NCBI RefSeq assembly: GCF_001282785.1
Contig: NZ_CVUA01000001.1
Span: forward strand, 248,001-312,000
Direction of reading: 5' to 3'
DNA: 64,000 nucleotides
DNA from: Halolamina sediminis
GTDB taxonomy: Archaea; Halobacteriota; Halobacteria; Halobacteriales; Haloferacaceae
This document shows positions 1 to 64,000 of the stretch, one piece after another (position 1 is the stretch's first letter; each line of letters begins with the position of its first letter). The notes beneath the pieces were generated by a model, which did no database searches, had not been told where the DNA came from, and saw nothing but the letters and a program-made list of their open reading frames with translations. Position numbers and translations under genes: made by a program.

Positions 1-901
1 GCCCCTCGCCGGCGGCCTCTTCGTCGAGCGCCTGCTCCACGGCCGCCTCGAAGGGGGTTCTCTCGATCGGGACCAGCGACTGGATCCGGTCGTCGGTCAC
101 GACCACGTCCGTCGCCATCCCGTCGATCAGCGGGTACGCCACCCCCGCGGGCACGTCGGTGACGAGATCGACCCAGTACGCCGAGAGACGCGGGGTGAGC
201 ACCGGCACCGGGACGATCCACGGCTCCCGCCCGATCAGGATCCGGCCGACGGCCGCGAGCATCTCGCGGTAGGTCAGCACCTCCGGGCCGCCGATCTCGA
301 ACGTCCCGTCTGCGGTCTCGGGCTCGTCGAGCACGCCCACGAGATACGCGATCACGTCGTCGATCGCGATCGGCTGGACCCGGGTGGACACCCACCGTGG
401 CGTGATCATCACCGGAAGTCGCGAGCCGAGTTGGCGGACGATCCGGAAGCTGGCGCTGCCCGCGCCGACGATGATCGCCGCCCGGAGCACGGTCAGGTCG
501 TACGCCCCGCGGTCGAGCACCGTCTCGACCTCCCGCCGAGATCGCAGGTGGGCCGAGAGGTCGTCGCCGTCGACGCCGAGGCCGCTGAGGTAGAACACGC
601 GGTCGACGCCGGCCCGCTCGGCCGCGTTCGCGAAGTTGCGTGCCCCCCGCCGGTCGCGCTCCTCGAAGCCGCGACCGCCGCCCATCGCGTGGATCAGGTA
701 GTAGGCGGCGTCGACGCCCGCCAGCGCCTCGTCCAGCCCCGACGGCTCCAGCACGTCGCCCTCGAACACGGTCACGCCCTCCGGGGCGTCGTACGTCGAT
801 CGGTCCCGGACGAGCGCCGATACGTCGTGGCCGGCCTCGAGCAGCGCCGGGACCAGCAGCCCCCCGACGAACCCGGTCGCCCCCGTGACGAGAACGTTCA
901 T
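1..901 (-). CDS. NAD(P)-binding SDR/epimerase-like protein (3' end outside window)
   Basis: The reading frame starts at ATG 901 and runs off the left edge, so about 300 residues are visible and the C-terminus is missing. The N-terminus MNVLVTGATGFVGG carries the Rossmann dinucleotide-binding motif GATGFVG at residues 7-13. It is followed by DVLEP (second strand/acidic turn) and YYLIHAMGGG, typical of atypical SDR proteins of the NmrA / complex I NDUFA9-like group. It is probably a cytosolic NAD(P)-dependent oxidoreductase or sugar/cofactor binding protein; the substrate cannot be read. A TATA-like CTAAAC on the minus strand lies about 27 bp upstream of the ATG, which fits a leaderless start. 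The family is clear; the function is not. Confidence 0.8.
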   Translation of the reverse strand, partial: MNVLVTGATGFVGGLLVPALLEAGHDVSALVRDRSTYDAPEGVTVFEGDVLEPSGLDEALAGVDAAYYLIHAMGGGRGFEERDRRGARNFANAAERAGVDRVFYLSGLGVDGDDLSAHLRSRREVETVLDRGAYDLTVLRAAIIVGAGSASFRIVRQLGSRLPVMITPRWVSTRVQPIAIDDVIAYLVGVLDEPETADGTFEIGGPEVLTYREMLAAVGRILIGREPWIVPVPVLTPRLSAYWVDLVTDVPAGVAYPLIDGMATDVVVTDDRIQSLVPIERTPFEAAVEQALDEEAAGEG

Positions 902-1053
902 GCGGGAGAGAGGGCTCGGAGGCGTTTAGGTGCTGTGACGGTGTTGACACCCTCGACTCGCCTACCGTTCCCGGGAGTTGAACGCGGGACCGAACTCGCC
1001 TCAAACCACCCCCACCGACAACCCTACCCACACCCCACTCCAACCCCGCCCAA

Positions 1054-2112
1054 ATGCGCGCCGCAGTGCTCCGCGAGTACGGCGAACCGCTCGACGTGAC
1101 CGAACTGTCCGACCCCGAGCCCGGGCCCGACGGCGCCGTCGTCGAGGTCGAGGCGTGCGGGATCTGTCGGAGCGACTGGCACGCCTGGCAGGGCCACGGC
1201 GAGTGGGCCGACGATCAGGTGCCGCTGGACTACGTGCTCGGCCACGAGCCGGCGGGTCGGGTCGTCGCGGTCGGGGAGGACGTCGACCGCGTCGCGGTCG
1301 GCGACCGCGTGGTCGTCCCGTTCAGCCTCGGCTGCGGGGGCTGTGGGGAGTGCCGGACCGGCCACGGGAACACCTGCGAGGACGGCCTCGCGCTGGGGTT
1401 CGAGTCAGACGTGCCCGGCGCGTTCGCCGAGAAAGTGGGCGTCCCCCACGCCGACCACAACCTCCAGACGCTGCCCGACGGCGTGAGCTTCCGGGACGTG
1501 GCCGCGGTCGGCTGCCGGTACATGACCGCGTTCCACGCGCTTTCCCACCGCGCCGACGTGGGCGGCGGCGACTGGGTCGCGGTCCACGGCTGCGGCGGCG
1601 TCGGGCTCTCGGCGGTCCAGATCGCCGACGCGCTCGGCGCGCGACCGATCGCGGTCGACGTGAGCGACGCCGCGCTCGCCCGCGCCGCGGACGTAGGCGC
1701 GAGCGAGACGGTCGACGGGAGCAACGCGGACGCAGTTGAGCGAATCCACGAGCTCACCGACGGCGGCGCTGCGGTCAGCCTCGACGCGCTCGGCCGCGCG
1801 GAGACCGCGCGGAACTCGGTCCGCTGTCTGCGCTCCCGCGGCACCCACGTGCAGGTGGGGCTGACGACCGACGCCGAGAAGGGCGAGGTGTCGCTGCCGA
1901 CCGACTGGATGACCCGCTGGGAGATCGACTGGCTCGGCTCGCGGGGGATGCCGCCCGCGCGCTTCGAGGAACTGCTCGCGATGGTCGACGACGGCACGCT
2001 CGACCCGGGCGCGCTCGTCGGCCGCGAGGTGGGGTTGGAGGACGTCTCCGCCCGGCTGGCGGCGATGACCGACTACGACACCGACGGGATCGAGATCCTC
2101 ACCTTCGAGTAG
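1054..2112 (+). CDS. Zinc-dependent medium-chain alcohol dehydrogenase family protein
   Basis: 352 residues, the usual length for a zinc MDR enzyme. The catalytic zinc site is visible (C38 in CGICRSD, H64-E65 in GHEP). The four structural-zinc cysteines are C94, C97, C100 and C108. The Rossmann motif GCGGVGL lies near residue 176. It should oxidise an alcohol or reduce an aldehyde with NAD(P) in the cytoplasm; the substrate is unknown. The start ATG follows a pyrimidine/A-rich stretch without a Shine-Dalgarno sequence. The gene is divergent from the SDR gene and its 3' end overlaps the convergent flavoprotein gene by 14 bp. Confidence 0.9.
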   Translation: MRAAVLREYGEPLDVTELSDPEPGPDGAVVEVEACGICRSDWHAWQGHGEWADDQVPLDYVLGHEPAGRVVAVGEDVDRVAVGDRVVVPFSLGCGGCGECRTGHGNTCEDGLALGFESDVPGAFAEKVGVPHADHNLQTLPDGVSFRDVAAVGCRYMTAFHALSHRADVGGGDWVAVHGCGGVGLSAVQIADALGARPIAVDVSDAALARAADVGASETVDGSNADAVERIHELTDGGAAVSLDALGRAETARNSVRCLRSRGTHVQVGLTTDAEKGEVSLPTDWMTRWEIDWLGSRGMPPARFEELLAMVDDGTLDPGALVGREVGLEDVSARLAAMTDYDTDGIEILTFE

Positions 2113-3148
2113 CCGTCGCGAGCGCCTCGCCCACCTCCAGTCCGTTCTCCAGCGCGGCGTGGAGGCGGGCCTCGCCGGCAACCCAGTCGCCCGTACAGTA
2201 CAGCCCTTCGGCCTCGGCGGCGTCGAGCGGACCGGCGAGCGCGCCGTCCTCGGGCAGTGCGTAGCGCCACCCCTGGTCGTCGGTCCAGTCGGGGTCGGCC
2301 AACCGCTCGTCGCCGACGATCTCGCTGGCGTGGGTCGCGAGCGCGTCGACGTTCGCCGCCGGGTCGTCGTCGTAGTGCTCGACCGACCAGTCGTGGTTGG
2401 CCTGCACTACCAGCAGCGACTCGCCGTCGGGGACGTGGCCGGGCTTGCACGCCTCGCGGGAGAGCCACCCGACCTCGTGCTCCTTGTCCGTGTTGACGAG
2501 CGCGTAGTACGGCAGGTCGAGTTCGAAGGGGTAGTGGAGCACGGCGGTCCAGATCGTCCGGAACGGCACGTCCGAAACCGCCGCGACCAGCGACTCCCGA
2601 ACCGGCGACTCCCACTCGGCCCCGCGAAGCAGCTCGGCGGTCTGGGGCGCGGGCGGGTTCAGGACCACGGCGTCGAAGGGGCCCCACACCTCGCCGTCCG
2701 TGTCGACGAGCGTCCACGTCTCGGCTGCCGAATCGCGCCGCAGCGTCTCGACCCGCGTTCGACGGTGGATCTCGGCGTCGGTTCGGCCGAACAGCCGCTT
2801 GGCGATCTGTGTCAGCCCCTCTCGGTAGGACCACTTGTTACCGTCCGACTCCCGGCCCGGCTGTACCTCGCCGGTCTCGTCGAACGTGTAGATCCGTTCG
2901 GTCACGTCGACGAGGCCGTCGTCGTCGAGCGTTCGAGTCAGGAGTTCGCTCACGCGATCGCTGTCGGACGTGACGTAGTTCGCGCCGTAGTCGTACCGTA
3001 GCTCGCCGTGTCGGCGGGTCGCCGCGCGGCCACAGAGCCCGCCGGACTTCTCCAGGACGGTCACGTCGGCGTTCGGCAGCGCATCGTCGAGGACGAACGT
3101 CGCGGCGGCGGCCGCGCTCCCGGCGCCGACGACTCCGATCTCGGGCAT
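2099..3148 (-). CDS. FAD-dependent NAD(P)/amine-oxidase-like oxidoreductase
   Basis: 349 residues from ATG 3148. I prefer this start over one 48 bp upstream because it begins directly with the dinucleotide fold (MPEIGVVGAGSAAAAATFVL). The FAD-binding GxGxxA motif is at residues 8-13, then an acidic strand end (VLEKS) and GGLCGRAATRR, as in renalase and protoporphyrinogen-oxidase-like flavoproteins. The C-terminal YCTGDWV is the second FAD contact. It is likely a cytosolic flavin oxidoreductase with unknown substrate. A TATA-like TTGATACG on the minus strand about 25 bp upstream supports a leaderless start. The last 14 bp overlap the alcohol dehydrogenase gene. Confidence 0.85.
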   Translation of the reverse strand: MPEIGVVGAGSAAAAATFVLDDALPNADVTVLEKSGGLCGRAATRRHGELRYDYGANYVTSDSDRVSELLTRTLDDDGLVDVTERIYTFDETGEVQPGRESDGNKWSYREGLTQIAKRLFGRTDAEIHRRTRVETLRRDSAAETWTLVDTDGEVWGPFDAVVLNPPAPQTAELLRGAEWESPVRESLVAAVSDVPFRTIWTAVLHYPFELDLPYYALVNTDKEHEVGWLSREACKPGHVPDGESLLVVQANHDWSVEHYDDDPAANVDALATHASEIVGDERLADPDWTDDQGWRYALPEDGALAGPLDAAEAEGLYCTGDWVAGEARLHAALENGLEVGEALATATRR

Positions 3149-3230
3149 ACCGGGCCGTTCGGGCGCCACACGTATCAAGCGGGCCGGTGCCGGCACGCTC
3201 GGCGCAGTCGGCGTTCCCTACGACGATCGC

Positions 3231-3254
3231 TTTCGTCAACGAAACCACTATACC
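3231..3254 (+). promoter_or_regulatory. Palindrome plus TATA box upstream of the DUF4129 operon
   Basis: The perfect inverted repeat TTTCGTCAACGAAA (3231-3244) directly precedes the TATA-like CTATACC (3248-3254). The TATA centre is about 27 bp from the GTG at 3277, so the transcript is predicted to be leaderless. The right half of the palindrome (ACGAAA) doubles as the BRE position, so a protein bound here would compete with TFB. The palindrome is directly visible; its role as an operator is inference. Confidence 0.45.
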
Positions 3255-3276
3255 TCGGTTGTTACAACCACGCACC

Positions 3277-4242
3277 GTGCAGCGGGACACTGCAGTCGCG
3301 ATCGTCCTCGCCCTCCTCGCCCTCCTCGCGATCGGCGCCGCGGGTGCGACGCTGGAGAACCCCGCCGAGACCGACTCCGGCTCCGGCATCGGGTCCGGGA
3401 GCGGGAGCGGCTTCGGGAGCGGGAGCGGTGGGAGCGGTGACGGCAACGCGAGCTCGGCGACCGGCGGCAGCCCCATGCAACTCGGCGGACAGGTCGGCGG
3501 TGCCTGTATCACCGTCCTCCAGACCCTCTCGGCGAAGCTGCTACTGTTCGGCTCCGTCGTCGTGTTCGCGGGCTACGTGTGGTGGCGAACCGACTCGCCG
3601 GGAATGGGGCTCGTGACGGCCGTTCTCTACGGACCGATCGTCTACATGCTCTGGTACGCGCTCGGGACCTGCCAGACGATCCAGGAAGCGTCGCCGGCGG
3701 GACAGACGGCCAACCAGACCCGGACCGCAAACGGGAGCGCCGGCGGCAGCGGCGGGCTCGGCAGCGCCGCGGAGACGGCGACCAGCCAGCCGTCGGTCCT
3801 GCTCGTGGTCGTACTCGTCGTGCTGGTGCTCGCGGCGATCGTACTGCTGTACGTCGCGTCGGCCGACGACATCGTCAACTCACAGGTCGACCGCGAGCCC
3901 GACGACGAGGAGGAAGTGAGCGACATCGCGGCGGTCGGCCGGCTCGCCGGCGAGGCCGCCGACCGGATCGAGGCCGGCGACGCCTTCGACAACGAGGTGT
4001 TCCGCGCCTGGGTCGAGATGACCACCCACCTCGCGGTCGAACACCCCGAGTCCTCGACGCCGGCGGAGTTCGCGACCGCAGCCGTCGAGGCCGGGATGGA
4101 GCCGGACGACGTGCGCGAGCTCACCGACCTGTTCGAGGAAGTGCGGTACGGCGATCAGAAAGTCACCGACGAACGCGAAAAGCGCGCGACTGCGGCGCTC
4201 CGACGGATCGAGGACAGCTACGCCGAGGAGGGCGAGGAATGA
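3277..4242 (+). CDS. DUF4129 domain-containing membrane protein
   Basis: 321 residues from the GTG at 3277, chosen because a TATA box lies 27 bp upstream and the hydrophobic signal-anchor starts immediately (VQRDTAVAIVLALLALL). Next come a Gly/Ser-rich linker, two more membrane spans (about residues 85-130), an Asn-rich linker, another span near residue 180, and a soluble acidic C-terminal domain of DUF4129 type (RAWVEMTTHLAVEHP...TDLFEEVRYG). In known relatives this domain accompanies transglutaminase and DUF58/MoxR systems of the cell envelope. It is first gene of a four-gene operon; the next start overlaps its stop (ATGA). The molecular function is unknown. Confidence 0.85.
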   Translation: MQRDTAVAIVLALLALLAIGAAGATLENPAETDSGSGIGSGSGSGFGSGSGGSGDGNASSATGGSPMQLGGQVGGACITVLQTLSAKLLLFGSVVVFAGYVWWRTDSPGMGLVTAVLYGPIVYMLWYALGTCQTIQEASPAGQTANQTRTANGSAGGSGGLGSAAETATSQPSVLLVVVLVVLVLAAIVLLYVASADDIVNSQVDREPDDEEEVSDIAAVGRLAGEAADRIEAGDAFDNEVFRAWVEMTTHLAVEHPESSTPAEFATAAVEAGMEPDDVRELTDLFEEVRYGDQKVTDEREKRATAALRRIEDSYAEEGEE

Positions 4243-4799
4243 GGCGTGCCCTCGCCGGCCTCGGCGCCGTCGCGGTGCTCGTGGGGCTGTTCGTCTCGTT
4301 CCAGCAGGAGTTCGCGGGGCTGTTCCCCGGCAACTGGATCTTCGTGTTGCTGATCGCGGTCGCCGCCGGGATCCAGTCGGTGAGCACCGTCCTCGCCCGG
4401 CGCCGGACGCCGATCTACGAGACGGAGACCGGCGACCCCGAGCGGCGCTACGAGGCGCCGACACCCGGCGACGATCTCCACGAGCTGATGGGCTTTGCGA
4501 GCAACCGCTCCCGCGGCGCCAACCGTTCCCGCGATCAGGTTCGCGAACGCCTCGTCGCGGTCGCGGCCGCGGCCATCGCCGACGCCGAGGGGTGTCCCGA
4601 GAGCGAGGCGCACGACCGCATCGAGGACGGCGAGTGGACCGACGACCCGGTCGCGGCGTGGTTCCTGAGCCGGGACGTGGGGCTCGCCCCCGCCGAGCGC
4701 GCGCGCCTGCTCGCGGCGGCGCCGTTCTCGCAGTACGAGGCGGCGTTCGATCGGACGGTTCGGGTCGTCGACGAGATCGCGTCCGGGGGTGGCCGATGA
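4239..4799 (+). CDS. DUF7269-like small membrane protein
   Basis: 186 residues. The ATG at 4239 overlaps the DUF4129 stop codon (ATGA), indicating translational coupling. Two membrane spans occupy about residues 5-20 and 30-50. They are followed by a cytoplasmic region with a basic/Ser patch (NRSRGANRSRDQVRERL) and a helical acidic C-terminus. I recognise this as the protein that sits between DUF4129 and DUF58 in haloarchaea (named DUF7269 from memory). It probably belongs to the same membrane complex as its neighbours. No catalytic motif is visible. Confidence 0.75.
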   Translation: MRRALAGLGAVAVLVGLFVSFQQEFAGLFPGNWIFVLLIAVAAGIQSVSTVLARRRTPIYETETGDPERRYEAPTPGDDLHELMGFASNRSRGANRSRDQVRERLVAVAAAAIADAEGCPESEAHDRIEDGEWTDDPVAAWFLSRDVGLAPAERARLLAAAPFSQYEAAFDRTVRVVDEIASGGGR

Positions 4800-6070
4800 G
4801 CGCCGTCGACGCCGTCGACACCGAGCACTGGGCGGGGATCGGCGCGTTGGCGTTCGTCGCGTTCGCGTTCGGGCTGCCGTTCCAGCGGCCCGCGCTGTTC
4901 CTCGTCGCGCTGGTCGGCGTGGGGTTCTCGGCGTACGCCCGGCTCGGCGATGCCCCGCCGGCCGCCCTCAGCGTCGAACGGGAGCTGTCCGAGGAGTCGC
5001 CGACGCCAGACGCGGAGGTCACGGTGACCGTCACCGTCGAGAATGAGGGGAGTGCGACGCTGCCGGATCTCCGGCTGATCGACGGCGTACCGCCGGGGCT
5101 CTCCGTCACCGACGGCGCCGCGCGGCTGGGCACTGCACTCCGGCCGGGCAAGCGCGCGACGTTCAGCTACACCGTGACGACGAGCCGCGGGCGCCACGAG
5201 TGGCAGCCGCTGACGGCGGTGGTCCGCAACGCCAGCGGCTCGCAGGAACGTACCGTCGAGGTCGAGGCGACGACGACGATGCGCTGTCTCCCGACGCTCG
5301 AAGCCAGCAGCGACCTCCCCCTGCGCGGGCTCACGACGCCGTACTCCGGCCGGGTCGCGACCGACGTGGCCGGCTCCGGGCTGGAGTTTCACTCCACCCG
5401 GGAGTACCGGCAGGGCGACCCGCTCTCGCGGGTGGACTGGAACCGCTACGCCCGGAGCGGCGAGCTCTCGACGGTGTCGTTCCGCGAGGAGCGGGCGGCG
5501 ACGGTGGTGCTGCTGATCGACAGCCGGGAGGAGGCGTACCGCACGCCGGACGAGGAGACGCCCAACGCCGTCGAGCGGAGCGTCGAGGCCGCGGGCGAGG
5601 CGTTCTCGGCCCTACTCTCGACGGGCGACCGGGTGGGGATCGCGAGCTTCGGGCCCGAGGAGTGCTGGCTCGCACCTGCGACGGGCGAACAGCACCGCGC
5701 GACCGCCCGCCGGCTGCTCGCGGATCACGCGGCGTTCTCGGTCTCCCCCGCCGAGGGGCCGTTCTACCCCTCGATCTCGCTGCGACGACTCCGCCGGCGG
5801 CTCCCGGCGGACGCACAGATCGTGCTGTTCAGTCCCGTCACCGACGACTACATCGCGTCGGTCGCCGAACGGCTCGACGCCTACGGCCACCAGCTCACGC
5901 TGATCAGCCCCGATCCGACGATCGACGACACCGCCCCCCACCGGCTCGCCCGGCTCGAACGTGACACGCGCCTCCGCGGGCTCCGGAGCCACGGCATCCG
6001 GGTGATCGACTGGGGCGAGCGCCCGCTCGCGGTCGAACTGGCGCGGGCGACCCGGAGGTGGTCTCGATGA
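4796..6070 (+). CDS. DUF58 domain-containing protein (vWA-like)
   Basis: 424 residues, ATG overlapping the previous stop by 4 bp. Two N-terminal membrane spans (about residues 15-60) are followed by a beta-rich 'growth-factor' segment (VTVTVENEGSATLPDLRL) and the DUF58 signature STREYRQGDPLSRVDWNRYA near residue 200. A vWA-like fold follows (TVVLLIDSREE, a MIDAS-like start). DUF58 proteins normally work with a MoxR AAA ATPase that loads or remodels partner proteins; none is encoded nearby. The last codons and stop lie in a 20-bp sequence that is repeated just before the next gene. Confidence 0.9.
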   Translation: MSAVDAVDTEHWAGIGALAFVAFAFGLPFQRPALFLVALVGVGFSAYARLGDAPPAALSVERELSEESPTPDAEVTVTVTVENEGSATLPDLRLIDGVPPGLSVTDGAARLGTALRPGKRATFSYTVTTSRGRHEWQPLTAVVRNASGSQERTVEVEATTTMRCLPTLEASSDLPLRGLTTPYSGRVATDVAGSGLEFHSTREYRQGDPLSRVDWNRYARSGELSTVSFREERAATVVLLIDSREEAYRTPDEETPNAVERSVEAAGEAFSALLSTGDRVGIASFGPEECWLAPATGEQHRATARRLLADHAAFSVSPAEGPFYPSISLRRLRRRLPADAQIVLFSPVTDDYIASVAERLDAYGHQLTLISPDPTIDDTAPHRLARLERDTRLRGLRSHGIRVIDWGERPLAVELARATRRWSR

Positions 6071-6130
6071 CCAGCGCTCCTCGAGCCCACAAGACCGCTC
6101 GCCGTTGCGAGCGGAGGTGGTCTCGATGAC
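6053..6130 (+). repeat. 20-bp direct repeat spanning the DUF58 stop and the next start
   Basis: CGGAGGTGGTCTCGATGACC occurs at 6053-6072 and again, identical, at 6111-6130, 58 bp apart. The first copy holds the DUF58 stop codon. The second holds the start codon of the DUF7519-like gene. The DNA between encodes a 20-residue open frame (from ATG 6067) ending in the same RRWSR-stop as the DUF58 protein. This looks like a short tandem duplication or replication slippage that separated two formerly overlapping genes. Confidence 0.8.
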
Positions 6131-6620
6131 CGAAATCACCCGCGAGCCGTCCCGCTTCGGCATCGCCGTCTCGGCCGGGTTCGCGCTGCTGTCGATCACC
6201 GCGACGGCGCTGGTGGTGCCGACCGCCGCCGCGATCTCGGGGCTCGGACTGCTCGTGCTTGTCGCGGGGCTGGGGCGGGCGTCGCGTCGGCTGGTCACCA
6301 ACGGTGGCGGGCTCCTGCTGCTCGGCGTGCTGTACGCCGGCTACACCGGTGCGCCGCCGCTGCCGGTGCTGATCGGCGCGCTGTTCGGCGTGCTCGCGTG
6401 GGACGCCGCCAGCAACGCCGTCTCCGTCGGCGAGCAGCTGGGGAAGGAGACCGACTCGACCCGGGGGGAGGTCGTCCACGTCGTGTCGTCGTTCCTCGTC
6501 GGCAGCCTCGCCGTCGCCGTCGGCTTCGGCGTGTACGTCGCCGCCGCGGGCGGGCAGCCGATCGCGTCGGTGTTCCTGCTGGTCGCCGGCGCGGTCGCGC
6601 TGGTGAACGCGTTACGCTGA
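6126..6620 (+). CDS. DUF7519-like four-helix membrane protein
   Basis: 164 residues, mostly hydrophobic with about five membrane spans and a short charged N-terminus (MTEITREPSRFG). The ATG at 6126 is preferred because it lies in the repeated GAGGTGGTCTCGATGACC context; an upstream in-frame ATG would add seven residues of duplicated sequence. It is the last gene of the DUF4129 operon and resembles the small protein that follows DUF58 in other haloarchaea (DUF7519, from memory). Function unknown; probably a subunit of the same envelope system. Confidence 0.75.
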   Translation: MTEITREPSRFGIAVSAGFALLSITATALVVPTAAAISGLGLLVLVAGLGRASRRLVTNGGGLLLLGVLYAGYTGAPPLPVLIGALFGVLAWDAASNAVSVGEQLGKETDSTRGEVVHVVSSFLVGSLAVAVGFGVYVAAAGGQPIASVFLLVAGAVALVNALR

Positions 6621-6661
6621 ACCGTAACCGATTAACCGCAGCACGTCCGACGGTTAGCTGA

Positions 6662-6746
6662 GCCGAGGTAGCCTAGCCTGGCCAAGGCGGTAGATTCGAA
6701 ATCTACTGTCCTCACGGACTCAGGGGTTCAAATCCCCTCCTCGGCG
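6662..6746 (+). tRNA. tRNA-Ser(CGA)
   Basis: A full 85-nt class II cloverleaf. Acceptor GCCGAGG pairs with CCTCGGC and the discriminator is G. The D-arm contains AGCCTGGCCAAGG. The anticodon stem GTAGA/TCTAC encloses the loop TTCGAAA, so the anticodon is CGA (6697-6699). A long variable arm follows (TGTCCTCACGGACTCA), as required for tRNA-Ser, then the T-loop GGTTCAAATCC. No CCA is encoded and no intron is seen. The following TTTCT is a typical archaeal terminator. Confidence 0.97.
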
Positions 6747-6891
6747 TTTCTGTGGTACAACGTGCTCAGCCCGGAGCGTCGGCTCCGGCCACGGCGCCGT
6801 ACGCAGTCGAAGCCGTCCGAGGGATTTTGAGCCCTGTCTGAAGCTCTGTACCCGCTCCGAGCACCGCCCGTACCTCTCCACGACCTCGCAC

Positions 6892-6944
6892 TTTTGGCCC
6901 GCCTAAACTTCGACGGGCTTTTACACGATTAGGTCGGCCTAATC
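6892..6944 (+). promoter_or_regulatory. Two metalloregulator-like palindromic boxes flanking a TATA box
   Basis: Box 1 (6892-6907) reads TTTTGGCCCGCCTAAA. Box 2 (6927-6944) is the perfect inverted repeat GATTAGG-TCGG-CCTAATC. Both share the TTNGGnCnGCCTAA layout, close to the TTAGG...CCTAA boxes bound by DtxR/IdeR-family iron repressors. The TATA-like CTTTTACA (about 6918-6925) lies between them, 27 bp from the ATG at 6948. A repressor on box 2 would block the start site; one on box 1 would block TFB/TBP. Haloarchaea have DtxR-family iron regulators (Idr1/Idr2, SirR); assignment of this site to one of them is inference. Confidence 0.65.
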
Positions 6945-6947
6945 CGT

Positions 6948-8060
6948 ATGGACGACCGACCGAAGTCGACGCGTCGAGCGTATCTCGCAAGCGGTGCCGT
7001 CGTCGCTAGCGGGCTGCTGGCGGGCTGTGCCGGCGGCGACGGAACCGACACGCCGGCCGGCAACGGCGGCAGCTACACCGTCTCGATGGAGCCGGTGGGG
7101 GAGGTCGAGTTCGACGGCGTCCCCGAGACGTGGGTCGCCAACAACGGAAGCTGGGCTGACATGGGGATCGCGCTGGGCCAAGCGCCGCCGGAGGCGCTGT
7201 GGCTTACCAGCCGCTACCACACCCAGTACTACGACGAGATCGACGGCGTGCGCGTCGACACCGAGGGGATGACCGACCTCTATCAGGACGGGGTGGACAA
7301 GGAGCTGTTCTACGAGCTCGGTGCCGACGTCCACGTCGTCGACCCGAACTTCCTCATGAACCGCTTCAGCGGCTGGGAGCAGGAGGATGTCGACGAGATC
7401 GAGGAGAACGTCGGCCCCTTCTTCGGCAACAGCATCTTCTCGACCGGCTACGGCTGGCACGAGGAGTACCAGTACTACGATCTCTACGAGGCGTTCGAGA
7501 AGCTCGCAGAGGTGTTCCAGGAGACCGACCGCTACGACGCGTTCACGGACCTGCACTCGGAGTTCCAGTCGAACGTCGAAGGGGCCGTCCCCGCCGAGAG
7601 CGAGCGTCGGGAGGCGGCAGTCGTCTGGGCCGCCGGCAACGAGCCCGAGTCGTTCTCGCCGTACATCGTCGGCGAGGGGACGAGCTTCAAGCACCTCCGC
7701 GAGTTGGGCGTACAGGACGCCTTCGCGGACACCGAGGTGCGCGACTTCCACAGCAACCGCAGCGAGGTCGACTACGAGACGCTGCTCGAAGTCGACCCCG
7801 AGGTGTTGCTCTGTCGGGGTCACGAGCACCAGACCGCCGAGGAGTTCCGGAACACCGTCGTCTCGTTCATGGAGAACCACGACGTTGCCAGCGACCTGAC
7901 CGCGGTGAAGAACGGCGACGTCTACCGCGCCGGCCCGCTGTACCAGGGGCCGATCACACATTTCGTCGTCACCCAGCGACTGGCCGAGGACCTCTACGAC
8001 GTCGACGGACAGCTGTACGACGCCGGCCGCGTGAGCGACATCGTCGCCGGCGAGTTCTAG
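6948..8060 (+). CDS. ABC transporter substrate-binding lipoprotein (siderophore/cobalamin type)
   Basis: 370 residues. The N-terminus carries a Tat-type signal (STRRAYLASGAVVASG) with lipobox LAGC, so the protein should be an exported, lipid-anchored binding protein. The mature part has the two-lobed FecB/BtuF pattern, with a long linking helix (LAEVFQETDRYDAFTDLHSE) and a second lobe containing VDYETLLEVDPEVLLCRGH. It probably captures an iron-siderophore or corrinoid. No permease or ATPase gene is adjacent, so it must use components encoded elsewhere. Two iron-box-like palindromes overlap its promoter, which supports a metal-starvation role. Confidence 0.88.
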   Translation: MDDRPKSTRRAYLASGAVVASGLLAGCAGGDGTDTPAGNGGSYTVSMEPVGEVEFDGVPETWVANNGSWADMGIALGQAPPEALWLTSRYHTQYYDEIDGVRVDTEGMTDLYQDGVDKELFYELGADVHVVDPNFLMNRFSGWEQEDVDEIEENVGPFFGNSIFSTGYGWHEEYQYYDLYEAFEKLAEVFQETDRYDAFTDLHSEFQSNVEGAVPAESERREAAVVWAAGNEPESFSPYIVGEGTSFKHLRELGVQDAFADTEVRDFHSNRSEVDYETLLEVDPEVLLCRGHEHQTAEEFRNTVVSFMENHDVASDLTAVKNGDVYRAGPLYQGPITHFVVTQRLAEDLYDVDGQLYDAGRVSDIVAGEF

Positions 8061-8130
8061 GCGTTCGGTCGCTTGACACTCGGAGCCCCCGCACACGGGG
8101 TTTGATAGTCCCGCCCCGAGAACGACCAGT

Positions 8131-8367
8131 ATGAGCACCGAAGAGCCGACCGAGCAGTGCTACACCGAGATCGTCTCTCGGCTCGGGGGGGGAGAGCGCG
8201 AGACGATCGCGGAGGCGGCGGCGCTGCTCGCGAGCACCGCCGACCGGATGGCCCAGGTCGAGAGCGACGACGGGGCCGAGGGGATGGCGGTCGAACTCCG
8301 GCGGATCGCGGACGAGCAGGCCCGGATCGAAGAGATCGCCCTCTCGCCCCGATCGGGTGCGAACTGA
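8131..8367 (+). CDS. Small acidic helical protein of unknown function
   Basis: 78 residues, MSTEEPTEQCYTEIVSRLGG..., with two predicted amphipathic helices (ETIAEAAALLASTADRMAQV and MAVELRRIADEQARIEEIAL). It has no membrane span and no metal-binding motif beyond a single Cys. It sits 70 bp after the binding-protein gene and 12 bp before trkH on the same strand, so it may be co-transcribed with trkH. I do not recognise the family. The acidic composition matches the window, which supports a real gene. Confidence 0.6.
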   Translation: MSTEEPTEQCYTEIVSRLGGGERETIAEAAALLASTADRMAQVESDDGAEGMAVELRRIADEQARIEEIALSPRSGAN

Positions 8368-8379
8368 CGCCGTCGTTCG

Positions 8380-9930
8380 ATGGGTCTGGATCTGAACACG
8401 TACGTCGAGTACCGAGTGAGCCTCGGCCTCGTCGGCCGCGTCCTCCAGTACATCGGCCTCGCCCCGCTGATCCCGTTGCTGGCCGCACTCTACTACGGCG
8501 AGAGCCCCGTCCCCTTCGTCGCGACCAGCGCGGTCATGCTCGCGGTCGGGCTGCTGTTCGAGCGCGTGCTCGGCCACGAGGGCGAACTCGGCCGTCGCGA
8601 GGCGTTCCTGCTGGTCAGCCTCGCGTGGCTGGTCGTCCCGCTGGCGGGCACCGTCCCCTATCTCGTCGCCGGCACCGGGACGGTCGCGTCGCCGGTCAAC
8701 GCGCTGTTCGAGTCGATGTCGGGGTTTACGACCACCGGTGCGACCGTGCTGGGGGCGATCTCCGTCGACCGCCACGGCCACGCGATGCTGTTGTGGCGCC
8801 AGCTCACCCAGTGGCTCGGCGGGATGGGGATCCTCGTCCTCATGGTCGCGATACTGCCCGAGATATCCGTCGGGGGCGCACAGGTGATGAACCAGGAGGC
8901 GCCGGGGATCTCGCTGGACAAACTCACGCCCCGCATTCAGGAGACCGCCCGCGCGCTCTGGGGCATCTACGCAGGCTTCACGCTGCTCGCCGCGCTGGTG
9001 TACGCCGCGCTCGGCGCCGTCGGCGTCGCGCCGAACATGGACCTCTACAATGCCGTCGCCCACGCGCTCACCACGCTCCCGACCGGCGGTTTCTCGCCGG
9101 AGCCACGCAGCGCCGAGGCGTTCGTCCCCGCGATCCAGTGGGCGATGATGCCCTTTATGCTGATCGCCGGGACCAACTTCGCGCTGTTCTGGCACGTGTT
9201 CCGGGGGAAGCCACGCCACCTGACCGACAACGCGGAGTTCCGTGCGTACCTGCTCGCCGTCCTCGGCGTCGGCGCGGTCGTCTCCGCGGTGCTGTACCTC
9301 GGTGTCGGGATCGCCGAGGCGCCGGCGAACGTCGACGCGATCGCGGGCAACGTCGAGAACGCGCTCCGACAGGGACTGTTCCAGACGATCGCGATCGTCA
9401 CCACCACCGGCTACGCCAGCATGGACCTCAACACGTGGGACGCCTCGGCGCAGACGATCCTGCTGTTCGCGTACTTCCTCGGCGGCTCCGCCGGCTCGGC
9501 CGCGGGGTCGATCAAGATCGTCCGCTGGGTGATCGCCAAGCGGGCGACCGACCGATCGCTGTTCGTCGCCGCCCACCCCGACGCCGTCAGGCCCGTCCGG
9601 CTGAACGACGAGGTGGTCGACGAGGAGACGATCCTCGAGGTGTTCGTGTTCGTCGTCCTCTTCCTCGCGCTGTTCGCGCTGGGGACGGTCCTGCTCTACC
9701 TCGACAGCCACCGCACGCCGGAGCTGACGCTCTCGGGGCTGGAAGCGATGAGCGCCGCCATCGCGACGCTGGGCAACGTCGGTCCGGGGTACGGTCCCGT
9801 GGGGCCGATGGACAGCTTCCTGCCGTTCTCCGACGCCGCGAAGCTGTTCATGGTGTTCCTGATGTGGATCGGCCGGCTGGAGGTGCTCTCGGTGCTGGCG
9901 ATCTTCACGCCGTCGTTCTGGACGCGCTGA
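8380..9930 (+). CDS. trkH: TrkH family potassium uptake protein
   Basis: 516 residues with about ten to twelve membrane segments. The four K+-filter loops of the TrkH/KtrB fold are visible: STTGAT-type at GFTTTGATV (about residue 112), LPTGGFSPEP (about 231), TTTGYASMD (about 345) and ATLGNVGPGYGPVG (about 463). It should form the membrane pore for K+ uptake, central to salt-in osmoadaptation in haloarchaea. The gating partner TrkA is not adjacent. It is separated by only 4 bp from the convergent fructosamine-kinase gene. The start ATG follows the small acidic gene by 12 bp. Confidence 0.95.
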   Translation: MGLDLNTYVEYRVSLGLVGRVLQYIGLAPLIPLLAALYYGESPVPFVATSAVMLAVGLLFERVLGHEGELGRREAFLLVSLAWLVVPLAGTVPYLVAGTGTVASPVNALFESMSGFTTTGATVLGAISVDRHGHAMLLWRQLTQWLGGMGILVLMVAILPEISVGGAQVMNQEAPGISLDKLTPRIQETARALWGIYAGFTLLAALVYAALGAVGVAPNMDLYNAVAHALTTLPTGGFSPEPRSAEAFVPAIQWAMMPFMLIAGTNFALFWHVFRGKPRHLTDNAEFRAYLLAVLGVGAVVSAVLYLGVGIAEAPANVDAIAGNVENALRQGLFQTIAIVTTTGYASMDLNTWDASAQTILLFAYFLGGSAGSAAGSIKIVRWVIAKRATDRSLFVAAHPDAVRPVRLNDEVVDEETILEVFVFVVLFLALFALGTVLLYLDSHRTPELTLSGLEAMSAAIATLGNVGPGYGPVGPMDSFLPFSDAAKLFMVFLMWIGRLEVLSVLAIFTPSFWTR

Positions 9931-9934
9931 GCGG

Positions 9935-10777
9935 TCAGTAGCCGATCTCCCCCAGCGTCTCCCGGATGGGATCGAGGTACGTCTCCCCGAAGTGACGTAG
10001 GTGGACTAACAGCGGCAGGAGTCGGTACACTGGCTGCCGGTCGGCGACGCCGTCGGGCAGCTCCACCTGCTCCCGGTAGCGCTCGCGGAAGGCGTCGCCG
10101 CCCGTGTCGGTCCAGTCGATGTAGGCCAGCTCGACCTCCGGATCGGCGTAGTAGCAGGCGGGGTCGAGCAACGCCCGCACGCGCTCGCCGTCGGTCATCA
10201 GGTTCTCGGCCCACACGTCGCCGTGGATCAGCGACGGGGTCGGCTCGTGGTCCAGCAGCGACGGCAGGTCCGCAACGAGCGCGTCGATGCGGTCCCGATC
10301 GGCGGCCGGAAGGAGCCCCGCCCCGGCTGCGTGCTCGGCCATGGACGCCAGCCGGTGCTCGCCGAAGAACGTCGGCCAGTCCTCGATCCGGGGGTTCGGC
10401 AGGTCGAGCCGTCCGGTGAGCGTGTCGATCGGGAAGCCGAACGTCGGCGCCTCGTGGCTGTGCAACGCGGCGAGTCGGTCGGCCAAGTCCCGCTCGACGC
10501 TCGGTGTGACCGCCGACCCGCCGTCGACGAACGCCAGCAGGAGCAGGTCCTCGGTCGCGTGGTACACTTCGGGCACCGAGAGCCCGCGTTCGGCGAGGTG
10601 GCGGAGCATCCGCGCTTCGATCCGGAGGTCGGTGTCGGCGATTTTCGCGACGACGCGCCGGCCGTCCGCGAGGTCGACGCGGTGGACGCTCCCGACCTCC
10701 CCGCCGTCGAGTTCGGTCGCCGAGTCGATGCCCGACTCCGCCCACGACTCGACGGCCCGACGCGTGTCGTTGTTCAC
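9935..10777 (-). CDS. Fructosamine/ketosamine-3-kinase family protein
   Basis: 280 residues from GTG 10777; upstream in-frame codons are low-complexity and non-conserved, and a TATA-like sequence falls in the gap, so the shorter start is preferred. The fold is APH/protein-kinase-like. HVDLADGRRVVAKIAD is the lysine strand, LIHGDVWAENLM is the catalytic HGD...N loop, and LLDPACYYADPEVELAYID is the metal-binding Asp motif. It probably phosphorylates ketosamines on glycated proteins, or a small metabolite. It is divergent from the histidine-kinase gene and convergent with trkH. Confidence 0.88.
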   Translation of the reverse strand: MNNDTRRAVESWAESGIDSATELDGGEVGSVHRVDLADGRRVVAKIADTDLRIEARMLRHLAERGLSVPEVYHATEDLLLLAFVDGGSAVTPSVERDLADRLAALHSHEAPTFGFPIDTLTGRLDLPNPRIEDWPTFFGEHRLASMAEHAAGAGLLPAADRDRIDALVADLPSLLDHEPTPSLIHGDVWAENLMTDGERVRALLDPACYYADPEVELAYIDWTDTGGDAFRERYREQVELPDGVADRQPVYRLLPLLVHLRHFGETYLDPIRETLGEIGY

Positions 10778-10967
10778 GACCGAACGACTCCCGACGGGGA
10801 GAAAATCCCACCGTTCGGGCGTCGACGACGACTCCCGCCGTCCGGGGCGCACCCCCCGCAGTCGACCGGCCGCTCTGTCGGTATCGCCGGCAGCGGCGTC
10901 CAGCCCCGCGATACGCGATCCGACAGTATAATTATCGACACCCCCTACCCGTACACGAGCGACCACG

Positions 10968-12842
10968 ATGCACGAAGACCCGAACGCGGATGCCGCTTCC
11001 GAGGGGTTCCCGACGAGCGGGAGCGAATCCGACAACGTCTACGAGGCGATCTTCCGCGAGATGGAAGACGCCGTCTTTCTGATGGACGTCCGGCGGACCG
11101 ACGACGACTACCAGTTCGTCTTCCGCCGGAACAACGCCTCACACCAACGCCGAACCGGGCTCTCCGATGACGAACTGCGGGGACAGACCCCGCGGGAACT
11201 GCTCGGCGACGAGCAGGGCGCGGCCGTCGCAGCGAACTACCGTGACTGCGCCGAGCAGCGGGAGACAATCGAGTACGAGGAGACGCTCGATCTGCCCGGA
11301 GGGACCAGTCGCTGGCAGACGAAGCTCACCCCGGTCGTCGAGGACGGCGAGGTGGCCCAGATCGTCGGGGTCGCTCGGGATATCACCGAGCAGAAACAGC
11401 AAGAGGCGGAGCTCCAGCGGGTCTACCGTCGCTTCGAGACGGTCATGGAAACTATGTCCGCGGCGGTGTTCCTGAAGGACACCGAGGGTCGGTATCTCAT
11501 GATGAACCAGGCGTGCCGTGAACTGTTCAACGTCGAGGACGAGGAGATCGTCGGGCTGACCGACTACGACATCACCCCGCCGGACGTCGCCGAACGGGCC
11601 CGGGCGGACGACCGACAGGTCGTCGAGAGCGGCGAGATAATCGAGATCGAGGAGACCATCCCGACGGCCACCGGGAACACGACCCGGATCACGCGGAAGT
11701 CGCCAGTGTACGACGACAACGGCGAGATCTCGGCGGTCTGTGGCGTCTCCACCGACATCACCGACCAGAAACGGCGCGAACGGGAGCTCCAGCGCCTCAA
11801 GGAGCGCCTCGAACTCGCCGTCGAGGGGGCGAGCCTCGGCATCTGGGACTGGGATATGCGCACCGACGAGGTGGAGTTCAACGATCAGTGGGCCCGGATG
11901 CTCGACCACTCCCCCGACGAGGTCGAGCCCGCCCTCGATGCGTGGGAGCAGCGCGTCCACCCCGACGACCTCGAACGCGTCGAAACCGCCCTGAACGCAC
12001 ACATCGAAGGCGAAACCGACCGCTACGATACGGAACACCGCATGCGGACCGCCGGCGGCGAGTGGAAGTGGATCCGCGACATCGGCGAGATCGTCGAACG
12101 GAACGCGGACGGCGACCCCGCCCGCGCCGTCGGTATCCACCTCGACATCGACGAACGCAAGGACTACGAGCGCACTCTCGAGCGGCAGCGTGACAACCTC
12201 GAAGTGCTCAACCAAGTCGTCCGACACGACGTCCGCAACGCCCTCCAGCTCGTGCTCGCCTACGGCGACATGCTGGAGGAGTTCGTCGAGGAGGAAGGCG
12301 ACGCGTACCTCCGGAAGATCCTGAAGGCCGGGCGTGAGGCGGTCGACATCACCCAGACCGCCGGCGACGTGACGAAAGTGCTGCTCCGCTCGGAGACCGA
12401 CCGCACCCCCATCCCGGTCCGCCCCGTCCTCGAGGCGCAGATCGACGACGTCCGCGCCAACCACGAGCGGGCCATCGCCGCCGTCGACGGACCCATCCCG
12501 GACGTCGAGGTGTTGGCCGACGACATGCTCGAGTCGGTGTTCCGAAACCTGCTGAACAACGCGGTCGTTCACAACGACAAGGAGCTCCCCGAACTCACCG
12601 TCTCGGCCGCCGTCGACGACGACGTGGTCCGGCTCCGTATCGCCGACAACGGCCCGGGTATCCGCGACGAACACAAGGAGCTCATCTTCGAGGAGGGCGA
12701 GAAGGGGCTCGACAGTGACGGCACCGGGCTGGGGCTGTACCTCGTCCAAACGCTCGTCGAGCGCTACGGCGGCGACGTCTGGGTCGAGGACAACGACCCG
12801 GAGGGCAGCGTGTTCGTCCTCGAGTTGCGCCGCCCGCAGTGA
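10968..12842 (+). CDS. Multi-PAS sensor histidine kinase
   Basis: 624 residues with no membrane span, so a cytosolic sensor. Three PAS/PAC units are visible: about residues 22-145 (ending VGVARDITEQKQQE), 150-265 (ending CGVSTDITDQKRRE) and 275-400 (PAS_3-like, ending VGIHLDIDERKDYE). The dimerisation/phosphoacceptor helix has the H-box VVRHDVRNALQLVLAYG. The ATPase domain has N-box NLLNNAVVHND, G1 DNGPGI and G2 GTGLGLYLV. The ligand is unknown and no response regulator is adjacent, so it is an orphan kinase. A TATA-like TATAATTAT lies about 40 bp upstream of the start. Confidence 0.93.
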   Translation: MHEDPNADAASEGFPTSGSESDNVYEAIFREMEDAVFLMDVRRTDDDYQFVFRRNNASHQRRTGLSDDELRGQTPRELLGDEQGAAVAANYRDCAEQRETIEYEETLDLPGGTSRWQTKLTPVVEDGEVAQIVGVARDITEQKQQEAELQRVYRRFETVMETMSAAVFLKDTEGRYLMMNQACRELFNVEDEEIVGLTDYDITPPDVAERARADDRQVVESGEIIEIEETIPTATGNTTRITRKSPVYDDNGEISAVCGVSTDITDQKRRERELQRLKERLELAVEGASLGIWDWDMRTDEVEFNDQWARMLDHSPDEVEPALDAWEQRVHPDDLERVETALNAHIEGETDRYDTEHRMRTAGGEWKWIRDIGEIVERNADGDPARAVGIHLDIDERKDYERTLERQRDNLEVLNQVVRHDVRNALQLVLAYGDMLEEFVEEEGDAYLRKILKAGREAVDITQTAGDVTKVLLRSETDRTPIPVRPVLEAQIDDVRANHERAIAAVDGPIPDVEVLADDMLESVFRNLLNNAVVHNDKELPELTVSAAVDDDVVRLRIADNGPGIRDEHKELIFEEGEKGLDSDGTGLGLYLVQTLVERYGGDVWVEDNDPEGSVFVLELRRPQ

Positions 12843-12912
12843 CCCGGCCCGACCGGGCGAGCGCCACGTCCCGCGACCTCCCTTCGCCGTCGCGAGTGCT
12901 GCCTCCGCCCCG

Positions 12913-13680
12913 CTAGAGCCCGGTGGGGTGGTCGACGAACACCGTCTCCAGCCCCCACTCCTCGGCAAGCGCCGCCAGCGACCGCACGCCGAACGTCTCG
13001 GTCGCGTAGTGGCCCGCCAGCAGGACGTTGATCCCCGCCTCCCGGGCCTCGTGGTACACCTTCCCCTTCCCTTCGCCGGTGATCAGCGTGTCGGCGCCGG
13101 CGTCGACAGCCTCGTCCAGCCAGTCGGTGCCGCTGCCGGTGAGCACTGCCACCCGTTCGACCGCCTCGGGGCCGAACGAGAGCGTCTGGACGCCCTCGTC
13201 GCCCGTGTCGAGTTCGTCGGCCAGTAGCTCGGAGAGCGCGCCGACCTCGATCGGCTCGTCACGCTCGCCGAGCAGGCCGACGGTCTCGGGGCCGACTTCG
13301 CCGAACGGCTCCCGCGCCACGAGGTCGAGCAGGTCGGCGACGCCCGCGGCGTTACCGATCGTCGGGTGGCCGTCGAGCGGCAGGTGGGAGACGTACAGCG
13401 GGAGATCGTTGGTGATCAGCGGCTCGATCCGCTCGTACTCGCGGCCGGTCAGGCGGTCCAGCCCGCCCCAGACGATCCCGTGGTGGGTGACCAGCGCGTC
13501 CGCGCCGGCGTCGAGCGCGGCGTCGATCGTCGCTGCGGCGGCGTCGACGGCGAACGCGACGGTCTCCAGTTCCCCCTCTCGACTCCCGATCTGCAGCCCG
13601 TTGGGGCTGGCGTCCACGTCGGCGTACGCGTCGGTGCGGAGCTCCTCGTCGAGCCTGTCGAAGAAGTCTGCGCGGTCCAT
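12913..13680 (-). CDS. Nif3-like dinuclear metal centre protein
   Basis: 255 residues, the length of the short archaeal Nif3/YbgI/DUF34 group that forms toroidal hexamers. The metal ligands are visible: LVTHHGIVWGG (HH pair), SHLPLDGH (H and D), and the C-terminal LLAGHYATETFG (H plus E). ITGEGKGKVYHEAREA completes the fold. It is proposed in the literature to act as a GTP cyclohydrolase-like or metal-insertion protein; the role is not established. It lies convergent to the kinase gene and divergent from the nos genes, so a link to nos copper/metal handling is only possible, not shown. Confidence 0.9.
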   Translation of the reverse strand: MDRADFFDRLDEELRTDAYADVDASPNGLQIGSREGELETVAFAVDAAAATIDAALDAGADALVTHHGIVWGGLDRLTGREYERIEPLITNDLPLYVSHLPLDGHPTIGNAAGVADLLDLVAREPFGEVGPETVGLLGERDEPIEVGALSELLADELDTGDEGVQTLSFGPEAVERVAVLTGSGTDWLDEAVDAGADTLITGEGKGKVYHEAREAGINVLLAGHYATETFGVRSLAALAEEWGLETVFVDHPTGL

Positions 13681-13768
13681 GCGAGAGCCGTCGAGCGCGG
13701 CCGGCTTGTACTCCCCGACTCGACGCGCTTTCGACTATCGCACCAACACCCCTTTTCGCCGGTAGCGT

Positions 13769-13782
13769 GTACGTTCACGTAC
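13769..13782 (+). promoter_or_regulatory. Short palindrome upstream of nosL
   Basis: The inverted repeat GTACGT-TC-ACGTAC (13769-13782) lies 45 bp before the nosL start in the divergent Nif3/nosL intergenic region. Spacing and symmetry fit a dimeric regulator site for the nos genes. It does not match the CGAA-N4-TTCG site of the haloarchaeal anaerobic regulator NarO. Function is inference. Confidence 0.3.
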
Positions 13783-13827
13783 GCGAGCGGTGCCGCCCTA
13801 CCGAGGCGTCCACCGCCCTACCCGCCC

Positions 13828-14436
13828 ATGAATCCCAGCACCCACGACCGCGCTACCGACTCGGACGCGGCATCGACAGCCAGCAGCTGTACCCGCCGCC
13901 ACGCGATCGCGGCGACCGTCGGGATCACTGCCGGCCTCGCCGGCTGTCTCGGCGGCGACGGCAGCGACGCGCCCGCAGCGGTGACGCTGCCCGAGGAGGC
14001 CACCTGCGACGTGTGTGGGATGGTCATCTCCCAGCACCCGGGGCCGACGGCGGAGATCTTCTACGCCGACCGACGCCCCGGCGGTCACGACAACCCCGCC
14101 CGGTTCGACAGCACGTGGGAGGCGTTCCAGTTCGACTTCGAACGCGAGGACTGGTCGCGCGAGGCGTTCTACGTCACGGACTACGCGGCGGTCGACTACG
14201 AGATCCGGACCGACGGCGACCAGCAGGTCATCTCGACACACTACGACGCCGCGTCGTTCGTCGACGCGACCACGGTCACGTTCGTCGCCGGCTCGTCCGT
14301 CGTCGGCGCGATGGGCGAGGACCTGATCGGCTTCGCCGACGAGGCCGAGGCGGAGTCGTTCCAGGCCGAACACGGCGGGGAGATCGTCGGTTTCGACGAG
14401 GTAACCCCAGAACTCCTCTCGACGCTCGGACGCTGA
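13828..14436 (+). CDS. nosL: Nitrous oxide reductase accessory lipoprotein NosL
   Basis: 202 residues. It has a Tat-like N-terminus (TRRHAIAAT) with lipobox LAGC, so it is exported and lipid-anchored. The mature protein has the NosL copper motif CDVCGM (about residue 61), the conserved H/D-rich segment and MGEDLIGF near the C-terminus. NosL is a copper chaperone that delivers Cu(I) for assembly of the CuZ site of NosZ. ATG 13828 is chosen because it starts just before the signal peptide. It is the first gene of nosLDFY; nosD begins 2 bp after its stop. Confidence 0.93.
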   Translation: MNPSTHDRATDSDAASTASSCTRRHAIAATVGITAGLAGCLGGDGSDAPAAVTLPEEATCDVCGMVISQHPGPTAEIFYADRRPGGHDNPARFDSTWEAFQFDFEREDWSREAFYVTDYAAVDYEIRTDGDQQVISTHYDAASFVDATTVTFVAGSSVVGAMGEDLIGFADEAEAESFQAEHGGEIVGFDEVTPELLSTLGR

Positions 14437-14437
14437 G

Positions 14438-16375
14438 ATGGTCGGCCGCACGCTCCCGCTGACCGCCTTCGTCGCGGTGTTCGTCGTCGCCGTGGTGGTC
14501 CTGAGTGCCACTCTCGTCGTTCCCGTCGGCGCGGCCGACGACGTCGAGCCCGTACCGTTCGAGGACACGTTCACGCTTGGCCTCACCGACGAGACGGTGC
14601 GCCAGACCGAAGCCCGGGGGTTCTCCATCCCCCGGGTCGAAGTGTACTACTCGGCGTACGAGTACGTGGTCGGCTTCAACAGCGTCGGCGCCTACGTCGC
14701 CGAACAGGAGCGAACCGGCCACGACCGGCGCTTCGGCCAGCCCGTCGCGGCGTTCGTCTCGGACTACGCGGGCGCCAACGCCTCGCTCACCGATGACGGC
14801 TATCTGACTGCCGAGGGCGAGGTCGACTTCGCTCCCGCGCAGGAAACCGTCGTCGTCGTCGACAGCCGCGCTCGCCTGCCCAGCGGTCCCGTCGCCGTGC
14901 CGTTCTCCGATCGCGACGCCGCGGCGGCGTTCGTCGACGCGTACGGCGGGGAGATCGTGCCGTGGAAGGCGGTCCCCGAGCGTGTCACTGCCCGCGACCC
15001 GGCGTCCGAATCGGCGCTCCGTGACGCGGTCGAGAACCGCTCGGCGTGGGCGAACGACGCCGTCGCCGCGGCGACCGACCGCGAGCGGCCGACGTCGATC
15101 GTCGTCGGCGAGGACGCCGACAGCCTCGAAGCGGCCGTCGCGGCCGCCCCGCCGAACACGACCGTCGAACTCCCGCCGGGCACCTACCGCACGGACGGCC
15201 TGCTCGTGAACAAGTCGCTGACGATCGCCGGCGCCGGGAACGCGACGACGATCCGTGGCGACGGCAACGGTACCGTGCTCACGATCGCGGCGCCCCGGAC
15301 CACCCTCCGGGCGCTCCGAATCGACGGCGTCGGCGACGTGGGGAGCCGCCGGAGCACGCTCAACGAAACAGAGATCGAGGGGCTCAACTGGTCGAAGAAC
15401 GTCGAACTCGCCTACGGCCGGGGCGACGCCGCGATCCGACTGGTCGACGCCGAGCGCTCGCTCGTCGAGGGCGTCTCGATCGAGACGCCGGCCTCGGGCA
15501 TCGTCACGCTCGACAGTCGGGGCGCCGTGGTCCGCGAGTCGACGGTCTCGATCGCCGGCGGCACCCAGGAGGGGTTCATGGGGCTGGTCGCGATGTACGA
15601 GCCGATCGTCGTCGAACGGAGCCGTTTCACCGGCGGCCGCGACGGCGTCTACACCCACCGTGCCGACGGGATCGTCGTCCGGGACAGCGCCTTCGCCGAC
15701 AGCCGCTTCGGGATCCACGAGATGTACACCTCCGACTCGCTGCTGCGGAACAACACCGCCCGCGACACGAACGCGGGCATCTTCATGATGACCCGCCCCT
15801 CCGGCAACCTCCTCGTCGGCAACGACGTGCGTGACTCCCGGGTCGGCATCTCCACCGCGGGCTCGCGGTCGTACTTCGCGTCGAACGTCGTCGCCGACAA
15901 CGGACGGGGGTTCAACGTCTACAGCTCGCAGTCGCTGTACGTCCACAACACGGTCGTCGGGAACGACGTTGGGCTCCGGGCCGGCGACGCGCTCGCGACC
16001 AACCTCCTCACCGCCAACGACGTCGTCGGGAACGAACGGGCAGCGACGGCCAGCCTCGGCCCGCTACGGGTGTGGACCGTCGGCGATCGCGGTAACTACT
16101 GGGGGCCGATCCCGGGCACCGACACCGACGCCGACGGCCACTACGAACGCGGGTTCCGGCCGACCGGCTCGGTCGACGCGCGCGTCCAGTCGACGCCCGG
16201 CGCGTGGACGCTCGCGCGCTCGCCGGCGGTCGACCTCGTCCGGACGGTCCAAGAGACCGTCCCGGGGTTGCGCGCGACCGGCGTCGTCGACGTGGCGCCG
16301 CGGACGACCCCCGTCCGCCCCGAGCGGCTCGCGGCGCTGCGCGAGTCGCGGAACGCGACGGAGGTGGCCGGATGA
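14438..16375 (+). CDS. nosD: Nitrous oxide reductase maturation protein NosD
   Basis: 645 residues. An N-terminal hydrophobic signal (residues 8-30) is followed by a NosL-related/leader region up to about residue 220. A right-handed parallel beta-helix then runs to about residue 560, with repeated Asn/Asp turns (VGNDVRDSRVGISTAGS, NVVADNGRGFNVYSSQS). NosD is the surface component of the NosDFY machine that supplies sulfur/copper-site maturation to N2O reductase outside the membrane. It is longer than the usual bacterial NosD (about 440 residues) because of the N-terminal extension. Its stop overlaps the nosF start (ATGA). Confidence 0.93.
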   Translation: MVGRTLPLTAFVAVFVVAVVVLSATLVVPVGAADDVEPVPFEDTFTLGLTDETVRQTEARGFSIPRVEVYYSAYEYVVGFNSVGAYVAEQERTGHDRRFGQPVAAFVSDYAGANASLTDDGYLTAEGEVDFAPAQETVVVVDSRARLPSGPVAVPFSDRDAAAAFVDAYGGEIVPWKAVPERVTARDPASESALRDAVENRSAWANDAVAAATDRERPTSIVVGEDADSLEAAVAAAPPNTTVELPPGTYRTDGLLVNKSLTIAGAGNATTIRGDGNGTVLTIAAPRTTLRALRIDGVGDVGSRRSTLNETEIEGLNWSKNVELAYGRGDAAIRLVDAERSLVEGVSIETPASGIVTLDSRGAVVRESTVSIAGGTQEGFMGLVAMYEPIVVERSRFTGGRDGVYTHRADGIVVRDSAFADSRFGIHEMYTSDSLLRNNTARDTNAGIFMMTRPSGNLLVGNDVRDSRVGISTAGSRSYFASNVVADNGRGFNVYSSQSLYVHNTVVGNDVGLRAGDALATNLLTANDVVGNERAATASLGPLRVWTVGDRGNYWGPIPGTDTDADGHYERGFRPTGSVDARVQSTPGAWTLARSPAVDLVRTVQETVPGLRATGVVDVAPRTTPVRPERLAALRESRNATEVAG

Positions 16376-17112
16376 GCGAGCCGGTGTTGGGGTTCGAGAA
16401 CGCCGCCTTCTCCTTCGGCGACGTGACGATCCTCGACGACGCGAGCGTCGCGCTCGAATCGGGGACGTTCGTCGCGCTGGTCGGGCCGAACGGCTCCGGG
16501 AAGACGACGGCCCTCGAACTGTTCGCCGGCCTGCGACCGCTCGACGCCGGGACGGTCACCCGCCCGGCGACGGACGGCCGGACCGTCGCCTACCTGCCGC
16601 AGTCGCCCCGGTTCCGGCCGGGGTTCACTGTCCGCGAAGTCGTCCAGTTCTACGGCTCGCTGGTCGCGGAGGCGGTCGACGCCGACGCGATCCTCGCCCG
16701 GGTGGGGCTGAGTGCTGCCGCCGACCGGCGCGTCGACGAGCTCTCCGGCGGGATGGCACGGCTGCTGGGGCTCGCACAGGCGCTGATCGGCGACCCGCCG
16801 GTCGTCGTCCTCGACGAGCCGACTAGCGGGCTCGACCCGGACATCGCCGACCACATCTTCGAGACCGCGGCGACGATGGCCGCCGGGGACCGCCTCGTGC
16901 TGACGACCAGCCACGACCTCGAAGCCGTCTCGCGGTACGCCGACCGGGTACTCCTGATCGCCAACGGCGAGTTCGTTCTCGACGGGTCGCCCGCCGCGCT
17001 GCTCGAACAGGCCGGCGAAGCGCGACTCCGTGACGTGTTCTCGGCTGCGGTCGCGGGGACCGGTCGGGACGCGGTCGACGTCGACGTGTCGGCCGACGGG
17101 GGTGGGGAGTGA
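16372..17112 (+). CDS. nosF: NosF ABC transporter ATP-binding protein
   Basis: 246 residues. Walker A GPNGSGKTT (about residue 38), Q-loop AYLPQSPRF, signature LSGGMARLLGLAQAL, Walker B VVLDEPTSGLD and the H-loop TSHDLEAV are all intact. Translationally coupled to nosD at its start and to nosY at its end, which defines it as the ATPase of the NosDFY complex driving NosZ cofactor maturation. An ordinary drug or lipid exporter is unlikely given the gene context. Confidence 0.93.
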   Translation: MSEPVLGFENAAFSFGDVTILDDASVALESGTFVALVGPNGSGKTTALELFAGLRPLDAGTVTRPATDGRTVAYLPQSPRFRPGFTVREVVQFYGSLVAEAVDADAILARVGLSAAADRRVDELSGGMARLLGLAQALIGDPPVVVLDEPTSGLDPDIADHIFETAATMAAGDRLVLTTSHDLEAVSRYADRVLLIANGEFVLDGSPAALLEQAGEARLRDVFSAAVAGTGRDAVDVDVSADGGGE

Positions 17113-17936
17113 TGCGCGTTCGCCCCGTCGTCGCCGTGGCGAACCGGGAGGTCCGGACACTGCTGCGGAACCGGGCGCTGTCGGCGGTCGTGGGAGTGTT
17201 CGCCGTCGTCGTGATCGGCCTCGGCGGCGCCTCGATGGGCTCGCCCGGTGGCTACGTCTCGCTGACGTACGATCTGCTGTTGCCGGTCGAACTCCTCGTG
17301 CCGGTGCTCGCGTTCGCCGTCGCCTTCCAGTCGATCCGTGGGGACGACGAGCGGGGGACGCTCTCGATCCTCCGGACGTACTCGGTCTCGCGCCCCGAGT
17401 ACGTCCTCGGAGTGTTCGTCGGTCGTGCGCTCCCGGCGTTCGTCGCCGTCGTCGCGGCGCTCGCGGCCGCCGGCGTCGTCGCGAGCCTCGGGGCCCCGGA
17501 AACCTCGTCGTTCCTGGCGACGCACTCGGCCGGCGACACGCCGCTGGTCTACGCCCGGTTCGTACTCCTCGCCGGCTGGTACACCCTCGCGACGGTCGCG
17601 TTCGTGCTCGCGGGCTCCGCGCTCGCCCGGACCGACCGCGAGGCGCTCGCGGCGGGCATCGGGGCCGTCGTGGTCGTGGCGTTCGTGGCCGACCTCGCGC
17701 TCGTGGCGCTGCTGACGACGGGGTTCGTCGGCGACCTGATCGGCGTGCTGGTCGGGCTGGCGCCCGCCAGCGCGTTCCGCGGCCTCGTGCTCGAACTCGT
17801 GATCCGTCCCGCCATCGCGACGGATCCGGGGGTCGCGACGGCGCACCCGGTGGTCAGCGCGTTCGGACTCGCGGGCTGGACCGTGATCGCGTTGGCAGCC
17901 GCCGCCGCGGCGGTCTGGCGCCCGGTCGAACGGTAG
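17112..17936 (+). CDS. nosY: NosY ABC transporter permease
   Basis: 274 residues with six predicted membrane spans and the ABC-2/NosY pattern (ANREVRTLLRNRALS at the N-terminus, DDERGTLSILRTYSVSRPEYVLG coupling loop). The ATG at 17112 overlaps the nosF stop by one base; a GTG three bases earlier would add one Met. It pairs with NosF. The stop is 33 bp from the convergent AAA ATPase stop, with a hairpin between them. Confidence 0.93.
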   Translation: MRVRPVVAVANREVRTLLRNRALSAVVGVFAVVVIGLGGASMGSPGGYVSLTYDLLLPVELLVPVLAFAVAFQSIRGDDERGTLSILRTYSVSRPEYVLGVFVGRALPAFVAVVAALAAAGVVASLGAPETSSFLATHSAGDTPLVYARFVLLAGWYTLATVAFVLAGSALARTDREALAAGIGAVVVVAFVADLALVALLTTGFVGDLIGVLVGLAPASAFRGLVLELVIRPAIATDPGVATAHPVVSAFGLAGWTVIALAAAAAAVWRPVER

Positions 17937-17937
17937 A

Positions 17938-17958
17938 CGCGTCGGGGGCGTCGACGCG
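17938..17958. terminator. Bidirectional terminator-like hairpin between nosY and the AAA ATPase
   Basis: A perfect 7-bp inverted repeat CGCGTCG / CGACGCG with a 7-nt loop sits exactly between two convergent stop codons. There is no T-run on either side, so its use as a terminator is plausible but unproven. Confidence 0.4.
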
Positions 17959-17969
17959 GAGAAGCGCCG

Positions 17970-19313
17970 TCAGTTGTCGTGGTCGTGACCGTGCCCGTGC
18001 TCGTGACTGTTGTCGCCGTCGCCCGCGATCGCGGCGCCTTCCCCGTCGATCATGTCCATGTTCTTCAGGTTGTCCCGCTCCTCGAACCCCTGGACGGCGT
18101 CCATCACGTCCTCCTGGGTGAGCTCGCGTCGGCCCTCGGTGAGCGCCTGCAGGACAGCCTCTCGCAGCACCATCCGGAGGTCCGACCCCGTGAGTCCCTC
18201 CGTCTCCTCGGCGACGGCGTCGGGGTCGAACTCCGCCATCTGCATGTCTTGGGTGACGATCTGGAGGATGTCCGACCGCATCTGGCGGTCGGGCTTGGGG
18301 AAGTTCACGACCTCGTCGAAGCGCCGCCACGCGGCGGCGTCGAGCTGGTCGGGGTGGTTCGTCGCGGCCACCGTGAGCACCTCGTCGCGCACCAGCGAGA
18401 TGTCGTCGATGCTCTTCAGCAGCGTGTTGACCGCCCGCTTGAGTGCGGCGTGCTCGTCGGACTTCCGGGTCTTCGCGACTGAGTCGAACTCGTCGATGAA
18501 GAGGATACAGGGAGAGAGCCGCTTTGCGACCTCGAACGTCTTCTCGACGTTCTTGGCGGTCTCGCCCAGATACTGGCTGGTCACCATCGACAGCTTCACC
18601 TCGACGAACGGGAGGCCGAGCTCGTGGGCCAGCCCACGGGAGATGGTGGTCTTCCCGGTGCCGGGCGGGCCGACGAACAGGATCTTCCCGATCTCGCTCA
18701 GGCCGATGCTGGCGAGGTAGTCCCGGTTCTCGATCGCGGTGACGATCTTGTTCACCTCGTCGTTCTGGTCCTCGGTGAGGACGAGGTCGTCGAGCGTGGT
18801 CTCGATCTCCTCTGGCGCGAGGATGTGGACGAGGTCGAGCATCTCCGCGTCCTCCTCCTCGTCGAAGTACTCGTCGAGCAGCGAGTCGATCCAGACGCGG
18901 TCTGCCTGAATGGGCTGGTTCGCCTCGCGGGCCTGCTCTCGGGTGACTTCCACGTCGGCGTCACCGTCGTTCTCGGCGGCGTAGGCCAGCGTGGGGTTGG
19001 CGGCGAGCCGGTCCTCGTCGGCGTGGTCGAGATACCACTCCAGCGCCATGTCGGGCTGGGTCAGCGAGATCTCCCCGGAGAACTCCGTGCGCTGGGTAAA
19101 GAGGAGATCGGAGACGGCGTCCCAGGGGTGATCGACGCTGGTGGCGGTTCGCGCGCGGTCCTGTGTGACTGCCAGCGGACGCTCGATGGACCCGTCGGAC
19201 CAGAACACCTGCCGGTACCGCGGCGGGAGGTCGTCCTCGTCCAGCTCCTCCTCCTCGGTGTAGGTGTGTGCGGTCAACAGGAACTCTACGACGTCGACGG
19301 CGGGGTCGCTCAT
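17970..19313 (-). CDS. AAA ATPase with a histidine-rich C-terminal tail
   Basis: 447 residues from ATG 19313; the longer open frame upstream is non-acidic and not conserved in style. Residues 1-165 form an acidic N-terminal domain I do not recognise. The AAA module follows, with Walker A GPPGTGKTT (about residue 220), Walker B ILFIDEFDSV, sensor ATNHPDQLD and the C-terminal helical lid with GLTGSDLRMVLREA. The protein ends in HEHGHGHDHDN, a likely Ni/Zn/Cu-binding tail. It belongs to the FtsH/Cdc48-like AAA class without a protease domain, so it is probably an unfoldase or remodeller. It is convergent with the nos operon. Confidence 0.85.
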   Translation of the reverse strand: MSDPAVDVVEFLLTAHTYTEEEELDEDDLPPRYRQVFWSDGSIERPLAVTQDRARTATSVDHPWDAVSDLLFTQRTEFSGEISLTQPDMALEWYLDHADEDRLAANPTLAYAAENDGDADVEVTREQAREANQPIQADRVWIDSLLDEYFDEEEDAEMLDLVHILAPEEIETTLDDLVLTEDQNDEVNKIVTAIENRDYLASIGLSEIGKILFVGPPGTGKTTISRGLAHELGLPFVEVKLSMVTSQYLGETAKNVEKTFEVAKRLSPCILFIDEFDSVAKTRKSDEHAALKRAVNTLLKSIDDISLVRDEVLTVAATNHPDQLDAAAWRRFDEVVNFPKPDRQMRSDILQIVTQDMQMAEFDPDAVAEETEGLTGSDLRMVLREAVLQALTEGRRELTQEDVMDAVQGFEERDNLKNMDMIDGEGAAIAGDGDNSHEHGHGHDHDN

Positions 19314-19365
19314 CCCGTTAGGGTTGCCGGGCCAATCGGTTAAGCGCGTCGGACCCCAGCCCCGT

Positions 19366-21207
19366 TCAGGAGTGGACAGATCTGTTCGCCGGCTCGCCGT
19401 CCACTCTCGACTCGTCGACGAACACGACGACCGCCTGCTCGTGGTAGAGCCCGAGTTCGTAGCGCGTCCGCTCGTAGCCGCGTTCGTCGAGCACCGACGC
19501 CGCCCCCTCGGCCTCGTGGGGCGCGGCGAACACGACCGGCGGGACCGACTCACGGTCGCCCAACGCGGCGGGGTCGCGGGCGTACGACGACTCCGCGCCC
19601 GCCCGCTCGACGTACCACGCCATCGGCAGGCGGTTCAGCCACCAGCCGAGCCAGTGTTCGCCCTCGGCCGGCGGGTCGTCGTCGATCCTCTCGTTGGGGA
19701 GGTAGTACGCCTCGCCGTAGAACAGTACCCCGCCGTCGTCGCCGGACTGCGTCCGGCTGCCAGCCGAGCTTCGCTCGGCCGCGTTCGCGGCGTCCGCGAC
19801 GGTATCCTCCATCGGTGAGAGGTCGTCCGGCGGCTGGGCGGATTGTGCGAGCACGTTCACGTACAGCGGCGGCGTGATCGACGAGGCGGCGAGCACCAGT
19901 GGCACCTGCACCGCCGAGAGCACCACCAGCCCGGCCAGCGCGTAGCGGGCGTACCGCCCGCGCGTCCCCGGATCCGGGAGTGTGTCGGCGTCGGGGAGCC
20001 CGACGTTCCACGCGTGCTCCCGAGCGATCGCGACCCAGCCCACTGCGGCAGGGACGAACAGCGGAAGCGCGATGTGCAGCGAGATCCACGGCGCCGGGAT
20101 GTCCGTCGCGAGCGGGTAGCCCAGCATCGCGGCAACACCCCACGCGACCAGTGGAACGACCAGCGGCCGCGACGGCGAGCGGAACTCACGGACGAACGCG
20201 ACGCCCGCGCCGCCGACGACCGGGAGCGCGCCGACCAGCAGGTAGGCCAGCAGCTTCCCGGCGTAGCTCGGGTAGGAGTGCCCTCGGCTGCCGGCCCAGA
20301 AGCTCGACGCGAACGTCTCCCACGTCCCCACGGTGGCGCGCTCGATCAGCGCGAGCCAGCCGGCATCGCCCGCGAGCGCGGCGCCCAGCGTAGGGTCGCC
20401 TGCGGGCCCGCGCGGCGCGAGGAAGAACACGACCGGGACCAGTGCGACCAGCAACGCGAGCGGGACCGCGGGCAGGTGGCGGGCGAGTGCGGCACGAGCG
20501 CGACTGATCGACTCTCGGAACGCAGTCGTCGCCGCGTTCCGGGGTTCGTCCGCCCTGTACCACGGGAGCAGCGGAACGACCGCGGGCCAGCAGACCGCGA
20601 CCCCCGCCGTCCCGACCGCGCAGGCGGCGTACAGCAGGACGTTCTCCTTCGTCGGGATCGCGAGGCCGACGAACAGTCCCGCGGCGAGGACGTGCTGTCG
20701 GCGCGCGGTCGCGAGCGCGCGGACCGCAAATCCCAGCGCGAACAGTGCGAACACGGCCAGCGGCACGTCCGAGCGCATGAACCGCGAGTAGTAGACGAGA
20801 CTCGGCGTGACCGCCAGCAGCGCGGCGAGCGCGACGGTCTCGCTGTCGTCGAGGCCGATATCGACCGTGGCCGAGGCCGTACCGCCGTCGGAGCGCCGGA
20901 ACAGCAGCGCCGACAGCGGTGCGAGTCCGCCGACGATCGCGACCGGGAGCCGGGCCGCGAACGCCGTCGGGCCGAGTTGCCGGAACAGCGGCGCGACGGT
21001 GATCGGGACGAACGGGCCGTGGATGACGGGGCGGTAGGCGAAGCCGGCGCCGCGGACGTACCGCAGCGTCCAGTAGGCGACGCGGGCCTCGTCCCAGTGC
21101 ATCGTCCGGTCGCCCAGCGCGACCAGCCGGAGGAGGAGGGAAAGCGCCGTCAGCGCCAGCACGGCCGCGACTGGGCGACGGCGCGCCCAGCGAGCGGGGC
21201 GGGACAC
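19366..21207 (-). CDS. Agl23-like flippase-associated / GT39-type membrane glycosyltransferase
   Basis: 613 residues from GTG 21207, the first start that keeps the N-terminal membrane span intact and fits the intergenic promoter space. Multiple membrane spans follow the PMT/GT39 pattern. The first external loop has the acidic DE motif (TMHWDEARVAYWTLRY) and HGPF motif (YRPVIHGPFVP) typical of the TIGR03663/Agl23 group linked to archaeal N-glycosylation. A soluble C-terminal domain of about 120 residues faces outside. Likely role is transfer or flipping-associated handling of lipid-linked glycans. It is divergent from the thiolase gene. Confidence 0.85.
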   Translation of the reverse strand: MSRPARWARRRPVAAVLALTALSLLLRLVALGDRTMHWDEARVAYWTLRYVRGAGFAYRPVIHGPFVPITVAPLFRQLGPTAFAARLPVAIVGGLAPLSALLFRRSDGGTASATVDIGLDDSETVALAALLAVTPSLVYYSRFMRSDVPLAVFALFALGFAVRALATARRQHVLAAGLFVGLAIPTKENVLLYAACAVGTAGVAVCWPAVVPLLPWYRADEPRNAATTAFRESISRARAALARHLPAVPLALLVALVPVVFFLAPRGPAGDPTLGAALAGDAGWLALIERATVGTWETFASSFWAGSRGHSYPSYAGKLLAYLLVGALPVVGGAGVAFVREFRSPSRPLVVPLVAWGVAAMLGYPLATDIPAPWISLHIALPLFVPAAVGWVAIAREHAWNVGLPDADTLPDPGTRGRYARYALAGLVVLSAVQVPLVLAASSITPPLYVNVLAQSAQPPDDLSPMEDTVADAANAAERSSAGSRTQSGDDGGVLFYGEAYYLPNERIDDDPPAEGEHWLGWWLNRLPMAWYVERAGAESSYARDPAALGDRESVPPVVFAAPHEAEGAASVLDERGYERTRYELGLYHEQAVVVFVDESRVDGEPANRSVHS

Positions 21208-21291
21208 GTCCGGAACGGTCCGGGCCGGGCTGTAAGTACTTTCTCCGTCGGGGTCGGAAACCCTCGACCACGCACGCCGCGTTCGGTCGGA

Positions 21292-21297
21292 TTTATC
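21292..21297 (+). promoter_or_regulatory. TATA box of the thiolase gene
   Basis: TTTATC is centred about 27 bp upstream of ATG 21322, the distance expected between an archaeal TATA box and a leaderless start. This also decides the start codon: an open frame continues far upstream antisense to agl23 but has no promoter. Confidence 0.5.
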
Positions 21298-21321
21298 CCG
21301 GTGCCGCTCCCACTTCGGGGT

Positions 21322-22458
21322 ATGTCGACACCTGTCGTCGTACACGCTCGACGGACCCCGCAGGGGAAGGAAGACGGCGTCTTCGCCGAGACCCGGAGCG
21401 AGGACCTCTCGGTCCCGCTGATCGAGGATGCGCTGGAAACGACCGGCGTCGCGCCCGAGGACGTCGAGGACCTGATGTGGGGCGTTGCCCAGCAGCGCGG
21501 CGAGCAGGACAACAACGTCGCCCGCGTCATCTCGCTGCTCTCGCCGCTGGGTGAGGGGACGCCGGCGACGACGATCAACCGCTGGTGTGCGTCGTCGATG
21601 CAGGCGGTCATCTCCGCGGCCGACGCGGTGGCGGCGGGCAACCGCGACTGCATCATCGCCGGCGGCGTCGAGAACATGAGCCGGGTGCCGATGGACGGCG
21701 ACTCCTACGAGCACCTCCACCCGGGGATCTCCGAGCAGTACAACGTGTTCCAGCTCCAGATGGGGATGACCGCCGAGAAGGTCGCCGAGGAGTACGACGT
21801 GAGCCGCGAGGCACAGGACGAGTACGCCGCCCGCAGCCAGCAGCGCGCGGTCGAAGCCACCGAGTCCGGACGCTTCGACGACGAGATCCTCCCGATCGAG
21901 ACCGATGACGGCGTCGTCGAAGAGGACGAGGGGATCCGCCCGGGCACGACCGCCGAGAAGCTGTCGGGGCTCCCGCCGGCGTTTACGGGCGACGGGACGG
22001 TGACCGCGGGCAACTCCAGCCAGATCTCCGACGGCGCCTCGCTGGTGATGGTCACCTCGGAGGCGTTCGCCGAGGAGCACGGGCTGGATATCGTCGCCGA
22101 GATCGGGACGAACGAGGTCGTCGGCGTGGATCCGACGGTGATGGGGATCGGCCCCGTCCCGGCGACGAAGGGGCTGCTGGAGCGAGCCGGGACGGATATC
22201 GAGGAGTACGACCTCGTAGAGCTGAACGAGGCGTTCGCCTCCCAGTGTGTGTACGCCCGGGAGGAGCTGGGGATCCCGGAGGACCAGTTCAACGTGAATG
22301 GTGGGGCCATTGCGATCGGCCACCCGCTGGGGGCCAGTGGAGCGCGCCTGCCCGTGACGCTACTGCACGAGATGGAGAAGCGTGGGGATAGCCGGGGGCT
22401 GGCGACGCTCTGTGTCGGCTTCGGGCAGGGAGCCGCTATCGAGTTCCTGATGGACTGA
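21322..22458 (+). CDS. Thiolase family protein (acetyl-CoA C-acyltransferase)
   Basis: 378 residues, normal for a thiolase. The nucleophile Cys is in NRWCASSMQAV (about residue 89), the catalytic His is in GGAIAIGHPLGASGAR, and the second Cys is in TLCVGFGQGAA. These mark an active type I/II thiolase that condenses or cleaves acyl-CoA, in beta-oxidation or in acetoacetyl-CoA synthesis. It stands alone here without an acyl-CoA dehydrogenase, though an acyl-CoA ligase lies 5 kb downstream. Its 3' end is followed after about 58 bp by repeat element A. Confidence 0.93.
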   Translation: MSTPVVVHARRTPQGKEDGVFAETRSEDLSVPLIEDALETTGVAPEDVEDLMWGVAQQRGEQDNNVARVISLLSPLGEGTPATTINRWCASSMQAVISAADAVAAGNRDCIIAGGVENMSRVPMDGDSYEHLHPGISEQYNVFQLQMGMTAEKVAEEYDVSREAQDEYAARSQQRAVEATESGRFDDEILPIETDDGVVEEDEGIRPGTTAEKLSGLPPAFTGDGTVTAGNSSQISDGASLVMVTSEAFAEEHGLDIVAEIGTNEVVGVDPTVMGIGPVPATKGLLERAGTDIEEYDLVELNEAFASQCVYAREELGIPEDQFNVNGGAIAIGHPLGASGARLPVTLLHEMEKRGDSRGLATLCVGFGQGAAIEFLMD

Positions 22459-22515
22459 GGCTGATACTGCGGTTTTCGGTTGTTTGCGAGCGCTTTCTTT
22501 GTTGGGTGTGGTTCG

Positions 22516-22910
22516 ACCGCGACGGCGAACAGCAACAGCAGCTTGACGCTAGACCACTTGCGACCGCACCGCTCCGCACGGCCCACGAACCTCCCCAGCC
22601 GACTCCCTCCTTCGCTTCGCTCGGCCAGTCGTCCCTCGCGCCTGCTCGTCCACGCAGGGACTCGCGCTTCGCGCCGACAGCGACCGCGGTGCGGTGGCGG
22701 TGGACGCCGCGCGGCGGCACCGGTCGCCGCCGCGCGGGGGAGGGGTGGGGACTCGGCGCTGTGCCGGACCTTGTGTCCGGCACACTGCGGTCACAAGTGG
22801 TCTAGCGTCGAGCTGCTGTCGCCGTCGCGGTTGCTGTTTCAGTTGCCAACGATCGAGATTTCGTCGCCGTCCCGGTCGCTGTCCCACTAGCCAACGATCC
22901 AGATACCGTC
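22516..22910 (+). repeat. TIR element, copy A (non-coding, hairpin-rich)
   Basis: This fills the 530-bp gap between the thiolase and MBL genes. The core terminal inverted repeats are 22545-22568 and 22786-22809 (shared core GACCACTTGYGACCGCA). They extend outward to about 22516 and 22831, for example ACCGCGACGGCGA on the left. The interior holds an 11-bp perfect stem CGCGCGGCGGC/GCCGCCGCGCG near 22708-22737 and a terminal hairpin GTGCCGGAC/GTCCGGCAC (22761-22783). Beyond the right repeat, 22832-22910 carries degenerate tandem units with CCAACGATC. No open frame with haloarchaeal composition is present. Copies B and C share the layout. See findings for interpretation. Confidence 0.85.
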
Positions 22911-22988
22911 ACGCGTCTAGACCTCCCCAGTACCAACTACCGAGAAGCCACCAGAATCGTTTTCTCCCGTCCCGCCGGCCACCAACGT

Positions 22989-23900
22989 ATGGCCATCGGC
23001 GACGTTCAGGCAGTCGCGGGCACCGAGAACGTCCACTACGTCGACACCGGGATGTACGACACGCCCCAGTACGGCTCCGTCTACGTCATCGACGGCGAAC
23101 GAACCGCCGTCGTCGACTCCGGCACGGGCGGCGACTACGAACAGATCGCCGGCGCACTCGACGAACTCGGCATCGACGCGCTGGACGCGGTGGTGCTCAC
23201 CCACGTCCACCTCGACCACGCCGGGGGCGCCGGGCATCTGCTCGAAGACTACCCCGACGCGCAGGCGTACGTCCACGAGCGCGGTGCGCGGCACCTGATC
23301 GACCCCGAGCGCCTCGTCGCCGGCACGAAGGACGCGGTCGGCGACCAGTGGCAGTACTACGCCGAACCCGAGCCGATCCCGGACGAACGAGTCACCCGCC
23401 TCGCGGACGGCGACGCGGTGGATCTCGGCGACCGAACGCTCACCGCCCACGAGGCGCCGGGGCACGCCCCCCACCAGCACGTGTTCCACGACGCCGACGC
23501 GGGGATCGTCTTCACCGGCGACGCCGCGGGGATCTACGTCCCCGAGGTGGACACGATCCGGGAGACCAGCCCGCCGCCGCAGTTCGACCTGGATCAGGCC
23601 CGCCGGGACGTGTCGACCATCGCGGACCTGGAGCCGGAGATCCTGGCGTTCTCGCACTTCGGCCCGCGGGCGTTCGACGAGGAGCAGCTGCAGGGGTACA
23701 AGCGCACGCTGATGGAGTGGGTCGAGGCTGTGAGACGGAAGCGGGCCGAGTTGGCGGACGAGGAGGCGGTGATCGAGCACTTCGTTGGGCATGCGGACGA
23801 GATGGCTGGCGCCGAGGTGTGGGGCCAGCGGAAGGCCGAGGCGGAGATGCGGCTTAATACACGGGGCGTGTTGGCGTATCTGAGGGAGCAAACGGAGTAA
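22989..23900 (+). CDS. MBL-fold metallo-hydrolase
   Basis: 303 residues. The metallo-beta-lactamase motifs are clear: HVHLDHAGG (about residue 77, HxHxDH), APGHAPHQHVFH (third His), FTGDAAG (bridging Asp) and FSHFGPR (last His). It is a soluble dinuclear zinc hydrolase of the glyoxalase-II-like or flavodiiron-like subgroup; the substrate is unknown. The C-terminal helical region of about 70 residues is typical of haloarchaeal members. The start ATG is preceded by CGTTTTCTCCCG about 30 bp upstream. It lies just downstream of element A. Confidence 0.9.
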   Translation: MAIGDVQAVAGTENVHYVDTGMYDTPQYGSVYVIDGERTAVVDSGTGGDYEQIAGALDELGIDALDAVVLTHVHLDHAGGAGHLLEDYPDAQAYVHERGARHLIDPERLVAGTKDAVGDQWQYYAEPEPIPDERVTRLADGDAVDLGDRTLTAHEAPGHAPHQHVFHDADAGIVFTGDAAGIYVPEVDTIRETSPPPQFDLDQARRDVSTIADLEPEILAFSHFGPRAFDEEQLQGYKRTLMEWVEAVRRKRAELADEEAVIEHFVGHADEMAGAEVWGQRKAEAEMRLNTRGVLAYLREQTE

Positions 23901-23950
23901 GGGGCGGGTCTCGGCGTCGGTACTGAATTCGACGAACTGTCTCTCTCCGT

Positions 23951-23970
23951 CCGAACAGTGGTCCGTTCGG
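23951..23970. terminator. Terminator-like hairpin between convergent genes
   Basis: CCGAAC-N8-GTTCGG forms a short stem between the MBL-hydrolase stop and the stop of the first secreted paralogue. There is no strong T-run, so the call rests on position and symmetry only. Confidence 0.3.
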
Positions 23971-24066
23971 TGGCGGACCGGCCGTCAGTGGTGATGCGAA
24001 CGAATCGCCGAACGAAGGAGAAATCACAGGGAGCGAGGGTAATGCCCTGTTACTGAACCTCTTCAG

Positions 24067-24690
24067 TCACGGAGCGTTCTGAACGTCGAACCCACCGGGG
24101 TTCGGAACGTCCGACTTGTTCGCAGCCGCGTGAATCTTCAGGTTGCCACCGATATCGCTGTCCGTTGCTACGCCGGACGAATTCACTTCGAACCCGACTT
24201 TCTTCTTCTCTCCCACGAAGTAGTGGAAGGCCATGCCGCGAGGCCCGAGGTGGTACTCCCCTTGATCGGCGCTACCGACCTCGATCGCACGACGGTCTCC
24301 GTCGCCGCCCATTCCTTCTCCGTCCATCACGTAGGGCTTGATACTGCCACCTCCCTCCGTCCAGATCCACACCGGCTGAGTCCCCTGGTTCCTGATCTCG
24401 AACAGGTTGTCGAACAGGAACTCGCCGTCTTCGTTGACACCATCGCCGCCGACTGCCGTATCCGCGAAACTAACGGATAACCCGCCTCCAGAGGATCCGT
24501 CTTGATCCACAAAAACATCGTTCGGCCCTTCAAGAGCTTCGATCCCTACGTATGCTGATTCGTCACCAGAAGCAACGTTAACTGCAACGTCACGTTCTGC
24601 AGTTGCACTAGTGAACGCGCCCGTGCTAATGCCCGCCGCACCGGCGGCAGTGAGCGATCCCAGACCAGCGATGAACTTGCGTCGTTCCAT
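24067..24690 (-). CDS. Secreted SipW/DUF1102-like protein, paralogue 1
   Basis: 207 residues. The N-terminus MERRKFIAGLGSLTAAGAAG then ISTGAFTS is a long twin-Arg, Ala/Gly-rich signal ending in a GAFTS motif, as in SipW-dependent (TasA/camelysin-like) and archaeal DUF1102 proteins. The mature part begins AERDVAVNVASGDESAYVGIE and is beta-rich, with the family phrase LFEIRNQGTQPVWIW. It ends with an Asn/Gly-rich segment. It is likely exported and possibly assembled on the surface. It is first of four tandem minus-strand paralogues. Its leader shares sequence with those of paralogues 2 and 4. The exact polymer or adhesin role is inference. Confidence 0.75.
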   Translation of the reverse strand: MERRKFIAGLGSLTAAGAAGISTGAFTSATAERDVAVNVASGDESAYVGIEALEGPNDVFVDQDGSSGGGLSVSFADTAVGGDGVNEDGEFLFDNLFEIRNQGTQPVWIWTEGGGSIKPYVMDGEGMGGDGDRRAIEVGSADQGEYHLGPRGMAFHYFVGEKKKVGFEVNSSGVATDSDIGGNLKIHAAANKSDVPNPGGFDVQNAP

Positions 24691-24790
24691 TGTGGTTTGA
24701 CCTCGTTCGCGCCCCGAGCTGCCCCGGGAACGCTTCGTTCACCACATACCCCCGTTGGTAAGTAGTATTGAGTTCGCTGACGGAAATCAG
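24691..24790 (-). promoter_or_regulatory. Conserved promoter and leader of paralogue 1
   Basis: Read on the minus strand: GTCAGCGAACTCAATACTAC, then TTACCAACGGGGGTATGTGG, then AACGAAGCGTTCCCGG...CTCGGGGCGCGAACGAGG, then AACCACAATG. The blocks CAATACTAC, GGGGTATGTGG and GCGTTCCCGG...CGGGGCG recur before paralogue 4, and in part before paralogue 2. The CCCGG/CCGGG arms can pair. This predicts a leadered mRNA with a 5' hairpin, unusual in haloarchaea. The rest of the 376-bp gap to 25067 is AT-richer and shows no gene. Confidence 0.5.
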
Positions 24791-25067
24791 CACGATCCTG
24801 TCCACTCGGCTCACGAAGTATGGGAACCTCTGACAGGGAACAAGCGATCGTTACCAGACTCGGATATCCCGACAGACATCTCCTGAAACACCCCAGATCC
24901 AGCCTGTGTTTCGAAATGAGGGGTATTCTCGTGACCTATCCGCGTCAGTACGTCGCCGAGTGAGGGCTGCTCGGTGGTGGAAGAATTACGTAGATTCTCA
25001 CAGTACTCTCCGACTCGATCCTCGTCCCAGAACGGTCGACACGATCGATACTGTCGTGCGAGACGAA

Positions 25068-25640
25068 CTACGTCGAGGACGCCTCGGCTTCGATCGTGAT
25101 GCTGCCGTCGATGGGCGGAGCGTCGGTCGTGGTCGTGCTCACGTACACGTCGTAGTGCTCGCGGTCACCCACGCCGAGGGTCACCGGATCGATACCGTCA
25201 GCCTCGACTCCGTCGCTGTCGCTACCCAGGATCTCCTCGGACTCGTCCTCCGGATAGATGTACGCGAACATCGAATCACCGGCGGCGTTCGACATCAAGA
25301 AGTCCGGGGCGAGGGTCACGTCCACCGCCTGCGTCCCCTGGTTCTCGATAGCGAACATGCGTTCGATCACGGTGATTGCCCTCGTGTTCACTCCCGTCCC
25401 GCCAGCATCGGTCGGGTTGCTCCCGGAGAGGTCGATGGCGAGCGTTCCGCCGCTAGTCGTGGCGTACTCGCCGTTCGGCCCGTCGGCGGGCTCCAGCTGA
25501 AGGAACGCATCGCTGTCGTCGGCGACCTCGACGGCGACGTTTCGGTCGGCTTGGACGCTTGTGAACGCGCCGGTGCTGATTCCTGCCGCCCCGGCGGCGG
25601 TGAGCGATCCCAGTCCAGCGATGAACTTCCGTCGTTGCAT
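25068..25640 (-). CDS. Secreted SipW/DUF1102-like protein, paralogue 2
   Basis: 190 residues. Signal MQRRKFIAGLGSLTAAGAAG then ISTGAFTS is nearly identical to paralogues 1 and 4 at both protein and DNA level. The mature protein starts ADRNVAVEVADDSDAFLQLE and keeps the family phrase MFAIENQGTQAVDVTLAP, but the rest differs strongly from its neighbours. It is rich in Asp/Glu/Thr and ends SITIEAEASST. It contains no catalytic motif and no C-terminal sorting signal. Likely an exported structural protein. Its leader (25641-25742) carries the conserved AATACTAC and CGTTCCGG...CGGGGCG blocks. Confidence 0.75.
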   Translation of the reverse strand: MQRRKFIAGLGSLTAAGAAGISTGAFTSVQADRNVAVEVADDSDAFLQLEPADGPNGEYATTSGGTLAIDLSGSNPTDAGGTGVNTRAITVIERMFAIENQGTQAVDVTLAPDFLMSNAAGDSMFAYIYPEDESEEILGSDSDGVEADGIDPVTLGVGDREHYDVYVSTTTTDAPPIDGSITIEAEASST

Positions 25641-25872
25641 TGTGGTTCGTGCCTCGTTAACGCCCCGATCCGCACCGGAACGTTTCCTCTGTTCGAGGCC
25701 ACTACGGGGAGGTAGTATTGCGTCCGTTGACTCCGTTCAGCGTCAGTCTGTCGTTCGTTCCGTGCTGTATGGCTCCCCCTGAGACGTCTCGTACCGGATC
25801 GATCGAACCCGTCAGACTCTGGTCGTTACGAGATTTCGGCGTATCCCGTCGGCATACAGAACGAGGCGCGAA

Positions 25873-26541
25873 TCAGTCCGGTGTCACCGCCGGCGTCAGC
25901 ACGTCCGCGAGCGAAGACTGTTCGGCAGTCGCGTGGATCGTCGGCCCCTGCCCGTCCTTGAGTACGCGGCTCCCCGCGCTGCCTTCCGGCGTGTCGACGA
26001 CGAGCCCCACGTCCATGTGGTCGCCGACGCCGAGCTCGACCGCGGCGGTGTCGACGCCGGCGTCGTACTGCGGCTGGCGTTGTCGGCCGTCAGGCTTCAG
26101 CGCGTCGAGGTCGCCGTTGAAGTTCGCGAGGCTAATCGCGGTGGCGTCGTCGCTCCACGAGCCGACGTAGAACGCGTGCTGTTTGCTCCCGTTCCGGCCG
26201 CCGTCCTCGGCCAGCCAGACGTAGACGGGTTGGGTTCCCTGATTTTCGATCCGAAACAGGTCGTCAAACTCGGTTACGGCGTTCGCGTTTACGCCGTTCC
26301 CAAGCACCTCCTCATTACTTGACGACATGTCGACACTCAGTTTTCCCTCAACCGGATCAACAAACGCCGCATTTTCGCTGTCCGGTACGGGAACTAGACG
26401 CAGATATGCGTTCGCGTCGTTGACGACGCTCACTTGCATATTTCGGCTGGCGCTCACGTTTGTAAACGCTCCCGCACCGATTCCGGCCGCTAACACGGTG
26501 GTGAGCGAACCGAATTCAATAATTAATTTGCGGCGTCTCAT
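25873..26541 (-). CDS. Secreted SipW/DUF1102-like protein, paralogue 3 (divergent)
   Basis: 222 residues. The signal is divergent (MRRRKLIIEFGSLTTVLAAG then IGAGAFTNV), and its DNA is AT-richer than that of its neighbours. The mature part keeps SASRNMQVSVVNDANAYLRL and LFRIENQGTQPVYVWL, the same two anchor motifs as the other paralogues. It lacks the shared leader; instead a 10-bp perfect hairpin lies 16 bp before the start. It appears to be the oldest or an independently acquired member. Function presumed surface-associated; not demonstrated. Confidence 0.7.
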   Translation of the reverse strand: MRRRKLIIEFGSLTTVLAAGIGAGAFTNVSASRNMQVSVVNDANAYLRLVPVPDSENAAFVDPVEGKLSVDMSSSNEEVLGNGVNANAVTEFDDLFRIENQGTQPVYVWLAEDGGRNGSKQHAFYVGSWSDDATAISLANFNGDLDALKPDGRQRQPQYDAGVDTAAVELGVGDHMDVGLVVDTPEGSAGSRVLKDGQGPTIHATAEQSSLADVLTPAVTPD

Positions 26542-26556
26542 TTTGGTTGAGCAAGG

Positions 26557-26580
26557 GATGGCTACGGTATCGTAGCCATC
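26557..26580. terminator. Perfect 10-bp hairpin between paralogues 4 and 3
   Basis: GATGGCTACG-GTAT-CGTAGCCATC is a perfect inverted repeat in the 50-bp gap between the paralogue 4 stop (26592) and the paralogue 3 start (26541), both on the minus strand. It could terminate paralogue 4 transcripts, act as an mRNA stabiliser/processing site, or be a regulator site for paralogue 3. Confidence 0.5.
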
Positions 26581-26591
26581 AGTAAACTCAT

Positions 26592-27260
26592 CTACGAGCT
26601 TTCGGCCTGGTCTTCAGTGTAAGCAAATATCTTAATTGAACCACTCATATCGGCGTTATAGTCGGAGCCAGGAGGAACGGTAAGCCAGAACCCAACACTA
26701 ACGGTGGTTCCGGGCGGAAGAGCAACTTCCCAGCTACCGTTCACTGTGCCCTGATTTGAAGGTGACCACGTAACGTCGTCGAAGTTTTCGTCTGCACTGT
26801 CCAGATCCGATCGATAGAACCCATAGTTTGCGCCTCGTCCTCCACCAGGGTTGAGTCCAGATGGAGAGACATTCAACAGGTCAGCGAGCTCGTCATGGAA
26901 TGTTGGCTCCGAACTACCTGCGCCGGGCGCGTTTGGCTTCCCAGTATTAAACCAAACCGCCACTGTTTCAGATCCGTTGTTAGTGATCGTGAATAGGTCG
27001 TTGAAGTTGGTGTTCGCATCCGGATTCAGGCCACCATCACCGTCCCCATCCGACGTAAAGTCCAGAGTTAGTGCCCCATCCCCGTCGAAGGATGCGTATT
27101 CGCTAGTCGGTTGGAGGCCAAGATAGGCATTCCCGTCACCCGACACTTCAAGAGAAACGTCACGACTCGCCCGGACACCTGTGAACGCGCCCGTACCAAT
27201 GCCCGCCGCACCAGCGGCGGTAAGCGATCCCAGACCAGCGATGAACTTCCGTCGATCCAT
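26592..27260 (-). CDS. Secreted SipW/DUF1102-like protein, paralogue 4
   Basis: 222 residues. The signal MDRRKFIAGLGSLTAAGAAG then IGTGAFTGV matches paralogues 1 and 2 almost exactly. The mature region has ASRDVSLEVSGDGNAYLGLQ and LFTITNNGSETVAVWF, then a Gly/Asn/Ser-rich middle and a beta-rich end (GSIKIFAYTEDQAESS). Base composition is AT-richer than the chromosome average in this window. It is the promoter-proximal member if the four are transcribed together, since it lies furthest upstream on the minus strand. Likely exported and possibly a fibre or surface-layer-associated protein. Confidence 0.75.
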   Translation of the reverse strand: MDRRKFIAGLGSLTAAGAAGIGTGAFTGVRASRDVSLEVSGDGNAYLGLQPTSEYASFDGDGALTLDFTSDGDGDGGLNPDANTNFNDLFTITNNGSETVAVWFNTGKPNAPGAGSSEPTFHDELADLLNVSPSGLNPGGGRGANYGFYRSDLDSADENFDDVTWSPSNQGTVNGSWEVALPPGTTVSVGFWLTVPPGSDYNADMSGSIKIFAYTEDQAESS

Positions 27261-27634
27261 TGTCGTAGTACCTCGTCACGCCCCCGGTCTTCCGGGAACG
27301 CTTCATTCCCCACATACCCCCCTTTGTAAGTAGTATTGATTCATCTGACACGATTCAGGCCGAACTAGTTGGATATACAAGATGTATCAGCCCCCGTTTG
27401 AGAACGACTCCCGGACCCACAGACCCGGTCTGAGTGCGCCGTAATCGACTCTTGATGCGGCCGCCGAAACCGGTTCCGTCGGTCGTTTTCGCCGATATGC
27501 CGCCGAGCGAGAAACAACGCCGAGAAACGGAACTCGCGTGGCCGAAACCGCCGTCGACGCCCCGCGAATCAACCCCGAGCAACACCCCCGTCGTGTACGG
27601 AGCTTTATGGTCGCTCCCCGCTCACCCGCACCTT
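27261..27634. promoter_or_regulatory. Divergent intergenic region: paralogue 4 leader and acyl-CoA ligase promoter
   Basis: On the minus strand, 27261-27360 holds the same promoter/leader as paralogue 1 (AATACTACTTAC, GGGGTATGTGGGG, CCCGG-AAGA-CCGGGGG hairpin). On the plus strand, CTTTATGG (27603-27610) is a TATA box about 29 bp from ATG 27635. The 27361-27600 stretch has no convincing gene. Confidence 0.5.
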
Positions 27635-29617
27635 ATGGACATTCGCGACGCCGAACAGGGGTTCGACCACCCCGTCATCGACGACGACACGCTGCCGGCG
27701 ATGTTCGAGGCCAGCGCCGAGCGCAACGCCGGGGAGGTGGCCCAGCGCTACAAAGGGGGGATCTACGACCGCTCGCTGGTCGCCGAGGGCGCGATCTCCG
27801 AGGCGCCCGCGGGCGACTACGCCGAACTACGCTACGAGGAGACACGCGAGATCGTCCGCCACCTCGCGACCGGCTTCCGTGAGCTCGGGATCGAGGCCGG
27901 CGATCGTGTAGGGCTGTTCGCCAACACCCGGATGGAGTGGGCCCAGAGCGACTTCGGCGTGCTCGCCGCCGGCGGCGTGGTCAACACCGTCTACAGCGGC
28001 TCCTCGGAGCGCCAGACCGAGTACCTGCTGGGCGACGCCGGCTCGGAGGGCGTGGTCGTCGAGAACGGCGACCTGCTGCACAAGGTGCTGAACGTCGAGG
28101 ACGAGCTGGACCTCTCGTTTATCGTCGTGATGGACGAGCCCGCCGACGGCAGCGGCGCTGCGGCGGCGGTGCGGGACCGCGACGACGTGCTCACGCTGGG
28201 GCAGCTCCACGAGCGCGGCGCCGACGCGTTCGACGAGGACGCCTACGAGGGCTGGCTCGACGAGCGCGACGGCGACGATCTCGCGAGCCTCGTCTACACC
28301 TCCGGCACGACCGGCCAGCCGAAGGGCGTCGAGCTCACCCACTGGAACTTCCGGTCGAACGTGAACCAGTGTTTCCGGCGGTTCGGCCCGCGCCCGGACC
28401 GCGATCCCGACATGCCGACGACCGACACCGACACGATGGCGCTCTCGTTCCTGCCGTTGGCCCACGTGTTCGAGCGCCTCTCCGGTCACTTCCTGATGTT
28501 CGCGGCCGGGGCGACCATCGCCTACGCCGAGAGCCCGGACACCCTCCGGGAGGACTTCAAACTCGTTGAGCCGACGACGTTCACTAGCGTCCCGCGCGTG
28601 TACGAGAAGCTGTACGCCGCCGTGCGGGAGCAGGCCAGCGAGTCGCCGATCAAGCAGCGCATCTTCGAGTGGGCCGTCGACGTGGCCCGCGAGTACGAGC
28701 GGGCCGAGAACCCCGGCACGCTGCTCTCGCTGAAACACGACATCGGCGACAAGCTGGTCTACTCCAGTGTCCGCGAGGCGCTGGGGGACAACGTCGACTT
28801 CTTCGTCTCCGGCGGCGGCAGCCTCTCGGAGGACCTCTGTCGGCTGTTCCACGGGATGGGGATCCCGATCCTCGAGGGGTACGGGCTCACGGAGACCGCG
28901 CCCGTGCTCAGCGTCAACCCCATCGAGGACCCCAACCCCGGCACGATCGGCCCGCCGGTCGTCGACGTGGAGACGAAACTCGATACGTCCATCGGCGTGA
29001 TGGGCGACGACATCGCGGGTGACACCGGCGAACTGCTCGTCCGCGGGCCGAACGTCACCGACGGCTACTGGGAGAAGCCCGAGGCCACCGACGAGGCGTT
29101 CGTCGAGGCTGATGAGGCCGACGACGGTGGTGAGCCGTGGTTCCGGACCGGCGACGTCGTCGAAATCCGCCCCGACGGCTACATCGCGTTCCGCGAGCGA
29201 GCCAAACAGCTGCTGAAGCTGTCGACGGGGAAGATGGTGCCGCCGGGCCCCATCGAGGACGCGTTCGCCGACAACGAGCTGATCGAGCAGGCGATGGTCG
29301 TCGGCGACGCCCGGAAGTTCGTCGGCGCGCTGATCGTCCCCGCGTTCGACGCCGTTCGATCGTGGGGCGAGCGCGAAGGGCTGGACCTCCCCGCAGACGA
29401 CGCCGAGCTCTGCCACGACGACCGCGTCCGCGACCGGATCCAGCAGGAGGTAGCGACCATCAACGACGGGTTCGAGAGCCACGAGCAGATCAAGCAGTTC
29501 CGGCTGGTGCCCGAGGAGTTCACCCCCGAGAACGACCTGCTGACGCCGACGATGAAGAAGAAACGGCGGAAGATTCTCGATCGCTGGAGCGACGAGGTCG
29601 AAGACCTCTACGAGTAA
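27635..29617 (+). CDS. Long-chain acyl-CoA synthetase (AMP-forming)
   Basis: 660 residues, usual for long-chain acyl-CoA ligases. The P-loop YTSGTTGQPKGVELTH (about residue 222) and the adenylate motif GYGLTETAPVLSVNP are intact, as are RTGDVVEI and the hinge/C-terminal lysine region near the end. It should activate fatty acids to acyl-CoA via an acyl-AMP, in the cytoplasm. ATG 27635 is chosen for the TATA box 29 bp upstream (leaderless). The plus-strand thiolase 5 kb upstream could use its products, but they are separate transcription units. Confidence 0.93.
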   Translation: MDIRDAEQGFDHPVIDDDTLPAMFEASAERNAGEVAQRYKGGIYDRSLVAEGAISEAPAGDYAELRYEETREIVRHLATGFRELGIEAGDRVGLFANTRMEWAQSDFGVLAAGGVVNTVYSGSSERQTEYLLGDAGSEGVVVENGDLLHKVLNVEDELDLSFIVVMDEPADGSGAAAAVRDRDDVLTLGQLHERGADAFDEDAYEGWLDERDGDDLASLVYTSGTTGQPKGVELTHWNFRSNVNQCFRRFGPRPDRDPDMPTTDTDTMALSFLPLAHVFERLSGHFLMFAAGATIAYAESPDTLREDFKLVEPTTFTSVPRVYEKLYAAVREQASESPIKQRIFEWAVDVAREYERAENPGTLLSLKHDIGDKLVYSSVREALGDNVDFFVSGGGSLSEDLCRLFHGMGIPILEGYGLTETAPVLSVNPIEDPNPGTIGPPVVDVETKLDTSIGVMGDDIAGDTGELLVRGPNVTDGYWEKPEATDEAFVEADEADDGGEPWFRTGDVVEIRPDGYIAFRERAKQLLKLSTGKMVPPGPIEDAFADNELIEQAMVVGDARKFVGALIVPAFDAVRSWGEREGLDLPADDAELCHDDRVRDRIQQEVATINDGFESHEQIKQFRLVPEEFTPENDLLTPTMKKKRRKILDRWSDEVEDLYE

Positions 29618-29704
29618 CCGGCCGCGGTAGTCAGCCTTAAGCCGCGCCCACTGGACTTTCACCGTGTGAGGGCGAACGGACTCGCGATAGCCGAGGTGCC
29701 GTAG

Positions 29705-31582
29705 ATGGCCGGGAACGAGGCAGCCGTGCTGATCGCGGTCGTTGCCGGGATCGTCGGTATCGGCGTGATCGCACAGGTGCTCTCGGACCGCTTCCGGGTA
29801 CCGAGCATCGTCTTCCTGATCGCGGCGGGGATCCTGCTCGGCCCGGAAGTGACCGGGCTGCTCAACCCCGAGGAGTTCGGGACAGCCGCGCTGTCGGCCA
29901 TCGTCGGGCTCTCCGTCGCGATCATCGTCTTCGAGGGCGCGTTCCACCTCCGGATCGAGGAGATCCGGGAGGCGCCGAAGACGGCGTTCCGACTCGTCAC
30001 TGTCGGCGCCGTGATCGCGCTGATCGGGACGGGCGTGGCGGTCCACTACCTGCTCGGGGTCGGCTGGCTCGTCGCGTTCCTCGTCGGCTCGCTACTCGTC
30101 GCGACCGGGCCGACCGTCATCGCGCCGATCCTCGACGTGGTTCCGGTTCGGGACCGCGTCGGCGTCGCACTCGACACCGAGGGGATCGTCAACGACGTGA
30201 CCGCCGCGATCTCCGCGGTGGTGATCTTCGAGATCATCACCACCGGCGCGTCGGGCCCCAGCGCGCTCGTGACCCTGTTCGCCGAGCGGCTCGGCTACGG
30301 GCTGTTGGTCGGTATCGCGGTCGCCGGGCTGCTGTACTACATGCTGCAGTACGTCGACCTCTCTCCCGGAAACGCGCCCCGAAACGCCCGGCTACTGGTA
30401 CTCGCTGGCGCGCTCGTCGCCTACGCCGCCGCGAACTACCTCGCCAGCGAGGCCGGCGTCGCCGCCGTCGCCGTCGCGGGGATCCTGCTCGGCAACGCCG
30501 ACGTCCCCTACGAGGAGGAGATCTCGGCGTTCAAAGGCGACGTGACGCTGATCGTGCTCTCGTTCGTGTTCATCACGCTGGCGGCGCTGCTGGACTTCGA
30601 GGTGCTGCTCGATCTCGGGCTGGCCGGGATCGGTGTCGTCGTCGTCGTCGCGCTGGTGCTCCGGCCCCTCCTGGTGTTCGTCTCCAGCGCGGGCGACCGG
30701 ATCACCACGGAGGAGAAGCTGTTCATGAGCTTCGTCGGCCCGCGCGGGATCATCCCGGCGTCGGTGGCGACGCTGTTCGCTATCGAGCTCCGGAGCGAGG
30801 CGATCGGGATGCCCGAGGCGGCCGACGTGCTCGTCGGCACCGTCTTCCTGACTATCCTGCTGACCGTGCTGTTCGAGGCGGGGCTTGCCCGCCAGATCGC
30901 GGAGAAACTCAACGTCATACCCATGCGAGTCATCATCGTCGGGGGCGGGTCGGTCGGGCGCGAGCTCGCGACCCGCCTCGAAGACCGAGGCGAGAACGTC
31001 GTCATCGTGGAGAACAACCAGGACCGGATCCAGACAGCCCGCGACGCCGGGTTCACCGCCCACCACGGCGACGGCACCGACACCGAGGTGCTCCGGTCGG
31101 CCGGCGCGGACAACGCCAAGATCATCGTCGCTGCCACCGGCGACGACGACGCGAACCTGCTGATCTCCCAGCTCTCCCAGTCGAAGTTCTCGCCGGAGCG
31201 CGTGATCGCGCGGACGAACAACCCCGAGAACGTCGAGGCCTTCGAGGAGCTTGGCGTCCGGACGATCTCCTCGGCGATGGCCACCGCACAGGCCATGGAC
31301 AACTACATCGAGCGCCCGGCGCTCGCCAACTGGATGCAGGGGATCGGCGAGTCCGGCGACGTGCAGGAGATCGAAGTCACCGCGGACCCGCTGATCGGCG
31401 AGACGATCCGCGATCTCGGCCCACAGCTCCCCGAGGGCTGCCTGATCGGGCTGGTCTGTCGGGGAGAGGAGGCGTTCGTCCCCGAGGCCGACTTCACGCT
31501 CGAACGCGGCGACCGCGTGACGTTCATCGGCCGGAAGGAGGCGGTCCGCGAGGCGATGAAGTGGGCCCACCCCGAGGAGTAG
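29705..31582 (+). CDS. Cation:proton antiporter with TrkA-N and TrkA-C domains
   Basis: 625 residues. Residues 1-400 form a 12-13-span CPA1/NhaP-type antiporter with the ion-binding segment DTEGIVNDVTAAIS (about residue 158) and GPRGIIPASVATL (about 340). An NAD-binding TrkA-N domain follows (MRVIIVGGGSVGRELATRL, about 408) and then a TrkA-C domain (about 545-620). It should exchange Na+ or K+ for protons, with nucleotide-dependent gating. It resembles NhaP/KefB fusions common in haloarchaea. The start ATG follows a TTAAGC promoter-like sequence 70 bp upstream. Confidence 0.93.
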   Translation: MAGNEAAVLIAVVAGIVGIGVIAQVLSDRFRVPSIVFLIAAGILLGPEVTGLLNPEEFGTAALSAIVGLSVAIIVFEGAFHLRIEEIREAPKTAFRLVTVGAVIALIGTGVAVHYLLGVGWLVAFLVGSLLVATGPTVIAPILDVVPVRDRVGVALDTEGIVNDVTAAISAVVIFEIITTGASGPSALVTLFAERLGYGLLVGIAVAGLLYYMLQYVDLSPGNAPRNARLLVLAGALVAYAAANYLASEAGVAAVAVAGILLGNADVPYEEEISAFKGDVTLIVLSFVFITLAALLDFEVLLDLGLAGIGVVVVVALVLRPLLVFVSSAGDRITTEEKLFMSFVGPRGIIPASVATLFAIELRSEAIGMPEAADVLVGTVFLTILLTVLFEAGLARQIAEKLNVIPMRVIIVGGGSVGRELATRLEDRGENVVIVENNQDRIQTARDAGFTAHHGDGTDTEVLRSAGADNAKIIVAATGDDDANLLISQLSQSKFSPERVIARTNNPENVEAFEELGVRTISSAMATAQAMDNYIERPALANWMQGIGESGDVQEIEVTADPLIGETIRDLGPQLPEGCLIGLVCRGEEAFVPEADFTLERGDRVTFIGRKEAVREAMKWAHPEE

Positions 31583-31589
31583 TGAGGCA

Positions 31590-31700
31590 GAAAACCCCCC
31601 GGAGGGGAGGCAAACTGCCCCCGGGGAACGGCGAACAGACTGAGCCGTGCGAGACGGGGTGCGTGCGACCCGCGGTAGCCGTGCACCCCCTGTCGGGTCC
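31590..31700. other. GC-rich inverted repeats after the antiporter gene
   Basis: Immediately after the antiporter stop, AAAACCCCCCGGAGGGG and TGCCCCCGGGGA form short self-pairing blocks. About 60 bp later GGGTGC and GCACCC can pair across 20 nt. These may terminate transcription or fold in a long leader of the downstream lipoprotein gene; no coding potential is evident. Confidence 0.3.
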
Positions 31701-31756
31701 TCGCGTCGACGACCGATACCGACGACGGTTTCTCTCCTGAACCCCGACAGTCGGTG

Positions 31757-32149
31757 ATGGCGCTCTCACGCCGTTCGTTCCTCCCCCTCCCGGTCGCGCT
31801 CGCGCTCGCCGGCTGTACGTCGCTCACCAACGACTTGGTCGAACTGGCTATCGAGAACCGCAGCGGCGGCGCGCGGGACGTGACCGCGACGGTGACGCCC
31901 GTCGCCGAGTACGACGGCAGCGATCCCCCCGAGCCGGACTTCGAGGGGACGGTCCCGCCGGGCTCCCGGCAGTTGGTTCCGGACGTGGCTCCCTCCCCCG
32001 ACGAGGGGGCGGCGCCGATCCCCACCCGGGTCCACGTCGTCGCCGGTCCCTACGAGGACGTCCTGCGGGTTGACGTGACTGGGACCGGAACGATCGACGT
32101 GCGGATCACGCGGAACGGGCTGGACGCGTTTTTCGCGGCGAAGGACTGA
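31757..32149 (+). CDS. Small Tat-type lipoprotein of unknown function
   Basis: 130 residues. The N-terminus LSRRSFLPLPVALALAGCTS is a twin-Arg signal with lipobox LAGC, so the product should be exported and lipid-anchored. The mature part is beta-rich and short (IENRSGGARDVTATVTPV ... IDVRITRNGLDAFF), compatible with a single immunoglobulin-like domain. I do not recognise the family. ATG 31757 is preferred to a GTG three bases upstream. Element B begins about 35 bp after the stop. Confidence 0.75.
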   Translation: MALSRRSFLPLPVALALAGCTSLTNDLVELAIENRSGGARDVTATVTPVAEYDGSDPPEPDFEGTVPPGSRQLVPDVAPSPDEGAAPIPTRVHVVAGPYEDVLRVDVTGTGTIDVRITRNGLDAFFAAKD

Positions 32150-32183
32150 TTCGGGGTTTGGTTGGTCGTTCTGGCGGAACCCC

Positions 32184-32650
32184 ACAGCAACAGCGCCTCG
32201 ACCGTCGACCACTTGCGACCGCACCGCCCTCTCCCCTCCCCAGCCGACTCCTTCCCTGGCTTCGCTCGGTCACTCGTCCTCCGAGGGAGCGGAGCTCCCT
32301 CGTGCCCTCGTTCGGTTCACTCACGAGGACCTCGCGCGCTCGTTCGCCCACGGAGGCGTCGTGCGGGCGACCCACGCGTCGCCCGCACTGCCCGGGACCG
32401 CCGGTCCCGCCCTGCTCACGTCGCGCGCCGACCGCCTCAGCGGTGCGGTGGCGGTGGACGCCTCGCGGCCGTCGACGAGAGCGAAGCTCTCGTCTGCCAA
32501 TCAGAAATCTCCGATCTCTGATGACGGCGATCGTCGCCGGCCGCGGGGGGAGGGGTGGGGACTCGGCGCTGTGCCGGGCTTCATGCCCGGCGCACTGCCG
32601 TCACAAGTGGTCTAGCACCGAGATGCTGTTGCGGTTGCCGTTGCCGATGG
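32184..32650 (+). repeat. TIR element, copy B (non-coding, hairpin-rich)
   Basis: This occupies most of the 609-bp gap between the lipoprotein gene and serS. The terminal inverted repeats are about 32185-32223 and 32596-32640 (core GACCACTTGYGAC). Interior hairpins are GACGAGAGC-GAA-GCTCTCGTC (32474-32494, perfect), TCAGAAATC/GATCTCTGA (32501-32521, one mismatch) and GTGCCGGGC/GCCCGGCGC (32571-32593). The blocks GCGGTGCGGTGGCGGTGGAC and GGGTGGGGACTCGGCGCTGT match copy A. It is the longest copy, with an extra segment at about 32280-32430 containing GGGAGC-GGA-GCTCCC. No credible gene is present. Confidence 0.85.
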
Positions 32651-32758
32651 TCCGCATACCGTTCCGTCGCTCGTACCACCCCAACAACCGACATCCACGA
32701 CTGCCACTGATTCCCATCGACCCGACACGGTTTTCCCGAATCACCGAGAAGCCCGCCC

Positions 32759-34135
32759 ATGATCAGCCGACAGACGCTCCGGGAGGAGCCAGAGCGCGTC
32801 CGGGACGCGCTCGACGCCAAGGGAGTCGACGACGTGGACCTCGACGAGATCCTCGAGATCTACGACGAGTGGCGCGACCTGAAAGCCGAGGGCGACGACC
32901 TCCGACACGAGCGCAACGAGGTCAGCCGGGAGATCGGCGAGCTCAAACGCGAGGGTGAGGAGGAAGAGGCTCAGGCGGCAATCGACCGATCGAGCGAACT
33001 CAAGGAACGCCTCGACGAGGTGGAGGACCGCGCCGACGAGCTCGAAGCCGAACTCGAACAGCGCATGATGCGCATCCCGATGCTCCCCGACGACGATGTG
33101 GCCCGTGGGGCAGACGAGAGCGAGAACGTCGAGCGTCGGCGCGAGGGGTTCGACGACCTGCGGGAGCTGCCCAACGAGGTGACGCCACACTACGACCTCG
33201 GCGAGGAGCTGGACATCCTCGACTTCGAGCGCGGCGCGAAGGTCAGCGGCGGCGGCTACTACTTCGCAAAGGGTGAGGGCGCCCGGCTCGAACACGCGCT
33301 GATCCAGTTCTTCCTCGAGACCCACCGCGAGCAGGGGTACACCGACGTGTTCCCGCCGATCCCCGTCAACAGCAAGTCGATGGAGGGGACCGGCCAGTTC
33401 CCGAAGTTCACCGAGGACGCCTACCGCCTCGAAGGCAGCCACGACGAGCAGTACGACGACGACGACCTGTGGCTGCTCCCGACCGCCGAAGTCCCCGTCA
33501 CGAACCTCCACCGCGACGAGATCCTGCTCGACGACGATCTCCCGCTGAAGTATCAGGCGTACTCGCCGAACTTCCGGCAGGAGGCCGGTGAACACGGCAC
33601 CGAGACGCGGGGCATCGTCCGGGTCCATCAGTTCAACAAGGTGGAGATGGTCAACTTCGTCCGGCCCGAGGAGAGCGACGAGCGCTTCGAAGGGCTGTTG
33701 AGCGAAGCGGAGTCGGTGCTGCAGGCACTGGGGCTGCCCTACCGTGTGCTCGAAATCTGTACCGGGGACCTCGGCTTCACGCAGGCCAAGCAGTACGACC
33801 TCGAAGTTTGGGCCCCCGGCGACGACATGGACGACGGCCCGGAGCAGGGCGGCCGCTGGCTCGAAGTCTCGTCGGTGTCGAACTTCCGAGATTTCCAGGC
33901 CCGACGGGCGGGGATCCAGTACCGGCCCGAACAGCACGAGTCGGCGGAGTACCTCCACACGCTCAACGGCTCGGGCGTCGCCGTCCCGCGCGTACTGGTG
34001 GCGATTCTGGAGTACTACCAGAACGACGACGGCACCGTCGACGTGCCCGAACCGCTCCAGCCGTACATGGGCGGGCAGGAGGTCATCGAGGGCCAGGAGC
34101 CGGTCGGCGAGAGCGCGGTCGGCGACGGGAACTGA
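32759..34135 (+). CDS. serS: Serine--tRNA ligase
   Basis: 458 residues, standard for a bacterial-type SerRS. The N-terminal helical arm (residues 30-110) is the tRNA-binding coiled coil. Class II motif 2 is FRQEAGEHGTETRGIVRVHQ, with the QFNKVEM serine/ATP region, and motif 3 is LNGSGVAVPRVLVAILE. It charges tRNA-Ser (a tRNA-Ser(CGA) gene lies at 6.7 kb). It stands alone, separated from the upstream gene by element B and convergent with the NTF2-like gene, whose stop lies 3 bp away. Confidence 0.96.
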   Translation: MISRQTLREEPERVRDALDAKGVDDVDLDEILEIYDEWRDLKAEGDDLRHERNEVSREIGELKREGEEEEAQAAIDRSSELKERLDEVEDRADELEAELEQRMMRIPMLPDDDVARGADESENVERRREGFDDLRELPNEVTPHYDLGEELDILDFERGAKVSGGGYYFAKGEGARLEHALIQFFLETHREQGYTDVFPPIPVNSKSMEGTGQFPKFTEDAYRLEGSHDEQYDDDDLWLLPTAEVPVTNLHRDEILLDDDLPLKYQAYSPNFRQEAGEHGTETRGIVRVHQFNKVEMVNFVRPEESDERFEGLLSEAESVLQALGLPYRVLEICTGDLGFTQAKQYDLEVWAPGDDMDDGPEQGGRWLEVSSVSNFRDFQARRAGIQYRPEQHESAEYLHTLNGSGVAVPRVLVAILEYYQNDDGTVDVPEPLQPYMGGQEVIEGQEPVGESAVGDGN

Positions 34136-34138
34136 GCG

Positions 34139-34489
34139 CTATTTGGTAAACGTCCGCAGATCGACGATTTTCCCGCCCTCGACGGTGAACAGGTCCACGA
34201 ACGCGAACAGCTCCTCGCCGTCCTCGGCGAACAGTTGGCCGTGGGCCGCGACCTCGCGTCCGCGAGCGTCGTCGCCGTCGGTTTCGGGCAGGAACAGCGT
34301 GTCCACCGCGTGAACCGTGTCGGTCCGAGGCCGTTCGTCCGTCATGAACGCGACGAACCGATCGCGACCCTCGATCGTCCGGTCCGGGCGGTCGTGGCGG
34401 AAATCGCGGGCGAGCACGGCCGCGAGCCCGTCGGCGTCCATCGCGTCGATGGCCTCGTAGTAGCGCTCCACCGGCTCGGTGTGGCTCAT
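34139..34489 (-). CDS. NTF2/SnoaL-like small protein
   Basis: 116 residues with the cone-shaped NTF2-like pattern: an N-terminal helix pair ([20 protein letters not shown]), [21 protein letters not shown] and then beta strands ([21 protein letters not shown]). Such proteins act as small-molecule hydrolases/isomerases or as binding domains; the acidic pocket residues do not identify a substrate. Cytosolic, no signal. Divergent from tsr3. Confidence 0.82.
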
Positions 34490-34560
34490 ACCTCACGTCC
34501 GGCCAGTGGGGCCAAGAAGGCGCGGGTCTCCGGGGGGCATTTGTCGCTCGGGCGCCGAGC

Positions 34561-35064
34561 GTGGGTGTGGACCTGCACGTCCGGTACGAGGGCGACGACG
34601 ACCCCGAGAAGTGTACCGCCCGGAAGCTCGCGCGGTTCGACCTCGCCGAACTGCACCGCTCGGACCGCGCGACGCCGTACGGGGTCGTGCTCAACCCCCA
34701 CGCCGAGCGCGCGCTCTCGCCCGCCGACCGCGAGGCCGCCGAGCACGCTCTGGTCGCGCTCGACTGCTCGTGGGAGTCCGCCGGTGAGAAGCAGTTCACG
34801 ATCGACGGCGACCACCGCGCGCTCCCCTACCTCGTCGCCGCCAACCCCGTGAACTTCGGGAAGCCGATGCAGCTCACGACCGTCGAGGCGTTCGCCGGCG
34901 CGCTCGTGATCCTGGGCGAGAAGGACCATGCCGAGGAGATCCTCGCGAAGTTCACGTGGGGCGAGACGTTCCTCGAACTCAACGAGGAACCCCTCCAGCG
35001 TTACTCGGAGTGTGCGGACTCCGCGGAGGCCGTCGCGATCCAACAGGAGTATCTGGACCGATAA
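34561..35064 (+). CDS. Tsr3-like rRNA 3-amino-3-carboxypropyltransferase (DUF367)
   Basis: 167 residues from GTG 34561 (a second GTG at 34567 is equally possible). The family signature [20 protein letters not shown] is at the N-terminus, and [21 protein letters not shown] and [11 protein letters not shown] follow, all typical of Tsr3/DUF367. Eukaryotic Tsr3 transfers the acp group from S-adenosylmethionine to a hypermodified uridine of small-subunit rRNA; the archaeal homologue is expected to act similarly. The slightly short N-terminus fits a leaderless GTG start. The next gene, an ABC ATPase, starts about 90 bp later. Confidence 0.88.
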
Positions 35065-35156
35065 ACCCGAGAGAGCGATATCGAATTTCATTCGCGAGCC
35101 GATCGATCGCTCCCCGTGCCGGCAGCTACTTCCCCGTTGAACGTTTATTCAGCCCG

Positions 35157-36158
35157 ATGGCGGCGATTCAGGTCGATGGCCTCACCAAGCGCTTCGACGA
35201 GACGGTCGCGGTGGACGGCCTCTCGTTCACCGTCGAGGACGGGGAACTGTTCGGCTTGCTCGGCCCCAACGGCGCGGGCAAGTCGACGCTGATCAACATG
35301 CTCGTGACGCTGCTCGGGCCCACCGAGGGGACAGCGACCGTCGACGGGCACGACATCGTCGACGACACCGCGGCGGTCCGCAACAGCATCGGGATCGTGT
35401 TTCAGGAGCAGGCGCTCGACGAGGAGCTCACCGGCGCGGAGAACCTCGCCTTCCACTCCCGGCTGTACGGGCAGTCCGCGAGCGAGCGCGAGGAGCGCAT
35501 CGACGAGATCCTCGATCTCGTGGGGCTCGAGGACGAACGAGACGACCCCGTGGGCACCTACTCCGGCGGCATGAAGCGGCGGCTGGAGATCGGCCGCGGG
35601 CTGCTCCACGAGCCGGCCGTGCTGTTCCTCGACGAGCCGACCACGGGACTCGACGCGCGGACGCGCCGTGACTCCTGGGAGTACATCCGCCGGCTCAACG
35701 AGGAGGCCGGCGTCTCGGTCGTGCTGACGACCCACTACATCGAGGAGGCCGAACAGCTCTGTGACCGCGTCGCGGTCGTCGACGACGGCGATATCGCCGC
35801 GATCGACTCGCCGGACGCGCTCACCGAGTCGATCGGCGGCGACGTGGTCAGCCTCGAACTCGACGGACGGACGGACGCGCTTCGGGACCGACTCGCGGCG
35901 CAGTCGTGGGTGTCTGAGTTCTCGGCCGACGACGGCGGCCTGCGGATCACGGTCGATCACGGCCGGCAGCGCATCGCGGATCTCGTCCGGCTGGCCGACG
36001 ACGCCGGCGTCCCGGTCACTGCCGTCGACGTGCGCGAACCAAACCTCGAAACGGCGTTCCTCTCGCTCACGGGGGCGACGATGGCCGAGCGCGAGGCCGA
36101 CGGCACGGCGTCGGACGACGGGGAGGCGGTCGTCGGCACCGCCGGGGGTGACCGATGA
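35157..36158 (+). CDS. DrrA-type ABC transporter ATP-binding protein
   Basis: 333 residues from ATG 35157 (directly before the conserved IQVDGLTKRF strand). Walker A GPNGAGKST, Q-loop VFQEQAL, signature YSGGMKRRLEIGRGL, Walker B VLFLDEPTTGLD and the H-loop TTHYIEEAEQL are intact. A C-terminal DUF4162-like domain (about residues 230-310) marks it as the daunorubicin-resistance (DrrA) type of exporter ATPase. It is coupled to the permease by an ATGA overlap. The cargo (drug, lipid or polysaccharide) cannot be deduced. TTTATT lies 13 bp upstream of the ATG, so the true start of transcription may be close to or upstream of it. Confidence 0.92.
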   Translation: MAAIQVDGLTKRFDETVAVDGLSFTVEDGELFGLLGPNGAGKSTLINMLVTLLGPTEGTATVDGHDIVDDTAAVRNSIGIVFQEQALDEELTGAENLAFHSRLYGQSASEREERIDEILDLVGLEDERDDPVGTYSGGMKRRLEIGRGLLHEPAVLFLDEPTTGLDARTRRDSWEYIRRLNEEAGVSVVLTTHYIEEAEQLCDRVAVVDDGDIAAIDSPDALTESIGGDVVSLELDGRTDALRDRLAAQSWVSEFSADDGGLRITVDHGRQRIADLVRLADDAGVPVTAVDVREPNLETAFLSLTGATMAEREADGTASDDGEAVVGTAGGDR

Positions 36159-36925
36159 GGCGCGTCGGCCCGCTGGCGATCTACGCGCTCTGGCTCCGGG
36201 ACGTGAAGCGCTTCGCCCGGACGCCCTCACGGATCGTCGGCTCGATCGCGATGCCGCTGCTGTTTCTCGTCTTCCTCGGCTTCGGCTTCAGCGGCGCGGC
36301 GATCCCCGGGCTGCCCGAGGGCGTCGACTACCTCCAGTACCTCGTCCCCGGGATGGTCGGGTTCACGATGCTGTTCGGCGCCTCCTTCGCCGGCATGTCG
36401 ATCCTCGCGGACCAGGAGGTCGGTTTCCTGAAGGAGATCCTCGTCGCGCCCGTCAGCCGCACGTCGATCGTGCTCGGGCGGATCGCCGGCGGCTCGACGA
36501 CCGCGCTGGTGCAGGCGGCGCTGATCCTCCTGCTGTCGATCCCGCTGGGGTTCGAGATCCGGAGCCTGCTCGCCCTGCCGATGGCGGTCGTCGTGCTGCT
36601 GTTGATCGCGACCACGTTCGTCGGCTTCGGCGTCGCGCTGGCGTCGCAGTTCAGCGACAGCGAGGGGTTCGGGCTGGTCGTCCAGTTCGTGATCTTCCCG
36701 ATCTTCTTCCTCTCGGGCGCGATCTACCCGCTATCGAGCCTCCCCGACGCAGTTGGAGCGATCGCGCTCGCGAACCCGCTGACCTACGGCGTCGACGGGC
36801 TCCGGGCGGTGCTGGTGGGGAGCTCGCGGTTCCCGCTCGCGCTCGACCTCGGCGCGCTCGTCGTCTCCTCGATCGTCACCGTCGCGCTCGGCACCTACCT
36901 GTTCGAGCGCGTCGAGGCCGTGTAG
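36155..36925 (+). CDS. ABC-2 type transporter permease (DrrB-like)
   Basis: 256 residues, six membrane spans, with the DrrB pattern (WLRDVKRFARTPSRIVGSIAMP, LKEILVAPVSRTSIVLGRIAGG coupling loop, FLSGAIYPLSSLP between spans 5 and 6). ATG overlaps the ATPase stop. It forms the membrane part of the exporter with the preceding gene. Confidence 0.92.
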   Translation: MRRVGPLAIYALWLRDVKRFARTPSRIVGSIAMPLLFLVFLGFGFSGAAIPGLPEGVDYLQYLVPGMVGFTMLFGASFAGMSILADQEVGFLKEILVAPVSRTSIVLGRIAGGSTTALVQAALILLLSIPLGFEIRSLLALPMAVVVLLLIATTFVGFGVALASQFSDSEGFGLVVQFVIFPIFFLSGAIYPLSSLPDAVGAIALANPLTYGVDGLRAVLVGSSRFPLALDLGALVVSSIVTVALGTYLFERVEAV

Positions 36926-36971
36926 ATGGGGTGACCAGTCGTTTTACTTGCGGTCGCACAGTACGTTTCCC

Positions 36972-38141
36972 ATGGCGAGCTTCCAGATCGGGCGGATCTA
37001 CGGAATCCCGATCAAGATCGACGTGACGTTCCTGCTGGTGCTCCCGCTGTTCGCGTGGGTGATCGGCTCACAGGTCGAGTTCTGGGTCGAGATACTCGGC
37101 ATCCTCCCGACGGACGTGCCAGGGACGGCGCCCCTGACCGAGGGGAACACGCCCTGGATACTGGGGTCGGCGTCGGCGATCGGCCTGTTCGTGGGCGTAC
37201 TGCTGCACGAACTGGGTCACTCGCTGGTCGCGATGCGCTACGGGTTCGAGATCGACTCCATCAAGCTCTGGCTGCTGGGCGGGGTCGCCCAGTTCACCGA
37301 GATGCCCGAGGACTGGAAACAGGAGTTCTCGGTCGCCGTTGCGGGGCCGATCGTGAGCGTCGGCGTCGGCGTGCTCTCCTACGCGGCGTTCGTCGCGACA
37401 CCCGGGAGCCTCCCCGCCGTCCAGTTCGTGTTCGGCTACCTCGCGCTGGTGAACGTCATGCTCGCGGCGTTCAACATGCTGCCGGGGTTCCCGATGGACG
37501 GCGGGCGCGTGCTGCGGGCGCTGCTCGCGCGGAACCGCTCGCACGTCCGCGCGACCCAGATCGCGGCGACCGTCGGCAAGGGGTTCGCGATCCTGCTGGG
37601 GTTCATCGGACTGCTCCGGTTCGACCTGATCTTCGTCGCGATCGCCTTCTTCATCTACATGGGCGCCTCCAGCGAGGCCCAGCGCACCGTGGTGAAGGCG
37701 GCGTTCGAGGGCGTGACCGTTCGGGAGATCATGACGCCCGCCGCGGAGCTCCAGACCGTCGACGAGGAGACCACCGTCGCCGAACTCATCCAGCGCATGC
37801 TCCGGGAGCGCCACGTCGGCTACCCCGTGCTGCGCAACGGGGAGTTCGTCGGCATGGTCACGCTCGACGACACCAAATCCGTCCCCGAAGTCGAGCGTGA
37901 CGCCTACCTCGTCGAGGACGTGATGAACTACGACGTCCCCACGCTCTCCCCCGACAGCGAACTGATGGACGCGCTCGACGCCATCCAGGCCCACCGCACG
38001 GGCCGGCTCCCCGTCGCCGACGAGGACGGGAACCTCGTCGGCCTGCTCTCCCAGACCGACCTCGTGATGGCGTTCAACATCTCCCAGAGTAGCGGCGGGC
38101 TCGCCGGGCTGGGCGGGCAGGGACTCCCCCGACAGCCGTAG
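36972..38141 (+). CDS. Site-2 protease family metalloprotease with two CBS domains
   Basis: 389 residues. Membrane spans enclose the zinc motif LLHELGHSL (about residue 78) and the third-ligand motif NMLPGFPMDGGRVLRAL (about 170), typical of S2P/SpoIVFB-like intramembrane proteases. Two CBS domains (about residues 250-375, EIMTPAAELQTV and DVMNYDVPTLSP) follow and probably sense nucleotides. It may cleave membrane-anchored regulators within the bilayer; no target is encoded next to it. ATG 36972 starts right at the conserved ASFQIGRIYGIPI segment. Confidence 0.93.
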   Translation: MASFQIGRIYGIPIKIDVTFLLVLPLFAWVIGSQVEFWVEILGILPTDVPGTAPLTEGNTPWILGSASAIGLFVGVLLHELGHSLVAMRYGFEIDSIKLWLLGGVAQFTEMPEDWKQEFSVAVAGPIVSVGVGVLSYAAFVATPGSLPAVQFVFGYLALVNVMLAAFNMLPGFPMDGGRVLRALLARNRSHVRATQIAATVGKGFAILLGFIGLLRFDLIFVAIAFFIYMGASSEAQRTVVKAAFEGVTVREIMTPAAELQTVDEETTVAELIQRMLRERHVGYPVLRNGEFVGMVTLDDTKSVPEVERDAYLVEDVMNYDVPTLSPDSELMDALDAIQAHRTGRLPVADEDGNLVGLLSQTDLVMAFNISQSSGGLAGLGGQGLPRQP

Positions 38142-38212
38142 ATCGAACGGGAATCGGCTGTTCCCCGAACGGACGCGTTTTTACGCGCTGGCCGGCTACA
38201 CTCCCGTAATCG

Positions 38213-39178
38213 ATGACTTTCGAAGATCTACCGACCACGCCCCGGTCGGAGGAGCTCCTCGACAAGGCGTTCTCCCGGGCGTCGCGGACGGGGCGGGCGA
38301 AAGACCCCTACGAGGCACAGGAAGCGATGCTGCGAACGGCGGGGAACATCCTCTCGGACAACCTCCAGAACGTCGCGGGCGCCTGGCCCGACTTCGACTA
38401 CGTCGACCCGTTCTACTACGAGCTCGCCGACGCGATCGTCGACGTGGACCGGCTGCGACAGGCGCTGAGCGAGGTGACGTGGGCCGGCAACCAGATCGAG
38501 CAGCTCCGCGACGAGTACGCCTCGAAGATCCGCAACAGCGACACCGACACCGCCCGCAAGCACCGCAAGCAGGCGTTCGCTCGCATGGCCGACATCGTCG
38601 AGGAGATCGAGGACGACCTGCTCGTCGTCGGCGAGGCCCGGGACGAACTCAAGACGCTGCCGGACATCCGCCCCGACGAGCCCGCGATCGTCGTCGCGGG
38701 CTACCCCAACGTGGGGAAGTCCTCCTTCGTCAACGCGGTGACCAACGCGAGCAACGCGATCGAGTCATACCCGTTCACGACGACGGCGGTCCACGTCGGC
38801 CACTTCGAGCGTGACCACATTCGCTACCAGATCGTCGACACGCCGGGGCTGCTCGACCGCCCCGAAGCGGAGCGCAACGATATCGAGGCCCAGGCCGTCT
38901 CCGCGCTGCGACACCTCGCCGACGCCGTGCTGTTCGTCGTCGACGCCTCCGGGAACTGCGGCTACCCGCTGGACGCCCAGCTCGAACTGCGGAACGAACT
39001 CGACGAGCGATTCGACGCGCCGGTCGTCACCGTCTGCAACAAGTCCGACGTGTCGACCGACGTGGACGCCGACGCCTACATGAGCGTGGCCGAGAGCGAG
39101 AACGTCGAGGGCGTGCTCGACACGATCGTCGCAGCCGTCGACTGGGAGCCCGACATCCCGCCCTCGCGCAACGCCTGA
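38213..39178 (+). CDS. NOG1-family GTPase
   Basis: 321 residues. An N-terminal helical NOG1 domain (residues 1-150, MTFEDLPTTPRSEELLDKAF) precedes the G domain: G1 GYPNVGKSSF (about 164), G2-region SYPFTTTAVHVG, G3 DTPGLLDRP and G4 NKSD. NOG1 GTPases act in large-subunit ribosome biogenesis. The gene's last 103 bp overlap the 3' end of the convergent DUF389 gene, so the C-terminal residues (AESENVEGVLDTIVAAVDWE) are encoded opposite another protein's tail. Confidence 0.93.
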   Translation: MTFEDLPTTPRSEELLDKAFSRASRTGRAKDPYEAQEAMLRTAGNILSDNLQNVAGAWPDFDYVDPFYYELADAIVDVDRLRQALSEVTWAGNQIEQLRDEYASKIRNSDTDTARKHRKQAFARMADIVEEIEDDLLVVGEARDELKTLPDIRPDEPAIVVAGYPNVGKSSFVNAVTNASNAIESYPFTTTAVHVGHFERDHIRYQIVDTPGLLDRPEAERNDIEAQAVSALRHLADAVLFVVDASGNCGYPLDAQLELRNELDERFDAPVVTVCNKSDVSTDVDADAYMSVAESENVEGVLDTIVAAVDWEPDIPPSRNA

Positions 39179-40512
39179 GCCGTCCCCGAGCCGTCGCCGC
39201 CCGCCGTCTCGACGGCGGTGTACCGCACCGCGACTTCGACGTTCTCCCCGCTGCTGAGGCCGAACGGTCCGCCGTTGATGTCCTCGATTCTGTCGGCCAG
39301 TCGACCGGCCAACGCCGGCGGCTCCTCACCCGGCGGGTGGCCGACAGTCACCACCACCCGCTCGGGGCTGCGGAACGGGAACGCGGCGCCGTGTTCCACC
39401 TCGAAGCCGATCAGCGACAGCGACGGCTCCCCCGAAAGCAGCGACTCGGTCTCTGCGCGGGCGTCGTCCGCGAACGCTGCGCGCTGGGTGGAGGCGTACG
39501 TCGCGCCCGTGAGCACCGTCGAGAGGATCAGTACCGTGACCGCCAGCGCGCCGATGCGTTTGGCGGTGTCCTTCCGAGCCTCCCCCACGTCGAACCACTG
39601 CTCGGGCTGGTACCCCTGGTACCAGAACACCGCCAGCGCGACGAGGTTGATCGAGAGGAAGTTCACCGCGACCAGCACCGCCGAGCCGACGACGGCGCCC
39701 GGCCGCCCCCACGCGACCCCGATCCCGACGACCGCGGTCGGCGGCACCAGCGCCGCGGCGATCATCACGCCGACCAGCGCCGAGGAGACCCCCGAGGACA
39801 GCGAGAGCGCGCCCGCGATCCCGGCCGCCAGCGCGACCACCAGCGACGGGACGCCCGGCGAGAGCCGCTCCCGGACCTCGCCGATCGCGAGCACCTCGTT
39901 CGTCCCCAGCGGGACGACGTTCCCGAACCGCAACAGCCCCGCGAATGCGGCCGCGCTCGCGACCGCGAGCAGCGCGCCCGCCGCTTGGAGCTTGATCCCG
40001 CGCACGAACAACTCGTGGTCGTCGACGACCGAGCCGACGCTTGTGGCCATCGCTGGCCCGATCAGCGGCGCGATCACCATCGAGCCGACGACGACCGCCG
40101 CCGAGTCGAGCAACAGCCCCGCGGTCGCGACGATGGCGCTGATCGCGGTCATCACGAGGAACGGCACCCAGTCCGGCGCGAGGTCGGCCGCACGCGTGAC
40201 TAGCTCGTCGCGGGCGATGCGTTCGCCCTCCTCGCCCTCGGTCCACTCCTTCTCCAACTGGTCGTAGCGCTCGGAGACAACCGTCTCGGCGTCGAGCACG
40301 ACCGTGTATGCCTCGCGGTCGATGCCCGTCTCCTCTCTGAGCTGATCCAGGATCGGCTCGACGGCGTTGGTCGGCAGCGGGAACGAGACGACGCCGGTGT
40401 AGCGCCGGCCGCTGGTCTCGTCCGACAGCGCGTAGTCGATCCCGTTCTCGTCCAGCACCGAGAGCACGGCCTCCCGCTTCCCGGCGGGGATCATCACCTG
40501 TACGAGTCGCAC
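39076..40512 (-). CDS. TIGR00341/DUF389 family membrane protein
   Basis: 478 residues. An N-terminal ferredoxin-like cytosolic domain (MRLVQVMIPAGKREAVLSVL, residues 1-85) and an acidic linker are followed by about eight membrane spans with the DUF389 signature MVIAPLIGPAMATSVGSVV and MIAAALVPPTAVVGIGVAWG. A soluble C-terminal domain of about 150 residues follows. The function of DUF389 proteins is unknown. The last 34 residues (rich in Ser/Thr/Ala) lie opposite the NOG1 coding sequence and look like a low-constraint tail. The true functional C-terminus may be earlier, near VAVRYTAVE. Confidence 0.88.
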   Translation of the reverse strand: MRLVQVMIPAGKREAVLSVLDENGIDYALSDETSGRRYTGVVSFPLPTNAVEPILDQLREETGIDREAYTVVLDAETVVSERYDQLEKEWTEGEEGERIARDELVTRAADLAPDWVPFLVMTAISAIVATAGLLLDSAAVVVGSMVIAPLIGPAMATSVGSVVDDHELFVRGIKLQAAGALLAVASAAAFAGLLRFGNVVPLGTNEVLAIGEVRERLSPGVPSLVVALAAGIAGALSLSSGVSSALVGVMIAAALVPPTAVVGIGVAWGRPGAVVGSAVLVAVNFLSINLVALAVFWYQGYQPEQWFDVGEARKDTAKRIGALAVTVLILSTVLTGATYASTQRAAFADDARAETESLLSGEPSLSLIGFEVEHGAAFPFRSPERVVVTVGHPPGEEPPALAGRLADRIEDINGGPFGLSSGENVEVAVRYTAVETAGGDGSGTAQALREGGMSGSQSTAATIVSSTPSTFSLSATLM

Positions 40513-40646
40513 AGGCGTGCCTCTCGCGGACCGGGCAAATAGCCGGCGGTGGCGCCGACCGGTAGCTTCGCTATCGCACTCTCTGGTTTATTATCCCGTC
40601 CCTTCGACCCGTGAGCGTTAACCCCGGCAGGCGGCTACCGACGGCC

Positions 40647-41270
40647 ATGCCTTTCGAGAACCGGCCGGACCGCGGGGACGAGGTCGTCCTCGTCGGGCGG
40701 TCGAACGTCGGGAAGTCAACGCTGATGCGGGAGCTGACGGGTCACAAGTTCGATACGGGCGGGAAGCCGGGGGTGACCCGCCAGCCCAACCACTACGACT
40801 GGGCGGGACAGGACTTCATGTTCACCGACCTGCCCGGGTTCGGGTTCATGTCCGGCGTCGACGAACAGCAGCGCGAGCAGATCAAGACTGACGTGGTGCG
40901 TTACGTTGAGGAGAACGCCGAGGACATCCTCGCGGGCGTGCTGGTCGTCGACGGGAAGGCGGTGATCGACATCATCGACCGCCATCAGGAGAAGGGCGAC
41001 ATCCCCCACGACGTGGAGATGTTCCACTTCCTGCAGGACGTCGACGTCGACCCGATCGTCGCGGTCAACAAGATGGACAAGGTCGACGACCGCGACGAGC
41101 GGCTGGACGACCTCTGTGACCGGCTCGGGCTGTTCCCGCCGTGGCAACAGTATCAAGAGACGATCTGTCCGATCACCGCAAAGACCGGCAGCATCGAGCC
41201 GCTTACGGAGGCGCTGGGCCAGCGGTTCCGCGAGGCCAAGCGCGACGAGCTCCTGCAGTTCGTCAGCTGA
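40647..41270 (+). CDS. engB: GTP-binding protein EngB/YihA family
   Basis: 207 residues from ATG 40647 (directly before [17 protein letters not shown]). G1 [10 protein letters not shown]3 DLPGFGFM, G4 NKMD and the switch region [12 protein letters not shown] are all present. EngB acts in ribosome assembly in bacteria and is conserved in archaea. A longer in-frame extension by 12 residues lacks conservation. A promoter-like TTATTATCC lies about 55 bp upstream. mutS follows after 55 bp. Confidence 0.93.
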
Positions 41271-41325
41271 ACGTGGATCGACGCCTCGCGTAACGCTCTT
41301 CCGCTTCGGCACCCCTCTTTCGGCC

Positions 41326-43983
41326 ATGTCCCCGGTCGTCGGCCCCCCGTCGGAACTGGACGAGCGCCGGGACGAGCTCACGCCGATGCTCCAGCAGTAC
41401 GTGGATCGCTGCCGGGAGCACGACGACGCGCTCGTGCTGTTCCGAGTGGGGGATTTCTACAAGACGTTCTGTGAGATCGCCGAGGAGGTCGCCCGGACCT
41501 GCGAACTCACGATGATCGAGCGGGAGGACTCCACGGGCACCTACGACGCGGCGGGGATCCCCGTCGACAACGCCGCGGAGTACATCGAGCGCCTGCTCGA
41601 CGCCGGCCACCGCGTCGCGATCGCCGATCAGGTCGAGGACCCCAGCGAGACGAACGGGATCGTCGAGCGCGCGGTCACCCAGATCATCACGCCCGGTACC
41701 GTCGTCGACGACGAACTGCTGTCGCCCGATTCGACGTACGTCGCGAGCGTGGTCGGCGGCGAGAAGGAGTTCGCGGTCGCCAGCGTCGACGTGTCCACCG
41801 GCGAGTGCCGGGTCGCCCCCGCGCCCGACCCCGCGAGCGCCCGGGAGGAGGTGGCCCGCGTCGGTCCCGCGGAACTGCTCTCGGGGCCGGGCGCACCCGA
41901 TATCGATGCCCCCTGCCCGACGACCGACTGGGACGACGACGCCTTCGCCGCCGACGCGGCCCACGAAACCCTCTCAGCCTACGCCGATCCCGACCGCTTC
42001 GCCGGCGTCGAGACCCGCGCCGTGGGCGGGCTGCTCGCCTACGCCGAGTACACGCAGGGCGACGACGGCCCACTCTCCTACGTTTCCCGAATCCAGCGCT
42101 ACGACCCTGCGGACTGCCTGCGGCTGGACGCCGCCGCGCTGCGCAGCCTCGAACTGTTCGAGAACCGCGCCGGCGGCGATCGTGACGGCGACACGCTGTT
42201 CGAGACGGTGAACGAGACGGTCTGTGCGCTGGGGCGCCGCCGGCTGGCGTCGTGGCTCCGCCGCCCGCTGGTCGACCGCCGCGCGATCGAGGCCCGGCTC
42301 GACGCCGTCGAGGAGTTCTCGACGCGAACGCTGCTGCGTGAGGAACTGCGCGACGAACTCAGCGCCGCCTACGACCTCGAACGGCTGGTCTCGCGGGTCT
42401 CCCGCGAGCGAGCGAACGCGCGGGACCTGCGCTCGGTCGCGGGGACGCTCGCGATCGTCCCGGAGCTGAAAGCGGCGCTTTCGGACGCGGAATCTGACCG
42501 CCTACAGGAACTCCGCGACGGCCTCGACGAACTCGCCGAAACGCGGGAGCTGATCGAGAACGCGATCGCCGAGGACCCCCCACAGGAGATCACCGAGGGG
42601 GGCGTGATCGCCGAGGGCTTCGACGACGAACTCGACGAGGTGCGCGCGACCGAACGCGAGGGTCGCGAGTGGGTCGCCGACCTCGAAGCCAAGGAACGCG
42701 AACGGACGGGAATCGACAACCTCGAAGTCGGCCACAATCAGGTCCACGGCTACTACATCGAGGTGACCGACAGCCACCTCGACTCGGTGCCCGAGGAGTA
42801 CCGCCGGCGGCAGACGCTGAAGAACTCCGAGCGGTTCGTCACGCCCGAACTCCGCCGGCGCGAGGACGAGATTCTGGGCGCCGCCGAGCGTGCCGACGCG
42901 CTGGAGTACGACATCTTCCGCGAGGTCCGTGCGGAAGTCGCGGACGCTGCCGACCGCTTGCAGGCGCTCGCGGACGACCTCGCGGATCTGGACGCCCTCC
43001 TGTCGCTCGCGACGGTCGCGGTCGGCCCGGAGTTCTGCCGGCCGACGTTCCACGAGGGCGACGACCCGCTCCAGATCGAGGCCGGGCGCCATCCCGTGGT
43101 CGCACAGGCACAGGCGGAGTTCGTCCCCAACGACGCCGACCTCCCGGCCGGCAGCGTGGCGCTGATCACCGGCCCCAACATGAGCGGGAAGTCGACGTAC
43201 ATGCGGCAGGTCGGCCTGATCTGCGTGCTCGCGCAGGCGGGGGGGTTCGTCCCCGCCGAGTCCGCGAGCCTCCCCGTGCTCGACCGCGTGTTCACTCGCG
43301 TCGGCGCCAGCGACGACATCGCCGGCGGGCAGTCGACGTTCATGCGCGAGATGAGCGAGCTCACCGACATCCTCCACGACGCGACCGCGGACTCGCTGGT
43401 CCTGCTGGACGAGGTGGGTCGGGGTACGTCCACCGCTGACGGGCTCGCGATCGCCCGCGCGGCCACGGAGTTCCTCCACGACGAGGTGGGCGCCCGGACG
43501 CTGTTCGCGACCCACTACCACGACCTCACCGCGCTGGCCGACGAACGCGAGGAGGTGTTCAATCTCCACTTCACGGCAATCCGGGACGGCGACGACGTGA
43601 CGTTCCTCCACCGCGTCGACGAGGGGCCATCGTCCTCCTCCTACGGCGTCGAAGTCGCCCGGATGGCCGGCGTCCCGGCGGCAGTCGTCGAACGCTCGCG
43701 GGAGCTCGTGGAGGACGAGGAGACCACGGCGTCGGCCGACGCGGCCGAACCGACGCAGGCCGCCACGGACGGTGCCGGCGTCGATACCGCCGCCACGATC
43801 GACACCGACGATGCCGAACCATCCCCACCCCCGGGCCAGCAGACACTGCCCGGAACCGAATCTGAGGAGAGGACCGACGCCGACGAGATCGCGGCCGAAC
43901 TCCGCGACGTCGACCTCGCTCGGACCACTCCCATCGAGGCGCTGAACCGCCTACAGGAGCTCCAGGACCGTGTCTCGCGATGA
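41326..43983 (+). CDS. mutS: DNA mismatch repair protein MutS
   Basis: 885 residues, full length for MutS1. The N-terminal mismatch-recognition domain has FRVGDFYKTF (the bacterial F-x-E is here F-Y-K; the conserved FYETF region is altered to FYKTF). Connector, lever and clamp regions follow. The ATPase has GPNMSGKSTYM, a DEVGRGTSTADG Walker B and THYHDL. An acidic linker rich in Ala/Asp/Thr precedes the C-terminal segment. It binds mismatches and recruits MutL. The stop overlaps the mutL start (ATGA). Confidence 0.96.
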   Translation: MSPVVGPPSELDERRDELTPMLQQYVDRCREHDDALVLFRVGDFYKTFCEIAEEVARTCELTMIEREDSTGTYDAAGIPVDNAAEYIERLLDAGHRVAIADQVEDPSETNGIVERAVTQIITPGTVVDDELLSPDSTYVASVVGGEKEFAVASVDVSTGECRVAPAPDPASAREEVARVGPAELLSGPGAPDIDAPCPTTDWDDDAFAADAAHETLSAYADPDRFAGVETRAVGGLLAYAEYTQGDDGPLSYVSRIQRYDPADCLRLDAAALRSLELFENRAGGDRDGDTLFETVNETVCALGRRRLASWLRRPLVDRRAIEARLDAVEEFSTRTLLREELRDELSAAYDLERLVSRVSRERANARDLRSVAGTLAIVPELKAALSDAESDRLQELRDGLDELAETRELIENAIAEDPPQEITEGGVIAEGFDDELDEVRATEREGREWVADLEAKERERTGIDNLEVGHNQVHGYYIEVTDSHLDSVPEEYRRRQTLKNSERFVTPELRRREDEILGAAERADALEYDIFREVRAEVADAADRLQALADDLADLDALLSLATVAVGPEFCRPTFHEGDDPLQIEAGRHPVVAQAQAEFVPNDADLPAGSVALITGPNMSGKSTYMRQVGLICVLAQAGGFVPAESASLPVLDRVFTRVGASDDIAGGQSTFMREMSELTDILHDATADSLVLLDEVGRGTSTADGLAIARAATEFLHDEVGARTLFATHYHDLTALADEREEVFNLHFTAIRDGDDVTFLHRVDEGPSSSSYGVEVARMAGVPAAVVERSRELVEDEETTASADAAEPTQAATDGAGVDTAATIDTDDAEPSPPPGQQTLPGTESEERTDADEIAAELRDVDLARTTPIEALNRLQELQDRVSR

Positions 43984-45647
43984 GCGGCGAGGCCGGTCCG
44001 CCGGCGGTCGAACATCTCGACGAGGAGACGATCGACCGCATCGCCGCCGGCGAGGTGATCACTCGGCCCGCGCGGGTCGTGGGCGAACTGCTGGACAACG
44101 CGCTCGACGCCGGCGCCGACTCGATCCGGGTTGAGGTCGACGGCGACGGCACCGAACGGATCAGGGTCGCCGACGACGGCCACGGGATGGCCCGCACCGA
44201 CGCCGCCCGCGCGGTCGAGCGCCACGCGACGAGCAAGCTCCGGGACGCCGCGGCGCTCCCGGCGACGACGAGCCTCGGCTTCCGGGGCGAAGCACTGCCA
44301 AGCATCGCCGACGCGGGGCGACTCGAACTCGTCACCAGCGACGGGAGCGAGCCCGGAACGCGGCTCGTGGTCGACGACGAGGGCGACGTTCGAGTCACCG
44401 ACGCCGGGCGCGCCCGCGGGACGACCGTGACGGTCCGGGGCCTGTTCGCCGACCGGCCGGCACGCCGGGAGTCCCTCGGTAGTGAGGGCGCGGAGTTCGC
44501 GAAGATCTCCGAGCTGGTGGCGCGCTACGCGCTCACCCGGCCGGACGTATCGTTCTCGCTCGCCCACGACGGCCGGGAGGTGTTCGAGACGCCCGGCAGC
44601 GGTGCCCACGAGGACGCGCTCGCGGCCGTCTACGACCGCCACGTCGCCGCGCGATCGACGACGTTCGCCCACGAGACGACGCTCTCGGGGGGCGAGGACG
44701 GGCAGACGATCCACGTCGAGGGCGTCCTCGCGTACCCCTCGACGACCCGCGCCGACCGCTCACACCTCTGGACCGCGATCAACGACCGCCCGGTCGTCGA
44801 CGGCGGGCTCCGTCGTGCGATCGAGCGCGGCTACGGCACACTGCTGCCCGACGGCCGCCACCCCATCGCAGTGGTCTCCGTCTCGCTCCCGCCGGAAACC
44901 GTCGACGCCAACGTCCACCCCGCGAAGGCGGAGGTCGCACTCTCGGTACGGGATCCGGTGGAAGCAGCGGTCGAGACCGGCGTGAACGACGCGCTCACGA
45001 CCGCGGATCTCCGGCGCTCCGGCGAGGTCGCGATGGGCTTGGAAGAATCTCTCGCGCCGAAGGAGAGCGACTCCGCGCTCGGTAACGCCGAGGTGCTCGG
45101 GCAGTTCCGCGAGACGTACATCCTCTGTGCGGAGGGCGACGACCTGCTCGTGATCGACCAGCACGCGGCCCACGAGCGGGTGAACTTCGAGCGCCTGCGG
45201 GCCTCCCTCTCGGGCGAAGCGATCGAACGCGCCGAGCTCTCGCCGCCGGAGACGCTCTCGCTGTCGCCCGCCGAGACCGCGATCGTCACGGAGCGCGCCG
45301 ACGAGCTCGCGGCGCTGGGGTTCGACGCCGAGCCGTTCGGTGGAACGACCGTGAAGCTCTCGGCGGTGCCCGCGCCGCTGGGTCGCCCCGCCGACGCGGG
45401 GGCGTTCCGGGAGACCCTCGCGGCGCTCGCGAGCGGTGACGATATCGAGGACGCCCGCGAGACGGCGCTCGCGGATCTGGCTTGTCACCCGTCGCTGAAG
45501 GCCGGCGACGCGCTGAAAGCCGAGGACGCACAGGCACTCGTGAATCGGCTCGGGCAGTGTGAACAGCCCTTCGCCTGCCCGCACGGCCGGCCGACGGTGC
45601 TCAGCGTGAACGAGGAGACGCTCGCGGCCGGGTTCGAGCGGTCGTAG
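43980..45647 (+). CDS. mutL: DNA mismatch repair protein MutL (endonuclease type)
   Basis: 555 residues. The GHKL ATPase motifs are ELLDNALDAGADSI, DDGHGM and TTSLGFRGEAL. The C-terminal endonuclease motif DQHAAHERVNFE matches DQHA(x)2E(x)4E, and ACHPSLKAGDA and CPHGRPT complete the metal site, so this MutL should nick DNA itself, as expected where MutH is absent. It is co-translated with mutS. Confidence 0.96.
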   Translation: MSGEAGPPAVEHLDEETIDRIAAGEVITRPARVVGELLDNALDAGADSIRVEVDGDGTERIRVADDGHGMARTDAARAVERHATSKLRDAAALPATTSLGFRGEALPSIADAGRLELVTSDGSEPGTRLVVDDEGDVRVTDAGRARGTTVTVRGLFADRPARRESLGSEGAEFAKISELVARYALTRPDVSFSLAHDGREVFETPGSGAHEDALAAVYDRHVAARSTTFAHETTLSGGEDGQTIHVEGVLAYPSTTRADRSHLWTAINDRPVVDGGLRRAIERGYGTLLPDGRHPIAVVSVSLPPETVDANVHPAKAEVALSVRDPVEAAVETGVNDALTTADLRRSGEVAMGLEESLAPKESDSALGNAEVLGQFRETYILCAEGDDLLVIDQHAAHERVNFERLRASLSGEAIERAELSPPETLSLSPAETAIVTERADELAALGFDAEPFGGTTVKLSAVPAPLGRPADAGAFRETLAALASGDDIEDARETALADLACHPSLKAGDALKAEDAQALVNRLGQCEQPFACPHGRPTVLSVNEETLAAGFERS

Positions 45648-45719
45648 CGACCCGACTCCGGCATCCGCTCCGGGACGACGAGACGACGCTCGTCGTCGGT
45701 CACTCGCCGGAGTCGCGTT

Positions 45720-46028
45720 TCACCACACTTTACAGTCCGGACAAACGAGCGCGTCCGGGTCGAGATCCGGGTTCTCCGCCGTTCCGTCCTCGCCTGCGTA
45801 CCAGCGCTTCTCCACCGTCGTCCCGCAGGCCGCACACTCGGCGCCGTCGGGCGTTGACGTGTAGGTGAACGTCGGCGTTTCGGGCTCGGCGTCGGTAGCG
45901 TCGTCGGGATTCGCGCCGTCGTCCGGCCCGAGCGCGCCGTCCTCGGGATCACTTGCCCCGTCGTCGTCCGCCTCCGCCGCGCCGTCCCCACGCCCGGCGA
46001 AGTCGGTGAGGTTGGCGTCGTCGCTCAT
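45720..46028 (-). CDS. Small acidic zinc-ribbon protein
   Basis: 102 residues. Residues 1-55 are a disordered, very acidic segment (Asp/Ala/Gly/Pro-rich). The C-terminal half has two cysteine pairs, CAACG and CPDC, spaced about 28 residues apart, which form a likely zinc ribbon (ECAACGTTVEKRWYAGEDG ... LVCPDCKVW). It may bind nucleic acid or a protein partner. I recognise it only as a haloarchaeal conserved hypothetical. It is convergent with mutL. Confidence 0.75.
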   Translation of the reverse strand: MSDDANLTDFAGRGDGAAEADDDGASDPEDGALGPDDGANPDDATDAEPETPTFTYTSTPDGAECAACGTTVEKRWYAGEDGTAENPDLDPDALVCPDCKVW

Positions 46029-46112
46029 ACCCCGGACTGTGGGCGGCGGGGGGTTTAGCGGTGGCGTCCCGCAAGCGAACCCTTTTCACCCGTGACGGGC
46101 CGTTACCCGGGC

Positions 46113-46607
46113 ATGGACCCCGGACACCCGCTACAGGGCATGACCGACCTCTGGGACGACACCATCGACGACATGCAGGCCACCGCGGAAGAGCTCCGGG
46201 AGGCGGGCTGGGAGACCGTCGAGCTCCGGCCCGGCGCGGTGACGCCGCTGCCCCGACTGGAGACCGACGACGGCTACGAGGACGATCGGACGGGGTTCGA
46301 CGTGCTCGTGCCGGGCAACGAGTTCGAGGCGGTGCAGAACGCCGTCGACGGCGCCGAGTTCGACGAGTACGAGGCGTACAACGCCCAGGCCAACGACGTC
46401 GTGTTCGTCGTCGTGGTGATGAAGGCGGCCGACGCCGGGCGGGCGGTGCTGATCCCGATCTACTACGAGGTCGAAGATGCGGAGGAGACGGCCCGGCGGA
46501 TCGAGGCCGAGGGCGAGAGCCGGTTGTACGTCCGGCCGCTCGACGATAGCGAGCGCGTGCTGTTCGTCCAGCAACAGCCCGAGGCGCTGCTGCCGGGCGA
46601 GGCGTAG
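46113..46607 (+). CDS. Conserved haloarchaeal protein of unknown function
   Basis: 164 residues from ATG 46113; a GTG start 21 bp upstream is possible but the sequence there is not acidic. It looks like a compact alpha/beta protein (MTDLWDDTIDDMQATAEELREAGWETVEL ... VVFVVVVMKAADAGRAVLIP) with no catalytic motif. The pattern of an N-terminal helix followed by five strands is shared by a haloarchaeal DUF family whose number I do not recall with certainty. It lies just upstream of the S6e gene on the same strand. Confidence 0.7.
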   Translation: MDPGHPLQGMTDLWDDTIDDMQATAEELREAGWETVELRPGAVTPLPRLETDDGYEDDRTGFDVLVPGNEFEAVQNAVDGAEFDEYEAYNAQANDVVFVVVVMKAADAGRAVLIPIYYEVEDAEETARRIEAEGESRLYVRPLDDSERVLFVQQQPEALLPGEA

Positions 46608-46682
46608 CGGCCGCGTTCGGCCCACCCCTGCCGGAACGGGCGGTTTCGACGTGTTTTTCAGCCGCGGCCGAGATTTTCGGGT

Positions 46683-47078
46683 ATGGCCGAACTCAAGCTC
46701 GTCGTGTCGGACCCCGACACGGGCAACACGTACCAGACGGAGGTCGACGGACAGGACGCCAACCGCTTCATCGGGCGCTCGCTGGGCGAGGAGGTCGACG
46801 CCGACGTCGTCGGGCTCTCGGAGTCCACGCTGCAGCTCACCGGCGGCTCGGACGCCGCCGGCCGACCGATGCGCGAGGACGTCGCCGGCTCGAACCTCAA
46901 ACAGCTCCTGCTCGAAGGCGGTGTCGGCTACCACCCCGAGAAGGACGGCGAGCGACGCCGCGTCACGGTCCGTGGCGCCGAGTTCAGCGAGGAGAGCGCA
47001 CAGGTCAACGCCAAGGTGATCGGCGACGAGGACGTCGCGGCCGCCTTCGGCGAGGGCGACGACGAGTCCGAGGAGTAA
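46683..47078 (+). CDS. rps6e: 30S ribosomal protein S6e
   Basis: 131 residues. [35 protein letters not shown] and [15 protein letters not shown] (the S6e signature GGSDxxGxPM) identify it. The acidic C-terminus is typical of haloarchaea. It is part of the small ribosomal subunit. A GTGTTTTTCAG promoter-like element lies about 30 bp upstream. The next gene starts 18 bp after the stop, so the two may be co-transcribed. Confidence 0.96.
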
Positions 47079-47096
47079 GCTTTCTCTCACCTCTCG

Positions 47097-47639
47097 ATGC
47101 CCGATCGTATCCCCAGCGACCACGCCAGCGTCCGCACGGAGCGGGCGGAGGTGGCCCGCAACGGCGGCACCCGCCGGCCCTGCCTGCGCCTGCCGGGGGA
47201 GCTCGACCTCGAGCCGGGCTCGTTCGTCCGCGTCGTGATCGACGGGGAGGAGCGCCACGCCGAGGTGCGTGAGGGCCGCCCGGGGTTCCTGCTCCGTGGC
47301 GCCTACGACCTCAAGAGCGAGGCTCGTGACCCGGGCCGCGCGGAGAACCGACTGGTCGAGTGGCTGCGCGAACGGGAGCGCGAGCCCGGCGACCCCGTGG
47401 AGATCGACGAGATCCAGCCCGGCGAGCGCTACGGGCTCCGGCTGCCGGGCGAGCGGACGTTCTACCGCGACACCAGCGGGCCGGGCGGGTCGCTGCAGGG
47501 GATCGCGGAGGACCTCGCCGGCACGCAGTCAGGCGGCGAGGGTGAGGACCTCGCCGGCACGCAGTCAGGCAGCGAGGGTGAGGATCTCGCCGGCACCAGC
47601 AGTGACGCGGGGAGCGACGACCCGTTCGACTTCGACTGA
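47097..47639 (+). CDS. DUF7112-like protein with C-terminal 12-residue repeats
   Basis: 180 residues. Residues 1-130 form an acidic/basic beta-rich domain (RLPGELDLEPGSFVRVVIDG, ERYGLRLPGERTFYRDTSG) that I recall as a haloarchaeal family near S6e (DUF7112, not certain). The tail holds two and a half copies of EDLAGTQSGSEG encoded by 36-bp DNA units at 47508-47603. The repeats then run into an acidic end (DDPFDFD). The repeats are in frame and could vary in number between strains. Confidence 0.75.
   Translation: MPDRIPSDHASVRTERAEVARNGGTRRPCLRLPGELDLEPGSFVRVVIDGEERHAEVREGRPGFLLRGAYDLKSEARDPGRAENRLVEWLREREREPGDPVEIDEIQPGERYGLRLPGERTFYRDTSGPGGSLQGIAEDLAGTQSGGEGEDLAGTQSGSEGEDLAGTSSDAGSDDPFDFD
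47508..47603 (+). repeat. 36-bp tandem repeat inside a coding region
   Basis: Units at 47508-47543, 47544-47579 and a partial one at 47580-47603 differ by only a few bases. Each encodes 12 residues starting EDLAGT. A multiple-of-3 unit keeps the frame open. Confidence 0.85.
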
Positions 47640-47688
47640 GCCGACCGGAACGCGGTCGCTTTTTCCCGTTCAGGCGCCTCGTCGGGGT

Positions 47689-48123
47689 ATGAGCAAGCTC
47701 TCGGAGTTCCTCGCGGGCGAGCGGCTGGAGGACGTGGCGCTGTTCCTCGCCGAGGACCAGTTGGACGAGGCGGGCAAGCTGGCCGACGCCGGCGAGGAAG
47801 TCGACGGCGGGGTCGTGCTCGTGCGCCCGGGCGAGCAGGGGCGGAAGCTGTTCGACGCCGGCACCGGGCAGGACGCGATGCAGTTCGCGAAGGAGGCGAT
47901 GGGCGAAGGCGGCAGCGTCGACGCCGATTTAGCCGGCGGAGAGTGTCCCGCCGGCGACGGCGACGAGCACGAAGTTCAGTACGTGTTCGCGTTCGCCGAG
48001 GCCGAGAATCCCGGGGTCGGCGGGCTGTACGCCGACGGCGACGTGATCCACGCCTACGCGAAGTGTGCCTGCGGGGAGTCGTACTCCGAGAAGTGGGTTG
48101 CCGGGTCGCGCTCCGGGGCGTAA
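47689..48123 (+). CDS. Conserved haloarchaeal protein (DUF5807-like)
   Basis: 144 residues. The helical N-terminus (MSKLSEFLAGERLEDVALFL) precedes a beta-rich domain. The pairs CP...C.C (GECPAGDG; YAKCACGESY) could bind a metal. I recall this arrangement as DUF5807 but am not certain. No catalytic motif. ATG 47689 follows GGGGTATG, and the gene lies 50 bp after the DUF7112-like gene. Confidence 0.7.
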   Translation: MSKLSEFLAGERLEDVALFLAEDQLDEAGKLADAGEEVDGGVVLVRPGEQGRKLFDAGTGQDAMQFAKEAMGEGGSVDADLAGGECPAGDGDEHEVQYVFAFAEAENPGVGGLYADGDVIHAYAKCACGESYSEKWVAGSRSGA

Positions 48124-48382
48124 GCCGAGGCGTTTTCGCGGGTCGGCGCTGGGCCGGTGCCGGGAACTTCGATTTCTGCTGCCGGGTCTCACATCCGATC
48201 AACAGCGGCCCACGCCGTCGACGACCGTGGCGCTAGCGCTGCTCGCGGTAACCTCTCAGGGTGTCTCCGTGATCGGCGTCCGTGGCCGTCATACTCCGTG
48301 TCCGAAACAGCCCTGATCTACCGGACGTGCACACTGTGTGGACACCCGAACCCATTTGGCCGGCCCACCCCACCCTCCGGGC

Positions 48383-49288
48383 ATGACCAAACGGCACGCC
48401 TCGCTCCCGCCGGATGCCGAGGCCGGGGTCGACGCCTTCGTCGAGGAGGTCGACGAGCGGCTCGCGGCCGACGAGGACACCTGCGACGTGGTACAGGACA
48501 CGCTGGTCGACCTGTTCGGCGACCGCGACGCCTACGAGCGCTGGCAGGACGGCGGCGACGTGACGCCCGCAGAGCGCGTCCGCCTGCAGGGGTACGACCC
48601 CTGCAACGCGACGCTGGAGTCGGAGTACTACGCCGAGAAGGACGAGGACCGGTTCCAGCGCTCGAAACACCTCCAGTGGCTCTGGCGGCAGTTCGACGCG
48701 ACGCCGATGGCCGACAACATCGAGTTCGCGCTGCGGTTCCGGCAGATGCTCGCCGAACACCTGTTCGACGAGGTCGGCGAGAACTGCCGCTTCTTCAAGG
48801 GGATCACGTTCACCTACGGCCACAACATCACCGTCGGCGACAACGTGGTCGTCCACGACGACGTCCACCTCGACGACCGCGGCGCGCTGGAGATCGGCGA
48901 CCGCGTCTCGATCTCGGACTCCGCGCAGGTGCTCTCCCACGACCACGACATTGTCGACCAGACGGAGGTCGTGAACTACCGGACGATCATCGAGGACGAT
49001 GCCCGACTGACCTACGACACGCTCGTGCGGGCGGGCTCGAAGCTCGGCGAGAACTCCGTCGTCGGCGCGAAAGCCGTCGTCGACGGCGACGTGCCGGCCC
49101 ACCACGTCGCGGTCGGCCAGCCCGCGAAATCCGTCCGCGTGAAACCCGGCTGGGAGTCCGAAGCCGCGCCGATCGAGGACGGGCTGGAGCGCAACAAGGA
49201 GCAGCGCCGGATCGAGTACGACCTGCCCGACAATCTCGAAGTGTTCGACGAGTTCGAGCGGGACCTCAATCCGCCGGGCAGCCGTTAG
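48383..49288 (+). CDS. Left-handed beta-helix acyltransferase
   Basis: 301 residues from ATG 48383. The N-terminal 130 residues are helical and not recognised. The rest is a hexapeptide-repeat left-handed beta-helix (VHDDVHLDDRGALEIGDRVS, IEDDARLTYDTLVRAGSKLG) with LSHDHDI carrying a likely catalytic His and VAVGQPAKSVRVKPGW at the C-terminus, as in maltose/galactoside O-acetyltransferases. It probably transfers an acetyl group to a sugar or nucleotide-sugar. The upstream 48124-48382 gap shows no gene. The stop overlaps the DsrE-like stop by 4 bp. Confidence 0.85.
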   Translation: MTKRHASLPPDAEAGVDAFVEEVDERLAADEDTCDVVQDTLVDLFGDRDAYERWQDGGDVTPAERVRLQGYDPCNATLESEYYAEKDEDRFQRSKHLQWLWRQFDATPMADNIEFALRFRQMLAEHLFDEVGENCRFFKGITFTYGHNITVGDNVVVHDDVHLDDRGALEIGDRVSISDSAQVLSHDHDIVDQTEVVNYRTIIEDDARLTYDTLVRAGSKLGENSVVGAKAVVDGDVPAHHVAVGQPAKSVRVKPGWESEAAPIEDGLERNKEQRRIEYDLPDNLEVFDEFERDLNPPGSR

Positions 49289-49614
49289 AGCCGGATGTAG
49301 TTCCAGCCCGAATCCTGTAGTCGTGCCAGTTCTCCGATCCCCGAAGAGACGAGTTCGACGCCCGGCGGGAACGCCGACTCGGACGTGTCAGCAAGCCCGA
49401 GGGAGTTCGTACAGAGCTTTACCTTCGCGCCGTCGCTGAGCAGTGATTCGGTGGTTCCACGAAGCCGCCCCGCGGCGGCGTCGATGCTGTTGGGGTGATC
49501 GATCACGATCGCGACAGCGTCGACATCGATCGTTTCGTCCTCCAGGAGGCTCCTGACTTTCGACTTGGCGGTTCGATAGGCGTCGGCGTCGGAGACGTGG
49601 AACACGGTGCGCAT
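49285..49614 (-). CDS. DsrE-family protein
   Basis: 109 residues from ATG 49614. The DsrE/YchN fold is indicated by MRTVFHVSDADAYRTAKSKV, VAIVIDHPNSID, VKLCTNSLG (a single Cys at about 73) and VELVSSGIGELARLQDSGWNY. Such proteins act in sulfur relay or bind small ligands, often as hexamers. The Cys position fits the DsrE sulfur-carrier site, but a partner is not encoded here. It is convergent with the acyltransferase, 4-bp overlap. Confidence 0.85.
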   Translation of the reverse strand: MRTVFHVSDADAYRTAKSKVRSLLEDETIDVDAVAIVIDHPNSIDAAAGRLRGTTESLLSDGAKVKLCTNSLGLADTSESAFPPGVELVSSGIGELARLQDSGWNYIRL

Positions 49615-49659
49615 ACGGACGGGTTGGGGAGAGACAGGCAAGAAAGCGCCGTCCGGGAA

Positions 49660-50970
49660 ATCAGCTACCCCACCCTACTTCGCTCACCCTGACGGGTTCG
49701 CTCGTGGAGGGAGGGGCTTGTCCGTGAACTCGGCCTCGAACCCCTCCGGGTGGGCGGTGAATCCGCCGCTCGGCGTCACGGTTCCGGACTTCAGGGCAAG
49801 CTGACTGTTGCCCGTCCGCCGAGACGACTGTTGGCCTCGACGGACGTACCGCATCCCGATGTTCTTCGCCGCGTTGTAGTCCGCATTGGCTTCCGAGTCG
49901 CACTTTTGACACTGGAAACCGTTACGACTCTGGCGGTTCTCGTCTGCCGTGAACCCACATTCGGCGCACCGCGTGGACGTGTACGCCGAACCGACTTGTT
50001 CCACCGAGATCCCAACCACTTCGACTTTGTACTCCACTTGCTCGTAGAGCGTTCGGAACGCCCACTTGTGCCCCCACGACGCGCCCGTTTGGTCGCGGAT
50101 GTGCGTCAAGTCCTCGAACGCGATCACGTCGCACTCGTACCGAAGTGCTTCATCCACGATAGCGTTCGACGCCCGATGAAGTACGTCCCGGATGTACCGA
50201 AGTTCGCGCCCACTCGACCGTTCGAGCGTTCGATGGGCGCTTCGAGTATCGGTCCGTTGGAGTCCCTCCCGTACCTTCTCGAACTCGCGGAGGTTGTGAG
50301 TTAGCTCCCGCCCACTGAAGAAGTAGGCCGTACTGGTGACAGCGAGATTTTCGATACCGAGGTCGACCCCGAGAACCGTTCCGTCCTCGGCAGTGTTCCG
50401 TTCGGTGTCGTTCTTGTGTCGGCGGAAGCCGATATGCAGGAAGTAGTCGCCGTTGCGGGCAGTGAGAGTGCTTTCCGTGACGTTCCACTCCTCAGAATCG
50501 AGGTACTGCCGTTGGTATCCGTCGGCGGCCTCGGGCAAAGCAAGTTCACACCGGATACGACTCTCCGTTGTGGACAGTGACACCGTACCGTCGTCGAACA
50601 CCGTCATGGTCCGGGTGTCGTACTTCACCGTGGGTGCGGTGAAGATCGGCTTGCTTACCGTCTTGCCTTTGATCGGCGTTCGATACAGCCGGTGATGGCT
50701 TGGGCGGCTTGGTGGGTGGCGAGGACCGCGTGCTGACTACCGAGGTCGGTTTGTTCACGCACAGTATCGTAAGCGAGGGGCTGTACGTCGCTTTTCGCGT
50801 TGCACTTCCCCCACGCCATGTCCGTGGCGATTTGACAACCGCGCTTCCACGCAGTAATCGTCTCTTCGAGAAGCTCGCGTTGCTCGTCAGTTACTTCGAG
50901 ACGAGTGATTGCCGTCCGACGCACGTAGTCGTCCGCCACGGTTTCAATGTGAACGTGTGACTACTTATAA
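49660..50970 (-). mobile_element. TnpB-only IS200/IS605-family (IS1341-like) element
   Basis: The element consists of a disrupted tnpB with AT-rich left flank and a GC hairpin right flank. A TATA-like TTATAAG (around 50963-50970) lies 27 bp before the tnpB GTG at 50939 on the minus strand. Downstream of tnpB, ACCCGTCAGGGT (inside the last codons) and the following CACCCTACTT-like DNA form the probable RE hairpin/guide-RNA scaffold; ends are approximate. No tnpA is present, so it would need a transposase in trans. Insertion lies 50 bp from tRNA-Gly. Confidence 0.75.
49684..50939 (-). pseudogene. tnpB: tnpB (RNA-guided nuclease family), frameshifted
   Basis: The N-terminal part (GTG 50939, about 94 residues, VADDYVRRTAITRLEVTDEQ) is in one frame. 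The rest (about 314 residues to 49684) is in another. A single missing base near 50668-50672, in a segment encoding RRS-KGK, joins the two: frame 1 reads CIERRSKARR-stop, while the alternative frame reads KGKTVSKPIF directly into KYDTRTM. The catalytic D-E-D set is intact (GVDLGIENL, IAFEDLTHI, DYNAAKNIG), and a CxxC...CxxC zinc finger is present. TnpB is an RNA-guided DNA endonuclease; here it is probably inactive or relies on the truncated C-terminal form. Confidence 0.85.
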
Positions 50971-51019
50971 GCGATTCTCAGGTGGATTCCTCCGAGTATA
51001 GACACACGAAGACACAAAA

Positions 51020-51090
51020 TGCGGATGCCGGGAATTGAACCCGGGCCGGTAGCTTGGGAAGCTACTGTCCTACCACTGGACCACATCCGC
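51020..51090 (-). tRNA. tRNA-Gly(CCC)
   Basis: 71 nt on the minus strand. Acceptor GCGGATG pairs with CATCCGC, discriminator A. D-loop GGTCCAGTGGTAGGA, anticodon stem GTAGC/GCTAC around TTCCCAA (anticodon CCC), T-arm CCGGGTTCAATTCCCGG. No CCA or intron. The TnpB element lies just downstream of its 3' end. Confidence 0.97.
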
Positions 51091-51255
51091 GTTAGTGGTC
51101 TCTCGTTCACGAGGCCTACTGCGCTCGTGCATGAGCGAACGCCAGCCTCCGGTAAGTCGGTTTCGGATTCCGCCACCCCGTACCGGAACCGGACGCGCGT
51201 CCACCTCCCGCGGTCGGGGAGTGCCTATTTGTCACCCGAGACAGAACGACGACCC

Positions 51256-52089
51256 ATGCCCGAAGACGTCCTGACGGAGAACGCGCCGCTGGACATCCGT
51301 TTCTCGGAGGCAGAGCTCGAAGCCGCCCGCGAGGAGATCGTCTCGTTCATCCGGGACACCGTCGACGCCGCCGGCGCCGAGGGCGCCGTGCTCGGCCTCT
51401 CGGGCGGGATCGACTCGACACTGACGGCCTACCTCGCCGTCGAAGCGCTGGGCGAGGACGGGCTCCACGGGCTGACCATGCCCGCCCGCGTCAGCGACGA
51501 GGAACTGATGAGCGACGCCGAGGCGGTCGCCGAGTCGCTCGGCATCCCCTACGACGTGATCGAGATCGAGCCGATCGCCGAGACGTTCGACGAGGCGTAC
51601 CCCGAGGGCATCGAGGACAAAACCGCCGCGGGGAACGTCCGCGTCCGGACGCGGGCGGTGCTGAACTACTACGTCGCGAACACCGAGAACCGCGTCGTCC
51701 TCGGGACGGGCAACCGCAGCGAGGCGATGACCGGCTACTTCACGAAGTACGGCGATCAGGCCGTCGACTGCAACCCCATCGGCGACCTGTACAAACAACA
51801 AGTCCGCCAGCTCGCCGCCCACGTCGGCGTCCCCCACGAGCTGGTGATGCAGACCCCCACCGCCGAGATGTGGGAGGGGCAGACCGACGAGGAAGAGATG
51901 GGGCTGAACTACGACCACCTAGACGCCGTGCTCGCGCTGCACGTCGATGGCCCGCTGTCGACGGCCGCGACGGTGCGCTACGTCGACGGTGTCACCGAGG
52001 AGCACGTCCAGCGCGTCGAGGAACTGGTCGAGGGGAGCGCACACAAGCGCTCGATGCCGCCGGTGCCGGGGCTCTCAGTGCGGGAGTAG
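51256..52089 (+). CDS. nadE: NAD+ synthase
   Basis: 277 residues. P-loop GLSGGIDSTLTAYLAVEAL (about residue 48) and KTAAGNVRVRTRAVLNYYVA, NRSEAMTGYFTKYGDQAVDCNPIGDLYKQQ and PTAEMWEGQTDEEEMG define an ammonia-dependent NadE. It converts deamido-NAD to NAD with ATP. The longer open frame starting upstream crosses the tRNA-Gly gene and is not coding. The 51091-51255 gap has no gene. Confidence 0.96.
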   Translation: MPEDVLTENAPLDIRFSEAELEAAREEIVSFIRDTVDAAGAEGAVLGLSGGIDSTLTAYLAVEALGEDGLHGLTMPARVSDEELMSDAEAVAESLGIPYDVIEIEPIAETFDEAYPEGIEDKTAAGNVRVRTRAVLNYYVANTENRVVLGTGNRSEAMTGYFTKYGDQAVDCNPIGDLYKQQVRQLAAHVGVPHELVMQTPTAEMWEGQTDEEEMGLNYDHLDAVLALHVDGPLSTAATVRYVDGVTEEHVQRVEELVEGSAHKRSMPPVPGLSVRE

Positions 52090-52111
52090 AACGGGAACCG
52101 CGAAGGCCGAC

Positions 52112-52834
52112 CTACCGCACCGGGTTCTCCGGCCCGCGACCGAGGTACTCCGCGGCGAACGCCTGTACTGACTCGGCGTCGTAGTCGTCGATCACGAGCC
52201 GGTGGGTCCACGCCGTCAGCACGTAGTCGCCGCGTGGGTTCTCGTTGGGGTTCGGCGCGACGATGACGCTCTGCCACTGGCCGTCCTTGTTCGCGGTCCA
52301 CGCTCGGAGGCTGGCCTCCGCCTCGTCGGAGAGGTTCCCCTCGTCGTAGTAGATCACGACCGCACCGTGTTCGAGCGAGTGGACCAGCTCCTCCAGCCGT
52401 GGCGTCTCGGTGTAGTAGCCTGCAGACGCCCAGTCGCCGGAGTGGGGGCCCGAAAGCGGCGGGACGGTGTCGTAGTCGACGTCGCCCGAGCGGTGCTCAC
52501 GCCCCTGGCTCTCGAACGTCTCGACCTGCGAGATCCACTCGTCGGCGCCGCGGTTCGGCAGCGGTTCGTCCTCCATGCCCGCCGGCTCGGCGTCGAGATC
52601 CGTGCCGCCACCCGCGCCACTCAGGAAGAAAAACCAGATCGCGACGACCAACACCACGAGCACCGCGGCGCCCGAGAGGAGGCCGACGATCGGGAGCCCT
52701 CCCTCGTCGTCGCTCGCGGCGTCGACCCGGCGTTGGTCTATCGGTCCGAGCTCCTCGGCGTGCTCGTCGCCGAGATGTTCGAGGAGGGCCTCCTCGTCGT
52801 CGAAGGCCGCCCCGCAGTACTCACACTCGACCAT
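52112..52834 (-). CDS. DUF3105 membrane protein with an N-terminal zinc finger
   Basis: 240 residues. The N-terminus has a C2H2-like finger (CEYCGAAFDDEEALLEHLGDEH), then an acidic linker and one membrane span (IVGLLSGAAVLVVLVVAIWF, about residue 50-75). The extracellular C-terminal DUF3105 domain contains LSGPHSGDWASAGYY, LVHSLEHGAVVIYY and APNPNENPRGDYVLTAW with conserved His residues. Function of DUF3105 is not known. The finger-plus-membrane anchor layout suggests an interface between cytosol and surface. It is convergent with nadE and starts at ATG 52834. Confidence 0.82.
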   Translation of the reverse strand: MVECEYCGAAFDDEEALLEHLGDEHAEELGPIDQRRVDAASDDEGGLPIVGLLSGAAVLVVLVVAIWFFFLSGAGGGTDLDAEPAGMEDEPLPNRGADEWISQVETFESQGREHRSGDVDYDTVPPLSGPHSGDWASAGYYTETPRLEELVHSLEHGAVVIYYDEGNLSDEAEASLRAWTANKDGQWQSVIVAPNPNENPRGDYVLTAWTHRLVIDDYDAESVQAFAAEYLGRGPENPVR

Positions 52835-52980
52835 ACCACCACCACCGCCCCCGGCGCCCATAACCCTTCGCTATCGGGTGGTCGCAAACGGATCGACGAA
52901 CCGCCGCTGCTGGCCGGTGCTCGTGGCGCTTTCGGGGGCTTTCCAAAGGCATTTGCGTCCGCCGCGACTTACCCTAGACG

Positions 52981-53646
52981 ATGGACGACGCCGCCGTGGC
53001 CCGCCGTTCGGCCCGGGATGCGCTGGGGGAGATCGAGCCCGAGCCTCTCCGCGAGACGCTCGACCAGCGACTGGCAGCGGCGTCGATGGTCCCGGGGGCG
53101 CTGACGCTGTCGACCGCCCGGGCGTTCGACGACAGCGTCGACGTGACCGCGCTGGGCGAACTCGCCGCCGGCGTGCAGTTGATCTACGAGGGACTCTCGC
53201 TCACCCGACAGTTGGCCCACGAGGAGCCGTGGGCGATCGATCCGGAGAACGACATCGAGGCAGATCTCTCGGTTGTCGCCGCCGACGTGCTCGTCTCCCG
53301 GGGGTTCTCGCTGCTCGCCCGGACGCCCGCGGCCGACCGCGCGGTCGAGACCGTCCGGGCGTTCGGCCGTGACCAGACCGACCGCGAGCGGACCGACAAC
53401 CCCGCAGCGATCGACCGGAACCTCGAAGCCGACGTGTTCGAACTCGCGGTCGTCGCCGGCGTCGCAGCCGTCGACGGCACCCCCTCCGAGGAGCTGCTGG
53501 GGTTCGCGGCGGAGTTGGCTCACTCCTACGAGGGGGCGCTCCCGGCGGCGCCGGAGCTGCTCGCCGAGCCGACGCGGGATCGGCTCGCGGGCTTCTCCGA
53601 CGGCTACGTCGGCTCGGCGACGCGGAGTGCGGGAACGGATCCCTGA
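52981..53646 (+). CDS. All-helical conserved haloarchaeal protein (DUF7114-like)
   Basis: 221 residues, strongly helical. The phrases MVPGALTLSTARAFDDSVD, AAGVQLIYEGLSLTRQLAHE, AADVLVSRGFSLLART and EADVFELAVVAGVAAVDG resemble a trans-isoprenyl-synthase-like all-helical fold, but the catalytic DDxxD motifs are not present. I remember it only as a haloarchaeal DUF (7114, uncertain). It is probably a non-catalytic relative or a binding protein. The tRNA-Thr gene follows after 53 bp on the same strand. Confidence 0.7.
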   Translation: MDDAAVARRSARDALGEIEPEPLRETLDQRLAAASMVPGALTLSTARAFDDSVDVTALGELAAGVQLIYEGLSLTRQLAHEEPWAIDPENDIEADLSVVAADVLVSRGFSLLARTPAADRAVETVRAFGRDQTDRERTDNPAAIDRNLEADVFELAVVAGVAAVDGTPSEELLGFAAELAHSYEGALPAAPELLAEPTRDRLAGFSDGYVGSATRSAGTDP

Positions 53647-53699
53647 TTCGGGTCGAATCGAAATCCCTATACCCGGAACCGCAGTACGAGGAGGTGCGC

Positions 53700-53771
53700 G
53701 CCTGGGTAGCTTAGCGGTAAAGCGCGTCCTTGGTAAGGACGAGAGCCCGGGTTCAAATCCCGGCCTAGGCT
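53700..53771 (+). tRNA. tRNA-Thr(GGT)
   Basis: 72 nt. Acceptor GCCTGGG pairs with CCTAGGC (one G-T wobble), discriminator T. D-loop AGCTTAGCGGTAAAGC, anticodon stem CGTCC/GGACG around TTGGTAA (anticodon GGT), T-loop GGGTTCAAATCCC. The TATA-like CCTATACCC lies about 30 bp upstream and a TTTCT terminator follows. Confidence 0.97.
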
Positions 53772-53850
53772 TTCTCCGAACCCCGAACCGACCAGCGACA
53801 GCCACGCCGTGACGAAACGCCTTTTTTTCGACCGACTCACCCCCACGCGT

Positions 53851-54486
53851 ATGGCCGTCGCCGACACCGTCTCCACCGTCTTCGCTCCGGAACTGTTCGT
53901 CCTCCTCGCGACCCTGCTGCTCGTCGGCTACGAGAGACGCGACAACCTTGCCCCGAAGTCGCTCGCCCCCCGGCTCGGCGCCGTCGTCGGCGCGTGGGCG
54001 CTCGCGTTCGCCGTCTATCAGGGCGGCCCAACGATCGTCGGTACCGGTGTTCCGGGCGGCGATGCGCGGTTGACCGTCACCGCGGTCCCCGGCGGCGACG
54101 ACTTCTTCGCCGCACTCGGCCTGATCGTCGCCTTCGCGGGAATTGCCTTCGCGTGGCGGCAGTTCGACTGGGGCGGGCTCGTCCCGCCGTACGCGGTGCT
54201 CCTGATCGTCACCTCGCTGCTCCACCTCGTCGTCGTCCCGCTGTGGGACGCGTCGAGCCACGTCATCTACGCCGCCGTGCCCGCGGGCGCGCTGGTCGCC
54301 GCCGACCGGCGGTTCACGCCGCTGCTGCTCGTGGCACCGCTGCTCGTCTGGAGTCGGATCGCGACCGGCGCCCACACCGTCGGCGAGGCAGTCGGCGGGC
54401 TCGTCGTCGCCGTGGTCGTGCTCGCCGGCGCGCTCGCGCTGGACCGACTACCCGGCGAGGACGGTTCCGAGATCGACCCGCTCTAG
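53851..54486 (+). CDS. PAP2-like integral membrane protein with altered active-site motifs
   Basis: 211 residues with about five to six spans. The C-terminal half matches the layout of the PAP2 phosphatase core: SSHVIYAAVPAGAL stands where PSGH is expected, and SRIATGAHTVGEAVGGLV resembles SRxxxxxHxxxD but with Glu for the final Asp. Thus it may be a phosphatase with a modified site or a non-catalytic relative. ATG 53851 is chosen as the first residue before the first span; a T-rich tract (CTTTTTTTCG) 30 bp upstream may end the tRNA-Thr transcript. Confidence 0.65.
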   Translation: MAVADTVSTVFAPELFVLLATLLLVGYERRDNLAPKSLAPRLGAVVGAWALAFAVYQGGPTIVGTGVPGGDARLTVTAVPGGDDFFAALGLIVAFAGIAFAWRQFDWGGLVPPYAVLLIVTSLLHLVVVPLWDASSHVIYAAVPAGALVAADRRFTPLLLVAPLLVWSRIATGAHTVGEAVGGLVVAVVVLAGALALDRLPGEDGSEIDPL

Positions 54487-54854
54487 TCCTCTTCCAGCGT
54501 CTGTACCTCCCGCTTCCGGTCTTCGGCGTCGGCGTTGCCCGTGTTCTCGGTGCCGGCGGGCTCGAAGAGGACGACCTTCGCCAGCCCGTCGGCGACCGGG
54601 CGGTGTTCGACGCCCGCCGGGACGACCCCGAGCTCGCCGTCCGTGAGGCGCTGGTCGGACTCGCCTTCGAGTTCGAGCGTCAGCTCCCCTTCGATCACCC
54701 AGAACAGCTCGTCGGCGTCGGGGTGGGTATGCCAGACGAACGCCCCCTCCAGCTTGGCGGCTTTCAGCTCCTGTCCGTTGAGCGATGCGAGCAGTCGCGG
54801 CGCCCACCGCTCCTCGAACGCGTCGAACGCGTCGTCGATGTCGACGGTCTCCAT
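54483..54854 (-). CDS. Cupin domain protein
   Basis: 123 residues, single double-stranded beta-helix. The metal motif is visible in WHTHPDADELFWVIEGELTLEL (H, H, E) with a second His in GVVPAGVEHRPVADG. It is probably a metal-dependent small enzyme or ligand sensor. Stop overlaps the PAP2-like gene stop by 4 bp (convergent). Confidence 0.88.
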   Translation of the reverse strand: METVDIDDAFDAFEERWAPRLLASLNGQELKAAKLEGAFVWHTHPDADELFWVIEGELTLELEGESDQRLTDGELGVVPAGVEHRPVADGLAKVVLFEPAGTENTGNADAEDRKREVQTLEED

Positions 54855-54896
54855 GGCGGAGGACAGTCTGCCGGGGCGAAAAGCGCGTCGCCGGCG

Positions 54897-55508
54897 TCAG
54901 CGCAGGTCCTCGATCAGCGAGTCCGGCATCCGGTCGACCGCCTCGTCGGGGAGCGCGTCGACCGCGTGCTCCCCCCAGTCGACGATGCGGCGCCGGAGTA
55001 CGGCGTAGACCAACCCGACGGCGACCGTCCCGGCGACGATCGCGTCGAACACGCCATCGTAGGCCAGCAGTACGAGGAGGCCGAGCCCGACCGTCGCGAT
55101 GGCGTCCTCGGGCGCGCCGTCGTACCGGACCCAACGACGCGGCCGCCACCACTGGCGGTGGTAGTGGCTGTACACCGCCCGATCGCCGCGCTGCTCCCAC
55201 GGCCGGAGTTCGAGATCGCCGCCGAGGGCGTCGGTGAGGGAGTGAGCCGCCGCGGCGGCGAGAAACAGCGCGGCGCCGACGGTCCACACCGACGGGAGGA
55301 GGAGGGCAGCGACGCCGACTGCCGCGGCGGCCAGCGTGTAGTACACCGGGAAGTGGAGCGTCCGGCGGTGTTCGCCGGGCATGTCGAGATCCGGGAACAC
55401 CCCGCCAGCGAACCCCGCCACGGCGGCGACGACGGCGAACTCCGGCGCGACCAGCGCCACCGGCACCGAGAGGAGCAGCCCTGCCAGCGCGTGGGTCGTG
55501 GCCATCAT
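54897..55508 (-). CDS. YdjM/DUF457-like metal-dependent membrane hydrolase
   Basis: 203 residues (two adjacent ATGs, 55508 or 55505). The family signature is clear: MMATTHALAGLL (first His), GGVFPDLDMPGEHRRTLHFP (Asp-x-Asp and His pair) and AAAAHSLTDALGGDLELRPW. It has about five membrane spans and a charged C-terminal tail (RRRIVDWGEHAVDALPDEAV). Members are predicted membrane-bound zinc hydrolases of unknown substrate. It lies just upstream of the cupin gene on the same strand, 42 bp apart. Confidence 0.86.
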   Translation of the reverse strand: MMATTHALAGLLLSVPVALVAPEFAVVAAVAGFAGGVFPDLDMPGEHRRTLHFPVYYTLAAAAVGVAALLLPSVWTVGAALFLAAAAAHSLTDALGGDLELRPWEQRGDRAVYSHYHRQWWRPRRWVRYDGAPEDAIATVGLGLLVLLAYDGVFDAIVAGTVAVGLVYAVLRRRIVDWGEHAVDALPDEAVDRMPDSLIEDLR

Positions 55509-55807
55509 CTCTTGGAGATAGGCGCCAGTGGCGGATAACGCTCACGCCTAGGGGGAAAGACGACGACGTCCGAACCCGTCACCGGGGGCGGGGGGAAAAT
55601 CGACGGGCGGGCGTCGTCGGTGGAGTCGTGTCGGGCACACTGCGAGGATGGGAACTGTAGGTGTGCGCCCGTCGGGATACAGCGATCGGGAGAACTTAAA
55701 CCCGCGTCAGACGCGCGAACGTTCGACCGGCGCGATCGCCGAGCAGGCCGGAACCACAGCGCCCCGCGAGCCGCAACACCGATACGCACGTCGGCCGATC
55801 ACGGCGT
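55509..55807. other. Gene-free intergenic region with an element-like fragment
   Basis: This 299-bp gap contains no credible gene. An 84-residue open frame on the plus strand lacks acidic composition. GTCGTGTCGGGCACACTGCG (about 55626-55645) resembles the terminal part of elements A and C (GTGTCCGGCACACTGCG), so a worn remnant of the family may be here. The TATA-like ACTTAAACC (about 55691) may drive the small gene at 55808. Confidence 0.35.
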
Positions 55808-55906
55808 ATGCCCGAACGCTGGGAGTCGCTGTTCGCCCGCGCCGCCGAGTACGAGGCGGACGAGACCGCCGTCAGGAACGCACTCGCGGAGGTCAGGAAT
55901 GAGTGA
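55808..55906 (+). CDS. 32-residue protein upstream of a PIN-like gene
   Basis: MPERWESLFARAAEYEADET followed by AVRNALAEVRNE, acidic and helical, ending in TGA at 55904-55906. The next gene's ATG (55899) lies inside it, giving an 8-bp overlap of the kind seen in two-gene antitoxin/toxin pairs. The CGTATG context matches other starts here. Its small size limits certainty. Confidence 0.55.
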   Translation: MPERWESLFARAAEYEADETAVRNALAEVRNE

Positions 55907-56369
55907 TCCCTCGCCGGAACGCATCGTCGCCGACAGCGACGTGCTCGCGGCGGATCTGCTGGTCGGCGGCGACGCGCGGACGTGTCTGGATCACGTCCGG
56001 AGCCACTCGTGGCTCACGCTGGTCGCCAGCGACCCGCTGCTCGACGACGCCGAAGCGGTGATCGAACGCCTCGCCGACCCCGAGCTCGCGGCGGACTGGC
56101 GCGACCGCATCGACGACCGCCGGGAGCCGGTCGACCAGCCGGAGGGCGACCACCCCGCGCTGGCCTCTGCGTACCACGGCGGTGCGATGCACGTCCTCTC
56201 TTTCGACGAGCGGCTCACCGGGCCGAAGGGGAACACGATGGTCCGCGACCGCGTCGAGACGGCAGTCCGGACACCGGACGCGTTCGCGACGCTGTTCGAC
56301 CCAGAGACGCTCTACCCCGAAGTGGTCGGCGGCGAGTATCCGGGGCCGGACCGGGAGCCGCGGGCCTGA
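55899..56369 (+). CDS. PIN-like conserved haloarchaeal protein (DUF7384-like)
   Basis: 156 residues. RIVADSDVLAADLLVGGDAR gives a first acidic cluster of PIN type (D-x-D). The rest is helical with WLTLVASDPLLDDAEAVIER, DHPALASAYHGGAMHVLSFD and a final acidic residue. PIN proteins are Mg-dependent RNases and often toxins; here an overlapping small upstream frame would be a candidate partner. Only two of the usual four acidic residues are obvious, so the catalytic call is uncertain. I recall it as DUF7384. Confidence 0.7.
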   Translation: MSDPSPERIVADSDVLAADLLVGGDARTCLDHVRSHSWLTLVASDPLLDDAEAVIERLADPELAADWRDRIDDRREPVDQPEGDHPALASAYHGGAMHVLSFDERLTGPKGNTMVRDRVETAVRTPDAFATLFDPETLYPEVVGGEYPGPDREPRA

Positions 56370-56386
56370 TCGCCGCGCGCGATCAG
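56366..56386. terminator. Bidirectional hairpin containing both stop codons
   Basis: CTGATCGC-CGCGC-GCGATCAG is a perfect 8-bp stem. TGA of the plus-strand gene (56367-56369) and TCA of the minus-strand GNAT gene (56383-56385) both lie inside it. It probably ends both transcripts; its GATCAGTC end matches the start of the tandem array unit further right. Confidence 0.55.
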
Positions 56387-56853
56387 TCCAGCGGCTTACG
56401 CATGGTGTACCGCTTCACGTCGTACGCTCGGTCCTCGTAGAGCGCCTGTGCGGACTCGTTCCACGCGTCGACGGTGAGCGTCACGTGGGCACAGCCCCGC
56501 TTTTCCCCCCACGACTCGGCGGCCGCCATCAGTTCGTCGGCGATCCCCTCCCGGCGGAACGCCGGCCGGACGTAGATCTCGTTGACGTGGGCGGTGTCGT
56601 CGTGGGCGAACACGGGCGGCGCTTCCTGCACCTCGGCGGAGACGTAGCCGGCGAACTCGTCGTCGACGACTGCCACGCGGTCGATTCGATCCTCGTCGCT
56701 CAGACGCTCACAGCGGAACTCGATCACGCCCTCGCGGTACTCGTCGGCGAGGGCGTGGTAGGGGTCGTGTTCGGCCATCTCCCGACAGAACGGCACCCAG
56801 AGCCCGTCGACGAACGCGGGGACTTCCGACTCGTGGAGCGGACGGATCTCCAT
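56383..56853 (-). CDS. GNAT family N-acetyltransferase
   Basis: 156 residues. The acetyl-CoA loop is VNEIYVRPAFRREGIADELM (R/Q-x-x-G-x-G/A) and the C-terminal strands include VTLTVDAWNESAQALYEDRAY. It probably acetylates an amine substrate, unidentified. It starts at ATG 56853 and ends inside a shared terminator hairpin with the convergent PIN-like gene. A second, longer reading is not supported. Confidence 0.9.
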   Translation of the reverse strand: MEIRPLHESEVPAFVDGLWVPFCREMAEHDPYHALADEYREGVIEFRCERLSDEDRIDRVAVVDDEFAGYVSAEVQEAPPVFAHDDTAHVNEIYVRPAFRREGIADELMAAAESWGEKRGCAHVTLTVDAWNESAQALYEDRAYDVKRYTMRKPLD

Positions 56854-56893
56854 GCGGGCACGGCGGCGGCGCGGGGCAAAAATCGGTCGACAC

Positions 56894-56970
56894 GGCGTGC
56901 CACAGCCTCGCGCTCCTCGATTACCGCTCGGCGTGCCACAGCCTCGCGCTGGACGCTACCGCTCGGCGTG
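56894..56970 (-). repeat. Tandem repeat of the 3' end of the ITP pyrophosphatase gene
   Basis: GGCGTGCCACAGCCTCGCGCT occurs at 56894-56914 and 56930-56950, and its first half recurs at 56965 within the rdgB coding end. Period is 35-36 bp. Read on the minus strand, each unit starts with a copy of the last codons TGGCACGCCGAGCGGTAG/A including a stop. So the gene's 3' end was duplicated about two times downstream. Confidence 0.8.
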
Positions 56971-57582
56971 CCACTCCGCGAACTTCGCGAGCGCCCGCCC
57001 GCGGTGGGAGATCGCGTTTTTCTCGGCTTCGTCCATCTCCGCGAACGTGGTCCCCTCGTGCTCGAAGATCGGGTCGAAGCCGAACCCGCCCTCCCCGCGG
57101 GGTTCGACCAGCGTCCCCCGAACCCGGCCCTCGAACAGTTTCACGGGCAGCGTCTCGGCGTCGTCGTCGGCGTCCGGCCCCGCCGCGGCGGCGGCGACGC
57201 GGTCGTCCTTGTCCACGGGGTCGGGCGAGGCGTCGAACCCCTCCCCGTCGCAGTACGCGAGCACGCAGCGGAACGACGCCGCGCGGTCCGCCTCCTCGCG
57301 GGCGAGCTCCCACGTTCGCTCGACGCCGATCGTCTCCTCGGCGTAGGAGGAGTAGGGGCCGGGGAATCCATCGAGCGCGCGGACGAACAGCCCGGCGTCG
57401 TCGACGAGCGTCGGCTCGCCGGCGTGGCGGTACGCCTCACGCGCGCCGCGGGCGGCGATCGTGCCGAGGTCGTCGCTCTGGATCTCGGTGTAGTCGTAGT
57501 CGAGCTGGGCGACCGAGCCGTCGTCGAGGTACGCCTCGGCCTCGCGGACCTTCCCGGGGTTGGTGGTGACGTAGCGCAGCAT
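56956..57582 (-). CDS. rdgB: XTP/dITP diphosphatase (RdgB/HAM1)
   Basis: 208 residues. MLRYVTTNPGKVREAEAYL, VDDAGLFVRALDGFPGPYSS, GGFGFDPIFEHEGTTFAEM and KNAISHRGRALAKF are the family's substrate and metal-binding blocks (catalytic region SHRxxA). It hydrolyses non-canonical purine triphosphates such as dITP and XTP, keeping them out of DNA. In the middle, an acidic insertion (AAAAAGPDADDDAE) is a haloarchaeal adaptation. Downstream, the 3' end is repeated. Confidence 0.95.
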   Translation of the reverse strand: MLRYVTTNPGKVREAEAYLDDGSVAQLDYDYTEIQSDDLGTIAARGAREAYRHAGEPTLVDDAGLFVRALDGFPGPYSSYAEETIGVERTWELAREEADRAASFRCVLAYCDGEGFDASPDPVDKDDRVAAAAAGPDADDDAETLPVKLFEGRVRGTLVEPRGEGGFGFDPIFEHEGTTFAEMDEAEKNAISHRGRALAKFAEWHAER

Positions 57583-57635
57583 CTACCGGACCGTCGTCGC
57601 GGCTCCGAAAAGGGTTCGCGGTTCCGGATCGCCGG

Positions 57636-57892
57636 GATCAGTCGCCCGCCACGGTTGACCGTTACCGTGGCGATCAGTCGTCCACGCCGGCTGACCGCGT
57701 GCCGGCGAGATCAGTCGTCCACGCCGGCTGACCGCGTGCCGGCGAGATCAGTCGTCCACGCCGGCTGACCGCGTGCCGGCGAGATCAGTCGTCCACGCCG
57801 GCTGACCGCGTGCCGGCGAGATCAGTCGTCCACGCCGGCTGACCGCGTGCCGGCGAGATCAGCCGCCCTGCCCGGCCGACCGTCGCCGGGCA
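57636..57892. repeat. Seven-unit tandem hairpin array
   Basis: Five identical 37-bp units start at 57672, 57709, 57746, 57783 and 57820. One 36-bp degenerate unit starts at 57636 and one at 57857. Each begins GATCAGYCGYCC and then has a hairpin with the loop core GACCG. The stem differs: GCCACGGT/ACCGTGGC in the first unit, CGCCGGC/GCCGGCG in the middle five, TGCCCGGC/GCCGGGCA in the last. The array fills the gap between rdgB and the DUF5808-like gene, both on the minus strand. Confidence 0.95.
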
Positions 57893-57894
57893 GA

Positions 57895-58182
57895 TCAGTC
57901 GTCGTCGACGATGACTTCGACCGGCTCCTCCTCGTCGGCCGCCTCGTCGCGGTGCTTCTGGCTCTCCTGCCACCACAGCCCGACCGCGACGGCGGCCACG
58001 ACCCACGAGCGCCAGTTGGCGAGGTTGAGCGTGTAGCCGACGCCGAACGGCTGCTCGACGAACATCCCCTCGTCGGGCTGCCAGTGGCTCGACAGCAGCC
58101 GACCGATACTCGGCTCCTCGAAGTTGTACGGAATACCGAACAGCTCGCCGGACTCGGGCTTGCCGCTCTCGTTGTCTCCCAT
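57895..58182 (-). CDS. DUF5808-like small membrane protein
   Basis: 95 residues. A polar N-terminus (MGDNESGKPESGELFGIPYN), then the conserved GYTLNLANWRSWVVAAVAVG with one membrane span and an acidic C-terminal tail (EEEPVEVIVDDD). I recall this as DUF5808, function unknown. The sequence GACGACTGATC at its 3' end is the repeated motif of the tandem array that follows. Confidence 0.75.
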   Translation of the reverse strand: MGDNESGKPESGELFGIPYNFEEPSIGRLLSSHWQPDEGMFVEQPFGVGYTLNLANWRSWVVAAVAVGLWWQESQKHRDEAADEEEPVEVIVDDD

Positions 58183-58234
58183 GGGCGAACCGTGGACCGG
58201 CGGCGATAAATCGTTTTGGACCGCGCGCCGGCAG

Positions 58235-59827
58235 CTACTGGTAGCGGCCGCGTCCGCGGATCTCCGCGAGGCGCTCCAGCACCGCGTCGTCGCCGACGCC
58301 GGCGTAACCGTCCTCGAACGCCCGACAGACCGGCGCCGGCTCGGCGGCCGTCCCCTCGACGGAGCCCTCGAACACGTGGAGGTCCATCGCGTGATCCTCC
58401 GGGTGGCCGGAGTGGTACCCCAGCCCGAAGTCGATCAGGAACAGTCGGTCGCCGACGCGGACGTTCTTCGTCGTCGGGTCGCCGTGGACCAGCTCCCGCC
58501 TGTGCAGCCGGGCGAGGTGTTCCCCGAGCACTCGCGCCCGCTCGGTCGTGAGCGCGTCTGCGAGGTCCGTGTCGCCGACGTGCTGGAGTCGAAGGGTCGC
58601 TTCGGGCACGTCCACGTCGTGGACCAGCGGCGTCGGCACGCCCGCCTTACGCGCCTCGCTGAGCAGTCGCGCTTCGAGGACGGTCCGATCCCGGCGGAGT
58701 TTCGCGTCGAGGTCGGGATGGCGGTACGCCTTGGGTATCCGGCGTTTCACCACCACGCCGTCCTGCACGTCGACGACGGCCTCCGCGCCGCGGCGAGGAT
58801 CGGTGAGCCCCGAGGGCCCCCCCGCGGTCGCGCCGTGGCCCACCGCCACGGACTCGTTCTCCCGCCAGGTCACGGGCACCTCGTCCGGGCGGAAGTTCGG
58901 GTCGATCGCGCTGTCCGCGATCTCGATCGTGTCGCCGGCGGCGGCCATCTCCGCACCGAGGACGGCGATCATCCCCGCGTTGTCCCGGAGGAAGCGCGGC
59001 TCAGGCGCGTAGAACTCGGCGCCGCGCTGCTCGCACATCGCCGCGAGCATCTCCCGCAGGCGGTCGTTCTGCCCGACGCCGCCGCCGAGCACGAGCTCGT
59101 CGCTGCCCGTCAGCGAGAGCGCGCGCTCGCTCACCTCCGTCAGCATCGCGAAGACGTGCTCCTGCAGCGAGAAACAGACGTTTTCGACGGCTGCCCCCCC
59201 GTCGACGGTGTCCTTCGCGGCGCTCATCAGCCCCGAGAACGAGAAGTCCATCCCCTTGACGACGTAGGGCAGGTCGACGTACTCGCCGTCTTTGGCGGCT
59301 GCCTCGACCTTAGGGCCGCCGGGGTGGCTCCAGCCGAGGTGGCGCGTGAACTTGTCGATCGCGTTGCCGACGCCCGTGTCCATCGTCTCGCCCAGCACGC
59401 GGTAGCGGCCGTCGTGGAAGCCGAGTAGGTGGGCGTTCGCGCCCGAGGCGTTGAGACAGACCGGCGAGTCGAAGTTCGCTTCGTGGCGCCCGATCTCGAG
59501 GTGGGCGACCATGTGGTTCACGCCGACGAGGGGCACGTCGAGCGTACCGGCGAGCGCCCGCGCGGCGGTGCCGGCGACGCGCAGACACGGGCCCAGTCCG
59601 GGGCCCTGCGAGAACGCGACCGCGTCGATGTCGCCGTCGGCGTGGGCGAGCGCGGTCTCGATCACCCGCGGGATCGCGTCGCCCATGTGCTCGGCGGCCT
59701 CGCGCGGGTGAATGCCGCCGCTCTCCGGTTCGTAGGCGTCGGACTCGATAAACGTCTGGTCGGTCGCGGTGTCGTGGACGGCGGCGCTCGCACACCACGC
59801 CGTGCCCTCGACACCCAGAACGCGCAT
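58235..59827 (-). CDS. Kae1-Bud32 fusion (tRNA t6A synthase and protein kinase)
   Basis: 530 residues. Residues 1-325 are Kae1/TsaD: MRVLGVEGTAWCASAAVHD, the iron-binding HMVAH (about 107), LCLNASGANAHLLG-type core and GGGVGQNDRLREML. From about residue 335 the Bud32 kinase follows: KAYRHPDLDAKLRRDRTVLE, HGDPTTKNV catalytic loop and LIDFGLGY. It makes t6A37 on ANN-decoding tRNAs as part of the KEOPS complex; Bud32 acts as an ATPase/kinase for Kae1. The fusion is an archaeal trait. It begins 6 bp after the S24e stop on the minus strand. Confidence 0.97.
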   Translation of the reverse strand: MRVLGVEGTAWCASAAVHDTATDQTFIESDAYEPESGGIHPREAAEHMGDAIPRVIETALAHADGDIDAVAFSQGPGLGPCLRVAGTAARALAGTLDVPLVGVNHMVAHLEIGRHEANFDSPVCLNASGANAHLLGFHDGRYRVLGETMDTGVGNAIDKFTRHLGWSHPGGPKVEAAAKDGEYVDLPYVVKGMDFSFSGLMSAAKDTVDGGAAVENVCFSLQEHVFAMLTEVSERALSLTGSDELVLGGGVGQNDRLREMLAAMCEQRGAEFYAPEPRFLRDNAGMIAVLGAEMAAAGDTIEIADSAIDPNFRPDEVPVTWRENESVAVGHGATAGGPSGLTDPRRGAEAVVDVQDGVVVKRRIPKAYRHPDLDAKLRRDRTVLEARLLSEARKAGVPTPLVHDVDVPEATLRLQHVGDTDLADALTTERARVLGEHLARLHRRELVHGDPTTKNVRVGDRLFLIDFGLGYHSGHPEDHAMDLHVFEGSVEGTAAEPAPVCRAFEDGYAGVGDDAVLERLAEIRGRGRYQ

Positions 59828-59833
59828 CCGGCG

Positions 59834-60151
59834 TTACTCGGCGTCCGCGGCGGCTTCCTCGGCCTCGGTGTCGGCTTCGATCTTGTTCCGCTGGAGCATG
59901 TGGTCCTGCTCGACGTCGCGGGCGTCGTCGGCCGACTCGTACACTTTCGCGTCGCCGATCGTCTTGCGCATGCCGAACTTCGTGTCCAGCTTGCGGATCA
60001 CGACCTCGTCCGAGCCCTTGTCAAGCGTCGCCGCGAGGCTGTCGCGGACCTGCAGGCGCGAGGGCGTGGCGTCCTCGTGGGTGAGCTCGAAGCGGACGTC
60101 GGTGCGGTGCAACATCGGGTTCTCGGTCTCGTCGACGATTTCGATCTCCAT
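59834..60151 (-). CDS. rps24e: 30S ribosomal protein S24e
   Basis: 105 residues from ATG 60151. MEIEIVDETENPMLHRTDVR, EVVIRKLDTKFGMRKTIGDA and KVYESADDARDVEQDHMLQRN match S24e, with an acidic tail. It belongs to the small subunit. In many archaea an S27ae gene lies between S24e and Kae1; none is present in the 6-bp gap. The upstream sequence is element C, which separates it from the dephospho-CoA kinase gene. Confidence 0.95.
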   Translation of the reverse strand: MEIEIVDETENPMLHRTDVRFELTHEDATPSRLQVRDSLAATLDKGSDEVVIRKLDTKFGMRKTIGDAKVYESADDARDVEQDHMLQRNKIEADTEAEEAAADAE

Positions 60152-60280
60152 GGTCAGTTGCCCGAAGATGCGCCGGAAAACGGCAAAAGGATTTCGAAGG
60201 GCTACTGTCAGGCTGTGTCGTGTCGGATGGGTGTCGGTGTGGAACATTCGGTGGTCGTGGCGGAGGGGCTGTCGACGGGG

Positions 60281-60671
60281 GAAACAGCAACAGCGACGGC
60301 AGTTCGATCGTTGGCAACTGGGACAGCACCCGCGACAGCAGTTCGATCGTTGGTGACTGAGACAGCAACCGCGACAGCATCTCGACGCTGGACCACTTGC
60401 GACCGCAGTGTGCCGGGCACGAGGCCCGCCATCAGAAATCGAAGATTTCTGATTGGCAGACGAGAATCTTCGATTCTCGCCGACGGCAGCGAGGCGTCCA
60501 CCGCCACCGCACCGCGGTCGCTGTCGGCGCGAAGCGCTCGCGCCTCCGTGCGCGAGCCGAGCGCGAGGGACGAGTGACTGAGCGGTAGCGAAGGAACGAG
60601 TCGGCTGGGGAGGTCTGTGGGCGGTGCGGTCACAAGTAGTCTCGCGTCGAGATGCTGGTGCCGTCGCTGTT
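60281..60671 (-). repeat. TIR element, copy C (non-coding, hairpin-rich)
   Basis: This fills most of the 567-bp gap between the dephospho-CoA kinase stop and the S24e start. The terminal inverted repeats are about 60362-60407 and 60625-60671; their shared core is GACYACTTGYGACCGCA. Hairpins ATCAGAAATC/GATTTCTGAT (60431-60453, perfect) and CGAGAATC/GATTCTCG (60461-60479) lie in the interior, with CCACCGCCACCGCACCGC (reverse of copy A's GCGGTGCGGTGGCGGTGG). Tandem units of about 39-40 bp (60281-60359) with GTTCGATCGTTGG lie outside the left repeat. The interior runs opposite to copies A and B, so the element points minus, as do its flanking genes. Confidence 0.87.
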
Positions 60672-60718
60672 CCATCGTCGACTGCCACCCCACGACTCTG
60701 TAGTAGAAAACTCCGAAC

Positions 60719-61249
60719 CTACACACTTAACGCCGCAAGCGCCGCGTCCGCATCACCGTCGAACCGCACTAACAGATCGCGCATCTCCGCCCGGGCTGCC
60801 TCCGTCACGCGAATCAACACCATCCCCTCGCCGGGCTGGCCATAAACAACGCTCCCGCCCAGCGGCGCCGCCAGCACCGCGGGCAGCGTCGCGAGGTCCT
60901 CCTCGCCCTCGACGACTAGCAGCGTGTCGGCCTCGGCGTCGACGGCCTCCCGAAGCGCGAGCAGTAGCTCTCGGGAGAGCTCTGCGGGCTCGTTCACGAC
61001 TTCGGTCCGGTGCTCGCCGGCGTCCTCGAGCGCCTCCCGGACGTCGTCGGGGATCGCGGCGCGTTCGGTCAGCCCGTCGACGACCGAGACGTGTGGCTCG
61101 TGGCCCGCCTGCCGGAGGTGGTAGGTGACCATGTCGCCGACGGCGATGATCGGCGGCTCGGCCTCGGCGAGCAGCGACTCGACGTCGGTAAAGAGCGGGC
61201 CGAACGGCTCCTTGAACGCCTCGCGAAGCTCGGGCGGCAGCGTGAGCAC
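60719..61249 (-). CDS. GTP-dependent dephospho-CoA kinase (DUF359)
   Basis: 176 residues. FGPLFTDVESLLAEAEPPII, GDMVTYHLRQAGHEPHVSVVDG, VNEPAELSRELLLALREAV, VEGEEDLATLPAVLAAPLG and VVYGQPGEGMVLIRV match the archaeal DUF359 enzyme that phosphorylates dephospho-CoA using GTP, the last step of CoA synthesis. It lies in the conserved gene string Rpo7-Spt4-DPCK-S24e. Its stop is about 48 bp from element C. Confidence 0.93.
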   Translation of the reverse strand: MLTLPPELREAFKEPFGPLFTDVESLLAEAEPPIIAVGDMVTYHLRQAGHEPHVSVVDGLTERAAIPDDVREALEDAGEHRTEVVNEPAELSRELLLALREAVDAEADTLLVVEGEEDLATLPAVLAAPLGGSVVYGQPGEGMVLIRVTEAARAEMRDLLVRFDGDADAALAALSV

Positions 61250-61250
61250 G

Positions 61251-61448
61251 TTAGCGAACCTTCAGCGCGTAGCTCCCCGGCTCGGTGACCTCCATCTCGT
61301 CGGCCACGTCGCTCTCCTCGGGGTGGTTGATGATCACGTAGCCCGCCCAGTCCTCGGTCAGGCTGGAGGAGCCACAGTAGTCACAGCTCTGGCTGTCCGG
61401 GTCGTTGACGTAGTGACACTCCCGGCACGCCAGTCGCGGGTCGGCCAT
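61251..61448 (-). CDS. spt4: RNA polymerase subunit E''/Spt4
   Basis: 65 residues. The zinc ribbon is CRECHYVNDPDSQSCDYCG, followed by LTEDWAGYVII, the Spt4/RpoE2 core. Spt4 pairs with Spt5 to support transcription elongation. It overlaps or abuts rpo7 (stop/start 1 bp apart) and the dephospho-CoA kinase gene (1 bp gap), so all three are translationally linked. Confidence 0.95.
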   Translation of the reverse strand: MADPRLACRECHYVNDPDSQSCDYCGSSSLTEDWAGYVIINHPEESDVADEMEVTEPGSYALKVR

Positions 61449-62015
61449 CTACGCTTCCTCCTCCTGTCGCTGCTCGAACTCCTCGGCCAGCCACTCGTGC
61501 TTGCCGAGCCCGGGCTGTTTGGCCGTCAGGCCGATCTTGGAGTCCCGGGGGTTGCGCTCGTCGATGCTCTTGGTGACGATCCGGACGCGCACGGCGTCGT
61601 CGACGCCGAGGGTCTTGTTCGTATCCGAGGAGGCGAGCTGCTGGTTCTCGCCGTCGTACGCCAGATACTCGTTGGAGATCTGGGAGACGTGGAGCAGGCC
61701 GTCGATCGGGCCGATCCCGACGAACGCGCCGAACTCCACGACCTCGACGACCGTGCCGTCGACGACCTCCTGCATGTCCGGGTCGTAGGTGATGGCGTCG
61801 AACTCCGCCTCGTAGTAGACGCCCGGCCGGTTGGGCAACACGGCACCGTCGCCGATGTCGTGCACCTCGACGACGCTGACGACGCTACCCACGTCCTCGT
61901 CCATCCGTCCCTCGAGCTTGTCCTGGAGCAGGGCTTTCACCCGCTCCTCCGTCACGTCGGCGAGGTTCCGCGGCGGCACCTCGACCGTGTCCTTGAGTCG
62001 TACCCGTTTGTACAT
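61449..62015 (-). CDS. rpo7: DNA-directed RNA polymerase subunit Rpo7 (RpoE')
   Basis: 188 residues. MYKRVRLKDTVEVPPRNLAD is the N-terminal tip domain that docks on the polymerase core. The C-terminal S1/OB domain (VDGTVVEVVEFGAFVGIGPI, LLHVSQISNEYL) binds nascent RNA. Together with Rpo4 it forms the stalk. Immediately upstream of spt4 and downstream of the PIN gene with a 1-bp gap. Confidence 0.96.
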   Translation of the reverse strand: MYKRVRLKDTVEVPPRNLADVTEERVKALLQDKLEGRMDEDVGSVVSVVEVHDIGDGAVLPNRPGVYYEAEFDAITYDPDMQEVVDGTVVEVVEFGAFVGIGPIDGLLHVSQISNEYLAYDGENQQLASSDTNKTLGVDDAVRVRIVTKSIDERNPRDSKIGLTAKQPGLGKHEWLAEEFEQRQEEEA

Positions 62016-62016
62016 G

Positions 62017-62403
62017 CTAGGTTTCAGTTATCTCCAGTGTGTTCCGCCCCCTTAAACCGATTACGTCAACGCCCGCATCGAGCAGGCGGTCGCGAAGCGG
62101 GCGGTCGTTGGTCACCGCGTACACGTCGCCGTCGGCCGCTTTCGCGGCCGCGATGACGGCGTCGTCGGCGTACGGTTCCTCCGTCTCCACGATCCGACAG
62201 CGGTCGGCCAGATCGCGGCCGACCGCGGCGGCGGTGCCCGCCTCCCCGTTGCCGTCGCGGAGTTTCTCCAGCTCCGCGACGACCGCTCGGGGGGTGACAG
62301 CGTCGTACGCCCCGAGCAGCCGGTCGAGCTCGTCGAACACGCGCACGTCGAGTTCGACCGGCATCATCAGGGCGTTGGTGTCGAGCACCGCCGTCGTCCT
62401 CAT
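62017..62403 (-). CDS. PIN-domain protein (Fcf1/Nob1-like nuclease fold)
   Basis: 128 residues. The PIN acidic set is complete: [12 protein letters not shown] (D), [10 protein letters not shown] (E), [17 protein letters not shown] (D, D) and [12 protein letters not shown] (D). The family is linked with archaeal rRNA or tRNA processing rather than toxins because it is fixed between IF2 gamma and Rpo7 in many archaea. It overlaps the IF2 gamma stop by 4 bp. The RNA target is unknown. Confidence 0.9.
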
Positions 62404-63638
62404 TCCTTCAGGGTGCCGATGCCGATGAGCCGCCAGCGCGCGCCCACGCGGCGGTTGATCGCGATCTTCGCCCCGGCCTCCGCACAGACGGGGCGCTTGA
62501 GCGACACTTCACACTCGCCGCCGCGGGCGCTGGTGACGGCGCCGACGGTGGTGGCGGTGCCGACGGTGAGCATCAGCGGCTCGCCCGTCGAGATCTCCTC
62601 GACCTCCTCCTCGTCCTCGCCGACGACGCGCTCGAGCAGCTCCACGTCCATCTCGAACCCCTCGACGGTTGGGGGGAGCGTGCCGGGTTCGCCGGCGACC
62701 TGCCCCGCGAGCGCGTCGCCCTTCGTGTAGGAGGGGTCCAGTCCGGTGCCGACGCCGAGCAGCCCGCCCGGCGTCGCCTCCTCGACGGGGTTGCCACCGG
62801 CCTGAATCGAGCGCACGGTGGTGGTCATGGGCCGCCACTCGCTCTCGCCGCCCTCCTCGACCTCCCGGCCGGGGCGGAGTTCGATCTCGTCGTCCTCGCT
62901 CAGGGTCCCCTGGGCGAGCGAGCCGCCGACGACGCCGCCGAGCAGCGAGTCGGCGGTCGTCCCCGGCTTGTTGATGTCGAAGCTCCGTGCCACGAACATC
63001 CGGGAGTCCGCGGTGGGGTCGCGCTCGGGCGTGGGGATCTCCCGCTCGATCGCGTCGATCAGCAGGTCGATGTTGACCTCCTGCTGGGCGCTGATCGGGA
63101 CGACCGGCGCGTCTTCGGCGACGGTCCCCTCGACGAACTCCTGGATCTGCCGGTAGTTCTCTCGCGCCCGTTCGCCGTCGACCAGGTCGACCTTGTTCTG
63201 GGCGATGACGACGTTCTCGATGCCGATGATGTCCAGCGCCATGAGGTGCTCCTCGGTCTGGGCCTGGGGCACGTCCTCGGTGGCGCTCACGACGAGCACC
63301 GCGCCGTCCATGATCGCCGCGCCGGCGAGCATCGTCGCCATCAGGGTCTCGTGACCCGGGGCGTCGACGAACGACACGTCGCGGACGACCTCGGTGTCGA
63401 CGTCGTGCTCGTCGCAGTGCTCCTCGACCGTGTAGCACTCGGGCTCCTCCTCCTCGGGGCACCGACGCAGCGTCGCGTCGGCGTACCCCAGTCGGATGGA
63501 GATCCCGCGTTTCATCTCCTCGCTGTGCTTGTCGGTCCACGAACCACTCAGCGCCTGCACGAGCGTGGTCTTCCCGTGGTCGACGTGACCGACCAGTCCG
63601 ATGTTCACCTCCGGTTGTGTTGAGTTCTCCGTCACCAT
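62400..63638 (-). CDS. eif2g: Translation initiation factor aIF2 subunit gamma
   Basis: 412 residues from ATG 63638. G1 GHVDHGKTT, zinc-knuckle-like [17 protein letters not shown]3 DAPGHE and G4 NKVD are present, followed by the beta-barrel domains. It carries initiator Met-tRNA to the small subunit. The start is marked by a strong AGGAGGTC motif (minus strand, at 63641-63648) close to the ATG, rare in this window. TATA-like TTTAGA lies about 30 bp upstream. First gene of the leftward cluster. Confidence 0.97.
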
Positions 63639-63640
63639 GT

Positions 63641-63648
63641 GACCTCCT
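63641..63648 (-). promoter_or_regulatory. Unusually strong Shine-Dalgarno before aIF2 gamma
   Basis: On the minus strand AGGAGGTC stands 2 bases before the ATG (GGAGG to ATG spacing of 4). It matches the 16S tail well, while most genes here lack any such sequence. It decides the start at 63638 over a longer frame. Confidence 0.55.
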
Positions 63649-63769
63649 GAGAGGAATTCTACTCTAAATTCGCCCCGAGCGACTGATAAAGGTGCTGTTC
63701 TCCGGGCCTCGCGGCGGCCGCGTCGGCGGGAGAGACGCGCTTTTGTCCGCCGGCCACCCACGGCCGCCC

Positions 63770-64000
63770 GTGGAGGTCGCGTTCGAACTCGCGCTGTCGG
63801 CCCGCCTCGAAGCCGCGACCGACTGGATCGTCGCCCGCCAACTGGGCGCCGCCGTCGAGGAACCCGGCGCCCGCGTGATGGACGTGGTCGGCGTCGTCCC
63901 CACCGAGGCGGTGACGGACCGCGCGGCCGTCACCAGCGAGACAATCCCCCCGCTCGCCATCGAGGGCGCCGTCGGCGCCGGCGAGGCGGTGCCCGTCACC
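63770..64000 (+). CDS. DUF5787-like protein (3' end outside window)
   Basis: 77 codons from GTG 63770 to the right edge, all open. [20 protein letters not shown] and [20 protein letters not shown] followed by [15 protein letters not shown] is the start of a haloarchaeal family I recall as DUF5787, linked with nuclease-like folds in some annotations (unsure). It is divergent from the aIF2 gamma gene; a CTTTTGTCC sequence upstream may hold its promoter. Function unknown. Confidence 0.6.

Follow-up and report, generated by a model that had tools for sequence, protein, structure and literature searches.

A shared front of putative promoter, leader, and signal peptide precedes divergent putative Tat-fimbria subunits in a Halolamina sediminis gene island

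The 64-kb stretch of Halolamina sediminis DNA analyzed here (the window) contains a tandem of four minus-strand genes, P1 (24067–24690, 207 aa), P2 (25068–25640, 190 aa), P3 (25873–26541, 222 aa), and P4 (26592–27260, 222 aa), bracketed by two conserved plus-strand genes, which encode an MBL-fold protein (22989–23900; 87–89% aa identity in 4/4 related clusters) and an AMP-ligase (27635–29617; ~91% aa identity in related clusters). An equivalent island lies between matching flanks in four other genomes (G002, G004, G005, and G006), and for comparison of these five species we refer to the first gene after the ligase, P4 in the host, as slot A and to the gene nearest the MBL flank, here P1, as slot Z. 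The GC content of the island is 59.2%, compared to 68.8% for the window, and GC3 of the mature regions is 52–86 in the island (52 for P4) compared to 89–94 for four neighboring genes. P3 starts 50 nt past the P4 stop codon, lacks the promoter motif described below, and is probably in an operon behind P4. The P4–P3 gap contains a perfect 10-bp hairpin (26557–26580, minus strand; z −7.35 for a 53-nt stretch, equaled by 0/200 shuffles). The G006 ortholog of P3 (L055 ~6490–7173, minus strand) carries a frameshift in its signal region, which is either real or an assembly error.

Judged by sequence and predicted fold, P1–P4 belong to the pilin family of haloarchaeal Tat-fimbriae (Tafi), which were recently described (iScience 2025, 28:111793, as covered in PMC12687288), and are predicted to be fimbrial subunits. 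A profile of 32 relatives matches the solved Natrinema Tafi pilin (9p0a_C) with an E value of 2.6e-31, and P2 alone matches 9p0a at 1.9e-11, the signal peptide being included in both cases; mature P1 alone and mature P4 alone find only chance-level sequence matches in the PDB. All four proteins match the NCBI TafE model below its cut-off (46.8–63.4 of 155 bits; E 2.6e-12 for P1), and TafA scores are at most 37.2 of 190 bits. P1–P4 differ from the modeled Tafi proteins in that none reaches the curated NCBIfam equivalog cut-offs for TafE, TafA, or TafC. With the signal peptide removed, P2, P3, and P4 retain weak TafE matches (E 1e-5 to 2e-3) and P1 has none. P2 also exceeds the Pfam cut-off for DUF1102 (PF06510; 25.4 vs 22.2 bits), a domain whose function is not known. 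The scores of P3 and P4 do not reach this cut-off, and P1 has no DUF1102 match.

The predicted structures of P1 and P2 are all-beta and, as models, have a fimbrial beta-sandwich fold. For P2 (pLDDT 71.8), the best match of the fold search is 9p0a (Z 8.4), which it lists as the Tafi pilus of Natrinema sp. J7-2, and 7ueg is found at Z 8.7; for P1 (pLDDT 69.2), 7ueg, the Pyrobaculum bundling pilus, ranks first and 9p0a seventh. The beta-sandwich of the models resembles those of the archaeal bundling pili (7ueg) and the Sulfolobus 0406 filament (7pnb), at Z 8.7 and 7.6, but these come from other organisms and share only 9–12% sequence identity. A Z of ~8 is modest by itself, and since MSP/PapD-like domains score near the fimbrial rows for the P2 model (Z 6–7.5, VIA-align), the fold match alone is weak evidence.

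The initial annotation had proposed that P1, P2, and P4 share nearly the same DNA from the signal peptide back through the leader to the promoter, in front of very different mature regions. In a self-comparison of the DNA, P1 and P4 are 85.7% identical over 161 nt (24611–24771 vs 27181–27339; E 2e-47), P1 and P2 84.6% over 130 nt (E 7e-35), and P2 and P4 82.5% over 114 nt (E 3e-26), which is far above chance. On the coding side the match breaks off at 24608–24611 (codon 27 of P1), where the signal peptide ends; from there it extends upstream into the leader and then stops. Identity of the mature proteins, counted over all columns, is 28% for P1/P2 and 23% for both P1/P4 and P2/P4. The sequence GTAGTATT (AATACTAC reversed) has exactly three sites in the window, all on the minus strand (24762, 25712, and 27330), one each 5' of P1, P2, and P4. 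A window search for CCGGGAACGC (GCGTTCCCGG reversed) finds it 5' of P1 (24724) and P4 (27292), with one more site at 15234, and P2 has a variant at this position. Based on the 82–86% identity of the fronts, the 23–28% identity of the mature parts, and the three AATACTAC sites, the proposed observation stands. Its reading as a constant unit for expression and export ahead of variable payloads is likewise supported, and the break that follows the signal peptide is sharp. Signal-peptide DNA is 83–89% identical between the three paralogs, the P2 leader taken in full is only 58–64% like the other two, and the suggested surface antigens are better named Tafi subunits.

The common block consists of the promoter motif CTGA-N6-TCAG-N6-CAATACTAC, a 5' leader with a hairpin, and an RR signal peptide. 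All its copies are on the minus strand: the operator-like CTGA-N6-TCAG with CAATACTAC is found at 24762–24790 (P1), 25712–25740 (P2, with one mismatch), and 27330–27358 (P4), and the leaders, from the core motif to the ATG, at 24691–24761, 25641–25711, and 27261–27329, respectively. Each leader folds into a hairpin 5' of a GAGG motif (GAGGT in P1). For P1 (~24709–24733) a 59-nt stretch has a z of −2.2 and 6/200 shuffles fold equally well, for P2 (~25659–25684) z is −2.7, and for P4 (~27278–27301) z is −3.65 with 0/200 shuffles. Covariation gives weak support for the leader hairpin, as both-sided changes among eight Halolamina leaders occur in 1/6 hairpin pairs; MAFFT put the hairpins of another family's leaders in the wrong place. 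An Rfam search of the island found nothing relevant, returning two sub-threshold chance matches. The signal peptide occupies the first 28 codons of P1 (24607–24690, minus strand; RRKFIAGLGS...) and is common to P2 and P4, with RRKF followed by a hydrophobic stretch, and TAT models match it below threshold. RR is the consensus of the twin-arginine (Tat) signal, and P1, P2, and P4 are predicted to be exported by this route.

The motif CTGA-N6-TCAG-N6-CAATACTAC was read off P1, P2, and P4 and then searched in 392 genomes of the order, where it has 13 sites in 7/392 genomes, the reversed control having none. Every site was read, and the downstream gene is Taf or TafF-like in 13/13 cases (that of L086 being assigned through TafF homology). 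Within the genus, a search allowing one mismatch found 15 sites in 5/7 genomes, 15/15 of them before Taf or TafF-like genes; the two genomes lacking a site have two Taf matches and none, respectively. Four genomes of another family have the motif form of the front before Taf genes. The element is a putative promoter; literature searches of open-access papers listed none on Taf promoters or on a mosaic such as that described below.

Apart from the P1–P4 island, the host genome contains a core Taf locus, which comprises genes for export and assembly, and its operon opens with a site of the same motif (C1:1338928–1338956). This operon (L049) encodes a TafF-like membrane protein (scoring below cut-off), a rhomboid-like protein, an archaeal signal peptidase (above cut-off), and a DUF5305 protein, and across from it lie a divergent DUF7344 gene and a TafC-like gene. 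The TafC-like protein (L049:4250–4942, minus strand), whose gene adjoins the DUF7344 gene, has a long acidic (GEEDDE)n tail. There are four copies of the DUF7344 winged helix-turn-helix (wHTH) protein in the genome (G000:C1:409325, 411961, 1338214, and 2754022): one at the core Taf operon, one near another Taf pair at ~2.753 Mb, and two, at 409–412 kb, near RR-signal proteins that by eye are TasA-like. These proteins are candidate fimbria regulators that may bind the inverted repeat; no paper listed by a search of the open-access literature contained DUF7344. If this assignment is correct, a specific operator and, in DUF7344, a candidate for its regulator would be at hand for the recently described Tat-fimbriae.

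P1–P4 resemble Tafi (TafA/C/E/F models; 9p0a from Natrinema sp. J7-2) in having the same RR signal pattern with homologous sequence and fold, and TafC-like, TafF-like, and signal-peptidase genes lie at a distinct Taf locus of the host genome. Unlike known Tafi, their genes make up a satellite island in which several subunits have apparently exchanged mature parts and a common operator-like element. The closest known parallel is in a different pilus type, the surface-filament subunits PilA1–PilA6 of Haloferax volcanii, which are almost the same in their N-terminal signal segment and differ in the remainder. Their H-domain is, as that report describes it, still part of the pilin after maturation and forms the packed core of the filament (PMC4371748). 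In both cases a conserved N-terminal segment precedes a divergent remainder; however, what is conserved in P1, P2, and P4 is an RR signal peptide that lies ahead of the mature protein, and the conservation extends to the DNA of leader and promoter.

For its own reading, the initial annotation had named uniform divergence from orthologs as the contrary outcome. At the P4 position divergence is far from uniform. Mean DNA identity of the slot-A genes of the five species is 0.74–0.88 upstream (0.67 over the 30 nt next to the ATG) and 0.81–0.91 in the signal peptide, and it falls to 0.58 directly after the signal peptide and to 0.10–0.58 beyond, compared to 0.67–0.91 for the front as a whole. Three other gene pairs of these islands show an exchange of modules. 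G005_11308, with an operator leader, and G002_7278, with a tRNA-like leader (see below) and another signal type, are 75.8% identical in their mature proteins and 0.23–0.43 identical in leader DNA. The coding sequences of G005_8559 and G002_7939 are 0.63–1.00 identical from the ATG to ~+660 and mostly 0.2–0.5 over the rest; their leaders are unrelated (0.27–0.43), and so, for the most part, are their C-terminal passengers. P3 and G005_7616 are 0.67–0.97 identical from +300 to near the stop codon (75.8% over the mature part) and 0.33–0.73 before. As related mature domains stand behind unrelated leaders in other species, we conclude that modules have been exchanged.

The best explanation, which we consider probable, is that a Taf-regulon front is fixed at its slot and that mature domains have been exchanged or replaced between lineages, atop fast divergence. 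Its observed basis is the common block, the distribution of this block, the position-wise phylogeny given below, and the mosaics in other Halolamina pairs. The common front, comprising an operator (the CTGA-N6-TCAG inverted repeat), the invariant core-promoter element CAATACTAC, the hairpin leader, and the RR signal peptide, would switch on the subunits jointly with the core operon for export and assembly, which lies at another place in the genome, and the RR (Tat-type) signal would direct them to one exporter. Purifying selection and a fixed genomic slot across species, and not within-genome homogenization, would keep the front, while the low-GC island between the MBL and ligase genes would hold the mature domains. 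The modules (leader, signal peptide, Taf domain, and C-terminal passenger) would be recombined and replaced between lineages, in addition to fast divergence of exposed residues. Such an island would be a natural case of surface-fiber diversity arising through protein-module exchange behind a fixed promoter and export tag.

It is possible, although we think it rather unlikely, that no exchange is needed and that slots A and Z hold true orthologs, the exposed mature parts of which diverge fast under selection (by phage, partner cells, or surfaces) while the front is constrained. Structural positions do align across all mature parts, and a clade of the slot-A mature domains, worse by 15.9 lnL units, is not rejected (AU p 0.117). 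On the other hand, slot-A mature parts are only 21–31% identical over all columns, no closer to one another than to other paralogs, while P3-type orthologs keep 76%; the flanks of G002 and G004 are 95–100% identical in many 100-nt blocks, while their island proteins reach at most 43%, the best mature match; and exchange is directly seen in the other Halolamina pairs. For the P4 position itself, either exchange or very fast divergence may account for the data. No close donor was found for the mature part of P1 or of P2 in 392 genomes, or for that of P4 in 170 genomes of the family, where matches in other genomes are 29–52% identical and mostly cover the first 80–100 residues; a plasmid search with P4 gave four records with weak matches. 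With the slot-A clade not rejected and no donor in these searches, replacement of the mature parts in P1, P2, and P4 themselves is likely but not proved. An antigenic-variation locus, with one expression site and silent promoterless donor copies of the same gene, does not fit: the promoter motif precedes P1, P2, and P4 alike, and a search of the whole genome gave no additional copy of comparable similarity to P1–P4.

The initial annotation had further suggested that gene conversion maintains the front. Ongoing homogenization of leader and signal peptide within the genome would make P1, P2, and P4 each other's nearest relatives, but they fail to group in the tree of leader plus signal peptide, in which the slot-A genes of the five species form one clade (98/95). 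A same-genome clade of P1, P2, and P4 is rejected (AU p=0.0016), as is one of P1 and P4 (p=0.0049), and the leader nearest to that of P4 is from another species (G006, 87%, compared to 72% for the P1 leader). Since leaders and signal peptides group by position and the same-genome clade is rejected, current gene conversion is not supported and concerted evolution of this kind was discarded as an explanation; we regard it as improbable. In its favor are the 83–89% identity of paralogous signal-peptide DNA, the signal peptide alone, which is too short to decide and does not reject the same-genome clade (p=0.096), and GISTGAF, a stretch that P1 and P2 have in common and that none of the eight remaining sequences of the alignment has, which hints at local duplication or conversion. 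Four-fold sites of the P4 signal peptide agree with those of other species in 11/18 to 15/20 cases, compared to 75–79% for the ligase (nine pairs in intact frame, G002 vs G004 being left out; the G002 ligase carries an indel, and its GC3 was also left out), while 24–27 of 28 signal-peptide residues agree within the slot-A set. As four-fold agreement is about that of the ligase, the signal-peptide DNA is not specially conserved, while its protein sequence is. That P1, P2, and P4 are young copies from a recent tandem duplication, with relaxed mature parts and neither regulon nor exchange, is very improbable: the tandem arrangement and common front would fit, but the same front at matching slots in other Halolamina and the motif form in another family indicate that the set is old, and four-fold sites in the signal peptides differ by 26–42% among the three.

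Other Taf genes of these islands lack the operator and instead have CGGCGGTTCGANTCCGCCGGTGGG, or a variant differing by 1–2 bases, ~17–30 nt 5' of the ATG. The element is preceded by CCCAC and resembles the T-arm and acceptor stem of a tRNA (its 3' part). Examples 5' of Taf/TasA-like export genes are at L051:7575, L055:7200(−), L057:7861(−) and 10461(−), L064:5074(−) and 5773(−), and G000:C1:415622; the genes of the window lack it. The exact 24-mer CGGCGGTTCGANTCCGCCGGTGGG has 80 sites in 44/119 genomes of the family, the reversed control having none. Among the 35 distinct sites in the loci available for reading, 31 have the 5' CCCAC and 31 are followed by an ORF of at least 60 aa starting within 80 nt (some script-picked starts being doubtful); as a raw count, RR or KR occurs in the first 25 residues of 27/31 such ORFs. 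ARAGORN predicts no tRNA at the element, and Rfam found nothing relevant in six loci, five of which contain it. In Haloferax, RNase P and tRNase Z are reported to cleave engineered tRNA-like elements (PMC4946936), and by analogy we guess that these enzymes might also cleave the element described here. If this is true, RNA processing at the tRNA-like leader would be a step in fimbria biogenesis. We tentatively propose, as a speculation held at less than even confidence, that the operator, leader, and signal peptide act as a homology handle that fixes the slot while species exchange fimbrial payloads, so that the fiber surface changes and regulation is kept, and that the tRNA-like front is interchangeable with it, perhaps as a tRNase Z signal setting subunit ratios in polycistronic fimbrial mRNAs.

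Two further features were observed. Some loci encode long proteins with an N-terminal Taf domain and a passenger that is nuclease-like (EcnA) or beta-helix/NosD-like (L047:4147–6999(−), L051:8559–10805, and L057:7939–10416(−)). In the window, an intergenic repeat of ~300–460 nt occurs in two copies that are 83–86% identical (22529–22834 and 32184–32644); its ends appear inverted by eye (GACCACTTG... and ...CAAGTGGTC), and it is perhaps a MITE-like element.
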